From NCBI GenBank assembly GCA_004195045.1, contig SGBC01000001.1:842178-906177 (forward strand): a stretch of DNA of 64,000 nt. The letters are read 5' to 3'. A model generated the notes under the pieces. It saw only the letters and a program-made list of their open reading frames with translations. It did not search any database and had not been told where the DNA came from. Positions 1 to 64,000 of the stretch are shown here, in pieces. Origin of the DNA: Candidatus Acididesulfobacter guangdongensis. Its GTDB lineage: Bacteria > SZUA-79 > Acidulodesulfobacterales > Acidulodesulfobacteraceae. Position 1 is the stretch's first letter, and every line of letters starts with the position of its first letter. The translations under genes were made by a program, and so were the position numbers.

Positions 1-1
1 A

Positions 2-295
2 AAATCGCAGCATAAAAATAAGGCTAAAGCTTTAAGAATATTAAGATCTCGATTATTAAGCAGATTAGAAGCCGATAAAAAATCTATTGAAGCCAAAAAT
101 AGAAAAAATATGGTAGGAAGCGGAGACAGAAGCGAAAAAATAAGAACATATAATTTTTCACAGGGCAGAATTACAGACCATAGGGCAGGAATAACACTTC
201 ATAAACTTAATTACATTATGGAAGGAAATCTTGACGAGCTGCTAATTCCTCTGTCAAAATATTTTGAGTCACAAAAGTCTCTTGAAATCAAATAA
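2..295 (+). CDS. prfA: Peptide chain release factor 1, C-terminal end (partial)
   Basis: Only the last 97 codons are inside the window; the gene enters open from the left edge in the frame starting at base 2. Release factor 1 recognises UAA and UAG stop codons and hydrolyses peptidyl-tRNA in the ribosome. The visible part carries the family's hallmark C-terminal segment with the motif [12 protein letters not shown] followed by QGRITDHR and a closing LDELL helix, the usual end of RF1/RF2. The GGQ motif lies before the window. It overlaps the following prmC by 32 bases, the classic prfA-prmC arrangement in which the second gene modifies the product of the first. RF1 is preferred over RF2 because of this neighbour. 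Confidence 0.95.
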
Positions 296-1394
296 TTTTA
301 CTATTTTTGAAACAATTAAAGCCGGTTCTGAATATTTAAAAGAAAACAATAACGAGATTCTTGATTGTTTTAAAGAATCCTTGCTTCTTATGAGTTATGC
401 TTTGAACGTTTCTATTGAAAGAATTATTGTAAACTATGAAAATAAAATAACTGAAGACAAGCTGAATATTTTTAACGGTTATATCGAAAGAAGGGCAAAA
501 AAAGAACCATTCGCGTATATAATTAACAATAAAGAATTTTATTCTATAGATTTTTTTGTGGATAAAAATGTTCTGATACCCAGACCTGATACGGAAATTT
601 TAGTTGATGAAAGTTTAAAAGAAGTTTATAGATTAAATAATAAAAAAATAAACAGCGCCAATTCTTATAGCCGTCATAACTACAATGAGCCGGATATAAA
701 AAATAATACAGCTAAAAACATCAGCGTTATAGATATCGGCACGGGTTCAGGCGCCATTGCGGTATCAATAGCCAAGAACTACAAATATTCAAATATTGAA
801 ATATTTGCAGCCGATAATAGCTGTAAGGCTTTAAATGTTGCAAAAAAAAATGCAGTATTAAATAATGTAGAAAATAAAATTAAATTAACGTATTTTAATA
901 TTTTAAATCCAAATATATGCTGGTATAATGAATCTAGTAAAAAATATAGTACCGATTTTTACAATTTTGATATTATAATATCAAATCCGCCTTATATAAT
1001 ATCGTCTGATGTCGGTTTTCTCAGCGATGAAGTTAAAAATTACGAACCTTGTGCAGCTCTTGACGGAGGTATTGACGGGCTTAAATTTTACAGGAAAATA
1101 TTCGAATTGTTTTCTTCGGCAATAGAAAATTCGGTTAATAGTAATTTAACAGATAGAGAATTTTGTTTATTATTAGAAATAGATCACAGATATAAAGAAG
1201 AAATAAAAAAAATTTATGAATTGACATTTTACGGTAAAGATAATAAATATAATAATAGTTGCGAAGATTATAAATATAAAATAAATACAAAAGGTAATAA
1301 AAACAATCCAATCAATATAACAATCAATTTTATAAAAGACCTGTCAGGAAAAGAAAGGGTGGCAAAGATTAATTATGGAAAAAATGATAATTGA
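264..1394 (+). CDS. prmC: Release factor glutamine N5-methyltransferase
   Basis: Methylates the glutamine of the GGQ motif of release factors using S-adenosylmethionine. Visible are an N-terminal helical region with the family stretch around residues 79-108 (KKEPFAYI, then LIPRPDTE), the SAM-binding motif DIGTGSG at 157-163, and the substrate-binding NPPY at 241-244. The protein is 376 residues against about 280 for the family. The extra length is an Asn/Lys-rich insert near residues 123-152 and further loops around 215-235 and 325-352. The start is a TTG inside prfA; no better start in frame restores the family N-terminus. Its 3' end overlaps murA by 20 bases, so translation is probably coupled along prfA-prmC-murA. 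Confidence 0.93.
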
Positions 1395-2703
1395 AGGCGG
1401 TATCCCTTTAAGGGGTGAAGTATCTATAAGCGGTTCGAAGAACGCTGCATTACCTATTATTGCATCATCTATTATGTTTGACGATTCCGACAATGAACTG
1501 TGTAATGTTCCAAATCTTCAGGATATAGCTACTATTAAGAAACTTCTTGTCAGTCTTAATGCCGAGGTAAAAGATTCGGACGACGGAAAATTATCTATAA
1601 ATACCTCGACCATTAACAACTTTGATGCACCATATGACCTTGTGAAAACTATGAGGGCTTCGGTTCTTGTTCTTGGACCGCTGCTTGCTAAATACAAAAA
1701 AGCCAGAGTGTCGCTTCCGGGCGGATGCGCTATCGGAGCGAGACCTATCGATTTCCATTTGCAGGCGCTTAGGGCTCTCGGCGCCACTATTAAGATGGAA
1801 CATGGATATGTTGAGGCTACTGCCGGAAAACTTAAAGGCGCTGAAATTATTTTTCCGATACCTTCTGTTACAGGAACGGAAAACATTATTATGGCGGCAA
1901 CGCTTGCGGAAGGCACTACTGTTATAAAAAATGCAGCAAGAGAGCCTGAGATAGACGATTTAATTCTTGCTTTATGCAACGGCGGAGCAAATATTAAAAG
2001 AGTCGAACCGTCCGTTATAGTCATCAAAGGAGTTAAAAAGCTGAATAAATTAAGCCATTATATTGTTTCAGACAGAATTGAAGCGGGTACCTATATGGTT
2101 GCTTCGGCTATAACGCAAGGCGATATTATAGTGAAGAACGTTAATCTGAATCATATGGGCGCAATTATAGATAAATTAACCGAAGCAGGTGTAAAAATAA
2201 ACGTTGTTTCAACTTCTTCGGTAAGGGTAAAAGGACCTAAAACGATTAAAAGCGTTGATATTTCAACTGCTCCTTTTCCTTATTTTCCCACGGATATGCA
2301 GGCTCAAATGATGGCGCTTATGTCTATTGCAGGAGGATTGTGTGTTATAACCGAAAATATTTTTGAAAATAGATTTATGCACGTAGCTGAACTGAGAAGG
2401 CTTGGAGCCGATATAAAAGTATGCGGTAATTTTGCTATAGTAAAAGGAACAAGCGCTTTGTCGGGAACTGAAGTTATGGCGACGGATTTGAGAGCAAGCG
2501 CATCGTTAGTTCTGGCAGGGCTGGCTTCGTCCAAGGATTATACTTCTATATCGAGAATATATCATTTAGACAGAGGATATGAGGCTATGGAAAAAAAATT
2601 ATCCGGTTTAGGCGCTATTATTTCAAGAACAGATGATTCAAACACGGCGGATTATAATGATGAATATTTATCAAATCAATCAATAGCATCGGGAATTAAA
2701 TAA
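1375..2703 (+). CDS. murA: UDP-N-acetylglucosamine 1-carboxyvinyltransferase
   Basis: First committed step of peptidoglycan precursor synthesis in the cytoplasm: transfers enolpyruvate from PEP to UDP-GlcNAc. The 442-residue length is only slightly above the family norm of about 420. Key residues are present: SKNAAL at 21-26 (the conserved Lys22 equivalent) and the PEP-binding cysteine C118 inside PGGCAIGARPIDFHL. The cysteine means fosfomycin sensitivity would be expected at this residue. The start overlaps the end of prmC, and the stop codon is followed immediately, with no spacer, by the hisG ATG. The C-terminal 20 residues form a polar tail not needed in the family. Confidence 0.96.
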   Translation: MEKMIIEGGIPLRGEVSISGSKNAALPIIASSIMFDDSDNELCNVPNLQDIATIKKLLVSLNAEVKDSDDGKLSINTSTINNFDAPYDLVKTMRASVLVLGPLLAKYKKARVSLPGGCAIGARPIDFHLQALRALGATIKMEHGYVEATAGKLKGAEIIFPIPSVTGTENIIMAATLAEGTTVIKNAAREPEIDDLILALCNGGANIKRVEPSVIVIKGVKKLNKLSHYIVSDRIEAGTYMVASAITQGDIIVKNVNLNHMGAIIDKLTEAGVKINVVSTSSVRVKGPKTIKSVDISTAPFPYFPTDMQAQMMALMSIAGGLCVITENIFENRFMHVAELRRLGADIKVCGNFAIVKGTSALSGTEVMATDLRASASLVLAGLASSKDYTSISRIYHLDRGYEAMEKKLSGLGAIISRTDDSNTADYNDEYLSNQSIASGIK

Positions 2704-3441
2704 ATGAAAGAAAAGGTGAGGATTGCAATTCCGAAAGGACGCGTACTTGAAAGTGCCCTTGATTTATTAAGAAAATCAGGGTTCATTAAACATTCCGATG
2801 AAGATTATAATTCTCGAAAATTAATATTTAATTATGAAGATGATAATGCAAAGTTATTAATAGTCAAACCATGGGATGTTCCTACGTTTGTTGAGTATGG
2901 TGCGGCGGATATCGGAGTAGCGGGAAAAGACATTTTGCTTGAGAAATTTAAAAATGTTTACGAACCTCTTGACTTGGGCATTGGTAAATGCAAGATAGCA
3001 GTTGCTGTGCATAAATCAATAAATTTTGGCAATATTGCCGGTGCGGATGCAGCAGTTTTAGGACAATCGGACAAAAATGAAAAAAAAGCAATCAACGGTA
3101 ATGAAACGAATAATATTCGGACTGCATTATATCTGTCAAACAATATAAGAGTGGCAACAAAATATGTAAACATAACAAAAGATTTTTTTAAAAAAAAAGG
3201 TATAAGCGTTCAGATAGTCAAACTATACGGAAATATTGAACTGGCTCCTTTAACCGGACTTTGCGAGGTCATAGTGGATCTTGTATCTACCGGTGAAACT
3301 CTGAGGCAAAACAATCTTTTGCTTATTGAAGAAATAGCCCTTATAACATCCCGTTTAATCGTCAATAGGGCAAGCTTAAAAACAAACCCCAAAGAAATAC
3401 ATAATATTATAATGAGAATAAATCAAAATATAAAAGCATAA
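2704..3441 (+). CDS. hisG: ATP phosphoribosyltransferase, short (HisG_S) form
   Basis: First step of histidine synthesis: condenses ATP and PRPP. The N-terminus (RIAIPKGRVLESALDLL) and the end (LIVNRASLKTNPKEI) match the short form, which lacks the C-terminal ACT-like regulatory domain. Length is 245 rather than about 210 because of a polar insert near residues 117-140. Short-form enzymes are known to need the HisZ regulatory subunit, and no hisZ is seen in this window. The ATG follows the murA stop directly and no Shine-Dalgarno is visible, so translation is probably coupled. It is the first gene of the his cluster. Confidence 0.93.
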   Translation: MKEKVRIAIPKGRVLESALDLLRKSGFIKHSDEDYNSRKLIFNYEDDNAKLLIVKPWDVPTFVEYGAADIGVAGKDILLEKFKNVYEPLDLGIGKCKIAVAVHKSINFGNIAGADAAVLGQSDKNEKKAINGNETNNIRTALYLSNNIRVATKYVNITKDFFKKKGISVQIVKLYGNIELAPLTGLCEVIVDLVSTGETLRQNNLLLIEEIALITSRLIVNRASLKTNPKEIHNIIMRINQNIKA

Positions 3442-3494
3442 AATATAAAAATATAGAACTTTAAGAATATCATATATTATATATAAAATATAAA

Positions 3495-4880
3495 ATGAAA
3501 TTTTTTGACGCCAAAAAGGATAATTTTAAATCATTTATTTTTGAAAGAAGGAAACTTCAATTAAGTTTTAGCGTGAATATTCAGCATGATTTAGAAATTA
3601 TGCGTAACAAAATTATAGAAGAAAAAGATAATGCTCTATCTTTTTATACGGCAAAATTTGATAATGTACAAATAGACCCGGCTGAATTTGCAATAAATGA
3701 AAAAGATAAAAAAAATGCGTTAGATTTTTTATCCGCTGATGAACGAAAAATATTAGAAAAAACAATCAAAAGAGTTTTTGACTATCACTCAAAGCAAAAA
3801 ATAAAAACATGGTTTTCTTTTGACAATGGAGAAAACACTGAAGAATACGAAGAAAATTTTAAAGAGCGTCTTAAATCTAATCTCAATGCCTATAAAATAA
3901 ATGAAAATATTTCCCCTTCGGGGATTATTACAGGGCAATTGATTGCGCCGCTGCAGCGGGTTGGAATATATGTTCCGGGAGGGAAAGCAAGCTACCCTTC
4001 TTCGGTGATTATGAACGCTATACCTGCAAAAGCTGCAGGAGTCAAAGAATTGTTCATGGTTACGCCTCCTTCCGACAAATTAAACAATTATGTTATCGCT
4101 GCCGCCGTTTTATGCGGCGTAGATAAAATATACAGGATAGGAGGACCGCAGGCTATATTTGCGCTGGCTTATGGAACTGAAACTATCAGTGCGGTCGATA
4201 AAATTGTCGGACCCGGCAATATATATGTTGCAACTGCCAAAAAAATGGTTTACGGAGATGTAGATATAGATATGATAGCCGGTCCAAGCGAAATTACGGT
4301 GATATGCGATGAATTTGCAAATCCGGACAAAGCGGCGATTGATTTAATGTCACAGGCAGAACATGATGAAATGGCTGTTTCTACACTTATCACAAATTCT
4401 TTTGATTTGATTGAAAATGTTAAAAAATCTTTAGAAAAACTGATACCAAAAGAAGATAGAAAAAAAATTATAGAGAAATCTTTAGATTCCAACGGTTCTT
4501 TGGTTTTAACCGGTTCTGTAAACGAGTCTATCGGTATTGCTAATGATTTAGTGCCTGAACATTTAGAATTGTACATAAAAGAACCGTTTGAAAAATTGTT
4601 TTTAATAAAAAATGCCGGTGCCGTATTTCTTGGAGAAAATACTCCTGAAGCAATAGGCGATTACATTGCGGGACCAAGTCATGTTTTGCCGACCGGAGGA
4701 ACTGCAAGATTCTTTTCGCCGCTCGATACTGTATCGTTTTTGAAAAGAACAAGCGTTATTTTTTCAACCGAAAATTTTTTAAATAAAAATGCAAAAGATA
4801 TAAAGTTTTTTTCCGATATTGAAGGGTTGGGAGCTCACGGCAATTCGGTGCTTATGCGTACGCGCCGGCGAAATGATTAG
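3495..4880 (+). CDS. hisD: Histidinol dehydrogenase
   Basis: Catalyses the last two oxidations, L-histidinol to L-histidine, with NAD and zinc. The 461-residue protein has the family blocks in order: PLQRVGIYVPGGKASYPSS, then PAKAAGVKE, GPGNIYVATAKK, DMIAGPSEITV, SQAEHDEMA (near residue 295, zinc and catalytic region), VPEHLEL, GPSHVLPTGG and the terminal GLGAHGNS. All of the histidine and glutamate blocks expected for catalysis are visible. The N-terminal 20 residues are slightly longer than usual. It sits 53 bases after hisG. The upstream spacer is almost pure A/T and has no Shine-Dalgarno. Confidence 0.96.
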   Translation: MKFFDAKKDNFKSFIFERRKLQLSFSVNIQHDLEIMRNKIIEEKDNALSFYTAKFDNVQIDPAEFAINEKDKKNALDFLSADERKILEKTIKRVFDYHSKQKIKTWFSFDNGENTEEYEENFKERLKSNLNAYKINENISPSGIITGQLIAPLQRVGIYVPGGKASYPSSVIMNAIPAKAAGVKELFMVTPPSDKLNNYVIAAAVLCGVDKIYRIGGPQAIFALAYGTETISAVDKIVGPGNIYVATAKKMVYGDVDIDMIAGPSEITVICDEFANPDKAAIDLMSQAEHDEMAVSTLITNSFDLIENVKKSLEKLIPKEDRKKIIEKSLDSNGSLVLTGSVNESIGIANDLVPEHLELYIKEPFEKLFLIKNAGAVFLGENTPEAIGDYIAGPSHVLPTGGTARFFSPLDTVSFLKRTSVIFSTENFLNKNAKDIKFFSDIEGLGAHGNSVLMRTRRRND

Positions 4881-4921
4881 TAATGTTATATTAATTTTTA
4901 AAAACGGTAATTAATTATTTT

Positions 4922-6058
4922 ATGAAAATAGATAATTTCATTAAAGAAAGCGTAATTAATCTCAAGCCGTATATGCCGGTTGAGATTGAACAGGACTACA
5001 ATTTACTGAAATTAGACGCCAATGAATCTAATTATACTTTAAATAAAAGTTTAAAAAAAAAATACGCTGATTTTATTAAAGGAACACTAATCAATTTATA
5101 TCCGGATTCGGGTAATAAAAGGCTAATCAGACTGCTGGAAAATCATTATAGCGCAAGGTCTGATAATTTTATTTTTGGAAACGGTTCTGACGAACTTATT
5201 TCCATAATTTTGGCAAGTTTAAAAAAAGATATTATCGTCAATATTCCTTATCCTACATTTTCAATGTATGAGATTATTGCAAAATACAATGATCTAAAAG
5301 TTAATAATATTAATCTGCTTGAAGATTTTTTTGAATTGCCGCCTGACATACTTAATCAAGGCGCAGCAGATACTGCTTGTGAAAAACGCTTAAATTGCTA
5401 TGATGATGAAAAAACAGAAAATAGCGGCGGGCAGAAAAATATTTATTTTTTCGCCTATCCTAATAATCCTACGGGAAATCATTTCAGCAGCGATATACTG
5501 CTCAATCTTCTTGACGGCAAAAATAATATTGTCGTTATAGATGAAGCATATTTAATGTTTTCAGATAAAGAATCATTTATTAAATATTTAAATAAATACG
5601 AAAATTTAATAGTATTGAAAACATTTTCTAAAATAGGATTGGCAGGATTAAGATTTGGGATGCTTTTTGCAGGAGATAAATTAATAAACGAGTTTAAAAA
5701 AATTAAACTTCCGTATAACATAAACTCATTGACGCTTGCTTCCATAGAGTTCTTTTTAAATAATTACATATTTTTTGAAAAAAATATTCACAAAACCGTT
5801 GTTCAACGCGATAAATTATTTTTAAAACTAAAAAAGCTAAATTTTATTAACGTCTATAAATCAGATGCCAATTTTATTTTTTTTGGCTTAATAGATGAAA
5901 AGATTAAATCTGCGTTTGACGCTTTTCTAAAAAAACATAATGTAGCTATAAGAAATTTTACAGGACGGTTTGAAAATTTTTACAGAATAACGGTAGGTCT
6001 TCCATCGGAAAATGATAAAATAATTGAATACTTCAAAGAATTCGACTCAACAAAATAA
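4922..6058 (+). CDS. hisC: Histidinol-phosphate aminotransferase
   Basis: PLP-dependent class I/II aminotransferase converting imidazole-acetol phosphate to histidinol phosphate. Visible are the N-terminal LDANES motif (residues 31-36), YPDSGNKRL (60-68), FAYPNNPTGNHF (177-188), VVIDEAYLMF (204-213), and the PLP lysine K237 in KTFSKIGLAGLRFG. Length 378 is within family range, with a polar insert around residues 145-171. It lies between hisD and hisB, so the histidinol-phosphate role is favoured over other aminotransferases of this fold. No histidinol-phosphate phosphatase is seen in the window. Confidence 0.94.
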   Translation: MKIDNFIKESVINLKPYMPVEIEQDYNLLKLDANESNYTLNKSLKKKYADFIKGTLINLYPDSGNKRLIRLLENHYSARSDNFIFGNGSDELISIILASLKKDIIVNIPYPTFSMYEIIAKYNDLKVNNINLLEDFFELPPDILNQGAADTACEKRLNCYDDEKTENSGGQKNIYFFAYPNNPTGNHFSSDILLNLLDGKNNIVVIDEAYLMFSDKESFIKYLNKYENLIVLKTFSKIGLAGLRFGMLFAGDKLINEFKKIKLPYNINSLTLASIEFFLNNYIFFEKNIHKTVVQRDKLFLKLKKLNFINVYKSDANFIFFGLIDEKIKSAFDAFLKKHNVAIRNFTGRFENFYRITVGLPSENDKIIEYFKEFDSTK

Positions 6059-6090
6059 TTACTGTTAAATAACTAAAGTATATAGTAAAA

Positions 6091-7011
6091 ATGTATAGAG
6101 ACGAACAATTAAAAAATAAAGAGTTAAGAAAAGATAGGTTTCAAAGAAAGACTAAAGAAACAGATATAGAGCTATATTTAAATATTGACGGAAATGGTGA
6201 ATATGTTATAGATACCGGCATTCCATTTTTTAACCACATGCTGGAACAGCTGGCGAAACATTCCAATTTTGATGTTAATCTGCATGCGAAAGGCGATACC
6301 GAAATAGATTTGCATCACTTAATAGAAGATACCGGAATTGTTATAGGGCAGGCTATCAATAAACTTGCCGGAGAAAAGAAAGGTATAAAAAGGTACGGAT
6401 TTGCCTCTGTTCCTATGGATGAGGCTTTAGTTCAGACTACCGTTGATTTTAGCGGCAGAGCTTATTTTATTTATCATTATTATAATAATGATAATAATAA
6501 AAGCGCTTGCTCCAATTATAATATAAAAAGTAAAAAAGCGCAGTTATCTATATGTAAATATAATAATAACGGTTTTGATGATTTATCAAACGGATTTAAT
6601 CTATTTAAGAGAAAAAGCACAGAAAGGCTGGTAGGTAAATTTATTAATAGGCAAAACATGTCCTATGTAAGATCTAAGCATTCAACACAAAAAACAGATT
6701 CAATTAATAATTCCGATTCTATGCAATCTGACAAATCAATTAACTACGGCAAAAAATTAAAAATAGGGTTGCTTGATTCAGAATTGGTGTATAATGAATT
6801 AGTTGCAGAGATTTTTTTCTATGATTATGTAAATATATTTTTTGAAGCTCTCTGTAAAAACGCTTTAATTAATCTGCATATTAATGTTATGTACGGCAAC
6901 AATTATCATCATATAACGGAAGCAGTTTTTAAATCTTGCGCCGTAAGTATTTCTGATGCATTAAGCAAGACAGGAAGGAATAATATTCTTTCGACGAAAG
7001 GAATAATTTAA
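6091..7011 (+). CDS. hisB: Imidazoleglycerol-phosphate dehydratase with a large internal insert
   Basis: Manganese enzyme that dehydrates imidazoleglycerol phosphate. The two homologous halves are both present: FNHMLEQLAKH (48-58), DLHHLIEDTG (73-82) and the second metal cluster YGNNYHHITEA (268-278), ending in the usual STKG. The monofunctional enzyme is normally about 195-200 residues; this one is 306. The excess is one block at roughly residues 127-225, rich in Asn, Lys and Ser, placed between the SGRAYF strand and the SELV helix, at the boundary between the halves. Conserved motifs flank the block and the frame is continuous, so the gene looks functional rather than broken. There is no phosphatase domain. 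Confidence 0.93.
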   Translation: MYRDEQLKNKELRKDRFQRKTKETDIELYLNIDGNGEYVIDTGIPFFNHMLEQLAKHSNFDVNLHAKGDTEIDLHHLIEDTGIVIGQAINKLAGEKKGIKRYGFASVPMDEALVQTTVDFSGRAYFIYHYYNNDNNKSACSNYNIKSKKAQLSICKYNNNGFDDLSNGFNLFKRKSTERLVGKFINRQNMSYVRSKHSTQKTDSINNSDSMQSDKSINYGKKLKIGLLDSELVYNELVAEIFFYDYVNIFFEALCKNALINLHINVMYGNNYHHITEAVFKSCAVSISDALSKTGRNNILSTKGII

Positions 7012-7026
7012 TTAAAAAATTATGTT

Positions 7027-8139
7027 ATGTATTTAATATTAAAAGATAAGTCAAAGGACAAGATAAGATTAAGAGCTTATTCTTTTTTTGATATTTTTCA
7101 GTATTTAGCGAATAATTTTTATTTACGTGCGGTATTGCTGCTGTTTTTTTCTTTAAACGGCATTCTATTGTTTACAAACATTGCAAATGCCTATACCGCA
7201 GACCGCAATTTAACCAAAATAACGTCCGTTTACGTTAATTATCAAAATAGTACCATTAACGTTTATACTATTGGAAAACCGTTTTACAAAGGTTACTTAT
7301 TTAAAAAAGAACAGGATAACTTTTTTATTGTAGCGTTTGGACATGCGGTTCTTTATGGAAATGCCGGCAGAAGAAGTATTCCTTTTGGGGACATTGATGA
7401 TGTTTTGTTCGCCCAATTTGCTGTAAATCCTTATGTCGTGCATATTGTAGCAAAGGAGAAATTACTTGAAAGACTGCCCGTAAAAACTATTTTCATCGGC
7501 AACAATAAATATGATACCGTTGTTTACGGAACCGGCAAGATAGAAACATTCAGCAATATAGCCCCGCAGCTTAAGAAATATAATCGGCAGAAACCTGTAT
7601 TTAATGTTTTCATTGATGCCGGTCATGGAGGAACAGATCCTGGAGGGGTTGGACCAATGGGTTTGCCTGAAGCTTTTGTTAATTTAAGCGTTGCTTTAAA
7701 ACTTCAAAAACTATTAAACGCAAAGGGTATAAAAACCGAGATAGACAGAACCTCAAACGTCAACGTCAGCTTGCAGCAGCGTGTAAATGAGGCTAATAAC
7801 AGCGGAGCCAATCTTTTTATAGGCTTATATTGCAATTCGGCGATAGTTCCATATCTATACGGAACTACTACTTATTATTTTCATAAAGATTCGTATCCTT
7901 TTGCAAAATTTTTAAATCATTATGTGTCTAAACATTTGAAACTTAAAAATGACGGCACGGTAATGGACGATTTATATGTAATAAGATTTACGACAATGCC
8001 GGCGGTATTAATAGAATATGCTTATATATCTAATCCTTTAGAGGAGCATCTGCTTGCTTCTGCAACATTCAGACAATTAATTGCGGATGCTATTTCAAAC
8101 GCAATATATAAATATTATATAGCAGATAAAAGATATTAA
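7027..8139 (+). CDS. N-acetylmuramoyl-L-alanine amidase-like protein (Amidase_3 fold) with altered zinc site
   Basis: Exported cell-wall hydrolase-like protein embedded in the his operon. Residues about 33-55 form a hydrophobic signal/anchor ending near ANA. Residues 60-175 are a beta-rich region in the position of an AMIN domain. Residues 193-365 form the Amidase_3 catalytic fold. Of the zinc ligands, H200 (DAGHGG) and E215 are present, and the catalytic Glu E330 (VLIEYAYISNP) is present. The usual third ligand, the His in the S-I-H-A-N motif, is replaced: the protein reads GLYCNS with Y268. It may be inactive, or may bind metal differently (C269 is adjacent). No Shine-Dalgarno. hisH follows after 14 bases. 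Confidence 0.85.
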   Translation: MYLILKDKSKDKIRLRAYSFFDIFQYLANNFYLRAVLLLFFSLNGILLFTNIANAYTADRNLTKITSVYVNYQNSTINVYTIGKPFYKGYLFKKEQDNFFIVAFGHAVLYGNAGRRSIPFGDIDDVLFAQFAVNPYVVHIVAKEKLLERLPVKTIFIGNNKYDTVVYGTGKIETFSNIAPQLKKYNRQKPVFNVFIDAGHGGTDPGGVGPMGLPEAFVNLSVALKLQKLLNAKGIKTEIDRTSNVNVSLQQRVNEANNSGANLFIGLYCNSAIVPYLYGTTTYYFHKDSYPFAKFLNHYVSKHLKLKNDGTVMDDLYVIRFTTMPAVLIEYAYISNPLEEHLLASATFRQLIADAISNAIYKYYIADKRY

Positions 8140-8153
8140 TTTAATATATAAAT

Positions 8154-8783
8154 ATGATAAATAAAGCTATTAAAATAGTTATTGTAGATTATGGCATGGG
8201 CAATCTTAATAATGTAAAAAATTCATTTAATAAGATAGGTTTTGATTCCACTATTACCCATGATTTTCATGAAATAGAAAAGGCTACGCATCTCGTGCTT
8301 CCCGGAGTAGGAGGATTTAAAGATGCTATGAAAGAACTTAAAAATAAAGATTTAATACAGCCTATTAAAGATGCGGTATTAAATCATAACTCTGTTTCAT
8401 TTCTTGGAATATGTCTGGGTATGCAGCTTTTATTTGAACATTCTGAAGAATTTGGGAATGCGGAAGGACTTGGGATATTGAAAGGCAAAGTGATTAAATT
8501 TAATAGTGATATCGTTCCGATTATTCCGCATGTCGGCTGGAATGATATTAATATAAAAAAAAACGGAATAAAAGAATTTCAACATATAGAAAATAATAGT
8601 TTTTTTTATTTTCTGCATTCTTATTATTGCAAACCCGATGATGATACTATTACGGCTGCTTCTTGTTTCTATTACGAAACATTTACGGCATGCGTAAAAA
8701 AGGACAATATTTTTGCGTGCCAGTTTCATCCTGAAAAGAGTCATGATGCCGGACTGACATTGCTAAAAAATTTTGTGTCTTAG
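8154..8783 (+). CDS. hisH: Imidazole glycerol phosphate synthase, glutaminase subunit
   Basis: Class I glutamine amidotransferase that supplies ammonia to HisF. The triad is visible: C87 in the nucleophile elbow GICLGMQLL, and His/Glu in CQFHPEKS near residues 189-196. The N-terminus IVIVDYGMGNLNNVKNSF is typical of HisH. Length 209 is normal. It lies between the amidase-like gene and hisA, and its partner hisF follows hisA. No Shine-Dalgarno precedes the ATG. Confidence 0.96.
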   Translation: MINKAIKIVIVDYGMGNLNNVKNSFNKIGFDSTITHDFHEIEKATHLVLPGVGGFKDAMKELKNKDLIQPIKDAVLNHNSVSFLGICLGMQLLFEHSEEFGNAEGLGILKGKVIKFNSDIVPIIPHVGWNDINIKKNGIKEFQHIENNSFFYFLHSYYCKPDDDTITAASCFYYETFTACVKKDNIFACQFHPEKSHDAGLTLLKNFVS

Positions 8784-8836
8784 TTTTTACTACTGATTAG
8801 TCATTTTTAGCATAAAACTTTCATCATAAGAGAAAT

Positions 8837-8911
8837 GTATCAGATTTATTTTTTTTTCATACGAAACATTTAACTTACAGAGAAAATATTTGCAAAAAAT
8901 TAATCTGATAC
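8837..8911. repeat. REP-like inverted repeat between hisH and hisA
   Basis: An 18-base arm at 8837-8854 (beginning GTATCAGATT) is repeated inverted at 8894-8911 with one mismatch, separated by about 39 bases, in the 207-base hisH-hisA gap. The same word, as G(T/G)TCAGATTAATTTTTT, occurs again downstream of hisIE at 11472. The transcript could fold into a stem-loop here. It may be a REP-type palindromic repeat, a processing site, or an attenuating hairpin inside the his operon. No other gene is seen in this gap. Confidence 0.55.
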
Positions 8912-8990
8912 CTTTGCCCTGATAATTGCAGGATTAAAGGATAAATTATAAATAAAAATTATAAAATTATATAAAAGTATAAAAACGCAT

Positions 8991-9794
8991 ATGATGATTA
9001 TACCGGCTGTAGATATTTTAGGCTCAGAATGTGTAAGGCTTGCAAAGGGAGATTATAAAGATAAAAAAAATTATAAATTGACGCCGTTGGAAGCCGCTTT
9101 AAATTGGCAGAGTCAAGGCGCTAAAAGGCTTCATGTAGTTGATCTTGACGGCGCAAAATCAGGAAATCCGGAAAATTTCGATATAATTAATGATATTATC
9201 AAATCTGTTAATATTCCTGTTGAAATCGGCGGAGGAATAAGGGACGACGAAACAATAGAAAATTATTTTAATGCAGGTGCTTCGTATGTTATTCTCGGAT
9301 CTATTCTTTTTAAAAACATCGGCGGTATTTTAAAATCTTTAGAAAAATACAAGGGAAAAATAATTGCAGGTCTTGATTTGTTTAATAAAAAAATTGCGTT
9401 ATCCGGCTGGACGGAAAAAATAGAGGTAGACTTTTATGATGCCGTGGATAATCTGTATAATAATTATGGCGTTAACCAGTTTATTTTTACCGATATTAAC
9501 AGAGACGGAATGCTCAAAGGACCGAATATTGATTTTATAAAAGAATGTTCGTCTATATGCAGAGATATACAGAAAATAAGCAATAATACTGATAGCAGTC
9601 TATGCAATGCCGATAATAATGACGATAGCGCTATTAATAATATTAAGTTTATAGCTTCAGGAGGAGTATCCGGCATTGGCGACATCAGACTGCTGAGGGA
9701 TTTATATTTAGACAACATGCTCGGTATAATAACAGGAAAAGCGCTATATGACGATAGGCTTAATTTAGAAGAAGCCATTAAAACGCTGCAATAA
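8991..9794 (+). CDS. hisA: Phosphoribosylformimino-5-aminoimidazole carboxamide ribotide isomerase
   Basis: TIM-barrel isomerase of histidine synthesis. Visible are the N-terminal MIIPAVDILGSECVRL with the catalytic Asp, VDLDGAKSG, the phosphate site EIGGGIRDDETI, and the second catalytic Asp region FTDINRDGMLKGPN, followed by ASGGVSGIGDI. Length is 267 against about 245; a polar insert of about 25 residues lies near 196-218, before the last phosphate-binding strand. Two adjacent ATGs occur (8991 and 8994); the second gives the usual family N-terminus. No Shine-Dalgarno. Confidence 0.94.
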   Translation: MMIIPAVDILGSECVRLAKGDYKDKKNYKLTPLEAALNWQSQGAKRLHVVDLDGAKSGNPENFDIINDIIKSVNIPVEIGGGIRDDETIENYFNAGASYVILGSILFKNIGGILKSLEKYKGKIIAGLDLFNKKIALSGWTEKIEVDFYDAVDNLYNNYGVNQFIFTDINRDGMLKGPNIDFIKECSSICRDIQKISNNTDSSLCNADNNDDSAINNIKFIASGGVSGIGDIRLLRDLYLDNMLGIITGKALYDDRLNLEEAIKTLQ

Positions 9795-9832
9795 CTGCAA
9801 TAAATAAATAATTATTATAAACATAAACAAAA

Positions 9833-10588
9833 ATGTTAGCAAAAAGAATTATTCCGTGTCTTGATATTAAAGACAATAAAGTTGTAAAAGGTATAAATTT
9901 TGAATCTGTCAAATCGGCAGGCGATCCAGTCGAACTTGCAGTCTCTTACAATGACGACCTTGCTGACGAGCTAATGTTTCTTGATATTACAGCCTCGTTT
10001 GAGAAGAGAAAAACATTGATAGAATTAGTAAAAGAGATTTCAAAAAACATTTTTATTCCATTTAGTGTTGGCGGCGGTATATCGGACATAAATGACATAA
10101 GGAATCTTTTAAACAGCGGAGCGGATAAAATATCTATTAATACTTCGGCAGTTTTAAATCCGGATTTAATTGACGAAGCTGCTAAAAAGTTTGGCTCTTC
10201 TACCATAATAATTGCGTTAGATGTAAAAAATATAGACGGCAGATATTGCGTTTTTACGCATGGAGGCAGGAAAAATACGAACATTGATGCAATAGTCTGG
10301 TCAAAAGAAGTCTATAATAGAGGCGCAGGGGAGATTTTGCTTACAAGCATGGATATGGACGGTACTAAAAAAGGGTATGATATAAAACTGACTAATCTTG
10401 TAGCCCAAAATGTTAAAATTCCGGTAATAGCATCCGGCGGAGCAAGCTGTGCCGAGGATTTCGAAAATGTTTTTAATGAAGGGCTTGCGAGCGCCGCTCT
10501 CGCCGCATCAATTTTCCATTATAAAGAAACTAATATTACGGCTATCAAAAACTATCTCAGAACAAAAGGTATAGACGTAAGGATTTAA
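9833..10588 (+). CDS. hisF: Imidazole glycerol phosphate synthase, cyclase subunit
   Basis: TIM-barrel synthase that joins HisH to make imidazole glycerol phosphate and AICAR. The family signature runs from LAKRIIPCLDIKDNKVVKG at the start through LMFLDITAS, FSVGGGISDIND, ADKISINTSAV, ILLTSMDMDGTKKGYD and VIASGGA near residues 199-205. Both catalytic aspartates are in place. Length 251 is normal; unlike its neighbours it carries no insert. It is 38 bases after hisA. Confidence 0.97.
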   Translation: MLAKRIIPCLDIKDNKVVKGINFESVKSAGDPVELAVSYNDDLADELMFLDITASFEKRKTLIELVKEISKNIFIPFSVGGGISDINDIRNLLNSGADKISINTSAVLNPDLIDEAAKKFGSSTIIIALDVKNIDGRYCVFTHGGRKNTNIDAIVWSKEVYNRGAGEILLTSMDMDGTKKGYDIKLTNLVAQNVKIPVIASGGASCAEDFENVFNEGLASAALAASIFHYKETNITAIKNYLRTKGIDVRI

Positions 10589-10678
10589 ACAAATAATGTG
10601 TGATTTATTTCACAGCATTTAATCAACGAATAGTTCAAATAAATACTTAAATTAAATATTGAAATTAACTAAATTAAT

Positions 10679-11452
10679 ATGATGAGCGAAAAAAATGATT
10701 TTATTCATTCTATCGATTTTTCAAAATTAGACGGACTTATACCCGCCGTTGTTCAGGATTATTATTCAAAAGAAGTTCTTATGCTTGCATTTATGGACGA
10801 TGAAGCGCTTAATAAAACATTAGAAACAGGCTATGCTCATTACTATTCACGTTCGCGTAAACAATTATGGAAAAAAGGGGAAACTTCAGGACATATTCAA
10901 AAAGTGCAGGAAATATTCTATGATTGCGATAACGACTCCATTCTTTTGAAAATTATACAAATAGGCGATGCATGCCATACCGGACACAAGACATGTTTTT
11001 TTTCAAAATTAGATAATAGCCTGATAAATTTCGGCAATAGTGAGGTTAAAAATATACAGGATAAAAACGGTACGGATTCGGACGCAATGCATAAAAATGC
11101 GGAAAGCGCAAAAGATATCGAATTTGACGGTAAAATTTTTTATTCGCTAAAATTAATATTTGATTTGATTAAAAGCAGGAAAACATCGGATCCTGAAAAA
11201 TCGTATGTTGCAAAGCTTGTAAATTCAGGTTTAGAAAAAATAGGCAAAAAATTACAGGAAGAATCCCTCGAATTAATTATCGCAGGTTTTAATAAAGAAA
11301 AACATGACGCTATTTATGAAGCTGCCGATTTACTTTTTTTTTATATGGTACTTCTGGTTTATTTAGATATTGACATAAAAAATATAATACTAGAATTAAA
11401 AAAAAGAGAAGGGGTGTCGGGGATCGACGAGAAAAATTCAAGAAATATATAA
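10679..11452 (+). CDS. hisI: Bifunctional phosphoribosyl-AMP cyclohydrolase / phosphoribosyl-ATP pyrophosphatase
   Basis: Fusion of HisI and HisE catalysing steps 2 and 3 of the pathway. Residues about 15-110 are HisI, with [43 protein letters not shown] and the zinc segment [13 protein letters not shown]. Residues 155-245 are HisE (MazG-like), with [19 protein letters not shown] and [14 protein letters not shown]. The linker between domains (about 116-150) is polar and longer than usual. It is the last gene of the his operon and is followed by a hairpin at 11491-11515. Confidence 0.95.
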
Positions 11453-11465
11453 AAATTAAAGCGGA

Positions 11466-11516
11466 AAAAGGTGTCAGATTAATTTTTTCAGAAAAGGTGT
11501 CACAGACACCTTTTCC
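11466..11516 (+). terminator. Hairpin after hisIE, terminator-like and related to the hisH-hisA repeat
   Basis: A perfect 10-base stem (AAAAGGTGTC at 11492-11501, GACACCTTTT at 11505-11514) closes a three-base loop. It begins 39 bases after the hisIE stop and ends in a short T run followed by CC. Upstream, at 11466-11488, the word AAGGTGTCAGATTAATTTTTT could pair with the same 3' arm, giving two alternative stems. It sits at the end of the his operon, so a terminator role is likely. The shared word with 8837-8911 suggests a dispersed repeat has been co-opted. Confidence 0.6.
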
Positions 11517-11682
11517 TTATATATATTTTGCTTAACCGAGCAAAGAAATGCATAAATATTTTCTATTGCAGAATTAAAGTTAAAGATTGTAGTTGACAAA
11601 CACCTATTAATTGTTAGATACTATAAATAGAACTATAATATATAATGAAGAGTGCTCTTATAAAAAGGAGGCGAGTCTACTT

Positions 11683-11877
11683 TTGTCAATCGTAAAAATA
11701 AAGGACAATGAATCATTTGAAAGTGCATTAAGACGTTTTAAAAAATCCTGCGAAAGAGCAGGAATCCTTTCTGAAATCAGAAAAAGAGAACATTACGAAA
11801 AGCCCAGCGTTAAAAAAAAGAAAAAAGCTGCGGCGGCAAGAAAGCGAAATTCTAAAAAAAATCGCTATAATTATTAA
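11683..11877 (+). CDS. rpsU: Small ribosomal subunit protein bS21
   Basis: Small basic protein of the 30S subunit that aids translation initiation. The sequence from the TTG at 11683 reads [26 protein letters not shown], the bS21 signature, followed by a basic Lys/Arg tail. The open frame extends 24 codons further upstream, but those residues do not match the family. The TTG is preceded at 11665-11672 by AAGGAGGC, one of the strongest Shine-Dalgarno sites in the window. Product is 64 residues. In this lineage style rpsU precedes dnaG and rpoD, as in the macromolecular synthesis operon of many proteobacteria. Confidence 0.93.
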
Positions 11878-11940
11878 TTTATCCGATTTATAATTTTGAA
11901 AAAAATGATATCCATCGGTTTTGTATATTATAATAATTAT

Positions 11941-11989
11941 ATACTGTATAAATTTGTATCAATTTTTATTATATAAATTTATACAGTAT
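11941..11989. repeat. Long perfect inverted repeat between rpsU and cvpA
   Basis: Bases 11941-11955 (ATACTGTATAAATTT) recur inverted at 11975-11989, a 15-bp perfect stem around a 19-base loop. Flanking bases extend pairing with a few mismatches to about 25 bp. The stem is AT-rich and lacks a following T tract, so a simple rho-independent terminator is not clear. It could be an operator, a transcript-stabilising structure or the remains of a small mobile element. Confidence 0.5.
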
Positions 11990-12021
11990 ATTAATTATTG
12001 TTTGTATATTATTAATTGCTT

Positions 12022-12518
12022 ATGTATATAAATATTATAATTTTGATTATAATGCTTGCCGCAATGGTTCGCGGCTTTTTTAGAGGATTTGCGAAAGAGG
12101 TTCTATCGCTAGTCGGATTGGCTGCGGCTTTTTTTGCAGGGTACTATGCAGCAGAAAATTTCAGTAAATTTCATCTTGCCTATTTTGGTTTTATTAATAA
12201 TATCAAAAATTATGAGGTAAAGGAGATAATAATATTTGTTTCGGTTTTTATTATAGTAAGTTTAATATTTGCAGTAATTTCTTTTTTGATTACCAAACTG
12301 CTTGATATATTAATGCTTGGTTTTGTTAATAAAATAGGCGGTTTTTTTTTGCAGGAATCAAAGTTTTTATAATACTTAGCCTCGTTATATTTTTTCTTTT
12401 TTCATTGCCCTTAGTTAAAAATAATTACAGTTCCTTAAAAAAGTTAAAAAGTTATGCGGTGCTGCCTTATTTTTACAGCGCAGGAAATGTTATAACTTCA
12501 TATCTTAAGCATATATAA
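12022..12518 (+). pseudogene. cvpA: CvpA-family membrane protein, frameshifted at a run of nine T
   Basis: CvpA proteins are small inner-membrane proteins of about 160 residues. The first frame gives VRGFFRGFAKEVLSLVGLAAAFFAGYYAA and two or three membrane segments, then reaches a stop at 12370-12372. Just before, at 12342-12350, is a run of nine T. With one extra T, the frame continues from 12351 as AGIKVFIILSLVIFFLFSLPLVK and on to YLKHI with a stop at 12516-12518, which restores the missing last membrane helix and normal length. Explanations: homopolymer sequencing error, true mutation, or slippage. The start may be the ATG at 12022 or the TTG at 12016. It lies just before dnaG. Confidence 0.7.
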
Positions 12519-12546
12519 ATCTTATTATTTTCTTTAACCCCGTAAT

Positions 12547-15003
12547 ATGAGCTCAGATATACAGACAATATTAGATTCCGTGAATATTTACGACGAAGTT
12601 TCCGCTTATGTTAAATTAAAAAAGGTAGGCAGGCGCTTTTCAGGACTGTGCCCGTTTCATTCCGAAAAGACACCGTCATTTAATATTGACGCAGAAAAAG
12701 GTCTTTTTTATTGCTTTGGCTGCGGCAAGGGCGGAAATGTAATTAATTTTTTGATGGATATTAAAGGAGAATCTTTTGGAGAGACGATAAACTATCTTAA
12801 AGAAAAATATAATATTGCTGAGGCAGATGATTGGACGCAAAATAATTTTAAACAATATAGCAATATTACCCATTACAGGAATAATAATCAGGATAATCAA
12901 GAATTTTCCGAAAAAGCAGAAATAAAAAGAATATTAAAATTAGCCCTGAATTATTATTATGAAAATTTGTTTATCTACAAAAAAACAGGAGCCAATACTT
13001 TAAATTATTTACAAGCAAGGGGTATAAACGAAGAAATTGCAAAAGAATTCATGCTGGGGTATGCGCCTTCTAATAAGGGGCTTTCTAAAATACTTGCAGA
13101 AAACAAACTTCAATTGGATATTGCAGTAAATATAGGTTTACTTTATAAAAATGGCAGTAAGTATACCGATAGGTTTAGTAATAAACTCATAATACCTATT
13201 TTCGACCAATTTAACGAGCCTCTTGCTTTTGCCTCAAGAATTATAAATATAGGCGGCAAAAATAATATTGAAGACGGACCCAAATATGTTAATACCAATA
13301 ATTCTTTAGTTTTTAACAAAAACAAAACATTATTCGGGCTCAATAAATCTTTAAATTATATAAAAGATTTAAATTACGTAATCGTTGTAGAAGGCTATTT
13401 TGATATGATATCGCTTTATAACGGCGGCATCAAAAATACCGTCGCAACTATGGGGACTGCGTTATCTAAAAATCATATATTATCATTAGCCAGACTTTGC
13501 GATAATATAGTTTTGCTTTATGACGGCGACGAAGCAGGATTAAATGCTATAAACAGAGGGATGGAATTATTTAAAGAATTTATGGATAATTCTGAGAAAA
13601 ATATTTATGCCGTCTCGCTAAAAGACAACGAAGACCCGGACAGTTTCATGCAAAAATTTGGTTCGGCTGAATTAAAAATTTATCTGGACCGCAATAAGAA
13701 AAGGATTATTGAATTTATAATAGATTATTATATAAATAAATATTTAACGCCTGCTGCTAATGGCAGGCAGGTTAAATCTTATAATAATACAGCGGACGGG
13801 CAAGAAGACGGCAGCCATGAAGGGCAGGGCATTGAAGCAAACAATACAAAGCAAAATTATGAATTAAATTTTGATAATAATAATGATATAAAATTTAATA
13901 AAGAAATTATTTTAAAAAAGAAGATTTATATTATAGACAATATAATTCCTTTTTTGAATGCAGATAATACAATTTTATTTTCATATTATATTAATCTGAT
14001 AGCAGGCAAACTCGGACTGAATGAAAAATTAGTAAGGGAATACGCAAACAATAAATTGTCAAATTATGTAAATAATAAAAAAATGCAGTATAATAATAGA
14101 TATGCGGGTGAACGCAATAATCGCCCTGCGGATGTTAGTTTTTATAATGACGAAAGGTATTTGCCAAGTGGCAAAAATAACGGAGCTAATTATAAAAATA
14201 TTGTTGACGGTGATAATATAAATATTATCAAATCAGGCAGTGTAATTAATAATAATAGAGGCGGTAATGATTTTAATTTCGCTGAAAATAGCGAAATCGG
14301 CAAGCACGTCGAAAGCGAATATGAATTATTAGACTATAATTCAGGAGAGGCATTAATCGACCAGAGTAATAAAATAGAAACAATGATACTTTCAGCAATC
14401 TTTAGAAAATTTATGTTGACAAAACTTATTAACGAGAGTATATTAAAAGAATTTTCCGATAGAGATATAGTTATTATAATTAAAGAAATAAAATACCTTC
14501 TGTCCAATGATGTTTCAGTAGAGGTTCCTGTTCCTGATTGTTTAAACCTTGCAGAAGATAAGTTGATTCAGGGAAGTTCTCGGGCATTTGCTACAAAATT
14601 TTCTATTCAGATTGGTATCGACGAAGTCTTTAAGAAAACGCAAAATCCCCAAAAATGGAGAATGTTGTTTTACGAATGCCAATTTGTAAAAGACGATATA
14701 AATGGAAATATAAATACTGCAGATAGTCATATAAGCGGTACATCTTACAATTTTGAAAATAGCAGTGCTGTAAATAAAAGTGCTTCGGCAGATTTTGAAG
14801 ATTCTGCAAAAGTAGCGGAAAGAAATTTTATAAGATTGATTGTCAGGCGCAAGATTAATAATGTACTTATTTTACAATCTAATTTAATAAAAGATTTAAA
14901 TAACGGCTCGTTAAGCGCTGAAGATTGGAATAAAAAATCTAAAGAACTGCTTGCGGTTAAAAATTTGGTAGAAAAATTACATAAAAAAATGAATTCGTTA
15001 TAA
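12547..15003 (+). CDS. dnaG: DNA primase with a large low-complexity insert
   Basis: Synthesises RNA primers for DNA replication. The N-terminal CHC2-type zinc site is complete (C35, H38, C56, C59 in GLCPFHSEKTPSF and YCFGCGKGG). The toprim core follows, with VVEGYFD near residues 280-286 and LLYDGDEAG near 324-332, and the middle block EDPDSFMQKFG near 361. The C-terminal helicase-interaction region (from about 610 to the end) is helical and ends KLHKKMNSL. Length is 818 against about 600; residues about 400-600 are largely Asn-rich and low complexity, with short recognisable islands. Position before rpoD is standard. Confidence 0.94.
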   Translation: MSSDIQTILDSVNIYDEVSAYVKLKKVGRRFSGLCPFHSEKTPSFNIDAEKGLFYCFGCGKGGNVINFLMDIKGESFGETINYLKEKYNIAEADDWTQNNFKQYSNITHYRNNNQDNQEFSEKAEIKRILKLALNYYYENLFIYKKTGANTLNYLQARGINEEIAKEFMLGYAPSNKGLSKILAENKLQLDIAVNIGLLYKNGSKYTDRFSNKLIIPIFDQFNEPLAFASRIINIGGKNNIEDGPKYVNTNNSLVFNKNKTLFGLNKSLNYIKDLNYVIVVEGYFDMISLYNGGIKNTVATMGTALSKNHILSLARLCDNIVLLYDGDEAGLNAINRGMELFKEFMDNSEKNIYAVSLKDNEDPDSFMQKFGSAELKIYLDRNKKRIIEFIIDYYINKYLTPAANGRQVKSYNNTADGQEDGSHEGQGIEANNTKQNYELNFDNNNDIKFNKEIILKKKIYIIDNIIPFLNADNTILFSYYINLIAGKLGLNEKLVREYANNKLSNYVNNKKMQYNNRYAGERNNRPADVSFYNDERYLPSGKNNGANYKNIVDGDNINIIKSGSVINNNRGGNDFNFAENSEIGKHVESEYELLDYNSGEALIDQSNKIETMILSAIFRKFMLTKLINESILKEFSDRDIVIIIKEIKYLLSNDVSVEVPVPDCLNLAEDKLIQGSSRAFATKFSIQIGIDEVFKKTQNPQKWRMLFYECQFVKDDINGNINTADSHISGTSYNFENSSAVNKSASADFEDSAKVAERNFIRLIVRRKINNVLILQSNLIKDLNNGSLSAEDWNKKSKELLAVKNLVEKLHKKMNSL

Positions 15004-15088
15004 ATTGCTAATTTACTTTATTAAGATACTGTTATATAATTATATAGAGTATAATATATGCGGTTGCCTATAAAAATAAAATAATCTT

Positions 15089-17167
15089 ATGAAAAAAAAT
15101 ATTGAAATTCTAAAGAAAGATAAAAGCAAATCAAATAAAAATTTTAATAATAATATTAAAGACTCCGGCAAAAGGATAAAAAATGCTATTAACGGCGATA
15201 ATATGAGCACTATTCCGAATAAAAAGGATAACGAAGCAAATAAAAAATCAGATTCAACCTTAAGTGATTTAAACGACGAATTGAGCGAGCCGATTACAAA
15301 TAAGAAAAAGGAATTGGACGACCAGATATATAAAAAGACTTTAGATAAAGCAAAAGAAAACGGCGGACATATTTCTTATGATGAGCTGAATGAAATTTTT
15401 CCTGCCGATATTATTTCTCCTGATCAAATAGACGATTTAATGAATATGCTCGGTGAAAGGGATGTAGACTTTATAAGCGATTCATCCAACAACAGCTATT
15501 CGCTAAAATTAAAACACAACAAGCATCTCCTTGACGGTACTTTTATAGAAGAAACGGAAGAAGAGGAAGAAGAGGATGTTTCTCTGAAAACAAATGATCC
15601 CGTCAGGATGTATCTGAGAGAAATGGGGTCGGTTTCACTTCTGACAAGGGAAAGAGAGATAGAAATTGCAAAAACTATAGAAGAAGGCGAAGAAGAAATT
15701 CTGTCATCGGTTTTAAATTCAGATCTCATGATAAATAGGGTTATCTCCCTCGTAGATAAGTTAAATGTCAATAAAAATATTATAACAGATATTGTATCTG
15801 ATTTTGACGATGAAGAATTTCCAAGCGATAAAGATATAGACAAATCGGTGGGCAGGGTAGTAGGAATTATAGAAAAAATAAAAGAAACAATAGGTTTCAA
15901 TAAACTCATTAAAAATAATTCAGAAGATTTAAGCGCTTGCGAATCAAAAAATATAAAATTAAAAAATAATAAACAAAAAAATGGTCTGATTGCCGCCGAT
16001 GATTATAACAGTAATATTGCAAGATATATAGAAAAAGACGATAGAGTCGGCAGTGATGAAAAAGATGAGTATAAAAACGATGCAAACAATTTTGAAAAAT
16101 CTTTTAGCGTAAGACATACTAATTTAAGTCCTGAAGTTGCGAAAAAGGTTATCGGATTATTGAAAGAACTGCATCTTAAAAAAAAGCAAACCGATAAAGT
16201 TATAACAAAATTAAAAAATTTAAATTTAAAGGTTGCAAATTATACTGAAAATTATGTAAAATTAGAGAAAGAATTAATAGAATTAAATAATGAAAAATTT
16301 AAAGATTTAAAACGAGTTGAAAGTATCTCTAAACTTATTGCAGAATCAAAAAATAAAATTGAAAGAATAGAAGATGAAGTCGGGGTTGACAGGAATTCCT
16401 TAAAAAAAATTGTAGATGCAATAAAAATAGGCGAAGAAAAGTCTAAAGTTGCTAAAACTGAGTTGGTTGAAGCTAATCTGAGGCTGGTAGTTTCTATTGC
16501 GAAAAAATATTCCAATAGAGGGTTGCAGTTTCTCGATCTTATTCAAGAAGGCAATATTGGATTAATGAAAGCTGTTGAAAAGTTTCAATATCAACGCGGA
16601 TATAAATTTTCAACTTATGCTACATGGTGGATAAGACAGGCTATAACAAGGGCTATTGCGGATCAGGCGAGAACTATAAGAATTCCGGTACATATGATTG
16701 AAACTATAAATAAATTAATTAGAACATCCAGAGGTTTAGTACAAGAGATAGGCAGAGAACCCACTCCTGAGGAAATAGCCGAAAGAATGGATCTTCCTAT
16801 TGACAAGGTCAGAAAAGTCCTTAAAATAGCTAAAGAGCCTATTTCCTTAGAAACTCCCATAGGAGAGGAAGAAGACAGTCATTTGGGAGATTTCATAGAG
16901 GATAAAACTGCGATTTTGCCATTAGAAGCAGCTATTTCAACGGACCTTGGCGAGCAAACTACAAAAGTTCTCGGAACGTTAACCGAAAGGGAAGAAAAGG
17001 TTTTAAGAATGAGATTCGGTATAGGTATAAAGTCTGACCATACATTGGAAGAGGTAGGACAAGAATTTGGCGTTACAAGAGAAAGAATCAGACAAATTGA
17101 AGCTAAAGCTTTGAGAAAACTTAGACATCCAAGCAGATCAAAGAGACTAAAAAGTTTTGTGAAATAA
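15089..17167 (+). CDS. rpoD: RNA polymerase primary sigma factor (sigma-70)
   Basis: Housekeeping sigma factor. Region 1.2 is at about residue 171 ([21 protein letters not shown]). Region 2, including the -10 recognition helix, is at about 464-515 ([38 protein letters not shown]). Region 3 has [17 protein letters not shown], and region 4, with its helix-turn-helix, ends the protein ([26 protein letters not shown]). The N-terminal 80 residues are a basic polar tail. The non-conserved region between 1.2 and 2 holds Asn/Lys-rich stretches around 290-350. A possible -10 (TATAAT, 15050-15055) lies 34 bases before the ATG. Confidence 0.97.
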
Positions 17168-17182
17168 TATGCAATACGATAC

Positions 17183-17258
17183 GGGCCTATAGCTCAGCTG
17201 GTAGAGCCGCCGGCTCATAACCGGAAGGTCCCTGGTTCGAACCCGGGTGGGCCCACCA
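17183..17258 (+). tRNA. tRNA with CAT anticodon (Met, possibly Ile-lysidine)
   Basis: Complete cloverleaf of 76 bases. The acceptor arm GGGCCTA pairs with TGGGCCC and is followed by A and an encoded CCA. The T arm contains GGTTCGAACCC. The anticodon loop CTCATAA gives CAT. With a G-C first pair it is not the initiator tRNA, so it is either elongator tRNA-Met or the tRNA-Ile whose CAT is modified to lysidine. The first pair of the anticodon stem looks mismatched (G.A). It lies 15 bases after rpoD. Confidence 0.9.
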
Positions 17259-17272
17259 TTATTATTATAATA

Positions 17273-18421
17273 ATGACCTTTTTGATAAAAGAAATTATTG
17301 AAAAATTAGAAAATTTAGTCCCGTTGGGTCTTCAGGAAAAATGGGATAATTCAGGTTATCAGCTAAAATTGGCTGATGAACCTGCAGCTGGGGTTTTAAT
17401 ATCTTTAGAATTATCTCCGGAAGCAGTTTCATTAGCCGTTAATAATAAGTGCAATCTGATAATAACACACCATCCTTTCTTCTTTAATCCTATAAAATCA
17501 CCTTCACAATCACCTTTACAATCAATAGATATAAATTCAACTGACGCCGCAATTGTAAATACTCTATTAAATAACAAAATTTGTGTGTATTCTATGCATA
17601 CAAATTTTGATTCTTCCGTGTATTCAATGAGCAGATTTATAGCTCAAAAAATTAATCTTACTTCACTACTTCCTATATATCCGGCTAAAAAAAAACTTTA
17701 TAAATTATCGGTATTTGTTCCTAAAGGTTATATTTATGCCGTAAGGGAAGCTTTATTTAAATATGCAAATCCTGTAATAGGAAATTACGAAGACTGTTCA
17801 TTCGAAACAAAAGGAAAAGGCTCTTTTAAACCAGTTTCAGGAGCTAATCCTTTTATAGGAGAATCAGATAAAACAAGTTTTGTAGATGAATCAAAAATTG
17901 AGGTAATAGTTGCAGAAAATAATTTAGATAAAACTATCGAAGAAATGAAGAAAGTTCATCCATATGAGGAAGTCGCTTATGACGTATATCCGCTAGCCGG
18001 CTATGGCGGAGATGATCTCGCAGGTTTAGGAGTTATAGGCAAATTTAACGAAAATGAAACGGAAGTAACCCTGCAAAATTTAATTATAAAAGTAAAAAAT
18101 ATAACAAATTCAACTTATGTAAATTATACGGGAAATCTTAAAAGAGTTATAAGAAAAGTTGCAATAATTTCAGGCAGCGGTTTTTCTTATATAAATGAAG
18201 CTATGAATAAAGGAGCGGATGTTTTTATCTCCTCGGAATGTTCCTATCATGAAGCGATAAAGGCTTATAATAATAATTTATGCCTTATTGATATCCCGCA
18301 TTTTGATTCTGAAAAATCTTTTAACGAAATATTAAAAGAAATATTAGAACGTTATTTTGAAATTAAAATATTAACAAATAATATTGATTTTAACCCTATC
18401 TTAAATTTTAAAGGAGACTAA
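17273..18421 (+). CDS. NIF3-family dinuclear metal protein with inserted PII-like domain
   Basis: Member of the YqfO/YbgI group, toroidal hexamers binding two metals; annotated in some species as GTP cyclohydrolase I type 2-like, but the cellular role is unsettled. Visible: N-terminal PLGLQEKWDNSGYQL, ITHHPFFF (metal-binding histidines near residues 64-68), YSMHTNFDSS near 104, an inserted PII-like domain from about 140 to 245 (YKLSVFVPKGYIYAVREALF to HPYEEVAYDVYPL), then VAIISGSGFSYI and the closing IDIPHFDSE. Length 382 fits the long form. It follows the tRNA by 14 bases and ends two bases before the zinc-ribbon gene. Confidence 0.88.
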   Translation: MTFLIKEIIEKLENLVPLGLQEKWDNSGYQLKLADEPAAGVLISLELSPEAVSLAVNNKCNLIITHHPFFFNPIKSPSQSPLQSIDINSTDAAIVNTLLNNKICVYSMHTNFDSSVYSMSRFIAQKINLTSLLPIYPAKKKLYKLSVFVPKGYIYAVREALFKYANPVIGNYEDCSFETKGKGSFKPVSGANPFIGESDKTSFVDESKIEVIVAENNLDKTIEEMKKVHPYEEVAYDVYPLAGYGGDDLAGLGVIGKFNENETEVTLQNLIIKVKNITNSTYVNYTGNLKRVIRKVAIISGSGFSYINEAMNKGADVFISSECSYHEAIKAYNNNLCLIDIPHFDSEKSFNEILKEILERYFEIKILTNNIDFNPILNFKGD

Positions 18422-18423
18422 AT

Positions 18424-19218
18424 TTGAACGAACAAATTGCTTATATAATTGACATTCAGGATATTGACATGAATATTAAGAAAATTGAAGATGATGAAGC
18501 AAAAAACATTTATGAAATAAATGAATCGGCTGAAGGCGTAAGAAGTCAAAACGAAAAATTGGAAAGGCTAAAAAATGAATTATCGGAATTACAAAAAAAA
18601 ATAAATTTATGCGAGTTAAATGTTGAGTCGTATAATGAAAAGATTGAAAAATACACTGAAGCTCAAAAACAAATTAAAACAAACAAAGAATACAATGCAA
18701 TGCAAAAATCGGTTAAAGATAATGAGGCATTAAAGAGTTTAGAAGAAGAAGAAATTATAAAAACGATGAGCGCGCAGGAAGAAATTAAATCGGCAATAAA
18801 AATAACGGAAGAAGATATTAAACGTTTATCGGACATTATATCAAATAAAAAAGCTGAAATAGAATCAGATAAGATTAAATATTGCGACATAAAGAAAAAT
18901 CTATCGGATAAAAGAAAAACACTTGAAAAGATATTGAAAGTTGAATTTTTAAATATTTACGAAGCAATAAAAAATAATAATAAATTTCCCGCAGTTATAC
19001 CTGTCAACAACAATCGCGCCTGCACCGGATGTTTCAGAATATTGCCTCCGCAGCAGTTTAATGAACTCTTGTCAGGAGAAATATTTATGCAATGTCCGAT
19101 TTGTTCAAGGATACTTTATTATAAACAGGAAATGCCGGAAACAAACAGCGGCGAGATTATACATAATACAGAAAAAAATAAAACCAAAGCAAATAAAAAG
19201 ACAAAGATTAAAGCTTGA
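18424..19218 (+). CDS. Coiled-coil protein with C4-type zinc ribbon (COG1579-like)
   Basis: Residues about 15-180 are a long Glu/Lys-rich helical coiled coil. The C-terminal segment carries four cysteines in two pairs (CTGCFRILPP near 200 and CPICSRILYY near 224), a C4 zinc ribbon. The family is conserved next to NIF3-family genes in many bacteria, with roles proposed in nucleic-acid contacts but not settled. The TTG start is supported by AAAGGAGA at 18411-18418. A basic tail (KANKKTKIKA) ends the protein. rnpB follows directly. Confidence 0.85.
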   Translation: MNEQIAYIIDIQDIDMNIKKIEDDEAKNIYEINESAEGVRSQNEKLERLKNELSELQKKINLCELNVESYNEKIEKYTEAQKQIKTNKEYNAMQKSVKDNEALKSLEEEEIIKTMSAQEEIKSAIKITEEDIKRLSDIISNKKAEIESDKIKYCDIKKNLSDKRKTLEKILKVEFLNIYEAIKNNNKFPAVIPVNNNRACTGCFRILPPQQFNELLSGEIFMQCPICSRILYYKQEMPETNSGEIIHNTEKNKTKANKKTKIKA

Positions 19219-19259
19219 AAATACTTTGTTTGACTATTTTTTTTAAAATTGATAAAATC

Positions 19260-19646
19260 AAACTGTTCAGGCAGAATTAATAATCGCGGAATTGAATTAT
19301 TACAATTTAATTTTGAGGAAAGTCCGGGCTTCACAGAGCATGGTGCCGTTTTAAAACGGTGAAGGCAACTTTAAGGAAAGCGCAACAGAAAATATACCGC
19401 CGCATTTTAAAAAAATTAATAGTTATCATTTTTTGTCTTTTTATTTATATTGCGGTAAGGGTGAAATAGTGAGGTAAGAGCTCACTCTGATATGCGGCAA
19501 CGCGTACAGTGGCAAGCCCCGCCAGAAGAAAGAACAAATAGGGAAACTTAAGGCTGCTCGTCTTACACGGTTTTCGGGTTGTTCGCTTAGATAAATGATT
19601 ATTTTAATTAACAGAACTCGGCTTATGATTTTGCCTGACTTTATTA
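19260..19646 (+). ncRNA. rnpB: RNase P RNA (catalytic subunit)
   Basis: Ribozyme that matures the 5' ends of tRNAs. The conserved core elements appear in order: GAGGAAAGTCCGGGC near 19314, GGTGCCG, the GGGTGAAA...GAGGTAAGAGCTCAC block near 19458, AACAAATAGGGAAACTTAAGG near 19533, TTAGATAAATGAT near 19588, and the universal 3' block AGAACTCGGCTTATG near 19612. The ends are set by the P1 pairing of TCAGGCA (19267-19273) with TGCCTGA (19632-19638), so the boundaries are approximate. Helical arms are AT-rich compared with E. coli. It accounts for the gap between the zinc-ribbon gene and lepA. Confidence 0.93.
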
Positions 19647-19718
19647 TATCGCCGGACTAACAATAATTTTGTACGGTGCTGTCAGTATATAATTTAATTT
19701 AACTAACAAAACTAATTA

Positions 19719-21524
19719 ATGAAAATAGAAAACATTAGAAATTTTTCGATAATAGCGCATATAGACCACGGTAAATCAACGTTGGCGGACAGACTGTTAG
19801 AATTTACCGGAACCATAAATGATCGTGAAAAAGTTTCGCAATTTCTTGACAATATGGAACTTGAACGCGAAAGAGGCATAACGATAAAAGCTCAAACCGT
19901 AAGACTTAAATATAATTTTGAAGGCAAACCTTATATATTAAATTTAATAGATACCCCCGGACATGTTGATTTTTCCTATGAAGTTTCAAAATCTTTAGCT
20001 GCTTGCGAAGGCGCATTGCTTATAGTCGACGCATCTCAAGGAGTTGAAGCGCAAACCCTGGCGAATGTGTATATTGCTTCCGATATGAATCTCAATATTA
20101 TTCCAGTAATTAATAAAATAGATTTGCCGAGTGCAGATATTGAAAAAACTAAGCAGGAAATAGAAGAAATAGTCGGATTGGATGCAAACTGCGCTATTCT
20201 TGCGAGCGCCAAAGAAGGGATAGGTATAAAAGAAATTCTTGACGACATCGTCATGAAAATTCCTTCTCCTGATGGAGACCCTGAAGCGCCGCTTAAAGCT
20301 TTAATTTTTGATTCATGGTTTGATTCCTATCAGGGAGTTGTTGCGCTTGTCAGAGTATTTAACGGCAGCGTAAAGGCTGGGGATAGTATTTTGCTTATGA
20401 GTTCAGGTAAATCTTATGAAGTTCAGAAAGTAGGGGTTTATTCTCCGCATATGCAAGTACTGCAGCAGCTGAGTGCAGGGGATGTAGGCTGTATTATTGC
20501 AAATATAAAAGATTCCAGCAGATTTAAAATAGGAGATACAGTAACTTTAGTATCTAATCCTACCAATAATCCGCTTGTAGGATTTAAGGAACCTAAACCG
20601 ATGGTATTTGCGGGAATTTATCCAATAGATTCGGATGATTATCAGGAACTCAAGGATTCAATAGAAAAACTCAAGCTTAACGATTCATCTTTTACCTATG
20701 AGCCTGAAACTTCGTTAGCTTTAGGATTTGGTTTCAGATGCGGTTTTCTTGGGCTGCTTCATATGGAAATTATCGTAGAGCGGTTAGAAAGAGAGTATGA
20801 TTTGAGTTTAATCACGACATCGCCTACGGTGCTTTATAAAATTATAACAAATAAAGGAGAAGTTAAGGAGGCTTTAAATCCTGCAAAATTTCCATCCTCA
20901 AAGGAAATTCCTATGCAGGAAGTAAATTACATCGAAGAACCTTTTATACATGCAAATATATATGTTCCTACGGAATATCTCGGCAAGATAATGAATCTTT
21001 GCGTTGAAAAAAGGGGATTACAGATAGAGCTCAGATACATCACTAAGCAGAGGGTATTGCTTATATATGAATTGCCTCTTTCTGAAATTGTTCTTGATTT
21101 TTATGATCAGTTAAAGTCGCTATCTAAAGGTTACGCTTCTTTTGATTATGACACTTCCGGATACAGACGGTCGGATATGATAAAACTTGAAATACTTGTC
21201 AACAAAGAGCCTGTGGATGCGCTTTCTGTTATTGCGCATAAAGATAAAGCATTTATAAGAGGACGTAATATAGTTGAAAAACTAAAGACGCTAATTCCGA
21301 GACAGATGTTTGAAGTTGTTATACAGGCGCAAATAGGTTCTAAAATTATAGCAAGGGAAGAAATAAAGGCACTGAGAAAAAATGTTCTTGCCAAGTGCTA
21401 TGGCGGAGATATTACAAGAAAAAGAAAACTGCTTGAAAAACAAAAAGAAGGCAAAAAAAAGATGAAAAATATTGGCTCTGTTGAAATACCGCAGGAGGCT
21501 TTCTTATCTGTTCTTAAAGTTTAG
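19719..21524 (+). CDS. lepA: Elongation factor 4 (translational GTPase)
   Basis: Ribosome-binding GTPase that promotes back-translocation or initiation under stress. G-domain motifs are complete: [14 protein letters not shown] (G1, residues 11-24), RGITIKAQ (G2), DTPGHVDF (G3), and NKIDLPSAD (G4). The C-terminal domain specific to EF4 is present, ending [20 protein letters not shown]. Length 601 is exactly family size and there is no insert. No Shine-Dalgarno precedes the ATG. It leads into lepB, the lepA-lepB order found in many bacteria. Confidence 0.97.
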
Positions 21525-21721
21525 ACTAAATATTATAATATATATATCGATTTGTTGTTTAAATTTATAGACAGAGTAATTTTTTTTGTATATAATAAGT
21601 TCATTTGCAATTTAATACTTACGTTATAATATTAGTTATGAAAATAATTTATTATTAATTATGCAAATGTTTTATATTTTATATATAAAAATAGTTACTA
21701 TTAATTAGCAAAAATTAAATT

Positions 21722-22363
21722 ATGAGCAATAGAAAACTTGGAGATTATTTTAAAGCAATAGTAATAGCTATATTAATAGCATTGTTTGTAAGAACTTTCG
21801 TTATTCAGGCATTTAAAATTCCTTCCGGGTCAATGGAGCCCACTCTTATACCAGGCGACCATATACTTGTCAATAAATTTATATGGGGAATACATATACC
21901 ATTTACTAAATACATCATTAATGTATCACATCCGAAAACCGGTCAGGTTATAGTCTTTAAATTTCCATACGCAAAAAAATACAATCTGCATCCCGGAATT
22001 GACTTTATCAAAAGAGTAGTAGGTACTCCAGGAGATAAGATTCAAATTATAGATAATCGTGTTTATATTAATAATCATTTGTATAATTGTAAATATGCGC
22101 ATTGGACATCAAAAAAAATCCTGCCGGCATATAACTCTCCAAGAGATAATTATGGTCCGATAACGGTCCCTAAAGATGATTTATTTGTTATGGGAGATAA
22201 TAGAGACAACAGTTTTGATTCAAGATACTGGGGATTTGTTCCATACAAAGATGTTATAGGCGAAGCGTTTATAATATATTTTTCGTGGAATCCAAAAAAT
22301 CATTTTGATATATATTGGCATAGATTTTTTAAAACAATACCCGATTGTCCATTTAACGGATAA
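21722..22363 (+). CDS. lepB: Signal peptidase I
   Basis: Inner-membrane serine/lysine protease that removes signal peptides in the periplasm. A single membrane helix lies at residues 11-31. The catalytic serine is S37 (PSGSMEPTL), the general-base lysine is K97 (DFIKRVVGTPGD), and the box MGDNRDNSFDSRYWGFV closes the site. Length 213 matches the short form with one anchor. It sits 197 bases after lepA. A possible -10 (TATAAT at 21625-21630) lies in the gap, but the -35 is weak. Confidence 0.95.
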   Translation: MSNRKLGDYFKAIVIAILIALFVRTFVIQAFKIPSGSMEPTLIPGDHILVNKFIWGIHIPFTKYIINVSHPKTGQVIVFKFPYAKKYNLHPGIDFIKRVVGTPGDKIQIIDNRVYINNHLYNCKYAHWTSKKILPAYNSPRDNYGPITVPKDDLFVMGDNRDNSFDSRYWGFVPYKDVIGEAFIIYFSWNPKNHFDIYWHRFFKTIPDCPFNG

Positions 22364-22528
22364 AAAACTAAACGTTATGCTAATCTGCCGTAATATTTTG
22401 ATTTATATTTTGAGCTAATACTGCTTAAAAAATTAAATTAATTTAACCTAGTTTCATTTAACAGTTTTATTTAAAATCTTAATATTTTTGAGTTAGCATA
22501 AAAATTTATTAGTTTTAATTGATAAAAA

Positions 22529-23050
22529 TTGAATGAAATAATTTTTAAAAATGATGAAGTAAACGATATAATTGACGGTCTTGCGGCTAAGATTATCAAA
22601 TTCAAATTTGATCTCGGCAATTTAATTATTGCCGGTATTAAAGAAGGCGGCGTTGCCCCGTCTAATATCATTCACGAAAAAGTAAAACATGCGACGGGAT
22701 TTAATTGTCTTTTAGGGTATGTTGACATAACATTATACAGGGACGATTCTTTTGAGGTAAAAAAAGCTGTAAAATCAACGGAGATGCCTTTTAATATCAA
22801 CGGCAAAGATATACTGCTCGTGGATGATGTAATATGCAGCGGAAGAACTGTAAGAGCCGCTATTGACGATTTGATATGTTTTGGAAGACCCAAGAGCATT
22901 AAATTGGCAGTTTTAATCGACAGAGGAGATAGAGAGGTTCCTATTTGCCCGGATTTTACAGGAAAAAAAATTAAAATATCGGATAAATATGATGTAAGAG
23001 TTGAATTAGATGGTAAAAATAAATTTATTGAAAAGATATTAAAGGTATAA
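22529..23050 (+). CDS. pyrR: PyrR, pyrimidine operon regulator / uracil phosphoribosyltransferase
   Basis: PRTase-fold protein. In Gram-positives it binds pyr mRNA; the family also converts uracil and PRPP to UMP. The PRPP loop ILLVDDVICSGRTVRAAIDDL is at about residues 91-111, and LIDRGDREVPICPDFTGK near 130-147 is typical of PyrR. The reading frame begins at a TTG (22529); no ATG in frame gives a full N-terminus and no clear Shine-Dalgarno is seen. It heads the pyrimidine genes, 85 bases before pyrB. I saw no PyrR-binding loop or antiterminator in the 165-base upstream gap. Confidence 0.9.
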   Translation: MNEIIFKNDEVNDIIDGLAAKIIKFKFDLGNLIIAGIKEGGVAPSNIIHEKVKHATGFNCLLGYVDITLYRDDSFEVKKAVKSTEMPFNINGKDILLVDDVICSGRTVRAAIDDLICFGRPKSIKLAVLIDRGDREVPICPDFTGKKIKISDKYDVRVELDGKNKFIEKILKV

Positions 23051-23134
23051 TATTTTATTTATGAATTAATTGCCGGATAATATTTTTTGTTTTGTTATAT
23101 ATTATATTTTTTTTAATAATGTAAAGCTAAAGCT

Positions 23135-24061
23135 ATGGACTACGCTAAAAAAGACCTTATTTCTATTAATGACCTCAGTAAATCCGATATTCTTTATTTT
23201 ATTGATACGGCAAAAGAATTCAAAAAAATTTCATTGCAGGATATTAAAAAAGTTCCTACAATGAGAGGCAAAACTATTCTTAACCTTTTTTTCGAACCTT
23301 CAACAAGAACAAAAACTTCCTTTGAGATTGCCCAAAAAAGACTTAGCGCAGACACAATTAATCTTTCTATCAGCCAAAGTTCTGTTGTAAAAGGAGAAAG
23401 TCTGAGCGATACCATCTTAAATTTGCAGGCTATGAAACCAGACGCTTTTGTCATAAGGCATTATGAATCTGGAGCACCGTTTTTTATTTCTAATATTACA
23501 GATGCCTCAGTTATTAATGCCGGTGACGGGATAAATGAACATCCTACTCAGTGTCTTTTAGATATTATGACTATTTTTGAACATAAAAAAGAAATTAAAT
23601 CTTTAAAAATTGCGATTATAGGGGATATAGTTCATTCAAGAGTTGCCAGATCTGACATAGCAGGTTTGTCTAAATTAGGCGCAGAAATTTATCTTTACGG
23701 ACCTCAAACTTTAATGCCAAGATTTATTAATTCCGATAATGTAAAAATAGCCGGCAGTATGGATAGTGCCGTTAAAGAAGCGGATGTTATAATTATGCTT
23801 AGAGTGCAAAAAGAAAGAACTGCTTTTTATTTTATTCCTTCAATAGAAGAATATAGAAATTATTTTAAACTAACGGAAGGAATTTTAAAATTGGCTTCGA
23901 AAGATGTTCTTGTTTTACATCCAGGTCCGGTAAATAGGGATGTTGAAATTTCAGGTTCAATTATAAATAGCGGCAAAACGGCTATTTTTGATCAGGTAGA
24001 GAACGGAATTGCAATAAGAATGGCTTGTTTATATATATTATTGGGCGGCAGGCATTCATAA
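23135..24061 (+). CDS. pyrB: Aspartate carbamoyltransferase catalytic subunit
   Basis: Condenses carbamoyl phosphate with aspartate. The carbamoyl-phosphate motif FEPSTRTKTSFEIAQKRL is near residues 53-70, with HPTQCLLDIMT near 134 and the aspartate-loop segment LRVQKERT near 225, then HPGPVNRDVEI near 261. Length 308 is normal for the catalytic chain; no regulatory pyrI is seen. It ends 65 bases before the pyrC ATG. Confidence 0.96.
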   Translation: MDYAKKDLISINDLSKSDILYFIDTAKEFKKISLQDIKKVPTMRGKTILNLFFEPSTRTKTSFEIAQKRLSADTINLSISQSSVVKGESLSDTILNLQAMKPDAFVIRHYESGAPFFISNITDASVINAGDGINEHPTQCLLDIMTIFEHKKEIKSLKIAIIGDIVHSRVARSDIAGLSKLGAEIYLYGPQTLMPRFINSDNVKIAGSMDSAVKEADVIIMLRVQKERTAFYFIPSIEEYRNYFKLTEGILKLASKDVLVLHPGPVNRDVEISGSIINSGKTAIFDQVENGIAIRMACLYILLGGRHS

Positions 24062-24126
24062 TTTCAGGATTATTAAATAAATATCGTTTAAATATAATAA
24101 CTAATAGCTCTCTATACGTAAAATTT

Positions 24127-25404
24127 ATGGAAAAATTATTAATTAAAAATGGAATCGTCGTAGACCCTTTCACTGATACGCAGGTTAAAAGAGATATTTA
24201 TGTTGAAAACGGGGTGATAAAAGACGTTAAAAATGAAACTGTCGGCACAAAGGATATAAATATTATCAATGCCGATAATTTATTTGTTTTGCCCGGGTTA
24301 ATCGATATGCACGTTCATCTGAGAGAACCTGGTTTTGAATACAAAGAAACGATTAAAACAGGTATGGAAGCAGCTATCGCAGGCGGATTTACCTCTATCT
24401 GCTGCATGCCAAATTCTAATCCTGCAAATGATTGCAAAGAAGTAAATTCGTTTATTATTAACAAGGCAAAATCTTTTGATTTATGTAACGTTTTCACTAT
24501 AGGAGCGATATCCCGCGGCAATGAAGGTTTAAATCTTGCAAATATCGGAGATTTAAAAAATTCCGGAGCAGTAGCGATAAGTGACGACGGTATGCCTGTA
24601 GAAGACAGTTCTTTAATGGCAAGAGCCCTTTTATACGCAAAGACATTTGACATGCCGGTTATATCGCATAGCGAGGATATAAAACTGAGAGGAAAAGGAG
24701 TAATGAATGAAGGGATTACCTCTCATAAATTGGGCGTCAACGGGATTCCATCCGTTGCCGAAGAGATAGCTATTTTCAGGGATATAAAATTGGCTGAGTA
24801 CTTTGGTGCTTCGCTTCATATTGCTCACGTTTCTACAAAAGGTTCCGTTGAATTAATTAAAATGGCAAAAAATAACGGAATAAATATAACATTTGAAACT
24901 TGTCCGCACTACTTTTCTATTACGGAAGAATCTTTATTGTCGTACAATACAAATGCAAAAATGAATCCTCCGCTGAGAACGCAGGAAGACGTCAATGCAA
25001 TTAAAAATGCTCTAAGAGAAGGTCTGTTTGATGTTATAGCTTCCGACCATGCGCCTCATTCGGAAGACGAGAAAAACACGACATTAGACGAAGCGCCTTT
25101 CGGTATAATAGGATTAGAGACATCACTTGCTTTGACTCTGGGACTGTATCATGAAAAGTACCTATCTATGATTGATATCGCAAATTTAATGTCTTATAAT
25201 CCGTCAAAAATTTTAAAACTGCAAAATAGAGGCGCAATTATAAACGGAAATGCAGGCGATATTACAATAATTAATCCAGAAAAGAAATGGACATATAAAA
25301 AAGAAAATATAAAATCGCTAAGTAAAAATTCCCCTTTTATCAATAAAAGCTTTAAAGGGGCTGCAATGTATGCTATAATAAACGGAAAGATTTTTAAATT
25401 ATAA
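24127..25404 (+). CDS. pyrC: Dihydroorotase
   Basis: Zinc amidohydrolase closing carbamoyl aspartate to dihydroorotate. The metal motif DMHVHLREPGFEYKETI is near residues 59-75, the Cys-rich GGFTSICCMPNSNP near 88-101, ISHSEDI near 179, HIAHVSTKGSVE near 232, and the catalytic ASDHAPHSEDEK near 304. This is the class I PyrC type of about 425 residues. The frame is open for 34 more codons upstream, overlapping pyrB, but the ATG at 24127 gives the family N-terminus (MEKLLIKNGIVVDP). No Shine-Dalgarno. Confidence 0.95.
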   Translation: MEKLLIKNGIVVDPFTDTQVKRDIYVENGVIKDVKNETVGTKDINIINADNLFVLPGLIDMHVHLREPGFEYKETIKTGMEAAIAGGFTSICCMPNSNPANDCKEVNSFIINKAKSFDLCNVFTIGAISRGNEGLNLANIGDLKNSGAVAISDDGMPVEDSSLMARALLYAKTFDMPVISHSEDIKLRGKGVMNEGITSHKLGVNGIPSVAEEIAIFRDIKLAEYFGASLHIAHVSTKGSVELIKMAKNNGINITFETCPHYFSITEESLLSYNTNAKMNPPLRTQEDVNAIKNALREGLFDVIASDHAPHSEDEKNTTLDEAPFGIIGLETSLALTLGLYHEKYLSMIDIANLMSYNPSKILKLQNRGAIINGNAGDITIINPEKKWTYKKENIKSLSKNSPFINKSFKGAAMYAIINGKIFKL

Positions 25405-25516
25405 AAAAAGTACGCATGACTCTTAACTGTAATATCTAAGTTAATTTTCATAGTTATAATTATTATGAAAACCAATATAACCGGTACGTTAAACATTTAA
25501 AAATATCAAAACTGCC

Positions 25517-26659
25517 ATGACATCTAATGCAAAGATCGCAGATAACGATAATGCAGGTAAAGAAAAAGCCGTCATAATGCTGGAGGACGGAACATCGTTT
25601 GAAGGTTATTATGAAGGCAAACCGATTGAATCTGGCGGGGAATTAGTATTTAATACCGCAATGAACGGCTATCAGGAGCTTATCACCGATCCCTCATACA
25701 ATGGGCAGATAGTCATTATGACATATCCTATGATCGGGAATTACGGCATAAACAATGAAGATTTCGAATCTGAAAAAGCATGGCTTTCTGCATATGTTGC
25801 AAAAAATATTGTTTCCAAATATTCTCACTATACTGCGGTAAAGAGTTTAACCGATTTTCTTAATGAAAATAATATTCCTGTTATAACAGGCGTGGATACG
25901 CGCACATTAGCTATTTATCTTAGGGAAAAAGGTTCGACTAACGGATATATAGCCTTAAAATCAAAAGGCATAGATTACATAAAAGAAAAAGTAAAAAATG
26001 TGCCTAAAATGGAAGGTTTAAACTTAACGTCTAATGTTTCGGCAACCAAATTATATAAAAAATATGCAGAAAAACCTGAGTTCGATGTTACAATAATAGA
26101 TTACGGTATTAAATACAGCACTATAGATTGTCTTAACGCTCTCAATGCAAATGTAACGGTAGTTTCGTACGACAGTTCAAAAGAATATGTGCTCGCTACA
26201 AATCCTGACGGAATACTTCTGTCTAACGGTCCCGGAGATCCAAAAACTCTTGCAGATGAAATAAAAACAATAAGAGAACTCATGGGGAAAAAACCTATTT
26301 TCGGAATTTGTCTCGGACATCAATTGCTTGCTCTTGCGTTAGGATTTAATACTTATAAACTTAAATTTGGACACCATGGCGTTAATCATCCAGTGAAAAA
26401 TGTTAAAACTTCTAAAATAGAAATTACTTCGCAAAATCATGGTTTTTGCGTTGACATTAAAGACAGCCGTTCAAATGAAAATTTTAAAGATACTGAAATA
26501 ACGCATGTAAGTTTAAACGATGGCACAGTCGAAGGCATTAAAAATGAATCGTTAAATGTATTTTCCGTTCAATATCATCCTGAAAGCTCACCCGGTCCGA
26601 ATGATTCAAAATACTTATTCGAAGATTTTAAAAAATTATGTCTGAAAAACAAAATATAA
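25517..26659 (+). CDS. carA: Carbamoyl-phosphate synthase small (glutaminase) subunit
   Basis: Releases ammonia from glutamine for CarB. N-terminal domain has LEDGTSFEGYYEGKP and FNTAMNGYQELITDPSYNGQ. The class I amidotransferase domain has GPGDP near 240, the nucleophile in FGICLGHQLLALA near 264, and the His-Glu pair in QYHPESSPGP near 353. Length 380 is normal. It is separated from carB by a radical SAM gene rather than lying directly beside it. Confidence 0.96.
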   Translation: MTSNAKIADNDNAGKEKAVIMLEDGTSFEGYYEGKPIESGGELVFNTAMNGYQELITDPSYNGQIVIMTYPMIGNYGINNEDFESEKAWLSAYVAKNIVSKYSHYTAVKSLTDFLNENNIPVITGVDTRTLAIYLREKGSTNGYIALKSKGIDYIKEKVKNVPKMEGLNLTSNVSATKLYKKYAEKPEFDVTIIDYGIKYSTIDCLNALNANVTVVSYDSSKEYVLATNPDGILLSNGPGDPKTLADEIKTIRELMGKKPIFGICLGHQLLALALGFNTYKLKFGHHGVNHPVKNVKTSKIEITSQNHGFCVDIKDSRSNENFKDTEITHVSLNDGTVEGIKNESLNVFSVQYHPESSPGPNDSKYLFEDFKKLCLKNKI

Positions 26660-26678
26660 AATAATTAATATACCAAAA

Positions 26679-27584
26679 ATGACAGAAAAAGATTTTTTAT
26701 ATAAAATAAAATATCTTTATAAAATTGCCGAAAACTGCTCGCTATGTCCAAGATATTGCAATGCCAAAAGATTTCAAGCAGAAAAAGGTTTGTGCGGCGC
26801 TAAAGATAAATTGCGTATTGCAAGTTTTAATATACACAGAGGTGAAGAACCTTGTATTTCAGGGGAAAACGGTTCAGGCACTATTTTTTTTTCAGGCTGC
26901 TCTTTAAAATGTAAATTCTGTCAGAATTATCCGATAAGCAGATTTTATAACGGAAAAGATTATACCGTGTCAGAATTGAGCGATATAATGCTGGAACTTC
27001 AAAAAAGAGGAGCGCACAATATTAATCTGGTAACTTCGACGCATTTTATGCCGTTTATTGCAGATGCTTTATGCATTGCGAAAGATAAAGGTTTTATGAT
27101 ACCGGTTATTTACAACAGTTCCGGATACGAAACGGAAGAACTGATAGAAATATTAGACGGTATTATAGATATATATCTTCCGGATATAAAATATTCTAAT
27201 AATAGGATTGCGCTTAAATATTCCGGAGTTGATAACTATGTTGAAGTCAACAGAAAAGCTTTAAAAAAAATATATAAACAAGCGGGAGAATTGCAGACTG
27301 ATTTTAACGGTATCGCTATAAAAGGAATGCTTATCAGACATTTAATTTTGCCGGAAGGTATTTCAGGGTATCAGGAATCTTTTAAATTCATTGCTGAAGA
27401 GCTGTCGGAAAATATCCCAGTAAGTCTTATGAGTCAATATTTTCCGGCTTATAAAGCTTTTAATGACAATGCTGTAAGTAGAAAAATAACCGCAGAAGAA
27501 TATATTGAAGCCATTGATTGTTTGTCTAATGCCGGTTTATACGGTTATTATCAAACAGATCTGATAAATGATTTAGCTATGTAG
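26679..27584 (+). CDS. PflX-like radical SAM protein (COG1313 type)
   Basis: Radical SAM enzyme of unassigned substrate, related to pyruvate formate-lyase activases. The [4Fe-4S] motif is C74-x3-C78-x2-C81 (SGCSLKCKFCQNYPIS). Upstream is a second cysteine set (C20, C23, C27, C39 in CSLCPRYCNAKRF and GLCG) typical of this subgroup and likely to bind another metal or cluster. DIYLPDIKYSNN near 170 and the closing SQYFPAYKA near 248 also match the group. It is inserted between carA and carB, 19 bases after carA and 27 bases before carB, so it is probably co-transcribed with the pyr genes; no direct role there is known. Confidence 0.85.
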   Translation: MTEKDFLYKIKYLYKIAENCSLCPRYCNAKRFQAEKGLCGAKDKLRIASFNIHRGEEPCISGENGSGTIFFSGCSLKCKFCQNYPISRFYNGKDYTVSELSDIMLELQKRGAHNINLVTSTHFMPFIADALCIAKDKGFMIPVIYNSSGYETEELIEILDGIIDIYLPDIKYSNNRIALKYSGVDNYVEVNRKALKKIYKQAGELQTDFNGIAIKGMLIRHLILPEGISGYQESFKFIAEELSENIPVSLMSQYFPAYKAFNDNAVSRKITAEEYIEAIDCLSNAGLYGYYQTDLINDLAM

Positions 27585-27611
27585 TTTAATGATTAACAGA
27601 AGGTATCTATT

Positions 27612-30600
27612 ATGCCAAAACGAACAGATATAAAAAAAATTATGATTATAGGCTCAGGACCAATAATCATAGGACAGGCAGCAGAGTTTGACTATTCAGG
27701 AACACAGGGAGCAAAGGCGCTTGCTGAAGAAGGATACGAAGCGATATTGGTAAATTCTAATCCTGCCACCATCATGACGGATCCCGAGTACGCTTATAAA
27801 ACTTACATAGAACCGCTTACCGCAGATTTTTTGGAAAAAATTATTGAAAAGGAAAGACCCGATAGTATTATTCCAACTCTCGGAGGGCAAACCGCCCTTA
27901 ATTTGACTATTGAATTATATGAGAGAAAAATTATAGAAAAATTTGGTATAAAGATACTTGGAGCAAGCATAGATGCTATAAAAAAAGCCGAAGACAGAGA
28001 ATATTTTAAAAAAAGCATGGAAAAGATTGGAGTTCCTGTATTACATGGCGGTTTTGCGCATGATATAGAAGAAGCATCCGCAGTGCTAAAACAGATAGGA
28101 TTTCCGGTAATAATACGTCCTTCTTTCACCCTTGGAGGAACAGGCGGCGGCATTGCCTATAATATTGAAGAATTTAAAGAATATGCTCAGAGAGGTATCA
28201 ACGCAAGTCCTACAAATGAGATTCTGATAGAAAAATCTATTATAGGTTTTAAAGAAGTTGAACTTGAGGTGATGACCGATAAAAATAAGAATACGATTAT
28301 AATCTGTTCTATTGAAAATTTTGATCCTATGGGCATTCATACCGGAGATTCGATTACAATCGCCCCTGTTCAAACATTAAATAATAAAGACTTGCAAAAA
28401 ATAAGAGACTGGACAATAAAAATAATGAGCGAAATTGGCGTAGAAACCGGAGGAGCCAATGTGCAATTCGCGTTGGACCCTAATTCTGACGACGCTTATG
28501 TGATAGAAATGAATCCGAGAGTTTCAAGAAGTTCAAGTTTAGCTTCCAAGGCAACAGGTTTTGCAATTGCTAAAATAGCAGCAAAATTGGCTGTAGGATA
28601 TACCCTTGACGAACTGCCTAACGATATAACAAAAAAAACCATGGCATGTTTTGAACCTGCCATAGATTATGTCGTTACTAAAATTCCGCGTTTTACTTTT
28701 GAAAAATTCCCGCAGACGGATTCTTCTTTAACAACCCATATGAAATCAGTCGGTGAAGTCATGGCTATAGGCAGAACTTTTTGCGAATCGCTTCAAAAGG
28801 CGGCAAGGTCATTGGAGAACGGATATTATGGGATTGAATCATTATATGGTCTTGATCTGCTGTATGATTGCCAAAATAAGTCTGAATTAATTTTTCACTC
28901 AATAAATGACGCAGAAAATATAGACGTTCGAGGTCAGACTGTTTTAAAGGCGTCAGAATCGGCAGATAAATGCTTAGATATAAAAAACATAATAATAGGG
29001 CTTTTCGGCGTAAAAGAAGAAATAAAAACTTTAATTAAAAATGCAGATTACAGAAGACTTTTATTGATAACTGATTCTTTAAGGGCTGGTTTTACTGTTG
29101 ATGAGGTTTATGAATTTTCAAAAATCAACAGATGGTTTCTCGAACAAATACAACAGATTGTAGATTTTGAAAAAAAATTGTTTCTGTGCAATGTTTTTAA
29201 TACGGCAAAATCACCAAAGACAGATGAATTTCATAGCGGATCAGATAAAGAACGGCAAGATGCGGAATCAATTTTAAGAGAGGCAAAACAATTGGGGTTT
29301 TCTAATATGATTATTGCTAAATTAACCGCTGTCGATGAAAACGGTAACCATATTAAACCTGACGAATATCTGAAAAAAAACAGTAATGCATTTAAAATTA
29401 TTAAAACACAGGAAAAATATTTAGAAAAGTTATTAGATGAATTTAAAATATGTCCGGTTTATAAAAAAGTAGATACTTGCGGAGCAGAATTTGAAGCCGC
29501 TACCCCTTACATGTATTCTTCTTATGATAAATCTAATGAAATTACCGCGCTTGAAGGCAAAAAAGCCATTATTCTCGGAAGCGGACCCAACAGGATAGGA
29601 CAAGGAATAGAATTTGACTATTGCTGCGTACACAGTGCTTTTGCGCTAAAAGAGATAGGATATAAAGCGATAATGGTTAATTGTAATCCTGAAACGGTGT
29701 CCACCGACTACGATACGTCTTCCAGATTGTATTTTGAACCGCTCACGGCGGAAGACGTACTTAATATCGCTAAATTAGAAGAAAATCCTCCAATTATACT
29801 GCAATTTGGCGGACAGACTCCGCTTAAACTTGCCGGAGAATTTGAAAGCAGAAGATTTAATATTCTTGGAACGCCTTATAAGTATATAGATATAGCTGAA
29901 GATAGGGAAAAGTTTAAAGATATCATTCAAAAAATGGGACTTTTCCAGGCAGAAAGCGCAATGGCTTTTAATGAGGAAGAAGTCTATACAAACTCTATTT
30001 CAATTGGGTTTCCGGTTCTCCTAAGACCTTCTTATGTTTTAGGAGGAAGGGCAATGGAAATTATTTATAACGAAAGTTCATTAGATAAATATATTAAAAA
30101 AATATTTGCTCAAGATATTTCTTTTCCAATATTAATAGATAAGTTTTTAGAAGATGCTATTGAGATGGATGTTGACGCATTATGCGACGGGGAAGATATT
30201 TATATAGCCGGAATAATGGAACACATTGAAGAGGCAGGAGTTCATTCCGGAGATAGCGCATGCTCTATGCCTGCATTTTCTTTAAACAATGGCATAATAG
30301 AACAGATAAAAGAAATAACAAAAAAGATATGTTTAGAGTTTCATATAATAGGATTAGTAAATATACAATTTGCTATAAAATGCGATAAGATATACATCAT
30401 AGAAGTTAACCCGAGAGCTTCGCGCACAGTTCCGTTTGTCAGCAAAGCTACAGGAATACCTGTTGCAAAATATGCTACGCTTGTAATGTTCGGCAAAAAA
30501 TTAAAAGATATAGGATTAATAGGATGCTTTAATATTGATTATTATTGTGTAAAAGAAGCAGTATTTCCTTTTACAAAGTTTTCAAACGTAGACCCGATGC

Positions 30601-31106
30601 TTGGACCTGAAATGCGTTCTACGGGAGAAGTTATGGGGATAGATAAAAGTTTTGGTATAGCATATGCAAAATCGCAGATAGCTTCCGGACAGAATATCCC
30701 GAAAAACGGCAATATTTTAATAAGCGTAAAAGATGAAGATAAGAAATATTTAGAAGAACTTTGCACGCAATTAATAGGAATGGGTTTCAGTATTGTAGCA
30801 ACCAAAGGCACTTCGGAATATTTGGATAAATTAAATATTAAAAATTTTAAAATAAATAAAGTTAAGGAAGGAAGACCTCATATCATAGATGCGCTAAAAA
30901 ATAAAGAAATTAATATGATTTTTAATACACCGAGAGGTATGAAATCACTTGAAGATTCTTATGCTATAAGAAGAAGCGCAATTGAGTTTGCCATACCTTA
31001 TTATACAACGATGAGGGGCGCATTTGCCGCTTCTTCGGCTATAAAATCGCTTAAAGAAGAAAAACTGTCTGTTAAACCTATTCAGGATTATTATAAAAGC
31101 ATATAA
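27612..31106 (+). CDS. carB: Carbamoyl-phosphate synthase large subunit
   Basis: Makes carbamoyl phosphate from bicarbonate, ammonia and two ATP. Both ATP-grasp halves are visible, each opening with a biotin-carboxylase-like segment ([20 protein letters not shown] near 11, and [19 protein letters not shown] near 655), each with RPSFTLGG or RPSYVLGG, and [18 protein letters not shown] or [15 protein letters not shown]. The C-terminal allosteric MGS-like domain (from about 1030) has NTPRG near 1105. Length 1164 exceeds the usual 1070-1080; the extra is in the connecting region around residues 410-620. An AGAAGG weak Shine-Dalgarno precedes the ATG. Confidence 0.96.
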
Positions 31107-31232
31107 AAAAATTTAACAGATATATAGCAAAACAGAGAAGCGAATATAACCAGAAAAACAATGAAAATTTATTATTAATTATTTTTATATGTTTTAAATG
31201 ACTGCAAGGTTACTCATGGAGGTGAACTTTAA

Positions 31233-31718
31233 TTGAGCATTAACAACGATTCTTGTCCTATTACTAAAGAAGGTTACGACAAAATGGTCAAAGACCTTAA
31301 GAGACTTAAGTCTGTTGAAAGACCTGCAAATATATTGGCGATTGAGGAAGCCCGTGCACACGGGGATTTGTCTGAAAATGCGGAGTATAGCGCTGCTAAA
31401 GAAAAACAAAGTTTTCTGGAAGGTAAAATTATAGAGCTTGAGGACAAAATAGCAAGGGCTCAAATAATAGATATATCAAAAATATGCGAAGAAAAAATTG
31501 TTTTTGGCGCAAAAATAAAACTTATGGATCTAGACATAGGCACGGAAGTTTCGTATCAGATAGTAGGCGATACAGAATCAGACATAAGCAAAGGTAAAAT
31601 TTCGATATCTTCACCTATCGCAAAAGCGTTAATAGGAAAACATGTTGGGGATGAAGTAACTATAAACGTTCCTAAAGGCAAACGGGAGTTTGAAGTTCTT
31701 GACATTGTTTACAGTTAA
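31233..31718 (+). CDS. greA: Transcription elongation factor GreA
   Basis: Rescues backtracked RNA polymerase by stimulating transcript cleavage. The N-terminal coiled coil has ITKEGYDKMVKDLKRLK and the tip acidic motif ARAHGDLSENAEYSAAKEKQ (residues 45-64), and the FKBP-like C-terminal half ends with PIAKALIGKHVGDEVTINVPKG. Length 161 is standard. The start is TTG at 31233 with a good Shine-Dalgarno (GGAGGTGA at 31219-31226), in contrast to the pyr genes upstream. Confidence 0.96.
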   Translation: MSINNDSCPITKEGYDKMVKDLKRLKSVERPANILAIEEARAHGDLSENAEYSAAKEKQSFLEGKIIELEDKIARAQIIDISKICEEKIVFGAKIKLMDLDIGTEVSYQIVGDTESDISKGKISISSPIAKALIGKHVGDEVTINVPKGKREFEVLDIVYS

Positions 31719-31826
31719 TGATATACTGATATATGATGTGTTTAGGATGAAAAAAATTAGTGCTTCATTATTTTAGTGAATAGCTATATTTAAATAATTA
31801 TAAATTATAATAAAACGGGAGGATTA

Positions 31827-32057
31827 ATGGCTATAGATAAAATAGCGGTAGAAAAAGTATTAGATGAAATTAGACCGTCTCTTCAGTTTGACGGTGGAGA
31901 TGTAGAGTTGGTTAATATATTAGACGACGGTACGGTTAATGTCAGGCTTCAAGGCGCGTGCGCAGGATGCATGGGTTCAATGATGACTCTGAAAGGCGGC
32001 ATAGAAAGAGTGTTGAAAGAAAGAATACCGGAAGTTAAAGAAGTTAATGCAGTTTAG
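31827..32057 (+). CDS. NifU C-terminal-domain iron-sulfur scaffold
   Basis: 76-residue stand-alone NifU-like (Nfu) domain that carries [4Fe-4S] clusters to target proteins. The signature RPSLQFDGGDVELV (residues 16-29) and the ligand pair CAGC (C45, C48) in LQGACAGCMGSMMTLKGGIERVL are intact. Start ATG has a strong Shine-Dalgarno (GGGAGGAT). No nifS/iscS or nitrogenase genes are nearby, so general iron-sulfur maturation is more likely than nitrogen fixation. A bidirectional terminator follows. Confidence 0.93.
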   Translation: MAIDKIAVEKVLDEIRPSLQFDGGDVELVNILDDGTVNVRLQGACAGCMGSMMTLKGGIERVLKERIPEVKEVNAV

Positions 32058-32124
32058 TTTAGTAATAAGCAATAAAATAAATATAAAACAGATATAACAT
32101 AAAAGACTTGTATATAATAATTTT

Positions 32125-32185
32125 AAAACGGTAAAGCGATGTTCCGGTTTTTGTTAGCCTATTGTGCGTTGCTTTACCGTTTTTA
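32125..32185. terminator. Bidirectional rho-independent terminator
   Basis: A 13-bp perfect stem (AAAACGGTAAAGC at 32125-32137 with GCTTTACCGTTTT at 32171-32183) has a T run after it on both strands and a 33-base loop that can itself fold. It lies exactly between the converging nifU-like gene (+) and alr (-), so it can end transcription from both sides. Confidence 0.85.
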
Positions 32186-32235
32186 ATCTTTGCTTTGCTA
32201 TTTTTAATGTTTATTTTTTGCTGATATATTGTATT

Positions 32236-33441
32236 TTATTGTATGTTTATATATATCCGCCTATTGGATTTTCCTACATTCAGACATATTTCGTAAGGGA
32301 TTGTGCCCGCATAATCGGCGATTTCTTCAACGGTTATTTTTTTACTTTTGCTTTCGCCAAGGATAATTACTTCGCTTTTTAATGATGCGTTTTTAATTTC
32401 CGTCATATCGACTATTGTCATATTCATAGTAATGACGCCTATTATATCGGCATATTGGTTATCTATTATGACTCGTCCTTTATTAGACAGCATTCTTGGT
32501 ATGCCGTTGTCGTAACCGGCGTTAACAACGCCTATGGTCATATCGCGGGGAGCCTGAAATGTTTTGCCGTAAGAAACAAAACAGCCCTTTTTTATTTGTT
32601 TAATTTGAATAATACCGGTTTTTAGCGTCATTAATGGTTTTAGATCTAAAGTTGCTGCATCGTCGTATCTTTGTTTATTTTGTTTATTATTGGAAAGCTC
32701 GGCTGCATTACTACATTTAAGCCGCTGATTTATTGGGTTTATTCCGTATAAAGATATTCCTGGTCTGACAGAATTTGAAAAATCGTCTTTTATTTCGGCG
32801 CTGAGTATAGAAGAGCTTGCGCTTATATGACTGTATAGCGGCGTTAACTTTCTGCTATATATTGTTTTTAAAATGTTTTTATAATTATTCAGTTGAGATT
32901 TTGTATAATCGATATCTGACTCAGCAGAAGAAAAATGGCTGAAAATACCTTCAAATTCTAAAAAATTGTCATTTTTTCTAATTTCTTCAATATAATCTAA
33001 CGCTTTATATAACTCGTCATCCTTGAATCCAAGCCTGTTCATTCCAGAATCGTATTTCAGATGCACGAGAACTTTCTTACGAGCAGTTTTTGCAGATGCA
33101 TAAACTGACTTGAGATAATTTAAATCATATACGCAAACAGAAATATCCATTGCGGCAGCAACCGGAATATTTTTTTCATCGACGCCTGAGAGCAATAAGA
33201 CTTTCGGATTGTTTAATTTGCTTTTTAGCAGGACAGCATCCTCTAATTTAATCACTCCAAAAAAATTAATTCCTTCTTTTTCCAGGATCAGCGCAACTTC
33301 CAGCAAACCGTGTCCGTAAGCGTCAGATTTTATTATTGCTATAATTGTTTTATTTTTATTGAATTCTAATAATTTTAATTGTTGAATATTATTAGATAAA
33401 TTTTTTAAATTTATTTCCAGAATTGCTTCTTTTATGTCCAT
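32236..33441 (-). CDS. alr: Alanine racemase
   Basis: PLP enzyme making D-alanine for peptidoglycan. The PLP lysine is K38 in AIIKSDAYGHGLLEVA. MNRLGF near 135, HISASSS near 202 and RPGISLYGI near 222 follow. The C-terminal domain has VSYGKTFQAPRD with the second catalytic Tyr, and the segment GYDNGIPRMLSNKG. Length is 401 against about 370, with a polar insert around residues 230-255 (Asn/Lys-rich). It is alone on the minus strand, convergent with the greA-nifU side and divergent from tldD. No Shine-Dalgarno before the ATG. Confidence 0.94.
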   Translation of the reverse strand: MDIKEAILEINLKNLSNNIQQLKLLEFNKNKTIIAIIKSDAYGHGLLEVALILEKEGINFFGVIKLEDAVLLKSKLNNPKVLLLSGVDEKNIPVAAAMDISVCVYDLNYLKSVYASAKTARKKVLVHLKYDSGMNRLGFKDDELYKALDYIEEIRKNDNFLEFEGIFSHFSSAESDIDYTKSQLNNYKNILKTIYSRKLTPLYSHISASSSILSAEIKDDFSNSVRPGISLYGINPINQRLKCSNAAELSNNKQNKQRYDDAATLDLKPLMTLKTGIIQIKQIKKGCFVSYGKTFQAPRDMTIGVVNAGYDNGIPRMLSNKGRVIIDNQYADIIGVITMNMTIVDMTEIKNASLKSEVIILGESKSKKITVEEIADYAGTIPYEICLNVGKSNRRIYINIQ

Positions 33442-33542
33442 CTCATTTTAACGTTAAAAAATAATATTAATTGATGTATTGAAGAATATGAAGAGTATTT
33501 TAAATATTTTATGTTTTGCCTATTTATAAACGTTATGTTTTA

Positions 33543-33551
33543 TGCTATACT
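33543..33551 (+). promoter_or_regulatory. Extended -10 promoter candidate for tldD
   Basis: TGC followed by TATACT (33546-33551), an extended -10 element, lies 110 bases before the tldD ATG in the gap divergent from alr. The -35 region 17 bases upstream (TTTATA) is weak, which is typical of extended -10 promoters. No transcription data support it. Confidence 0.35.
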
Positions 33552-33660
33552 TAACATAATTTATTATATTATTTATATCATTGTAATTATAGAATATAAT
33601 TACAAATAATGATAGACTTAGTTTTTGTATTTTATCATAACAAAAAAATCAGGAGTTAAA

Positions 33661-35061
33661 ATGCAGGTTAACGATATAGATTTCAATAAAATTTTTAAAA
33701 TTATAGGAACGTCGGAAGATGATTTTATCGATATATTCTTTGAATCCAATATATCAAATTTTCTTTCAAATGAGAATAAAAAATTGGAAAAAGCCATATC
33801 TGGAGTTTCCGGAGGTGCAGGGTTAAGACTTATTTCAGAAAAAAAATCATATTATGCATTTACGAATAACATTGATGAGAAAAATTTATTAGAAATAGGC
33901 AAAAATTTAAATAAAATAGCAAAAACTAATAGAACAAATAATAATTTCAATAAGTTAAATTTGAATTTTAAAGAATCTAAAGCAAAAATAGATATCCCTG
34001 TTTTAAAAGAAGTATTAAATGTTTCCATGAATGAAAAAATAAAAAAAATAGACGATGCAGTAAAATTTTCATGGGGATATGATAAAAGAATTTTGCAGGC
34101 TAATGTTTTATACAGAGATTATAAACAGGATGTTATCATAGTAAATTCCGAAGGAAATATTGCTAAAGACAGCAGAGAAATTATTACTTTTTTTGTAAGT
34201 GTCGTAGCGTCTAACGGCAAAAAAACAGAAATGGGTTATGAACCTGTTTCGGCATTTATGGGATTTGAATTTTTCGATACGGTAGACCCTGCTGAAATTG
34301 CAAGAAAAGCATGCAGCAGAGCAATAACGTTACTTGATGCGCCTTTTGCCCCTTCCGGAACGATGCCTGTCGTTCTGTCAAGTGAGGCAGGCGGAACTAT
34401 GATACATGAAGCAATAGGACATGGTTTGGAAGCCGATATAGCAGGCAGCGGTTTAAGCGTATATTCTGATAAGATCGGTAAAGAAGTTGCTTCAAAATTA
34501 GTTACCGTCATTGACGATTCTTCATTAATAGGGAAAAGGGGCTCATACAGATTCGACGATGAAGGTACCGTGTCAAATAAAAATATATTGGTCGAAAACG
34601 GTGTATTAAAAAAGTATATGTCTGACCGCTTGTCTAATATTAAGTATGGATATGAATTGACCGGCAACGGCAGAAGAGAGTCTTATGAACATCAGCCTAT
34701 AGTCAGAATGTCAAATACAATGATAGCGAAGGGTAAAAGTATGCCTGAAGATATAATTAAAACTGTAGATAAAGGACTATTTGTCAAAAAAATGGGAGGC
34801 GGTCAGGTAAATACCGTTACGGGTGATTTTGTATTTGAAGTCATGGAAGGATATATTTTAAAAAACGGCGCAGTCTGCGAAGCTGTGAGCGGCGCAACTT
34901 TGATGGGTAATGGACCTGAAATATTAAATAATATAGATATGATCGGAAACGATATGGGTTACAGCGTGGGCACCTGCGGCAAAGACGGGCAGGGAGCGCC
35001 GGTGTCTGATGGACAGCCTACATTAAGAATACCTTCTATAGTTGTCGGCGGCAAAAATTGA
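33661..35061 (+). CDS. tldD: TldD metalloprotease
   Basis: Subunit of the TldD/TldE (PmbA) protease, which degrades unfolded peptides and matures some ribosomally made peptides. The zinc motif HEAIGHGLEAD (HExxxH) is near residues 247-257, followed by the family block GRRESYEHQPIVRMSNT near 340. The C-terminus ends GQGAPVSDGQPTLRIP. The frame opens 12 codons earlier, but ATG 33661 has an AGGAG 6 bases upstream and gives 466 residues, close to the family norm. Its partner TldE/PmbA is not in the window. Confidence 0.94.
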   Translation: MQVNDIDFNKIFKIIGTSEDDFIDIFFESNISNFLSNENKKLEKAISGVSGGAGLRLISEKKSYYAFTNNIDEKNLLEIGKNLNKIAKTNRTNNNFNKLNLNFKESKAKIDIPVLKEVLNVSMNEKIKKIDDAVKFSWGYDKRILQANVLYRDYKQDVIIVNSEGNIAKDSREIITFFVSVVASNGKKTEMGYEPVSAFMGFEFFDTVDPAEIARKACSRAITLLDAPFAPSGTMPVVLSSEAGGTMIHEAIGHGLEADIAGSGLSVYSDKIGKEVASKLVTVIDDSSLIGKRGSYRFDDEGTVSNKNILVENGVLKKYMSDRLSNIKYGYELTGNGRRESYEHQPIVRMSNTMIAKGKSMPEDIIKTVDKGLFVKKMGGGQVNTVTGDFVFEVMEGYILKNGAVCEAVSGATLMGNGPEILNNIDMIGNDMGYSVGTCGKDGQGAPVSDGQPTLRIPSIVVGGKN

Positions 35062-35136
35062 TAATAGACAATATAATAGCTTAAAATTCATAAAATAAAT
35101 ATTATATTACAGTATAATAAAACAAAATTATTAACG

Positions 35137-36558
35137 ATGGAAAGAATAAAAGATTGGAAATCATATCAACATACTTTAAACAGAAGCAAAAGAAAAAATT
35201 CTAATATTTTAAGGCCGTTATATATTTTTATATTTATCATTGCATTTTTAGTTATTTCAATAGGCGGTGTAAAATTATTCTTTTTTTTAAAGAATTATTA
35301 CGCAAAATCAGTATTAAACAAACAGCAGACCTTTTTAGGCACGGGAATAAGACCTATCAAATTTGACGGCGCCGGCAATAATAAGAAAATAAAAACGTTA
35401 TCGGCATCTTCAAGCACAAATGGCGCAGCCGCACTCGGAAAAAAATATTTTAACAGTCATAATTTTTCTATTAAAGCGCTGCAAAGATATTTTGCATCAC
35501 ATTCTCCAAAATTTAATACCGTTAAAAACGGGCATTATGTGCAAAAGCTCGGAAAATATACAATAGTCTATACGCTCGACCCTGTTGTACAAAATGAGGC
35601 AAAAAAAGTATTAGCGGAATACAGCGTACCATTCGGAGCTGTTGCGGCAATCAATCCTGAAACAGGCGCAGTTCTCGGATTATACTCATATGCAAGCAAT
35701 AAATCTAAAAAAACCGAAATTTCCGGTTTAAAAGCTTACAGACCGGGTTCGCTCGCAAAAATTGTTACGGCATCGGCAGCAATTGAATCTAAAGGATTTT
35801 ATCCCGGCTTCAACGTGTGTTATAACGGAGGATTATATGGAACAAATAAAAATTACTGGATTCAGAATATAAATACGGGAAATAACAGAATATCTTTCAG
35901 ATTAGCTTTTGCAAAATCATGCGATATTGCTTTCGGTAAAATTGCCGGATACTATGTTGGGCAAAAATTATTGCAAAAATATTTTGATAAATATTATTTT
36001 AACCGCAAGATACCTTTTATTCTAAATTTACAAGACAGTACCTCAAAAGTACCTCCTGCTTCGGAATTTTATAATCTGGAATTGACGGGCGCAGGTTTTA
36101 AAAACACCAGGGTTACCCCTATTCTTGCTGCACTGATGTCGGCAGCCGTGATTAACGGCGGAAAATTGCTTGACCCGTACATTATTAAAGAGGTAATAAA
36201 CTCTAAAGGTCATATAGTATATAAACATAAAGGCGTCAGGGTTTTAGACAATCCTATTACTCCTTCAACCGCTGCTATTTTAAAAGAACTAATGATTAGT
36301 ACTGTAACAAAAGGGATAGGCAGGTTTGATTTTTACAATACTTATAATCAATATATGCTTCCTGGTATTATAACCGGAGGAAAGACGGGGACTATATCAG
36401 GAAATAATCCTACCGGCTTATACCAGTGGTTTACAGGTTTTGGAGAAACGAAGAACAGAAAAATAGCAGTTTCTGCTTTAGTTGTTGAAAAACCGGTATG
36501 GAGGATAGAAGGCGGCGGAGTCTCAGAAAAAATTATCTATTCATATTTTTTTAAATGA
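35137..36558 (+). CDS. Small penicillin-binding transpeptidase-like protein
   Basis: Single membrane anchor at about residues 26-51, a linker, then a transpeptidase domain from about 143. The active-site serine motif is S205-L-A-K208 (RPGSLAKI), the second motif reads SCD (261-263) where SxN is usual, and the third is KTGT near 416 (GGKTGTISGNNP). A dimerisation domain of class B PBPs and a glycosyltransferase domain are both absent, and 473 residues is short. Role is probably peptidoglycan cross-linking in the periplasm. The Asn-to-Asp change in motif two may affect catalysis. It is in line with tldD, 75 bases downstream. Confidence 0.85.
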   Translation: MERIKDWKSYQHTLNRSKRKNSNILRPLYIFIFIIAFLVISIGGVKLFFFLKNYYAKSVLNKQQTFLGTGIRPIKFDGAGNNKKIKTLSASSSTNGAAALGKKYFNSHNFSIKALQRYFASHSPKFNTVKNGHYVQKLGKYTIVYTLDPVVQNEAKKVLAEYSVPFGAVAAINPETGAVLGLYSYASNKSKKTEISGLKAYRPGSLAKIVTASAAIESKGFYPGFNVCYNGGLYGTNKNYWIQNINTGNNRISFRLAFAKSCDIAFGKIAGYYVGQKLLQKYFDKYYFNRKIPFILNLQDSTSKVPPASEFYNLELTGAGFKNTRVTPILAALMSAAVINGGKLLDPYIIKEVINSKGHIVYKHKGVRVLDNPITPSTAAILKELMISTVTKGIGRFDFYNTYNQYMLPGIITGGKTGTISGNNPTGLYQWFTGFGETKNRKIAVSALVVEKPVWRIEGGGVSEKIIYSYFFK

Positions 36559-36636
36559 TGGGAAGATTGAAATATAGCAGTTGCAGGCTAAATAATGAGA
36601 AAAACCGCAATACAGCATTCGTCGTATGCTGATAGC

Positions 36637-36747
36637 TTTGCATATAGAGAAATAATAAATATTTATGGGTATTTAAATTTTGTCCATTCAATTTTGTTCA
36701 CCTGTATAGTTTTTGCATATAGAGAAATAATAAATATTTATGGGTAT
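36637..36747. repeat. 36-bp perfect direct repeat, 75-bp period
   Basis: The 36-base sequence beginning TTTGCATATAGAGAAATAAT at 36637-36672 recurs exactly at 36712-36747. The second copy ends 7 bases before the radical SAM start codon, so the duplication copied or created part of that gene's leader. No gene is otherwise visible in 36559-36754. Confidence 0.85.
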
Positions 36748-36754
36748 ATAAAAT

Positions 36755-39358
36755 TTGCGAAAAAATAAGAGACTTGCCTTTTATGTTGATTACGAACGTT
36801 TTAAGTCAAAAGAAGCCCCGCCGATATTATTTTTTATAGCATATCTAAGGAATATAGGATTTTCCGTAGATTTTTTTATAAGCGAAGATGATTTGTTTAA
36901 ATCGCTTAAAAAAGCTGAAAATAGCGGAAATGATAATGCGTACGGCATAAAAAAACTCCAAAGTTCAGATAATAAAAATTATTTCCAAAAATACGATGTG
37001 TGCCTGCTGTCCCTGATGAGCGCCGATAGTTTAAGAAATATACTTCAAACGGCTATTAAAATTAAAAATATAGATCCTTTCATCGTTAATATACTCGGAG
37101 GCACAGGTGTTTACGGCTATATTAAAGAACTTATCAATGCCGAAGGTATAGATATTGTGATAGAAGGGGACGCTGAAAAAACACTTCCTGCTATTTTAGA
37201 TTCAATAAAAACATATGATACATATAGCAAGCAGAATAAATCGCAACCGAATTCAGGAATATTTTATTCAGAAGACTTTGAATCAGGAAGCTTTGAATCA
37301 GGAAGCTTTGAATCAGGAATCTTTAAAAAGTTTCCTGAGAATACAAAATCTAATATTAAAAAAGACGAAGCTTATTTTTGCACAGAGAGGCATATGGAGC
37401 TTTTATTTAAAAACAGGGGCAGTTTTTCTTCGCCTGTGCTGCAGATACCGGATGAAATTTTTTTTGAAAGGACAGTATCCGTATCCGCAGTAAACTCATT
37501 AAATCACGGCAGCTTCAATTCCCGTCATAATGCAGCTGACGCAGAGGATCCGGTCTGCTCGGATGACGGTTCTTCACCACGTTTTAAATGCAACGTGCCT
37601 GTATCTGATGCCGCCGTGAAGCTTAATGACGGCACTATACGGTATTTTGAAAGAATAAACCGGGGCAGCAGCGCCTTTATGAAATTTTATAATCCGTATA
37701 AAGATTTAATATCTGAGGCAGAATTTGAAAATTTAATGATGCCGCATCCTACGGAAGAAGAAATTAATGAGCAATATACGTCATATCCGTGGGATATCTA
37801 TGATTATTATAAATTTGAGTCGGTCGGAATTTATGCGCAGAGAGGCTGCAGCTGGGGGAAGTGTTCATATTGCAGTATAGTAAATTATAATTATAGGAAA
37901 TTAAATATACAATTTATATTGCAAATATTAAATGAAGCAAAAAATCACAATGTTTTCGGCATAAGTTTTGATGACGATCTTTTTGTGCAAAATAAAAAAT
38001 GGATTAACTACCTTCTTGATTCAATTATTTTACATAATCTGGACAAAAGATTCAGCTTTACAGCTATGGTAAAAGTTGAGCACGTTCACGATATAGCCCT
38101 TCTCAATAAACTTAAAAAAGCTAATTTTTCAAAAATACAGATAGGAGTTGAAAGTTTTTTGCCTGAAAAAGTAAGTTTTTTCAGAAAAACAAAAGTAGGA
38201 AAAGAGGCGATTTATATAAAAAAAGCAAAAGAGATTATAATATACTGCGCTTCGATAGGACTAACGCCTTCTTCTTTTATAATTTTAACAACGCCGGAAA
38301 AAAAATTTGGGTTATTTGATATAATTAATGAAATTGGCGAAATTATAGATATGTTGATAAATGTTTACGGAAAGTATAAAGTTATGCCCATTTTTGGATA
38401 TAATGATTTTATCACGGCTTATCCAAATGCTCCGCTGTTAAAAGAACATCCATATTCAAACTTTATGGTAGCGGTTTCAGGTTATATCGCTAATAAAGAT
38501 ATAGAGACGGATATTAATGATGCCGATACCGTTAGCGAAGGCGCTATAAATATTAGAAATGACAATGCGGCTGACGACCATACTGCTGACAAAAAAAACG
38601 CAGCCATTAAAATCCTGCGCAATAAAGATGAAATAAATCTGCTGAATTTAAAAACTATTAAAATTCCTTATATGTATAAATTTTATAATTTTCGCGTAAC
38701 ACATTTTATAGATGCGCTTTTTAAAAGTTATAACGAAAGAAATGCAGACACCGATGTTTCTTGCACAGTAAATGACGATGCAGATTCACCTCATATTATA
38801 TCAGGAGGCGCAGTTTCCGATTCAAATATTGCCGATAATATTATTAATAACAATAAGAATAAAAAAGGAAATAAACCAAAGAAGAAACCGGAGGAATACA
38901 TTAGGCAGGAACCGGAATCTGAAGAAAACACAATGTTTCTGCATACAGAGAAAATTTTAAATTCTTTGGATAATACATTTGATATGTACGGAACGCCGTT
39001 GTTTGTGCTTTATGAAATATTAGACGAGTTAGAATCAAATATAAAAGAAAATAAATACAGCGAAGATTTAATTAAAAAAATATTTAAAGAATATTTTAAT
39101 TATAATAATAATGACAATGATATTGGTTTAAACAATTATATGGTAAACTTTAAAAAATTAATCGCAGCAAATAAAATTGAACCTGATAAAGCGCTTAATG
39201 TTTTCAAATATTTTTTTAAAGGCGTAGATTATATTAAAAATAGCCAGGAAAAGCAGAGAGACAGAGGAAAAGAAATTATAAAAATTCTTGACGGAAGGCT
39301 TGGCTATATTAAAAAGCTATATAATCTAAACGAGCAGAAAACAGCCTGTCGTAAATAG
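36755..39358 (+). CDS. Large B12-binding-type radical SAM protein of unknown function
   Basis: 867 residues. Residues about 5-170 resemble a cobalamin-binding Rossmann fold (INILGGTGVYGYI and IDIVIEGDAEKTLPAIL), without an obvious DxHxxG motif. The cluster motif is C365-x4-C370-x2-C373 (RGCSWGKCSYCSIV), spaced CX4CX2C instead of CX3CX2C, as in some B12-type subfamilies. The TIM-barrel half runs to about 620 (ISFDDDLFVQ, KIQIGVESFLPEKVSFFRK). Two long polar inserts (about 170-320 and 575-745) inflate the protein, one containing a tandem SFESG repeat. The start is TTG without a Shine-Dalgarno. The substrate cannot be told from the sequence. Confidence 0.8.
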   Translation: MRKNKRLAFYVDYERFKSKEAPPILFFIAYLRNIGFSVDFFISEDDLFKSLKKAENSGNDNAYGIKKLQSSDNKNYFQKYDVCLLSLMSADSLRNILQTAIKIKNIDPFIVNILGGTGVYGYIKELINAEGIDIVIEGDAEKTLPAILDSIKTYDTYSKQNKSQPNSGIFYSEDFESGSFESGSFESGIFKKFPENTKSNIKKDEAYFCTERHMELLFKNRGSFSSPVLQIPDEIFFERTVSVSAVNSLNHGSFNSRHNAADAEDPVCSDDGSSPRFKCNVPVSDAAVKLNDGTIRYFERINRGSSAFMKFYNPYKDLISEAEFENLMMPHPTEEEINEQYTSYPWDIYDYYKFESVGIYAQRGCSWGKCSYCSIVNYNYRKLNIQFILQILNEAKNHNVFGISFDDDLFVQNKKWINYLLDSIILHNLDKRFSFTAMVKVEHVHDIALLNKLKKANFSKIQIGVESFLPEKVSFFRKTKVGKEAIYIKKAKEIIIYCASIGLTPSSFIILTTPEKKFGLFDIINEIGEIIDMLINVYGKYKVMPIFGYNDFITAYPNAPLLKEHPYSNFMVAVSGYIANKDIETDINDADTVSEGAINIRNDNAADDHTADKKNAAIKILRNKDEINLLNLKTIKIPYMYKFYNFRVTHFIDALFKSYNERNADTDVSCTVNDDADSPHIISGGAVSDSNIADNIINNNKNKKGNKPKKKPEEYIRQEPESEENTMFLHTEKILNSLDNTFDMYGTPLFVLYEILDELESNIKENKYSEDLIKKIFKEYFNYNNNDNDIGLNNYMVNFKKLIAANKIEPDKALNVFKYFFKGVDYIKNSQEKQRDRGKEIIKILDGRLGYIKKLYNLNEQKTACRK
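37276..37320 (+). repeat. 15-bp tandem repeat inside the radical SAM gene
   Basis: Three copies of a 15-base unit (TTTGAATCAGGAAGC and variants) encode the peptide repeat FESGS in the first low-complexity insert. Unit length is a multiple of three, so copy-number change would keep the frame. Confidence 0.75.
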
Positions 39359-39460
39359 CAAACGACACAGTTATAAATATTAATAATTAATAAATAAAAT
39401 TAATAATAAATAAAATTAATACAATTTAAACACAACCTTCATAATTTTGTAACATACGGA

Positions 39461-39469
39461 TGATATACT
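39461..39469 (+). promoter_or_regulatory. Extended -10 promoter candidate for comM
   Basis: TGA followed by TATACT (39464-39469) lies 106 bases before comM, in the 216-base gap after the radical SAM gene. The same extended -10 form precedes tldD. The gap also holds three copies of a word close to AAATAAAATTAATA. The -35 is not recognisable. Confidence 0.3.
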
Positions 39470-39574
39470 TAAGTTAAGCAGCTTTATCTTATTATAGTTA
39501 TAATGAAATAAAATTAATACAATTCGTAATTTTATTAACTTTATCGAGATATATTTAACTTAAATATTTTAATT

Positions 39575-41275
39575 ATGATTACAAAATTATACAGCGCTAC
39601 ATTTTTTGGAATAGATGCGATTATTGTGGATGTTGAGGTATTTATTACAACCGGAATACCGGGCGTAATGATTGTCGGTTTACCTGATGCATCAACTAAG
39701 GAATCTAAAGACAGGGTCAAGGCGGCAATAAAAAATTCAGGTTTTGAATATCCTGCAAGAAAAATAACAATAAATCTCGCCCCTGCAGATATTAGAAAAT
39801 CAGGACCTATTTTTGATCTTCCGTTAGCGTTAGGGATATTAATATCGGCAAGATTGTTAATTCCCGTGATTAATCTGGAAGATTACATAATAGCCGGAGA
39901 ACTTTCTCTTAACGGAAACATTAATAAAATTGACGGAGTAATAGCTTTAAGCCTGTTAGCAAAAAAATTAAATAAAAAAATTATTGTTCCGTATGAGAAT
40001 TTAAACGAAACAAAATATTTAGGCGTAGAATACTATTGTTTTAATACATTAATCGAAGTTTGTGATTTCATAGCCGATGCAAATAAAATGGATAATTTGT
40101 CCGTTAGCGATAATAGTGGCGGCAATGAATTGTTGAATAGCAAAATACAAACCTTCGAAGCAACAAACGGACATGATTTGTTTTATAGTAAAAACATTAA
40201 CAGTCTTAACGCTGAATGTAATTGCGAGTGCAAATCAATTGATGGTTATAGCGCTGCAGTCATTAATAGCAATAATAGCAATAATAATAAGACAGCCGAT
40301 AAAAATAATTATTACCCTGATTTTTCTAACATAAAAGGTCACGCGACAGTTAAACGAGCAATGGAGATAGCTGTTGCAGGACATCATAACATTCTTATGA
40401 TAGGACCTCCAGGCAGCGGCAAAACAATGATTGCCCAAGGCGCAGCAGGAATATTACCGCCGCTGTCCCTTGAAGAAGCCATAGAACTGACTAATATTTA
40501 CAGTTTTTCTCACAAAAAAATTAATACGGATAACGGTTTAATGACTTCAAGACCTTTTATGCCTGTTCATTATTCCGTTACAATACCGGCATTAATAGGA
40601 GGCGGCGCAAATCCTGTACCAGGAGATGTCAGTCTTGCTCATAACGGCGTGTTATTTATAGACGAGTTTTCAGAAATGAATAAAAAAACCCTGGATAGTT
40701 TAAGGCAGCCGATGGAAGATAAGATGATACATATATCAAGGAATAGATTTTCGGTGTCTTTCCCGTGTGATTTTATGCTTATCGCCGCAATGAATCCGTG
40801 TCCGTGCGGTTATTTGGGAGACCAGACACATGAGTGCAGATGTTCCTCTGCAGATATTTATAAATTTTACAATAAATTGTCGGGACCTATAATAGATAGG
40901 TTTGATATATTCGCAGAGGTATATTCCGAAAGTTTAAATATCATTTCAAATAATATATCCGAAGAAAGCTCTGAAGAGGTTAGAGATAGAATTAATAAAG
41001 CGGTTCAATTGCAGAATGGGAGATTTGAAAATATGAATAAAAAATTTAATTCTTCAATAACAAGTTCAGAAATAGATAAATTCATAAATATATCAGACGA
41101 AGCCCTTAGTTTTTACAAGTCTGCTGCCGAAAGTTTGAAATTATCTTCAAGAGGATATTTCAGAATTTTAAAAGTAGCCAGAACTATTTCTGATATTGAC
41201 GGCAAAGAAAATGTTGACGAACCGTCAATACTTGAAGCGCTAAATTATAGAAATACAAAATTTTTAGGTGTATAA
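39575..41275 (+). CDS. comM: ComM/YifB family Mg-chelatase-like AAA+ ATPase
   Basis: Hexameric helicase-like AAA+ protein; ComM promotes branch migration during natural transformation. The N-terminal Lon-like domain (ATFFGIDAIIVDVEVFITTGIPG, ITINLAPADIRKSGP) covers residues about 5-165. Walker A is GPPGSGKT near 277-284, Walker B LFIDEFSE near 358, and the Cys-rich MNPCPCGYLGD near 407 is a family hallmark. The C-terminal domain has SSRGYFRILKVARTISD. Length is 566 against about 505; the extra is an Asn-rich insert at about 170-245. A natural-competence role would fit the pilus operon nearby, but this is inference. Confidence 0.93.
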   Translation: MITKLYSATFFGIDAIIVDVEVFITTGIPGVMIVGLPDASTKESKDRVKAAIKNSGFEYPARKITINLAPADIRKSGPIFDLPLALGILISARLLIPVINLEDYIIAGELSLNGNINKIDGVIALSLLAKKLNKKIIVPYENLNETKYLGVEYYCFNTLIEVCDFIADANKMDNLSVSDNSGGNELLNSKIQTFEATNGHDLFYSKNINSLNAECNCECKSIDGYSAAVINSNNSNNNKTADKNNYYPDFSNIKGHATVKRAMEIAVAGHHNILMIGPPGSGKTMIAQGAAGILPPLSLEEAIELTNIYSFSHKKINTDNGLMTSRPFMPVHYSVTIPALIGGGANPVPGDVSLAHNGVLFIDEFSEMNKKTLDSLRQPMEDKMIHISRNRFSVSFPCDFMLIAAMNPCPCGYLGDQTHECRCSSADIYKFYNKLSGPIIDRFDIFAEVYSESLNIISNNISEESSEEVRDRINKAVQLQNGRFENMNKKFNSSITSSEIDKFINISDEALSFYKSAAESLKLSSRGYFRILKVARTISDIDGKENVDEPSILEALNYRNTKFLGV

Positions 41276-41364
41276 TATCGATATTGTACGGATAAGTAAG
41301 AAGAAGTTTCAGTTAATTTATTGTTTTTGCAACAATATAAAAAAAATAATAACGGCGAATAGCT

Positions 41365-41586
41365 ATGTTTAACGTAAATACAATAATAATTGAATCGGTC
41401 ATATATATTTTTGTCAGTATAATAATAGGTGTTATTCTGCGGGGAGAAGATTTTAAAAAATTTAAAAGGCTGCTTTTATTAGCTTATTTAATTATAGGCA
41501 TAGCTGTCTATTCCGTTCTATATTTTGCAATACTTTCTGCCGCCGCAATAGTATTTGCTTTATATATCTTTAAAATTTTGGAATAG
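41365..41586 (+). CDS. Small hydrophobic membrane protein
   Basis: 73 residues with a hydrophobic segment at about 8-26, a short basic loop (GEDFKKFKRL), and a second hydrophobic stretch from about 36 to 70 that can make one or two helices. Not recognised. It follows comM by 89 bases on the same strand and is convergent with the pilus operon. Start ATG has no Shine-Dalgarno. The hydrophobic pattern and codon use resemble the neighbours, which supports a real gene. Confidence 0.55.
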   Translation: MFNVNTIIIESVIYIFVSIIIGVILRGEDFKKFKRLLLLAYLIIGIAVYSVLYFAILSAAAIVFALYIFKILE

Positions 41587-41666
41587 CGCCTGCGGAGCAT
41601 AAGACGTTTTCATACGGTGAAACAGGTACGTTTTTAAGCAGCTTTCAGACTGCTCGCCCGCCTTAC

Positions 41667-41696
41667 CAAAATATCATATTACAAAATATCATATTA
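41667..41696. repeat. Two tandem 15-bp repeats at the end of the pilus operon
   Basis: CAAAATATCATATTA occurs twice in tandem (41667-41681, 41682-41696). The second copy contains the stop codon (TAA on the minus strand) of the last pilus gene, so the repeat may have shortened or extended that gene. Confidence 0.6.
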
Positions 41697-42512
41697 ATAG
41701 ATGTATATTTTTTTAATTTTAGCATTTTTAGCTACAGTAATAGAGTTTTTTCCTATTTTTAAAACCTGATAGCCATAAAGACGGCAGCCTGATTGAATAA
41801 TAAAATCGGATTTGCCGATAGATATATCAGCAGATTTATTCGACACGCCGATTAATCTTATTGCGTTGCTATTGTTATTGTTATGTTTGGTATTGCTATT
41901 AAAATATTTCGAAAGCTCATTTGTTTTCTCTTTTAAAGGATTTATATACTGCCGAGGCGGCAAGCCGAATATGCCGCCGTCTAAATTATCCGGTGCGGTG
42001 TGAAAGTTAAGCTTTGACGTTGCGGCTGTATTTTTGCCGTCTTTTATAAGCGCAAGCTCGTGCTGTAATTTTTCAATTTCTATTTGTTCGTTAAGTCGGT
42101 ATATAACAGAAGAATAGCTTCCAGTTTTGATTGTCATATTATTTAAATATTTTGTTTTTTTTATTTTAGAATTTTGTTTTACTGTTTTTAATTTAGCAGT
42201 TTTTATTATCGCAAATTTATTTAACGTTAGAGATTTTTTTAAAGTTGCCGACGGCAGCGACGGTTTTGCTTTATAAATAGTTTCAGACTTTAAATTTGAC
42301 TTGTTTAGATGAAGGTTGAGCGCAGAATGAGGCAATACAATATGGCGCTCTTCGTTGATGTTGGCTATATATACATAAATAATCACACCTGATATTGCCA
42401 TTAATATAAGACCCGGCAGCGCATATTTTTTACCGGATTTATTCTTAACATGTTTTGAACTGTCATTTTTTTCGATCTTTTTTTCAGATGTTCCTTTTTT
42501 AAACCACTTCAT
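41694..42512 (-). CDS. PilP/GspC-like inner-membrane protein (putative)
   Basis: 272 residues: a basic cytoplasmic tail, one membrane helix at about 31-50, a long basic Lys/Ser-rich linker, and a small C-terminal beta-rich domain (IRLIGVSNKSADISIGKSDFI, then GYQVLKIGKNSITV). The C-terminus resembles the HR/PilP domain that links the inner-membrane complex to the secretin. Family assignment is by layout and position as the last gene of the operon; sequence similarity is weak. The ATG has an AGGAGGG Shine-Dalgarno, stronger than those of the genes around it. Confidence 0.5.
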   Translation of the reverse strand: MKWFKKGTSEKKIEKNDSSKHVKNKSGKKYALPGLILMAISGVIIYVYIANINEERHIVLPHSALNLHLNKSNLKSETIYKAKPSLPSATLKKSLTLNKFAIIKTAKLKTVKQNSKIKKTKYLNNMTIKTGSYSSVIYRLNEQIEIEKLQHELALIKDGKNTAATSKLNFHTAPDNLDGGIFGLPPRQYINPLKEKTNELSKYFNSNTKHNNNNSNAIRLIGVSNKSADISIGKSDFIIQSGCRLYGYQVLKIGKNSITVAKNAKIKKIYIY

Positions 42513-42768
42513 AATAAATTGCCCTCCTGATTTAATTAAAAGGTTATAGGTTTCTCAAAATATACTGTTTCCCAGATTTAATTTAACCAAACTTCATCGC
42601 TTTTATTATTCTGAAATTATAACCCATTGATATTATTATATTTTATTTTTTATTTTGTAGTCCCCATAGACATTTTTATTGCCCCATAATATAGCAATAT
42701 CAACGTGTTATTAATAATTATGGTGAAGTTAAGTTAAATCAATTTAATATCATGTGATTTAATAGGGG

Positions 42769-43155
42769 TTAATACAATAATTTTATACTGCTATTTGAAA
42801 CGCTCCTGATAAGGACATATTTTGGTATATATTTTATGAGCCGATAGTTGGCAGTTAAAAGCATAATGTTATTTTTCAGGAATTTATATTTAATTCCCTG
42901 TTTTTTCAAAAAACTCAAAAGATGGAATATAATCCTGTTTTTTGCAATGCCAAAGTTAATGCTATTCTGTTTATTTCTCCTCAGCAGATCTTTCTTTATT
43001 GATAAATTTTTTTTTCTAGCCGCGGTAATTTTAATTTTCAGCATATTAATATTTTGTTTTGTCTGTAAATATGTTTTATAAACAGGCAAAAGTTTTAAAA
43101 ATATTATAAATAAAATAGCAGCAGTAAGCATGCCGTTTATAAATTTATAGAACAT
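42769..43155 (-). CDS. PilO/GspM-like small membrane protein (putative)
   Basis: 128 residues with one membrane helix at about 7-25, then a Lys-rich coiled coil (about 28-65) and a short beta-rich end. This is the usual plan of PilO/GspM, but the protein is shorter than PilO (about 200). It lies between the GspL/PilMN-like and PilP-like genes, in PilO order. Function is inferred from position. A 256-base gap separates it from the next gene downstream. Confidence 0.4.
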   Translation of the reverse strand: MFYKFINGMLTAAILFIIFLKLLPVYKTYLQTKQNINMLKIKITAARKKNLSIKKDLLRRNKQNSINFGIAKNRIIFHLLSFLKKQGIKYKFLKNNIMLLTANYRLIKYIPKYVLIRSVSNSSIKLLY

Positions 43156-43221
43156 AATATCTTCCTTAATATTTTTTTGGGAATTAAATGTTGATAATTA
43201 TATTTTATACAACGTAACTAT

Positions 43222-43260
43222 TTAGTTTTTATTGTTAGTTTTTATTGTTAGTTTTTATTA
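43222..43260. repeat. 13-bp tandem repeat, three units
   Basis: TTAGTTTTTATTG is repeated at 43222-43234 and 43235-43247, with a third copy differing at its end (43248-43260). It lies in the 109-base gap between two pilus genes, immediately after the stop of the GspL/PilMN-like gene. Confidence 0.7.
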
Positions 43261-43264
43261 ATAA

Positions 43265-44314
43265 TTATATTTTTAGTCTGCTAATTAGCCACTTAGATGT
43301 AGCGGCAAATATTATCTTATTTTGTTGTATTTTATATGTAAAATAAATTGGTGCGGCGTATTTTTTCTCGTAATTTTTTTTAAAATCAGATAAAATATTT
43401 TCAAAATTTAGCGGATTATTTTCAATATGAAAATTAAAATTAACGTTATAGCCATCATTAATTTCAGAGATATTTAAATTCAAAATATGGCAATCCAACG
43501 GTTTTACAATATATAATTGCTTAATTTTTTTATAAATATTAATTCGTTTTAATAATTTTAGGTACAAAATTCTATTATTTTCTGAAGAAATTGTTTCTAA
43601 TTTCAATAAGGTCTGATGTTTTCCGTCGTAAACTATTTTTAAATTATTAGTCATATAGTTAAGATAAACGAACGATAAAACCAAGCTAATAAATAATACG
43701 GCGAATATTTTTGTTAATAAAAAATCAAATTTAAATTTTTCTTTGTTGAATTTTTTTTTTGAAATTATGTAATCTTGATTGTCACAAGAAAGAATATCAA
43801 ATAAATCTATTTTCCTGAATGTGTTAAATAAATTTTTAAATTTTTCTGTATTTGAATACAGATGCGTTCTACCTTCCGTCAACATCTGATTTATAAATGG
43901 AAGTGTTAAATTTTCATCAACATCCAGTATATTTTTTCCGTCAAATATTCTTATTTTATTTTCATAATTTTCAATTAAAACCGATTCTGAATTTATGTTA
44001 AGATTTTTGTTTACAATATAAGAATATAGTGTTACATTTTTCTGGCAATATACGGAAATATCGGGAACTTCATATATGTAATAACGATTGCCTCTATTAA
44101 AATATAAAACTTGTATGCCTGAAGATTTTGTATATTTTTTCAGTAAAGATTTATTATTAAAATCAAATATTTTAGGTTCTATATCTTTTGAAATCAAAAA
44201 CAATTCCCCGTTTTCTTGTTCCGGCAATCCTTTTGTAAATGCGGAAGCCCTTAATTCTTCGTCTAATATAATAGATTCATCTCTGTCTATATCGTATATT
44301 ATTTTATATCGCAT
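43265..44314 (-). CDS. GspL/PilM-PilN-like inner-membrane assembly protein (putative)
   Basis: 349 residues: a cytoplasmic beta-rich domain of about 195 residues, one membrane helix at about 198-220 and a periplasmic domain with a short coiled coil followed by an alpha/beta fold. This is the plan of GspL or a PilM-PilN fusion, recruiting the assembly ATPase. No ATP-binding motif of PilM is recognisable. The stop of the preceding gspF-like gene is at 44315, so the genes abut with no spacer, pointing to translational coupling. Confidence 0.5.
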   Translation of the reverse strand: MRYKIIYDIDRDESIILDEELRASAFTKGLPEQENGELFLISKDIEPKIFDFNNKSLLKKYTKSSGIQVLYFNRGNRYYIYEVPDISVYCQKNVTLYSYIVNKNLNINSESVLIENYENKIRIFDGKNILDVDENLTLPFINQMLTEGRTHLYSNTEKFKNLFNTFRKIDLFDILSCDNQDYIISKKKFNKEKFKFDFLLTKIFAVLFISLVLSFVYLNYMTNNLKIVYDGKHQTLLKLETISSENNRILYLKLLKRINIYKKIKQLYIVKPLDCHILNLNISEINDGYNVNFNFHIENNPLNFENILSDFKKNYEKKYAAPIYFTYKIQQNKIIFAATSKWLISRLKI

Positions 44315-45577
44315 TTATTTGACCCCGTTTGCTAAAGAGCCTATTAGAGGCAGGTATAAATTTAAAAAGAAAAATATTATGAATCCGGCTGCTAAAAACA
44401 ATGTTGTGTAAGTTATAAAATTTGCAAAAAAATTAATTTTGTCATCAGATAATTCCTTATATCTATCCTTTAATCTATCGAATGTATCATCTATTTTACC
44501 GGTTTTCTCACCTGCCGATATATAAGCGGCTACAAGCGGATTAATATCTAATCTTTGCAGGCTGTGAGATAAAGATTGACCAGACTCAAGTTCATTAATT
44601 AGTAGCTCTATATTTTTTCTCCAGTATAAATTTTTAGTATTTTCTTTAACGATACTGAATGATTCGATTAAGGTAATTCCTCCTTTTGTAAGGACATATA
44701 GCTGATAAAATAAAATAGAAAGGTAGCTTGAATTTATAACTTCCGATAGAATGGGAAGTTTTGAGATAATCTCATAGGTTTTAGATTTCAAACCTTTGTA
44801 ATCTATAAAAAATAAAGTAAAAAACCCCAATAATAATCCTGAAAATGCTAAAAATATTGCAGGGACATACGGTTTAATATTAATCATTAATGTTAAAATA
44901 AGAGGGGGTTGGATTTTCGCGTTTTCAATGAAGTGCTTAAATCTTGGGGCAACATAGTATATAAATATAAAAATTGCTATGGTCATTAATAAAAATAATA
45001 ACGAAGGATAAATTGCAACATTAATTAATTTTTTCTTATATGAATATACACTTTTGTAATAAATAGATACCTCTTTAAATCCTTTTTTCATATCGCCGTT
45101 TTTTTCTGCAGCGCCCAAAATTGCAATAACTTCTTCGGGAAAACCGAGTACGGGGTCTTTGAAAATATCCGTAAGATTTTTGCCGCGCTCAGTTTCGGAT
45201 AATAACTTAGAAATTAGAATACTTATAGATTTATATTTATAATTTTTAAAAATTCTGTTTATATATTTATAAAAGTCTTCATTGTTTATCTTTTTTGTAT
45301 TATACGAATAGACTTTGCGCATATTGTTTAAAGAGGATAATAAACCGCCGGAGCCGACATAAAACGACAGTTCTTCAAATAAAGAACCCAAGTCGCCGGT
45401 TTTTATTCTTTTTGCAAGCGGAATAGACAAAAATATATATTTTAAGTCCGGAAATATATATTTTACGACTAAACCGTCATTCAATAGTTTAGTTTTTGCC
45501 TGCATCCAGGAAGAGCTTTCTACGTACAGATAACTCGTCTTTCCTTCTCTATTCAAAACTATACCGATATATTTCAT
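44315..45577 (-). CDS. Type IV pilus/type II secretion platform protein (GspF/PilC)
   Basis: Polytopic inner-membrane protein forming the base on which pilin is assembled. Two T2SF domains are seen, each ending in hydrophobic segments near residues 184-212, 238-260 and 390-415. The repeat motif appears as LSSLNNMRKVYSYNTKK and as GGITLIESFSIVKENTKN, and ISAGEKTGKIDDTFDRL near 353 is the second-domain hallmark. Length 420 is normal. An N-terminal domain of about 60 residues precedes the first T2SF domain. It is five bases downstream of the ATPase gene. Confidence 0.9.
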   Translation of the reverse strand: MKYIGIVLNREGKTSYLYVESSSWMQAKTKLLNDGLVVKYIFPDLKYIFLSIPLAKRIKTGDLGSLFEELSFYVGSGGLLSSLNNMRKVYSYNTKKINNEDFYKYINRIFKNYKYKSISILISKLLSETERGKNLTDIFKDPVLGFPEEVIAILGAAEKNGDMKKGFKEVSIYYKSVYSYKKKLINVAIYPSLLFLLMTIAIFIFIYYVAPRFKHFIENAKIQPPLILTLMINIKPYVPAIFLAFSGLLLGFFTLFFIDYKGLKSKTYEIISKLPILSEVINSSYLSILFYQLYVLTKGGITLIESFSIVKENTKNLYWRKNIELLINELESGQSLSHSLQRLDINPLVAAYISAGEKTGKIDDTFDRLKDRYKELSDDKINFFANFITYTTLFLAAGFIIFFFLNLYLPLIGSLANGVK

Positions 45578-45582
45578 ATTTT

Positions 45583-47244
45583 TTAATAACCTATTTTATA
45601 GTATTGGCTAATATCTATCGAGCCGCTAATTAATAACTCATAAGCCCTTTGCTTCAGCGTTCTATAATTTATAGACCGCTCTATATTAAAAATAGAATTT
45701 TCTTTCAACAGAGAAAGACGTATGTCGTCCGTAACATCAATTACCTCGATAACAGCTTTCCTCTGTACGAATCCGGTGCCGCCGCACGTTTTGCACTGCT
45801 TATGTCCTTTATCGTAAACTTTAAAATCAGAATTTATAGCCTCGCTTTTTCTGAGCGCTTCCATTATCAGATTATCCTTTATGTATCTTTCCGGATAATC
45901 TCTAATATTTTTATATTCCTTGCAGTCATGACATAATTCGTTATAAAGTCTTTGGCTCATAAGAATTCTTACCGAATCCAATAAAATATTTTTTTCTATG
46001 CCCAGATTTTCGAGCCGCCGTACGATTCCCAATGAAGAGCTTGCATGAACAGTCGCAAAAACAAGGTGTCCCGTTTCAGCTGCTATAATAGCCTGCTTCG
46101 CTACTTCTTTATCACGTATCTCGCCGATTACGATGACGTTCGGTGCGCTTCTCAATATGCTTTTAATTGATTTTTCATATGTTATAACATCGTTAATTTC
46201 CCCCTGCGCTACGTTTGAATTGGATAAATTAATTTCCACAGGGTCTTCTATCGTATAAATATACCTGTCCATCTGTTCGGCTATCATTTTAATTATGGCA
46301 AATACCGTAGTTGATTTGCCTGCCGATGTGGGTCCGGAGATTAAAACGAGTCCTGAATTGTAAAGCATTATCTTACTTAGCAGCTCCACTGTTTCATTGT
46401 TAAAACCTAAATCTGTCAGATTTAAAAGTCTTTTATTTAATCCCAAAAGTCTTAATGTTATTTTGTGTTGATTTTCCGTTAAATTTTTAACTCTTTCAGG
46501 ATAAAATTCCGTTCTGATTTGAATCTGCCCCATCTCGAACATCATGCTTAACGTATCTTTAGGGTTAGCATTGCTTGTTATTCCGCCTTTATTTTTTATT
46601 ATATTTTTTAGCTGATTAAAAAAAGTTAGGCTAATCGGACTCAATTTTTCTAAATTACCGTTTATTACCATATGACAGAACACTGTCTCACGGTCTATAG
46701 GATTAAGATGTATATCGGAAGCGCCCTTAGAAACAGCCATATCTATTATATTTTTTAAGTATTTTTCCGGATCTGTCTGCTCTTCTACTAAATAACCTAA
46801 ATTTTTCAGAATAAATTCCGATGTTGCAATATATATCTTCGTTATGTCTGTCAACGCGGATAAATCTTTATAAATATTGATATTAAACATATTAACGATT
46901 AATAATATAATTTGTGATGAGTCAGACGCCGTATTAAACGGACTGATTTTTTTAAGTATAAGGCAGTTATTGACGGCGCAATATTCTTTCGATAAAAAAT
47001 CAAATGAAACTGCAAAATCATCCGGTATAGCTTTTATATAGTCTATTCCCAGCTGTTTGGATACAGCTTCTACAATAATATCTTCATTAACGTATCTTAA
47101 ATCTGTTATTATCTGCCCAAGCAATTTTTGAGATTTTGATTGTATTAAGATAGCCTCGTTAAGCTGCTTTTCATTCAGATATCCGCTGTTTATCAATATT
47201 TCGCCAAGTCTAGCAGGGCATTGTCCGCGTGTTAAATCGTTCAT
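45583..47244 (-). CDS. Pilus/secretion assembly ATPase (GspE/PilB family)
   Basis: Hexameric cytoplasmic ATPase powering pilin polymerisation. The N-terminal domain (YLNEKQLNEAILIQ, residues about 21-75) is the GspE_N/MshEN type. Walker A is GPTSAGKSTT near 303-312, the Asp box ASDIHLNP near 177, Walker B VIVIGEIRD near 363-371, and the His box GHLVFATVHASS near 379. A tetracysteine zinc site (CHDC near 433, CKTC near 480) is present. Length 553 fits PilB/GspE and the zinc site argues against the retraction ATPase PilT. A Ser/Ala replaces the usual Gly/Ser in the Walker loop, which is conservative. Confidence 0.93.
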   Translation of the reverse strand: MNDLTRGQCPARLGEILINSGYLNEKQLNEAILIQSKSQKLLGQIITDLRYVNEDIIVEAVSKQLGIDYIKAIPDDFAVSFDFLSKEYCAVNNCLILKKISPFNTASDSSQIILLIVNMFNINIYKDLSALTDITKIYIATSEFILKNLGYLVEEQTDPEKYLKNIIDMAVSKGASDIHLNPIDRETVFCHMVINGNLEKLSPISLTFFNQLKNIIKNKGGITSNANPKDTLSMMFEMGQIQIRTEFYPERVKNLTENQHKITLRLLGLNKRLLNLTDLGFNNETVELLSKIMLYNSGLVLISGPTSAGKSTTVFAIIKMIAEQMDRYIYTIEDPVEINLSNSNVAQGEINDVITYEKSIKSILRSAPNVIVIGEIRDKEVAKQAIIAAETGHLVFATVHASSSLGIVRRLENLGIEKNILLDSVRILMSQRLYNELCHDCKEYKNIRDYPERYIKDNLIMEALRKSEAINSDFKVYDKGHKQCKTCGGTGFVQRKAVIEVIDVTDDIRLSLLKENSIFNIERSINYRTLKQRAYELLISGSIDISQYYKIGY

Positions 47245-47334
47245 AATGATACCTTAAAATAAACATAAAAAAATCTTTTAGAATATTATTTATATGCCGG
47301 CTTTGATAGCTTCATTGCTATACATTTTTTGCAA

Positions 47335-47919
47335 TTAAACCTTAAAATATAAAGTTAAAGTTCCTGCCGCATTAGATGTTGCGGCTGCCGTGTCATCCGG
47401 CGTTAAAGCGCTGCCGTTGAAAATCACGCCGCTTCCTAATCCGGAATCGCTATTGTCAACCGAATTAAACAAATCCTGAGCTATTTTATAAGCATCGTTT
47501 TCAGGCACAAGTCCAAAATTTATTGTGTAAACATTTGAAATGCTTGAGTCCTGTTCTACAGTTATTGCGCCGTTCCATGGGTCGCAATGGTATATTGAAG
47601 CCGCGTTTGAAGGACAGGCGGCACCTGTTGTAAATCCTGCCGATGCCGTCCATGATTTCCCCAGCACCCCGCTATTTATCATACTTGTTATAGATACATT
47701 TGAGATGTTTCCCTGATTTTGACTCATATAATTTAATACCGATGCTTTCATTGAGCTTATTTGATTTATTGTTGCCGTTACTCTGGATATGCCCATATAT
47801 TTAGAATAGATATATAAGCCGCCGGATGTGAGTATTGATATAATTATCATAGCCACTATAAGTTCCATCATGGTAAAGCCGTTATTGCCATACGGCAGTC
47901 TATTTTGAGAATGTTTCAT
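47335..47919 (-). CDS. Type IV pilin (probable major, IVb/PilS-like)
   Basis: Prepilin with a 14-residue leader ending G14, cut before F15; E at mature position 5 (FTMME) is present. The mature N-terminal helix (LIVAMIIISILTSGGLYIYS) is hydrophobic. The C-terminal domain has the pattern of type IVb pilins: PWNGAITV, NFGLVPENDAYKIAQDLFNSV, and one cysteine pair (about residues 88 and 98). Ser/Gly/Ala/Asn-rich. GGAGG six bases before the ATG suggests strong translation, as for a major subunit. Its N-terminus is nearly the same as that of the second pilin at 50838. Confidence 0.87.
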   Translation of the reverse strand: MKHSQNRLPYGNNGFTMMELIVAMIIISILTSGGLYIYSKYMGISRVTATINQISSMKASVLNYMSQNQGNISNVSITSMINSGVLGKSWTASAGFTTGAACPSNAASIYHCDPWNGAITVEQDSSISNVYTINFGLVPENDAYKIAQDLFNSVDNSDSGLGSGVIFNGSALTPDDTAAATSNAAGTLTLYFKV

Positions 47920-48014
47920 AACGCCTCCGTTTCAAATGTTATTTAATATATTAGTTAATAATTTTTAATACCAATTAAAAGAATTAATTCTGCAAGATAA
48001 ATATCTAACTGTCA

Positions 48015-49511
48015 TTATTTAATAATTTTAGGTTTTAATAATATATAAATTTCCGTTTTTGTTTTTGTATTGTTTATTCCGCTAAATAAGTAACCTATTA
48101 CCGGAATATTGTCTAATATCGGAACGCCGTATTTATCAGTGCTCGCTGAATCTGTAGTGAGTCCTCCCAGCAGCACCGATGTATTTGATTTTACAGCAAA
48201 AGTATCAATCATTGTTTTTGTGTTTATGTTCGGAACGCTAAAATTATTACCGTTAGAACTAAAAGAGGAATATCCGTCGATATTGTTGTCTACCACGGCT
48301 ATAGTTGCGTAAACTTTATTATTTTTTACCAGCGGCGTAAAAGAAATGGATAATCCCGTCTGCGCTTCGGATATTTGGGGATATGACAGTGTTGAATTCG
48401 AAAGACCTAACGATTCCACCTGCACTCCGGATTCGTAAGGTATCACACTGCCTGAAGATATAACCCTTGTTTGTCCGTTTAAAACCGATAACACTGCCGC
48501 ATTAACAAGCTTAACTTTTCCGTAGGTCTGCAGGGCATTAATAACTGCCTGATTTGAGTTGTTGCCTGTAAACGATAAGTAATCCCCTGAATTATTTAAA
48601 CCTGACTGAGCGCCTGAGTTTAATGAAAAATTTATATTAGATATTCCTAATGCATTGCTGCGCATTACGTCTTTAAATAATTCATTCATATTTATGCCGA
48701 ATTGATATTGGTTATTAAGCTGAATTTCTAATATTTTAACTGTCAGAACAATCTTTTTTGTTGATAATTTTTTAAGCTCTTTAACTAATAAACCGACTTG
48801 CCTGATTCTTTTTCTGGTTGCATGCACCGTCAAAAGACCGTAATTTGGGACAATATTGTAATAAGATTGTTTTGAGTTTTTAAAGATATTTCTTAGATTA
48901 GCCGTAAGTACATTATAAAAAGATTTAGAGGAGGTGCTCATTGTATCCGACATCATTCCGGCAGGATTTGTTGAAGTCTGGCTGCCGATTAAAGAATTTG
49001 CAGGAGACTGCGTTCCTGACGAAATGCTATTTGTTGAAGCGGCAGTTTGCGAATTATTAGATGCGTTTGAAGTTGAAATGGAGCCGACTGAAAAATTAAC
49101 TTTATTTGTTAGCGCTGTTATAGAAAATCTGTAAGTTTTATTTGTATAAGCGTGAACCGTTATTTTTTTTAAATGCGTACTGTAACGATATACGTAATTG
49201 TGTAAAATTATTGAAAGAATTTTATATAAAGGCTCATTATTAAAAACCAGCGTCATTTTTCTATGTGTATTGATATTTTTGGAATAATTGAAATTGATAT
49301 GAGTATCTAATGAAAGCATGTAAAAAATAGAACCTAATGATAGTCTGCCTTTTAAGGATATCTTTTTTTGTAAAGCGTGTGGAATTTTTTTTATTTTACC
49401 GATATCCGGCTTAGCATATTTGATTTTTATTACAGGCAAGTTTATAGCCGCAGAATTTTTGACGGCAAATAAGAAAAATACTAAAATTATCGTTAATTTT
49501 TTAATAAACAT
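48015..49511 (-). CDS. Secretin (PilQ/GspD/MshL-like outer-membrane channel)
   Basis: Signal peptide at residues 1-22 (ending SAA), N-domain region with a STN-like fold (IFYMLSLDTHINFNY), a Ser/Asn/Thr-rich linker at about 145-205 (SSGTQSPANS), a second N-domain (KKIVLTVKILEIQLNNQYQFGINM), and the C-terminal beta-barrel signature (VLLGGLTTDSAS, then GVPILDNIPVIGYLFSG, and KTEIYILLKPKII). The order and the linker resemble MshL. It forms the pore for the pilus in the outer membrane. Confidence 0.9.
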   Translation of the reverse strand: MFIKKLTIILVFFLFAVKNSAAINLPVIKIKYAKPDIGKIKKIPHALQKKISLKGRLSLGSIFYMLSLDTHINFNYSKNINTHRKMTLVFNNEPLYKILSIILHNYVYRYSTHLKKITVHAYTNKTYRFSITALTNKVNFSVGSISTSNASNNSQTAASTNSISSGTQSPANSLIGSQTSTNPAGMMSDTMSTSSKSFYNVLTANLRNIFKNSKQSYYNIVPNYGLLTVHATRKRIRQVGLLVKELKKLSTKKIVLTVKILEIQLNNQYQFGINMNELFKDVMRSNALGISNINFSLNSGAQSGLNNSGDYLSFTGNNSNQAVINALQTYGKVKLVNAAVLSVLNGQTRVISSGSVIPYESGVQVESLGLSNSTLSYPQISEAQTGLSISFTPLVKNNKVYATIAVVDNNIDGYSSFSSNGNNFSVPNINTKTMIDTFAVKSNTSVLLGGLTTDSASTDKYGVPILDNIPVIGYLFSGINNTKTKTEIYILLKPKIIK

Positions 49512-49538
49512 GGGTAGATAAGACCGATTTAAATAATT

Positions 49539-50006
49539 TTATTTTGATAAAATTTGATAGTATCCGGCTATTTTCTTAATATATCTGTATGTCGAACGGG
49601 GCACTCCTCCATTTGGTCCGGCGTTATAACACGCCAATGCCAAGGCAATATTTTCATTTTTTAAATTTAAGCAATATCTTAAATAATAAACGCCGCCTAT
49701 TATATTTTGCAATGGATTATAAGGATTGATGCCAATACTTTTTGCCGTCTGCGGCATTAGCTGCATAAGCCCAATCGCGCCTCTATCTGACAATGCATTG
49801 ATATTGAAGTCAGACTCTTCTTTTATCATTGATAAGACTAATGCGCTTGGAACATTAAAATCTTTTGAAGCGGCAAAGATAGTTTTTGCTATCGTTTTAT
49901 AAGAATAGCCGTAACTATTCGGAATGTTTGAAATTGGCATATCCAAGCATATCCATATAACTGTACCTGCGCCCAATATTGCAAGAGCCGTTAAAAATTT
50001 AACCAT
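49539..50006 (-). CDS. Lytic transglycosylase (SLT family), pilus-associated
   Basis: Signal/anchor at residues 1-25, then a Goose-type SLT domain. The catalytic Glu is E64 in IKEESDFN, followed by SDRGAIGLMQLMPQTAKSIGI (about 73-93) and ALACYNAGP near 130-138. Length 155 is close to the minimal domain. It opens peptidoglycan for pilus or secretin passage, as for BfpH/PilT-like proteins in type IVb clusters. It overlaps the lipoprotein gene by 16 bases. Confidence 0.9.
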   Translation of the reverse strand: MVKFLTALAILGAGTVIWICLDMPISNIPNSYGYSYKTIAKTIFAASKDFNVPSALVLSMIKEESDFNINALSDRGAIGLMQLMPQTAKSIGINPYNPLQNIIGGVYYLRYCLNLKNENIALALACYNAGPNGGVPRSTYRYIKKIAGYYQILSK

Positions 50007-50758
50007 AAAATAATTCCTTTTTTATACCTTTCGGCGACTGTTAAGTTTTTAATAGTTTCCCATTTTTTTATTTTGAATGAATTGCCGGCATTGGAATACT
50101 TGAAATTCAAATTTATAAATCTTGGATTGCCGCAATTATTCAAACTTATAGAGACTATTTCATAGCCGTTTAAATATTTGAAGCGGCGGATAGTTATCGT
50201 TAAATGATTAGAAATAATCTTTTTATCTATTATTATTTTTTTCTTGGTATTTATTTTCAAATAAATGGTATTACTTCTTTCTATTAGCGTATATGGTTCT
50301 AATTGGACTGTCTGCAATGCAGATTGTGTTTTAATAGGCTTATTTTGTTTTAAATCAGTTCCGTTTATGTTTTTATTATTTAATTTTATAGCGTCTAATT
50401 TTCGATTATGTTTTAACTTTTTGGCTATCGATTTATTATTTATTTCAGTAATACCGAGCATATTTTTGGGTATATATAAGACTTTACGTTTTTTGTGTTT
50501 AATATTTTTAATTATATTTGCAGTAGTTAAGAGCGGAATATTGAGAATTGCAAACATTTCGCCGTTTAATTTATTTGCTTGAATCTTAGTCAAATTTTTA
50601 TTAATTGCGTTATTATTGTAAGCGCAGCCGGACGCTGCTATTGCAATAAATAAGATTCCTGCAACCATGGTTAGAAAATATATACGCTTAAAATTAACGA
50701 TTGAACTTTTCACTCTTTTTAATTTCATAATCTGTTTAACGTTTACAAGGTGTTGCAA
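49991..50758 (-). CDS. Putative lipoprotein of the pilus cluster
   Basis: 255 residues from the TTG, or 245 from the in-frame ATG at 50728. Lipobox IAASGC with C45 follows a hydrophobic stretch (about 27-43), so it is probably an outer-membrane lipoprotein. The rest is basic and Asn/Lys-rich with a beta-rich end. Not recognised. Its place before the transglycosylase and secretin genes suggests a pilotin or an assembly factor, but this is inferred from position only. Confidence 0.55.
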   Translation of the reverse strand: MQHLVNVKQIMKLKRVKSSIVNFKRIYFLTMVAGILFIAIAASGCAYNNNAINKNLTKIQANKLNGEMFAILNIPLLTTANIIKNIKHKKRKVLYIPKNMLGITEINNKSIAKKLKHNRKLDAIKLNNKNINGTDLKQNKPIKTQSALQTVQLEPYTLIERSNTIYLKINTKKKIIIDKKIISNHLTITIRRFKYLNGYEIVSISLNNCGNPRFINLNFKYSNAGNSFKIKKWETIKNLTVAERYKKGIILWLNF

Positions 50759-50837
50759 TATAAATATAACTTGTTTTAATATTTTCGTTCGGTCTAAAGA
50801 TTAACTAAATGATTACATCAATGTTCTACGAGAATAT

Positions 50838-51419
50838 CTAATCAAATCCAAAAAATATTTCAGATTGCGAAGAAGAGGACAACAAATTATTATTATCAGG
50901 CACTATTGAAGAGCATCTATATTGCGGTAAATTATAGCCGCTACCGTTAAAACCAACTGAGCTTATTGAATTTTCTAATGCTCTGCAGATACTTAAAGCC
51001 TGTAAATTTGTAATAGACGGCGAATATATACCAATTATATAGTCGCCTGAAACACCCCAGATATTTTGACCTATAAAGTATTTTTTGATTAAACCGTTGT
51101 TATTTAATGGGTATGTCCAATTTCCGTTTGTATTCCATGATGAAGGTATTAAATCGTCAGTTTGCATTTCTGAAGGTTCAATTGTTTTATAGCTTCCGCC
51201 GTTGATTTCGGCGTATGAATTTGCAGCAGTTTCCAGCGTAGCAATATTTTTTATAGTTGCCGTTACTTTTGATGATGAGATTAAACCTGAAGAAATATAA
51301 AGTCCGCCAGACGTTAAAATTGCAACAATAAGCGTAGCGAGAATTAGTTCAATTAAAGTAAATCCGCTGCCGCTGTTCATATTAAAACTTATATTTGCAT
51401 TTGGCATACAAGATTGCAT
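50838..51419 (-). CDS. Type IV pilin-like protein (second pilin)
   Basis: Prepilin leader ends G19 with cleavage before F20 and E at mature position 5 (FTLIE), giving hydrophobic helix LILATLIVAILTSGGLYISS. A closer ATG at 51407 would shorten the leader to 15 residues. The mature protein (about 174 residues) has one probable disulfide (cysteines near 151 and 175) and a closing FFGFD. It shares the LTSGGLYI helix with the pilin at 47335, so the two are paralogues. It heads the operon; its role as major or minor subunit is open. Confidence 0.85.
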   Translation of the reverse strand: MQSCMPNANISFNMNSGSGFTLIELILATLIVAILTSGGLYISSGLISSSKVTATIKNIATLETAANSYAEINGGSYKTIEPSEMQTDDLIPSSWNTNGNWTYPLNNNGLIKKYFIGQNIWGVSGDYIIGIYSPSITNLQALSICRALENSISSVGFNGSGYNLPQYRCSSIVPDNNNLLSSSSQSEIFFGFD

Positions 51420-51725
51420 TCCTGTTTAAAAATTATTGTAAAAAAATTGTTGAATTTTTGTAATACATAAAATAAAAACGTTAAATTTTATTTCTGATTA
51501 TTTTTTAATTTATTAAAAATCATTTTACAACTTTACTTTTACGGTTTTATGAAACAAATAATTCAAAATTATTAAACTTTTGTTAACAATTTGTTTCAAT
51601 ATTGGTTAAAATTATGTAATATCAATAAGTTGTTTTGCATTGTCTGAATAAGGTGCAGATATTTTATTGACAATAAATAATTTTAATAGTAAAATACTAT
51701 AATATTCATATCAGAAGAACGATGT
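51420..51725. other. Intergenic region between pilus operon and tRNA-Arg, with inverted repeat
   Basis: 306 bases without a gene. It holds a 9-bp inverted repeat (GAAACAAAT at 51551-51559, ATTTGTTTC at 51589-51597) around an AT-rich centre with GTTAAC, which could be an operator for the divergent pilus operon, and the tRNA promoter at 51667-51695. No ORF or RNA fold beyond this is recognised. Confidence 0.4.
51667..51695 (+). promoter_or_regulatory. Sigma-70 promoter for tRNA-Arg(TCT)
   Basis: TTGACA (51667-51672) and TAAAAT (51690-51695) with 17 bases between, the consensus arrangement, 30 bases before the tRNA. It is the best -35/-10 pair found in the window. Confidence 0.65.
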
Positions 51726-51802
51726 GCGTTCATAGCTCAGATGGATAGAGCAACAGCCTTCTAAGCTGTGGGTCGCAGGTTCGAATCCTGCTGGACGCAC
51801 CA
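51726..51802 (+). tRNA. tRNA-Arg (anticodon TCT)
   Basis: Complete 77-base cloverleaf with acceptor GCGTTCA/TGGACGC, then A and an encoded CCA; anticodon loop CTTCTAA (TCT) and T arm GGTTCGAATCC. It reads AGA codons, common in this AT-rich genome. A decayed integrase follows 120 bases later, which marks its 3' end as a probable attachment site. Confidence 0.93.
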
Positions 51803-51847
51803 TTAAAAACCGCAGTAAATAAGCACATTCAGCAATTCCCCTTTCTC

Positions 51848-51890
51848 TTGACAATATCTCCAAAATGGTAAAATTTGGTAAAATATTGTC
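51848..51890. repeat. Paired repeats before the integrase (regulatory or arm-site like)
   Basis: An 8-bp inverted repeat (GACAATAT at 51850-51857, ATATTGTC at 51883-51890) encloses a direct repeat GGTAAAAT (51867-51874, 51877-51884). A TTGACA (51848-51853) and TAAAAT (51869-51874) pair is present at a short 15-base spacing. This may be the integrase promoter/operator or recombinase arm sites; it lies between the tRNA and the integrase start. Confidence 0.4.
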
Positions 51891-51921
51891 CAAACTTGTC
51901 CCATTTTTAAGGAGATTAAAA

Positions 51922-52310
51922 ATGTCAGATAATGTCAGATTGCGCGGTCAATATTACTACTACGATATGATGATTGACGGTGTCAGGTATAAAGGAACTA
52001 CCAAAACCACAGATAAAAGCCTTGCCGAAAAGGTAGCCAGCACTATAAAGAGCGATATACTTAGACAATAGCATGACCTGCCGACTATCGTAAATTATAA
52101 TGACCGTAATTTTTTAGATTTGTGGAAAGATTATATTAAAAACCTTACTAATTCAAGAGGAAGAAAAGGCGCCGTCAGATCATTTTTCTGTTTTGCAAAA
52201 GGAAAAGAAATAATTATATTGCATTTTTTTATTAAAAATCGCAGAAAACCACCAAAAAAGAAATTGATTTAGCTTTAAAAAGAATGTCGGAATATTTAAT
52301 TGTTTTATAA
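51922..52310 (+). pseudogene. Tyrosine integrase remnant
   Basis: The ATG at 51922 with AAGGAGA before it opens a typical integrase N-terminus (DNVRLRGQYYYYDMMIDGVRYKGTTKTTDKSLAEKVA). An in-frame TAG at 52069-52071 stops it; the same frame then continues HDLPTIVNYNDRNFLDLWKDYIK. A separate short stretch in another frame (52248-52310, KKEIDLALKRMSEYLIVL and stop) looks like the end of such a protein. The catalytic core with its Arg-His-Tyr residues is missing, so the gene is inactivated by a nonsense codon and a deletion. It lies 120 bases after tRNA-Arg, as expected of a tRNA-integrating island. Confidence 0.65.
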
Positions 52311-52480
52311 AATAAAAACCATTCATTTGCTATATTTTTATATTTTTTCCATGAAGTTATTTATTCCCCTTCCTTATTATAATTTTCAAACTCACGCATA
52401 GCTTTAAATTTCTCTACGAATTTTTCGGCGATTTTTACAAAAACCTTTGCCGATAAAAAGCTTCTGCCGGTCTTTTTATA
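52303..52480 (-). pseudogene. Internally deleted second copy of the zeta-kinase cassette
   Basis: Bases 52347-52475 match 53389-53513 (the zeta start and upstream gene end) at about 90 percent by eye. Bases 52305-52347 match 52923-52966, the 3' part of the zeta gene encoding NEWFLFYN. In this copy the two pieces are joined at a T-rich microhomology with the middle of the kinase missing. The upstream reading frame (AKVFVKIAEKFVEKFKAM) is kept between copies with amino-acid changes only. Together they form an approximate tandem duplication around the intact cassette. Confidence 0.6.
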
Positions 52481-52628
52481 ACCGCATTAGACCATATAAA
52501 AAGACAGATGGCGTGAAAAAAAATAATAATAAACACAGTGAAATATATATAATGGATTATCTTCGCGTCTACCTAAACTGTTATGAGGATTTGCCGAGTT
52601 TCGGCCACGGTTCTCATAATGAAAAAAG

Positions 52629-52829
52629 CTATAAATCGTCGCAATTTTTATAAATGTCCGGCGTTTCCGACGTAATTTCCCCGCTGGGCAATTCGTAATA
52701 AAGTTTGCCGTTTCTACTATAGACGTTTGGAATTCCCATTTCTAAATTCTCTTTCTGCGCATTTCTGACGGCATTATTACCAGCCCTTATTATATCGTCT
52801 CTTAATTTGATAAATTCATCATTGCTCAT
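52629..52829 (-). CDS. Small partner protein of the zeta-type kinase (antitoxin candidate)
   Basis: 66 residues, helical N-terminus (FIKLRDDIIRAGNNAVRNAQKEN) and a beta-rich end with SRNGKLYYELPSGEITSE. It is encoded after the kinase and overlaps its stop by four bases (ATGA), a sign of translational coupling. Size and position suggest the antitoxin or a regulatory partner, although the usual order for zeta systems puts the antitoxin first. Not a named family that I can place. Confidence 0.55.
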   Translation of the reverse strand: MSNDEFIKLRDDIIRAGNNAVRNAQKENLEMGIPNVYSRNGKLYYELPSGEITSETPDIYKNCDDL

Positions 52830-53389
52830 ATAGAACCCCCAAATTGTTTATATAAAAATTCATTTAAAACCGTTAAATAATTTTCTTTGAAATATGCGAT
52901 TTCTTCAAAGTCATCTTCGCCATTATAAAATAAAAACCATTCATTTGCCATATCTTTATATTCTTTCCAGAATAAATTCCTGCTTCTTTCAAATCTTCTT
53001 ACGACATCGGACTTTGGAATATCATGTCCCCCCTTTAAAACTCTTCCTTTAATCCTCCGAAAATTTATACTTGGGTTATCGGTAAATATATAAATAATTA
53101 TAACGTTATAACCTCTATCTTTAGATTCTTTAATTATTTTTTTAATGTACTTTCCCGATAAAGTAGTTTCAATTATAAAACTAATGCTTTTGGAAAGATA
53201 ATCGTAAATATTTTTTAAAAAAATCTTTCCGGCTTCTATCCTTTTTTTATTTAAATCGGATGGACTTAAGGCTTTTGCAATTTCGTCGGCGTTGACGAAG
53301 GCGAGCCCTTTGTTTTTATTGAAAACATTAATAAAAGTGGTCTTTCCGCTTCCGTTTGCCCCAGCTATTATAAATATATTTTTTTCCAT
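52826..53389 (-). CDS. Zeta toxin-type P-loop kinase
   Basis: 187 residues with Walker A GANGSGKTT (10-18), ETTLSGKY near 74 as the Asp/Glu region of zeta kinases, and a basic RxxR stretch (RRIKGRVLKGGHDIPKSDVVRRFERSRN, split near residues 116-143) forming the lid. Zeta toxins phosphorylate UDP-sugars and block peptidoglycan synthesis. Related P-loop proteins phosphorylate other small molecules, so toxicity is inferred. No Shine-Dalgarno. The upstream gene end overlaps its leader, and the partner at 52629 follows. Confidence 0.7.
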   Translation of the reverse strand: MEKNIFIIAGANGSGKTTFINVFNKNKGLAFVNADEIAKALSPSDLNKKRIEAGKIFLKNIYDYLSKSISFIIETTLSGKYIKKIIKESKDRGYNVIIIYIFTDNPSINFRRIKGRVLKGGHDIPKSDVVRRFERSRNLFWKEYKDMANEWFLFYNGEDDFEEIAYFKENYLTVLNEFLYKQFGGSI

Positions 53390-53397
53390 AAAGTTAT

Positions 53398-53567
53398 TTA
53401 TTTCCCTGCCTTATTATAATTTTCAAACTCGTGCATAGCTTTAAATTTCTCTACGAATTTTTCGGCGATTTTCACAAAAGCCTTTGCCGATAAAAAGCTT
53501 CTGCCGTTTTTGTGAAACTTTGTGATTCTACGAGAGTTTTTGAAATATTCAATTGAGTTAATGTCAT
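53398..53567 (-). pseudogene. Broken small gene upstream of the zeta kinase
   Basis: An ATG at 53567 begins MTLTQLNISKTLVESQSFTK but stops at 53472. A second frame from about 53520 to the stop at 53398-53400 gives LSAKAFVKIAEKFVEKFKAMHEFENY. The same second frame is kept in the deleted copy near 52360-52475, so it was coding. One frameshift near GAAGCTTTTTATC joins the two parts into about 56 residues. It could be the missing cognate antitoxin; this cannot be settled from sequence alone. Confidence 0.45.
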
Positions 53568-53804
53568 GAGTAAATAATCATTTTAATTATAAAAATTATT
53601 CATTTGATTCATTATAAATCAAATCTTATAATATATTCAAGAGCACAGTTTGAAGTTTTTATAACGAATATAATCCGATGCATAAATATTTTATAGGTAA
53701 TTAAATAAGCAGACAAATTATGCGATTATATATTTTAGATTAATAGTAATTTAATTATTAATATTACATATTAATGTAAATTAATATAAAAACGGGAGGG
53801 CAAA

Positions 53805-54596
53805 ATGAAACAGAATTGGAATGCGGAAGATTACGCAAAAAATTCTCAATGCCAGCTGCAATTAGGCGAAGAGCTTATTGAAAAACTTTCTTTAACAGGC
53901 AATGAATCATTGCTTGATATAGGCTGCGGAGACGGAAAGATAACCGCAAAATTATCGAAAATTTTAAAAAATGGAGAAGTAGTCGGCATAGATGCATCAG
54001 AAAATTTAATAAATTTTGCATCAAAAGAATTTCCTAACGATAAATTTCAAAATCTGACATTTTATCAAATGGATGCATGCGCTATTAACTTCTCTGAAAA
54101 ATTCGATATTGCTTTTTCCAACGCTTGTCTTCACTGGGTAAAAGACCATAGCGGCGTTCTTGGAAAAGTGCGTGCATGCCTTGAGCCAAAAGGCAGGATT
54201 TTATTCCAGATGGGCGGACGCGGCAATGTAGGCGAAGTCTTAAATGCCGTAAAATTAGTCAGCAGCAAAGAAAATTGGAGCATGTATTTCGATAATTTCG
54301 TTACGCCGTATTATTTTTACGATATAAAAGACTATGAGATATGGCTTTCGGAAAATCATTTTAAGCCTCTGCGTTTGGAACTGATTGAAAAAAATATTAA
54401 ACATCCAAGCGAAGAAAGTTTTAAAGGCTGGTTAAGAACTACTTGGTTTCCTTTTACCGACCGCTTGCCGGAGGCGTTAAGGGAAACTTTTCTTGACGCA
54501 ATATCGGAAACTTATAAAATTAAGCATCCGGCAGACAAATCGGGCGGTATTAATGTAAAGATGGTTCGTTTGGAGGTTGAAGCGTATGCCGTATAA
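53805..54596 (+). CDS. SAM-dependent methyltransferase (Tam/UbiE-like class I)
   Basis: 263 residues. SAM-binding motif I is LLDIGCGDGKIT near 36-47, the acidic residue ending strand beta-2 is VVGIDAS near 59-65, and FDIAFSNACLHWVKDH near 101-116 is the post-II region typical of trans-aconitate methyltransferase-like proteins. The substrate is unknown. It has a strong Shine-Dalgarno (GGGAGGGC), unlike most core genes here. It opens the accessory run after the zeta cassette and is followed by the DsrE-like gene after 69 bases. Confidence 0.85.
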   Translation: MKQNWNAEDYAKNSQCQLQLGEELIEKLSLTGNESLLDIGCGDGKITAKLSKILKNGEVVGIDASENLINFASKEFPNDKFQNLTFYQMDACAINFSEKFDIAFSNACLHWVKDHSGVLGKVRACLEPKGRILFQMGGRGNVGEVLNAVKLVSSKENWSMYFDNFVTPYYFYDIKDYEIWLSENHFKPLRLELIEKNIKHPSEESFKGWLRTTWFPFTDRLPEALRETFLDAISETYKIKHPADKSGGINVKMVRLEVEAYAV

Positions 54597-54665
54597 ATTT
54601 TATATATTGATATCAATGTGAATTCTTTTAAAATTATAGTGAACGTTATACCAGGAGGATTTATT

Positions 54666-55016
54666 ATGCCTAAAGCAAAAGCTTTAGTAATTATCTCATC
54701 GAGCAATAACGATTCTGCAAAAGTTAAAGTAGGACTTAATTTAGCATATAGGACAAAAAACAGCGGAGCATTTGAAGATGTGAAACTTATATTTTTAGGT
54801 CAGGGAGAAGAATTTATCGCAAAAACCGAAGATAAAGAAATACTTGAAGCGTATGAATAGGTTCTATCTAATAACATCGTCCCTCAGGCGTGTGTTGCGG
54901 TAGCCGAAGCATACGGCGTATCTAATATTTTAATAAATAAAAAAATAGAACTTGTTCGAGCTGCTGGGTCAATAGCGCTATTTATGGCTGAAGGATATCA
55001 GCCTTTAACTTTTTAG
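54666..55016 (+). pseudogene. DsrE-family-like protein interrupted by an in-frame TAG
   Basis: ATG 54666 with CAGGAGGA before it begins PKAKALVIISSSNNDSAKVKVGLNLAY, continuing VKLIFLGQGEEFIAK. A TAG at 54858-54860 ends the frame, but the same frame runs on as VLSNNIVPQACVAVAEAYGVSN and ends GYQPLTF with TAG at 55014-55016. The whole 116 codons have the DsrE-like layout with the conserved cysteine after the TAG. The neighbouring integrase also has an in-frame TAG. A single-base nonsense mutation (for example GAG to TAG) explains it most simply; readthrough is the alternative. Confidence 0.6.
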
Positions 55017-55098
55017 TTTATTTTAATGCATAGCCAATATATAATAAAATAATGTTCAACTTAATCCTGCTTTAATGTGAGAGTTCTAGGAGGTAAAA

Positions 55099-55509
55099 TT
55101 GGAAACAGCCGCTATATTTATCAGAACGCCGGAAACAGAATGGATACCTGCAAGTTCTATTTACGGCGAAAGCGTATTGCACGAAGGCAAAGAAATAGTA
55201 TTCGTAAAACAATTGACTAACAGGCTTGATAAAGGCAAAGGGGTTGCTTATTTAATTAAATTTGTTCCACCGGAAGGCAAAATAATCAGAACCGTTGCCG
55301 TTGCCCGTTCCGATGAACACGTTTATATACTTGAAGGCGGACATTGCTACAGAAACGGAGAGCAAAGATTATTCCCAGGAGATTATGTATTAAATCCGGA
55401 AGGTCATCCGCATGGTAATTTAGTTAATATTGAAACCGTAGCTCTTGTAATATGCACGGGAGCAACGGATGAGGTTAAAGAAATAGCGGTAATAGAGCCG
55501 AAGCCGTAA
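55099..55509 (+). CDS. Cupin-domain protein
   Basis: 136 residues, single cupin barrel. Cupin motif 1 is roughly ARSDEHVYILEGGHCYRNGEQ (about 74-94, split by the strand) and motif 2 GDYVLNPEGHPHGN near 98-111. Metal ligands of the usual HxH-E set are partly present (H79, E85, H108, H110 by position). It could be a ChrR-type anti-sigma-like sensor or a small metabolic cupin; nothing nearby decides. TTG start with a strong AGGAGGT. Its 3' end faces a PIN-domain fragment on the other strand. Confidence 0.75.
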   Translation: METAAIFIRTPETEWIPASSIYGESVLHEGKEIVFVKQLTNRLDKGKGVAYLIKFVPPEGKIIRTVAVARSDEHVYILEGGHCYRNGEQRLFPGDYVLNPEGHPHGNLVNIETVALVICTGATDEVKEIAVIEPKP

Positions 55510-55690
55510 TATTTTTTAAGGTTTGTATAATTTATTTTTTTATTGTTTATTATAAGATATTTTTTATTATAAGTAAATAACGGCATTTCATTGCAAATAG
55601 ATGTGGCGCCAATTAAGGCATCTGGTATTTTAAGACCGTGGCTTTTGGAATAAATTTCTATTAAGTTAAGGGAAAAAGGTCGGATATAGT
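55510..55690 (-). pseudogene. PIN-domain (VapC-like) toxin C-terminal fragment
   Basis: The minus-strand frame from about 55690 reads FSLNLIEIYSKSHGLKIPDALIGATSI then NEMPLFTYNKKYL, matching the end of VapC toxins, with the conserved Asp in PDALIGAT and the TYNKK strand. The N-terminal half with the other acidic active-site residues is not present, and the frame runs on into the cupin gene without a natural stop. A VapB-like antitoxin is not seen. It is a remnant of a toxin-antitoxin cassette. Confidence 0.55.
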
Positions 55691-55695
55691 ATAAT

Positions 55696-55986
55696 ATGAT
55701 TATGGCAAACGTGAATAAAATGGAAAATAATAAAAAAGATTTCAGTATGAAACACCGTCATATAAATGCAGATATTAAAAAAAGCCTTTCTTTAGAGGCA
55801 ATAGACGATATTATCTCCAGAGGCGATATGCCGGAATGGCTGGAACTAAGGAACTATGCCTTGCGTCATTCTGAAATACTGGATGATATAATAAGAATTT
55901 GCAGCCATTACATAATAGATCCTTATGAACAGAAATATCATTTCTGGTATAATTTAGCTTTATATCTTAAATCAAAGGAGATATAA
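55696..55986 (+). CDS. Small partner protein of the nucleotidyltransferase (putative antitoxin)
   Basis: 96 residues from ATG 55696, or 93 from ATG 55705. Helical, with SLEAIDDIISRGDMPEWLELRNYALRHSEILDDIIRI. It lies two bases before a nucleotidyltransferase gene in the layout of MNT/AbiE-like toxin-antitoxin pairs. No DNA-binding motif is evident. Weak AAAGG precedes the start. Confidence 0.55.
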   Translation: MIMANVNKMENNKKDFSMKHRHINADIKKSLSLEAIDDIISRGDMPEWLELRNYALRHSEILDDIIRICSHYIIDPYEQKYHFWYNLALYLKSKEI

Positions 55987-55988
55987 CC

Positions 55989-56699
55989 ATGAAAAACGAT
56001 AAAGAAGAAGATTGGGAAAACGTTATTTCAAATATAGCAAGAATTAACGATATTTTGCCAGACGCTATTATAGTAGGGAGAACTGCATCTGCTTTATATT
56101 CAGAACACAGAACATCACATGATACGGATCTTGTAATTAAAGACCTAAAAGAAAGATTTAACGATATATTATCAACACTTGAAGCCGTATCCGGATGGAA
56201 GACATCAAGAATTAGACCGCCGGTATTAATCCTCGGCAGCCTTAACGGCATTGAAACAGGCATAAGACAACTTATAAGGACTAAACCTTTAGAAACAACC
56301 GATATAGAATATAAAGGGCAAAAATTAACCGTGCCTACTCCGGAAGAAATCTTAAGAATTAAAGGTTTTTTAATACTTGCCAGAAATGCTACGCGCGATT
56401 ATATCGATTTTGTAGCATTAGCCGATCATCTTGGGATTAAAAAAACTAATAAAGCTTTAACGAGTTTCGATGAATTATACCCTCAAGAAAATAAGGCTTC
56501 CGCTTTAAGACAACTTATTGTTCAATTAACGAAACCGATGCCTTACGATTTAAAAGAAACTGATTTGACTAAATACAAAAATCTTGATAAAAAATGGCAG
56601 GATTGGCAGAATATAGAAGAATATTGCAAAAAGATTACTATAAATATTTTCACAAATTATAATCCTAAATTAGAACAAACTCAAACTCCAAATCCGTAA
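55989..56699 (+). CDS. Nucleotidyltransferase-fold protein, toxin-like (AbiEii/MNT type)
   Basis: 236 residues. The nucleotidyltransferase site is VGRTASALYSEHRTSHDTDLVIKDL near residues 31-55, with the metal-binding D-x-D (DTDL) and a G-R/G-S-like turn before it. PTPEEILRIKGFLILARNATRDYIDF near 116-141 matches the second half of this family. Related toxins modify tRNA or other targets by nucleotide transfer. Here toxicity is inferred from the fold and the paired small gene. It has its own Shine-Dalgarno (AAAGGAGAT). Confidence 0.7.
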   Translation: MKNDKEEDWENVISNIARINDILPDAIIVGRTASALYSEHRTSHDTDLVIKDLKERFNDILSTLEAVSGWKTSRIRPPVLILGSLNGIETGIRQLIRTKPLETTDIEYKGQKLTVPTPEEILRIKGFLILARNATRDYIDFVALADHLGIKKTNKALTSFDELYPQENKASALRQLIVQLTKPMPYDLKETDLTKYKNLDKKWQDWQNIEEYCKKITINIFTNYNPKLEQTQTPNP

Positions 56700-57038
56700 A
56701 AGACGCCTTTATCGAAGAACTAAACGAAAGGCTGGACAAAGACAAAAGCAAGGGGGTGGAAGCGGTAGTCGGAATTTGGGTTTTGGAATTATACCCGCCT
56801 TGCGAAATGCAAAACGGATATTTGGTATTCGTCTTCTACTCTTCGGTCGTAAAACTCCAAACATAATTTTTTGCAAGATGCTGATTTAAATTTCCTTCTA
56901 TTTAAGTAGTTAGTTCCGCCGTGTATTCGGTATTCGGTCTTAGAGGTGTAAGAAGTGGCGTGAACGTTGCGATATAATTAGTTAATGAGTTGGGATTACA
57001 ATAAACCTTCCATGCAACTTTCTTTTCGTTAGGAACGA
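56689..57038 (+). other. Degenerate stretch after the nucleotidyltransferase
   Basis: Bases 56689-56865 keep one open frame without a start (KSVKDAFIEELNERLDKDKSKGVEAVVGIWVLELYPPCE), ending at TAA. It looks like the tail of a lost gene. Nothing is recognised in 56866-57038. Base use is more GC-rich than in the flanks around 56750. Confidence 0.3.
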
Positions 57039-57434
57039 TTAATAAAAACGTGCCGTATGCAAATCAAGATGTTCTTTCGATAAAGCAGGAACGTTTGCGT
57101 ATGTCTCTATATGCCTGCAAATCGTAATCCGTGAATTTAAATTTTTCGCACAGGTTAAAGGTTGCAGCGTTTTCTGTTATTTGTTTATTGCTGTTTTTAG
57201 GCAATGAGCGCGCATATTGACATTGTTTAGATTCTTTTATAAGACTTAAACGTTTAATGCGTCTTCGAGAACGGCATTATATAGCTTTCTCGCGGATTCA
57301 AATCTTATATTTAAAATATGTTCGTCCAAAACGGTTGCTATTAGCGGCATATCAAGGATAAACGAATGATTTTTCGGTTTATCACGTTTGCCAATTTTAT
57401 TGGATTTCTTAATGTTATTGTTTAGTTTATTCAT
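57039..57434 (-). pseudogene. TnpB-type transposase remnant (IS200/IS605 group)
   Basis: The frame from ATG 57434 reads DMPLIATVLDEHILNIRFESARKLYNAVLEDAL, the N-terminus of TnpB/OrfB-like proteins. After a frameshift near 57255 it continues RLSLIKESKQCQYARSLPK and FTDYDLQAYRDIRK, and after a second frameshift near 57090 PALSKEHLDLHTARFY, ending at 57039-57041. The catalytic RuvC-like part and the zinc ribbon are missing. Broken insertion-sequence debris. Confidence 0.65.
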
Positions 57435-57539
57435 AATATTAGATAAAATTTATTAAAGCGCTGTTAAAACTTATTGCCTTATATCCCCATTGCTATATAC
57501 TTGTAGGCTTTACGGCAATTATTCGGTAAAGTTAAATAT

Positions 57540-59492
57540 TTAAACATTGAGCAATTTTTTAATAGGTTCAAAATCGCTATTATTTGCTTCAATGAATGCG
57601 GTATAATCCTTATCGATAGATTGCAGTATAGTTTTATCTTTAATATTTAAAATAGCATCTTTTATTTTTAATTTTAAATCTTCATCAATACCGGCAGCGG
57701 CGCAAATCGGGAATTGAGGTATAGGGTCAGAATAGGCTATAATTTTTAGGGAATCTTTAAAATCTTCCGCCGCAGAGTCCATTAATGCTCCTGCATCATA
57801 TTCTCCTTCTATTACGGCATTGGCTACATTATCATGCGAACCAAGATAATCGTATGCGGCAAGAGATATAAGTTCAATGCCTGCCGCTTTAAGCATAGCT
57901 TTTGGGATGAGCGAAGAGCCTGTCGACATTTTAGAACCGAAAGCTATCTTTTTTGAATTTAAGTCCTGCAGAGAATTTATATTAGAATTTATCGGTGCGA
58001 CGAAAACGCTTCTGTAAGTGGGAGAGCCATTTTTTATCGCATATGTAAGAGGTTCTACTTTGTACTTTTTTCTTGCCTCTATATATGTTGAAGGCGTCAT
58101 GTAAGCAAAAGAAACTTTATTCGTACCTAATTCTTCAATAGAATCTTCATATGTAACTGCAACTAAGCTGCTGTAATTTAATTTTAAAGACTTGTTCAGA
58201 TAATTTATTAACGGTTCAAATTTCTTTTTCATAACTAATGCGCTTTCTAATGGAACTATACCGAAAAGATCTAATTTTAGGGAACATAGTTCGACTTTTA
58301 AAAGATTAGAAGATTTTGCCAGCGATGAACTTATTGTTTTTGATTTTTTTGCAGCCTCTGTCGTGTTTGCAGAGACCTTTTGAACTATAGTAAGATTTTT
58401 TTCTACTTCTGTTACGGCAATTTCTAGTTGTTCCGCTGAAGAAGATATTAAATCGATGCTATTTTTTTCCTCGCCTGCAGCTTTCATAATATTATTAAAT
58501 AATTCTTCCGCCTGCATAGATTCCGAACTTATTTTTTTAACGTTTTCTATTACGTCTTTAATAGCTTGAACGGTTTTTGAAGTTTCTTGAAACAGGCTTT
58601 CTATGATTTTTCTTGTGTCTGAGGTTGACTTACTGGTTCTTTCAGCTAATTTTTTAACTTCATCAGCTACTACGGCGAAGCCTCTGCCCTGTTCTCCGGC
58701 TCTTGCGGCTTCTATTGCAGCGTTTAATGCCAGCAAATTTGTCTGGTCGGCTATATCGCTTATCAGTGATATAACGTCCCCTATCTCTTTTGAGCTTTTA
58801 TCAAGTTCAGTCATGGTAACATTGAGATTCTCGATAGAATTTGATACTGTTCTTATTTCGGTTATAATATTTTCTATCATTGCATTTCCTTTATTTGCTC
58901 TTTCAAGAGAAGTTTTGGAAGATTTTTGTGAATCTTTGGCGCTTTTAGTCATTTCTTTGTGCGACATGCTAATTTCGTCAATTGCACTGGAGATAGAAGC
59001 AACCTGCCCTGATAGCGATTCATTTTCTTTATAAATCTTATCCATTGAAGCGCTTTCAATATTTGCATCGACTGCAACAATGTTTGTAGAATCCAGAGCT
59101 TTTTGGAACGTATTGTAAAGATAATCAAACAAACTATTGATTTCACGGTCTATATTATACAAATCAACGTAAGGCAGCCGTTTCCTTAAATCTTTATTCT
59201 CAGTTAAAAAGTCATTTAAAAAAACATTGATTTTATTTGCTTTTGTTTCAGTTATTTTATTAGAAATAAATATATTAGCATAATACACAATAGCAATGAT
59301 GACTACCGCAACGGACAGCATAGAATTATGCTGAATAAAAGAAATGGCAAGAAAAAAAAGAGCTACAATTGCAAATACGATTATTAGCCCTGTTTTCAAT
59401 ATTGCGTTAGTATGTTTGTTTGCATTTTTATTAGTATATAAGATACTATTTTTTTTAATAGTACTATTATTGCTTGCAAAATTGCTTTTCAT
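57540..59492 (-). CDS. Chemoreceptor signalling domain fused to a PhnD-like binding domain
   Basis: 650 residues. N-terminal tail, then two membrane helices at about 32-52 and 57-78 with almost no loop between them. Residues 150-400 are a methyl-accepting chemotaxis signalling coiled coil with the hairpin tip [20 protein letters not shown] and [18 protein letters not shown] near 250-288. Residues 405-650 form a PhnD-type substrate-binding domain ([50 protein letters not shown]). By topology this domain is in the cytoplasm, placed after the signalling tip. Strong Shine-Dalgarno. The pairing is explained under findings. Confidence 0.85.
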
Positions 59493-59769
59493 AATATATT
59501 ATTGTCCTCCCAATGTACTGTATCGATATACGGTATAGTTAATTACAAGTCAATATAGCCGATTGGCGCTAGTCTAGTATAATAAATTTGCACTTGATAA
59601 ACAGCAAGTGATATTTCTATATTTAATAAAATATTAATATCAGTTTGTAGCTCTTCATCATTCTTTTTATTATTTGAAATTACAAAATTATCGTAACATT
59701 GTACTATTTTTTACTTTGTAATTCTACCACAAATTACGCCGCTATGTAAATAATAAACAAAACCCGCTA

Positions 59770-60708
59770 TTAAAATAAATGATAATTTAAGAAAGATTTA
59801 TAATCATTCGAAGCTATAATTGCCATCGCTGCAGAATACAATCTGGCTTTAGGAGGGTCAGACCTTGAAGTTAATATAACAGGCACGGCTGCTCCGACCA
59901 CAATTCCTGCGACGGTGGCTCCTGCAAGGTATTCTAAATCTTTAAATAAAATATTTCCCGATTCTATATTTGGCACAAGAATAATATCTGCATCGCCAGA
60001 TACGGAACTTTTAATGCCTTTCTCTAAAGCCGCTTCTTTTGAGATAACATTGTCAAAGGCAAGCGGTCCGTCTACTATTCCGTTTTTAATCTGCCCTCTT
60101 TCAGCCATTTTGCTGAGTAAAGCAGCGTCTATTGTTGACTGCATTTTAGGATTAATTTCTTCAGTTGCCGATAAAATAGCTGCTTTAGGAATTTTAATGC
60201 CTAAAATAATTGCAAAATCAATTGCATTTTGAAGTATTTGCGCTTTTTCAGAAAGATTTGGGCTTATGTTAATTGCAGCATCTGTTATTATCAGCAGTTT
60301 TTTGTATGTTTTAATTTCCATTAAAAACAGATGACTTATAAGTCTGTTTGTTCTAAGACCATTTTCTGAGGATATTACGGCATGCATCAATATATCCGTA
60401 TGGATATGTCCTTTCATAAGCACGTCTATTTTCTTATTTTTAGCAAGTTCGCATGCAATTTTCGCTGAATATTCGTCGGTTTCTGAATTTATAATTTCAA
60501 TATTTTCTTTTTCAACAAGCAGTTCGATTTTTTCGGCAATTTTTTTTATATGATTACAATTGCCTATAAGGGTAGGTATTATCAAGCCAGCGTCGAACGC
60601 TTCTTTAACCCCTAAAAGTGTTAACTCGTCAGCGCTGCCGACTACGGCAGTTCTTTTAGGATTTATTTTTTTTGCATTGTCAAGGATTTCATCCAATTTT
60701 TTTAACAT
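59770..60708 (-). CDS. Phosphate acetyl/butyryltransferase
   Basis: 312-residue member of the Pta/Ptb family that exchanges CoA and phosphate on acyl groups. GIVDGPLAFDN near 214, SGDADIILVPNIESGNI near 238 and LTSRSDPPKARLYS near 282 match it. The short length and sequence resemble phosphate butyryltransferase, but the partner kinase upstream is acetate kinase-like, so acetyl phosphate is the likelier product. 24 bases after ackA and in the same direction, together making ATP from acyl-CoA. Confidence 0.88.
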   Translation of the reverse strand: MLKKLDEILDNAKKINPKRTAVVGSADELTLLGVKEAFDAGLIIPTLIGNCNHIKKIAEKIELLVEKENIEIINSETDEYSAKIACELAKNKKIDVLMKGHIHTDILMHAVISSENGLRTNRLISHLFLMEIKTYKKLLIITDAAINISPNLSEKAQILQNAIDFAIILGIKIPKAAILSATEEINPKMQSTIDAALLSKMAERGQIKNGIVDGPLAFDNVISKEAALEKGIKSSVSGDADIILVPNIESGNILFKDLEYLAGATVAGIVVGAAVPVILTSRSDPPKARLYSAAMAIIASNDYKSFLNYHLF

Positions 60709-60732
60709 TTTTAATCCGCCGGTCAGTTTATT

Positions 60733-62310
60733 TTATTTAACTTTTAAAATTTTTAACGCATTCTCTGCCATCATTAATTCTTCGTCAGTTTTAACGGCAA
60801 GAACAATAGTTTTGCCTGAGCTTATTTTTATCATTGAATTTGTAATATTTAATGATTGTAATTTAGATCTGCTGTTGAAAATTTTTGTTACGCCGTTATT
60901 TTTTGATTTATTAAGTTTTATACCTAAGAACGAAAGATTTTTACATATTTCTTGCCTGATAAACGATGAATTTTCACCTATGCCCCCTGAAAAAATTAAC
61001 GCATCTATGCCGTTTAGCGCCGCAGAATACGCTCCTATATATTTTACGATCCTGTAACAAAACATTTTAATCGCTAATTTTGAATTATAATCGGAATTCG
61101 TCAAAAGTTCTTTCACATCATAGGTTTTCTGAGAAATTCCAAGCAATCCGCTTTTTTTGTTATATATATTATATAGCTCTTCTTCAGATAATTTTAATTT
61201 ATTTTTTAAAATAAAAGATAACGACGGATCGACATCCCCTGTTCTTGTTCCCATCATCAATCCTTCTAAAGGCGTATAACCCATTGACGTGTCTATAGAT
61301 TTACCATTTTTAACCGCCGCAATACTTGCTCCGTTTCCAAGATGGCACAGTATCATTTTTTTAAATTTGTATCCGGACAGCTTCAGAATATTAGAAATAA
61401 AAGCATAGGAAATGCCATGGAATCCATATTTTTTTATTTTATGCTGCTCGTAATATTCTATAGGAAGAGGATATATTGAAGCATAGTCTGGAATTGCAGA
61501 ATGAAAAGAGGTGTCGAATATGCAGATTTCGGCTGCTTCAGGTATGAGCTTTATTGTAGTTTTAAGCCCAAGTAAATTTGACGGGTTATGAAGAGGAGCA
61601 AGTTCGTTAAGTCCGGCTAATTTTTTTAAATCAGGAAAATTTATATGTAACCCGGTATCATTATCATATTTATCTGCAGCGTCTTTTATTTCAGCGCTTT
61701 GCGTATTTCGTTGAGAAGGCAGCGTGATGTTTTGTGTTGATTTAGAATTAGAAACGCTATTTTTAACGTTTTTTAGCAGTTTGTTCTTATTTAAAATTTC
61801 AAGAGGTTTAATTACAGGTTTAATTACAAGAGGCTTAATAAAAACATTGCCTCCGTGAACAAATCTGTGTACTACTACGTCAATTTTTTCATCTTTATTA
61901 TCTATATCTATATTTATATTTTTGTATATTAATTTATTAATTATAAAAAATAATGCATCATGATGATTTGCAAAATTTGTTTTACCACTTTTTTTGCCGT
62001 CTGCATTTTCATAGCGGTATGAAGAAAAGGATGTTCCTATTTCTTCTATCTCTCCGTCGTACAATCTATTAAGCGAAAGCAGTATCGGCAGTTCTGATGC
62101 CGAGCCTTTTTCAGATGGACATCCTTTCTCGTTATTTTTACAGCTTGTTTTAATTTTATTTATGAAATTAATATTATTAATACTTTTATTAATCTTATTA
62201 TTATCAATTAGCTGCTTATTATTATCAATTACTTGAGATGTTTTTTCTATATACTTAAAATAAGCAAATTTAACAGAGGAACTTCCGGAATTTATAGACA
62301 GTATATTCAT
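60733..62310 (-). CDS. ackA: Acetate kinase with two polar inserts
   Basis: Converts acetyl phosphate and ADP to acetate and ATP. The N-terminal SINSGSSSVKFAYF, the HRFVHGGNVF block, the adenosine/phosphate site LCHLGNGASIAAVKNGKSIDTS, and PLEGLMMGTRTGDVDP are all present. So is FSGGIGENSSFIRQEI near 462. Length is 525 against about 400. Insert one (about 20-75) contains an IDNNK repeat; insert two (about 180-225) is Ser/Asn/Lys-rich. Catalytic blocks are intact, so it is probably functional. It follows the PhoU-like gene by 43 bases and precedes the acyltransferase. Confidence 0.92.
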   Translation of the reverse strand: MNILSINSGSSSVKFAYFKYIEKTSQVIDNNKQLIDNNKINKSINNINFINKIKTSCKNNEKGCPSEKGSASELPILLSLNRLYDGEIEEIGTSFSSYRYENADGKKSGKTNFANHHDALFFIINKLIYKNINIDIDNKDEKIDVVVHRFVHGGNVFIKPLVIKPVIKPLEILNKNKLLKNVKNSVSNSKSTQNITLPSQRNTQSAEIKDAADKYDNDTGLHINFPDLKKLAGLNELAPLHNPSNLLGLKTTIKLIPEAAEICIFDTSFHSAIPDYASIYPLPIEYYEQHKIKKYGFHGISYAFISNILKLSGYKFKKMILCHLGNGASIAAVKNGKSIDTSMGYTPLEGLMMGTRTGDVDPSLSFILKNKLKLSEEELYNIYNKKSGLLGISQKTYDVKELLTNSDYNSKLAIKMFCYRIVKYIGAYSAALNGIDALIFSGGIGENSSFIRQEICKNLSFLGIKLNKSKNNGVTKIFNSRSKLQSLNITNSMIKISSGKTIVLAVKTDEELMMAENALKILKVK

Positions 62311-62353
62311 ATTAATTTTTATTTATTTATTAAAAATAAATTATAATGATAAA

Positions 62354-63091
62354 TTATAATGCGGCATTTTCAATAATTCTGTATGAGAATACCGCAATTT
62401 CTCTTAAATAAGAAACTATTAATGAATAATATATAATTTGACTTTTGACATCATATCCGTACGTATGAGCTTCTACGGTTGAAAGATCTTTTATTATTTT
62501 ATCACAAATGAAATCAATATTCTTTACCTCCTGCCATGTTTTTTTTAGTATTTGCTGTTTATAAGTTTTATCATTGATTTTATTGCCGTATAATTCGCGA
62601 TTTTTATTATTAAAATTTAATAAAGTATAGAATGTGTCTATAGTATTTTTAACTATTGAACTTATCATTAGCGCAAGTTCGGGAATATAAGACTGTTTTT
62701 TTAAAGCAGGATACCGAGATATATTTTTAATATTAAGTTTTATTAGAAGATTTAATGTGTAGATATTTTGCATTGAATTGCAAAATGGACTAAATTTAAG
62801 TACATTTTCATAAATACAGAGCTTGCTTTTGTCTTTTGATTGCCTTAATCCTTTGTTGGTTATAACGCCTATAATTAGCTTATAAATTTCGTTATTAAGT
62901 TCCGTTATAATATTATCTTTAATATCGTCTATGCCTGTTTCTGAGTCAACTATATTAAATTTATTATTAATAATAGAATTGAGGTCTTTTTCCAGATTGT
63001 TTTCCACAAAACCGGATAACACTATGGAATTGTCAGATAGTTTCTTTATTATGTTTTCTGTAAAAATAGCCATTTGAAAATTATTTATCAT
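62354..63091 (-). CDS. PhoU-like helical protein (putative)
   Basis: 245 residues, almost all helical. LSGFVENNLEKDLNSIINNKFNIVD near 22-46 and the closing YYSLIVSYLREIAVFSYRIIENAAL resemble the helical repeats of PhoU (a phosphate transport regulator), though the acidic metal-binding residues are only partly kept. It begins the PhoU-like/ackA/acyltransferase set, so a link between acetyl phosphate or phosphate state and energy metabolism is possible. The family call is by pattern only. Confidence 0.5.
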   Translation of the reverse strand: MINNFQMAIFTENIIKKLSDNSIVLSGFVENNLEKDLNSIINNKFNIVDSETGIDDIKDNIITELNNEIYKLIIGVITNKGLRQSKDKSKLCIYENVLKFSPFCNSMQNIYTLNLLIKLNIKNISRYPALKKQSYIPELALMISSIVKNTIDTFYTLLNFNNKNRELYGNKINDKTYKQQILKKTWQEVKNIDFICDKIIKDLSTVEAHTYGYDVKSQIIYYSLIVSYLREIAVFSYRIIENAAL

Positions 63092-63252
63092 TATTTTATT
63101 TTAATGTTATAATAAAACAGATTAATCAAGATTATTCTTAAAAAATTATAATATATTATAATTATGATTATATCATAAAACAAGCAAGCATCGAATTGAT
63201 TTATAGATTTACGGCGAAAGCCAAAGTACATTGCGGCTATAATTTCTAAATT

Positions 63253-63329
63253 GTGTCCGTAGCTCATCTGGATAGAGCGCAGGACTCCGACTCCTGAGGC
63301 AGCGGGTTCGAATCCCGCCGGACACACCA
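63253..63329 (+). tRNA. tRNA-Arg (anticodon CCG)
   Basis: 77-base cloverleaf with acceptor GTGTCCG/CGGACAC, discriminator A, encoded CCA; anticodon loop CTCCGAC gives CCG; T arm GGTTCGAATCC. It reads CGG, rare in AT-rich genomes. A second tRNA-Arg marks the other end of the accessory stretch, and integrated-element debris follows it too. Confidence 0.93.
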
Positions 63330-63363
63330 GTTAAAAATAGTTGACAAAATCATCTGTAAGTTC

Positions 63364-63423
63364 CAAAAGTTATTGATACTCTGCAAAAGATAATGAAACT
63401 CTACAAAAGTTATTGCAACTAAA
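63364..63423. repeat. 20-bp imperfect tandem repeat, three units, after tRNA-Arg(CCG)
   Basis: Units CAAAAGTTATTGATACTCTG (63364-63383), CAAAAGATAATGAAACTCTA (63384-63403) and CAAAAGTTATTGCAACTAAA (63404-63423). They lie 34 bases after the tRNA and 51 bases before the next ORF. Several transposon families (Tn7-like, IS21-like) carry multiple transposase sites of this size at their ends; that fit is speculative. Confidence 0.6.
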
Positions 63424-63473
63424 AAATTTACGCTGAAGTCGGAGTCAGCTTTTTTCGGGTTTAATATAAATAT

Positions 63474-63920
63474 ATGCCGAAATTAAGCGACTTAAAACTA
63501 TCCAAATTAAGCAGCAGTAAATATAAGGACGTAATATTCAAGCTGCATTATATAACCGATATATCGACCAGGCCCGGCGAAAATTATTATAACGCAATAT
63601 TTAAAAGCGTAAAAGCAAAAAAAGATTTTTATTTGCAGGAGAATATATACCCTGAATTATTAAGCCGTTACGTTATAGGAACTTATTATCAGAACGGCAA
63701 AAGAATCGGAAAAAATAAAAATTTAGAATTAATGAATATTAAATTTCCGATTGCCGGCGGCCAAGCACTAAAGATAAGGCAGATAAACAATATAACCAAG
63801 CCTAATGTCAGTATAGAAAAGTCAATTTATTTAAACGATATAAAAAATCAGTATGCCTATTTCGGCATATTAGACGATTATTACGTCATAATTTCTTCAG
63901 GGCAAAGATACCGACCATGA
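63474..63920 (+). CDS. ORF of unknown function, possibly truncated by a junction
   Basis: 148 residues, basic, with [33 protein letters not shown] and [21 protein letters not shown]. Not recognised. No Shine-Dalgarno. Its last residues (after about 63890) overlap a LOV/PAS fragment in another frame, so the original end of this protein may lie near 63890 and the remainder be accidental. Likely part of an integrated element. Confidence 0.4.
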
Positions 63921-64000
63921 TGCCGTAGATAAAATTCGGAAAGCTATTAAAGCAGGAAATGAAATAACTGTAACGCTGCTCAATTATAAAAAAGACGGAA
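63892..64000 (+). pseudogene. LOV/PAS domain fragment, 5' truncated, runs off the window
   Basis: The frame starting at 63892 is preceded directly by TAA and reads [19 protein letters not shown] and then [13 protein letters not shown], the middle and end of a LOV-type PAS domain. The upstream part, which would carry the flavin-binding cysteine in the NCRFLQG motif, is replaced by unrelated sequence, so a junction lies near 63891. The domain presumably continues beyond the window. Confidence 0.6.

What the first reader, a model, noticed from the sequence alone, without database searches (positions are those of the whole stretch)
57540..59492. Chemoreceptor with a PhnD-like binding domain after the signalling tip, in the cytoplasm
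In classic chemoreceptors the ligand domain is periplasmic and N-terminal. Here two membrane helices with almost no periplasmic loop are followed by the MCP hairpin and then a full periplasmic-binding-type PhnD domain, so ligand sensing would happen in the cytoplasm at the C-terminus. The usual C-terminal docking/methylation tail is absent. It may sense an internal phosphonate, phosphite or other small anion; this is inference. It is separated only by a 277-base gap from the PhoU-like/ackA/pta genes, which would fit a phosphate or energy signal, but the link is only by position.
Basis: partly seen in the sequence, partly recalled or inferred. Interest (0 to 1): 0.65.

Follow-up and report, generated by a model that had tools for sequence, protein, structure and literature searches.

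The report
Chemoreceptor with internal anion-binding tail
A bacterial navigation receptor carries its anion-binding sensor at its tail end inside the cell rather than outside; the same arrangement recurs in several distant bacterial groups, so these microbes probably steer by something in their own cytoplasm.

Summary
Confirmed. Window 57540-59492 (-) is one intact 650-aa gene: N-in transmembrane hairpin, degenerate HAMP-like segment, complete MCP signalling hairpin, then a complete PhnD/PtxB-type substrate-binding domain (PF12974, E 4e-59) at the C-terminus. No membrane segment follows the hairpin, so the domain lies in the cytoplasm. AlphaFold2 gives it high confidence; closest solved folds are phosphite-binding PtxB (Z 25.9). 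It is no assembly error: the fusion occurs in 18 of 30 genomes of the family (Acidulodesulfobacterota), in Nitrospirota and in Gammaproteobacteria. A separate soluble MCP-PF12974 fusion without any membrane helix arose independently elsewhere (one clade rejected, AU p=1e-6). The oxyanion-contact residues of PtxB are invariant, while the phosphite-specific Tyr/Asp cap is replaced by invariant Phe/Leu, so I predict binding of a small oxyanion, not phosphite with PtxB's specificity. The sensor domain is better conserved across phyla than the signalling arms. C-terminal cytoplasmic sensors are known (TlpD/CZB); I found no description of this sensor type. New variant of a known kind; ligand unknown.

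The parts
57540..59492 (-). mcp-sbp fusion gene, 650 aa (stop included)
   Evidence: orthologues
59505..59511 (-). Shine-Dalgarno-like GGGAGGA, 12 nt before the ATG
   Evidence: sequence
59331..59390 (-). transmembrane helix 1 (residues about 35-54)
   Evidence: hydropathy; helix in model
59262..59321 (-). transmembrane helix 2 (residues about 58-77); periplasmic loop only a few residues
   Evidence: hydropathy
59103..59261 (-). degenerate HAMP-like segment (residues about 78-130)
   Evidence: aligned with Pfam HAMP of L063/L067; no HAMP match of its own at E 0.01
58284..59153 (-). MCP signalling hairpin, residues 114-403 (Pfam MCPsignal 191-373)
58638..58751 (-). conserved CheA/CheW-contact tip, residues 248-285
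   Evidence: alignments
58428..58433 (-). E354-Q355, possible methylation pair in a partial motif (E354 invariant in all 20, both invariant in the family)
57543..58280 (-). cytoplasmic PtxB/PhnD-type substrate-binding domain, residues 405-650
57711..58250 (-). predicted ligand pocket: L415, Y448, Y493, S523, T524, G525, H553, F594
   Evidence: mapping on Te_PtxB contacts (PMC5700983)
59770..60708 (-). phosphotransacylase (pta/ptb-type), upstream neighbour; association conserved in genus only
60733..62310 (-). acetate kinase family (ackA, 525 aa), upstream neighbour

Best explanation
It is a membrane-anchored chemoreceptor that senses the cell's interior. The two transmembrane helices only anchor it; the sensor is the C-terminal PtxB/PhnD-type clamshell at the membrane-proximal base of the MCP hairpin, joined by about five residues to the end of its second long helix. 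A small oxyanion in the cytoplasm is predicted to be held by Y448, Y493, the S523-T524-G525 helix N-terminus and H553. Closing of the two lobes would then pull or twist the second helix and change CheA activity at the tip, and so flagellar behaviour. Shown: gene, domain order, predicted fold, topology by prediction, conservation, pocket residues, and presence of che genes and flagellin genes in the genome. Inferred: ligand binding, ligand identity, coupling and output. The ligand is most likely a phosphate-type ion (orthophosphate, phosphite, or a small phosphoryl compound), with a sulphur oxyanion such as thiosulphate or sulphite as second choice. The altered cap (L415/F594 for PtxB D22/Y208) argues against phosphite-specific binding of PtxB type.
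For: Full PF12974 domain; top structural match PtxB closed form, Z 25.9, rmsd 2.4 A over 242 residues. All mapped pocket positions are invariant in 20 fusions of three phyla (8 of 8, against 51 of 246 in the domain; hypergeometric 2e-6). The domain is more conserved between phyla (43-49%) than the MCP region (27-34% over 126-402, tip included). A soluble fusion without any transmembrane segment, in the same order, exists in 13 of 149 genomes of another phylum, and all fused domains as one clade are rejected, p-AU 1.3e-6, so the order arose at least twice. The own genome has CheA, CheB, CheR, CheW and flagellin genes, and its only PF12974 protein is this one. Precedent for a C-terminal cytoplasmic sensor driving the hairpin: TlpD (PMC12871147).
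Against: No ligand, binding or taxis data exist. The conserved motif is also shared by transport SBPs, so its retention in part reflects family descent. Topology rests on hydropathy and charge, not experiment. The hairpin is modelled with only moderate confidence (pLDDT about 50-70) and only as a monomer. Canonical methylation motifs are degraded in this family.
Confidence: 0.7

Rival explanations
1. The C-terminal domain senses a sulphur oxyanion (thiosulphate, sulphite or tetrathionate) and links taxis to sulphur metabolism.
For: PF12974 domains sense tetrathionate and thiosulphate in the TtrS and ThsS kinases (PMC5408782). Two host groups, Acidulodesulfobacterota and Acidiferrobacteraceae, belong to sulphur cycling by my own knowledge. 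ArrX of the same fold crystallised with sulphate bound (6x8w). The apolar cap would suit a non-oxygen fourth substituent.
Against: The pocket's closest sequence relatives are phosphite binders. TtrS matches only weakly (E 0.002). No sulphur genes were recognised beside it in the loci read (by eye, neighbours not searched by family).
Confidence: 0.25
2. It senses the acetyl-phosphate or phosphate pool set by its neighbours AckA and Pta.
For: ackA-pta-mcp order is conserved in the genus; pta and mcp are 21 bp apart in L052 and L053, which fits one transcript.
Against: Not conserved in sister genera, Nitrospirota or Gammaproteobacteria, although the mapped pocket residues are identical there. Gaps are 277, 381 and 543 bp in three species.
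Confidence: 0.12
3. The domain no longer binds a ligand and serves as a structural cap or as a protein-docking module.
For: SBP folds can lose the binding motif: the tandem SBPs L081 and L085 lack it.
Against: All contact residues are invariant here, across three phyla.
Confidence: 0.1
4. Frameshift, assembly error or chance joining of two genes.
For: Unusual domain order.
Against: Same intact fusion in independent assemblies from genus to other phyla.
Confidence: 0.01

Closest known systems
PtxB, phosphite-binding protein (PDB 5jvb, 5o2j; PF12974, TIGR01098)
   Same: Fold (Z 25.9), about 30% identity, oxyanion contacts Tyr/Tyr/Ser/Thr/His.
   Different: PtxB is a separate periplasmic SBP of an ABC transporter. 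Here the domain is cytoplasmic and fused to an MCP; cap residues D22 and Y208 are L415 and F594; S132 is G525.
TlpD and other CZB chemoreceptors (C-terminal cytoplasmic sensor)
   Same: Sensor at the C-terminus, at the base of the MCP hairpin, in the cytoplasm.
   Different: Sensor is a zinc-binding four-helix bundle, not a substrate-binding clamshell; TlpD is soluble, this protein is membrane-anchored.
TtrS/ThsS tetrathionate and thiosulphate sensor kinases
   Same: PF12974 domain used as the sensor of a signalling protein.
   Different: Domain is N-terminal and periplasmic; output is a histidine kinase.
Classic transmembrane MCPs (Tsr, Tar, McpB)
   Same: Transmembrane hairpin, HAMP-like segment, MCP hairpin with the conserved tip.
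   Different: No periplasmic ligand domain; a C-terminal cytoplasmic sensor instead.
Soluble MCP-PF12974 proteins found here (L082, L100-L106)
   Same: MCP followed by PF12974 at the C-terminus.
   Different: No membrane segment; different pocket cap (K-D); independent origin.

Membership tests
Methyl-accepting chemotaxis proteins (PF00015) | MCP signalling domain with conserved tip | tested here: met
   E 1.5e-40; tip residues invariant
Methyl-accepting chemotaxis proteins (PF00015) | Methylation sites in the hairpin | tested here: inconclusive
   Only a partial motif at 350-359 here; canonical in L063-L069
Methyl-accepting chemotaxis proteins (PF00015) | CheA, CheW, CheR, CheB partners in the genome | tested here: met
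Classic MCP with periplasmic ligand domain | N-terminal periplasmic sensor of 100 residues or more between two transmembrane helices | tested here: not met
   loop of a few residues
PF12974 / TIGR01098 substrate-binding family | Domain match above curated cut-off | tested here: met
   200 bits against 27; 155.5 against 112
PhnD (TIGR03431 equivalog) | Score above equivalog cut-off 261 | tested here: not met
   121 bits
PtxB phosphite-specific binding proteins | Oxyanion contacts Tyr, Tyr, Ser, Thr, His | tested here: met
   Y448, Y493, S523, T524, H553
PtxB phosphite-specific binding proteins | Capping Tyr locked by Asp | tested here: not met
   F594 and L415, invariant in the family
PtxB phosphite-specific binding proteins | Exported, partner of an ABC transporter | tested here: not met
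   The domain follows a cytoplasmic MCP hairpin with no further membrane segment; transporter subunits were not searched
CZB chemoreceptors (TlpD type) | C-terminal cytoplasmic sensor on the MCP hairpin | tested here: met
CZB chemoreceptors (TlpD type) | CZB zinc-binding domain | tested here: not met
   No CZB match; PF12974 in that place
Any of these | Measured ligand and taxis response | not testable with these tools
   needs bench work

The most novel reading that the evidence does not exclude
A class of chemoreceptors, arisen at least twice, in which a transport-type clamshell was moved into the cytoplasm to make motility follow an internal oxyanion pool (phosphate, acetyl phosphate or a sulphur oxyanion): metabolism-dependent taxis through direct binding of an internal anion.
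Probability: 0.4. Interest if true: 0.7.

Novelty: new variant of a known kind. Interest (0 to 1): 0.5.

Why it matters
Substrate-binding clamshells of this family normally work outside the cytoplasmic membrane. A receptor that uses one inside the cell, with its pocket kept across phyla and the order evolved more than once, would mean bacteria can steer by an internal anion pool through direct binding, rather than through redox or proton-motive-force proxies. It also gives a ready test system: soluble versions exist that could be purified whole.

Tried and rejected
Assembly or frameshift error: rejected by homologues. Phosphite-specific sensor of PtxB type: weakened by the changed cap. PhoU link: no Pfam match at E 5; AF2 model of the 245-aa neighbour has mean pLDDT 50.8, so no fold search was made. 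General link to ackA-pta: only in the genus. Single origin of all MCP-PF12974 fusions: rejected for the sensor domain; for the membrane-bound core family the MCP tree neither supports nor rejects one origin (p-AU 0.47). Origin from a tandem mcp-sbp gene pair as in L087 (mcp at 1229-3271, exported SBP at 291-1184, same pocket signature): attractive, but tree support is weak (82/78). Literature on MCP-PhnD fusions: none found, in an open-licence library only; domain-architecture databases (InterPro, MiST) could not be consulted and probably list these proteins. Counting the fusion across Nitrospirota failed because named loci cannot be used as a search centre.

Full report
What is there. The - strand ORF 57540-59492 encodes 650 aa with a good ribosome-binding site. 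Pfam finds MCPsignal at 191-373 (E 1.5e-40) and the whole PF12974 profile at 410-641 (E 4.1e-59). NCBIfam gives TIGR01098 above its cut-off, while the PhnD equivalog is far below its own. Hydropathy shows a transmembrane hairpin at about 35-77 and nothing later. The N-terminus is basic, so the order is N-in, short outside loop, C-in, and the C-terminal domain is in the cytoplasm.

Structure. AlphaFold2 with 20 homologues gives the C-terminal domain a pLDDT mostly of 87-95, and the long hairpin 114-264/266-403 with lower values. The closest solved structures for 407-650 are PtxB with phosphite (5jvb, Z 25.9, 2.4 A, 242 residues), ArrX, HtxB, PhnD and AioX. The first strand of the domain begins about five residues after the second hairpin helix ends.

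Pocket. In Te_PtxB phosphite is held by Y55, Y100, S130, T131, S132 and H160, and capped by Y208 locked to D22 (PMC5700983). The phmmer alignment maps these to Y448, Y493, S523, T524, G525, H553, F594 and L415. All eight are invariant in 20 fusions from three phyla, against 51 invariant positions of 246 in the domain (hypergeometric 2e-6). The oxyanion site is thus kept and the phosphite-specific cap is not. In Te_PtxB, Y208F and Y208A weaken phosphite binding by orders of magnitude, so the ligand or the affinity range should differ here. The domain is 43-49% identical between phyla, but the MCP region only 27-34%, whereas ligand domains of chemoreceptors are usually the fast-evolving part (PMC8547431).

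Distribution. A contig of G002 (322,929 bases) has the same length as the record SGBB01000001 of 'Ca. Acididesulfobacter diazotrophicus', so the window belongs to that genus (inference). Full-length fusions occur in 7 of 7 genomes of the genus and in 18 of 30 of the family (some are cut by a contig end). The same fusion occurs in five Nitrospirota and two gammaproteobacterial MAGs. A longer form with an N-terminal membrane and periplasmic part, MCP and C-terminal PF12974 occurs in six of eight genomes of a further phylum and in G314. A soluble form (MCP then PF12974, no transmembrane segment) occurs in 13 of 149 genomes of another phylum at a strict cut-off (the eight read in full have no membrane segment). 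The tree of sensor domains rejects one clade for all fused domains (p-AU 1.3e-6), so the same order arose at least twice.

Context. The genome has a che cluster with CheA, CheB, CheR and CheW, and two flagellin genes. This is its only PF12974 protein. Its other transmembrane MCPs align in the hairpin almost without gaps and also lack a docking tail, so a shared array is plausible. The gene follows ackA-pta in the genus, 21 to 543 bp downstream of pta, but not in sister genera or other phyla.

Mechanism. Shown: domain order, predicted fold and topology, pocket conservation, che and flagellar genes. Inferred: a small cytoplasmic oxyanion closes the clamshell and so moves the second hairpin helix and changes CheA activity. 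The closest working precedent is TlpD, in which a C-terminal cytoplasmic CZB sensor changes the distal kinase interface through the coiled coil (PMC12871147). Ligand identity is open; phosphate-type ions come first by homology, and sulphur oxyanions second because PF12974 sensors for them exist (PMC5408782).

Judgement. Cytoplasmic C-terminal sensors on MCPs are known; a PtxB-type clamshell there was not found described, within the limits of the literature library. I file it as a new variant of a known kind.

Noticed in passing
window 55696-56699 (+); L052 6388-7397 (-); L059 6166-7108 (-): A two-gene pair (96 aa, and an AbiEii-like nucleotidyltransferase, PF08843 E 6.8e-5) lies convergent to the 3' end of the mcp fusion gene in the window and in two relatives, one of another genus.
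   Followed up: partly
window 60733-62310 (-): The acetate kinase is 525 aa, about 120 longer than usual, with a Lys/Asn-rich extra stretch near the N-terminus; orthologues in the genus are 499-535 aa.
   Followed up: no
window 62354-63091 (-): 245-aa helical protein upstream of ackA, conserved in the genus, with no Pfam family at E 5 in the window copy and a poor AF2 model.
   Followed up: partly
L087 291-3271 (G288): An mcp gene (sCache, HAMP) directly followed, 44 bp on, by an exported PF12974 protein with the same PLE/FPIC pocket signature: a possible unfused counterpart of the receptor.
   Followed up: partly
L078, L079, L089-L091, L093, L094: The long MCP-PF12974 proteins lack the usual tip pattern LNAAIEA although the MCPsignal match is strong in the two scanned (L078, L079).
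   Followed up: no
L112 919-1374 (G000:C3 about 285400): A 152-aa ORF holds only the tip and C-terminal arm of an MCP and looks like a truncated receptor gene.
   Followed up: no
window 57540-59492: C597, beside the cap in the motif PIPQFPIC, is invariant in all membrane-bound fusions and in the free SBP of L042/L087; its role is unknown.
   Followed up: no
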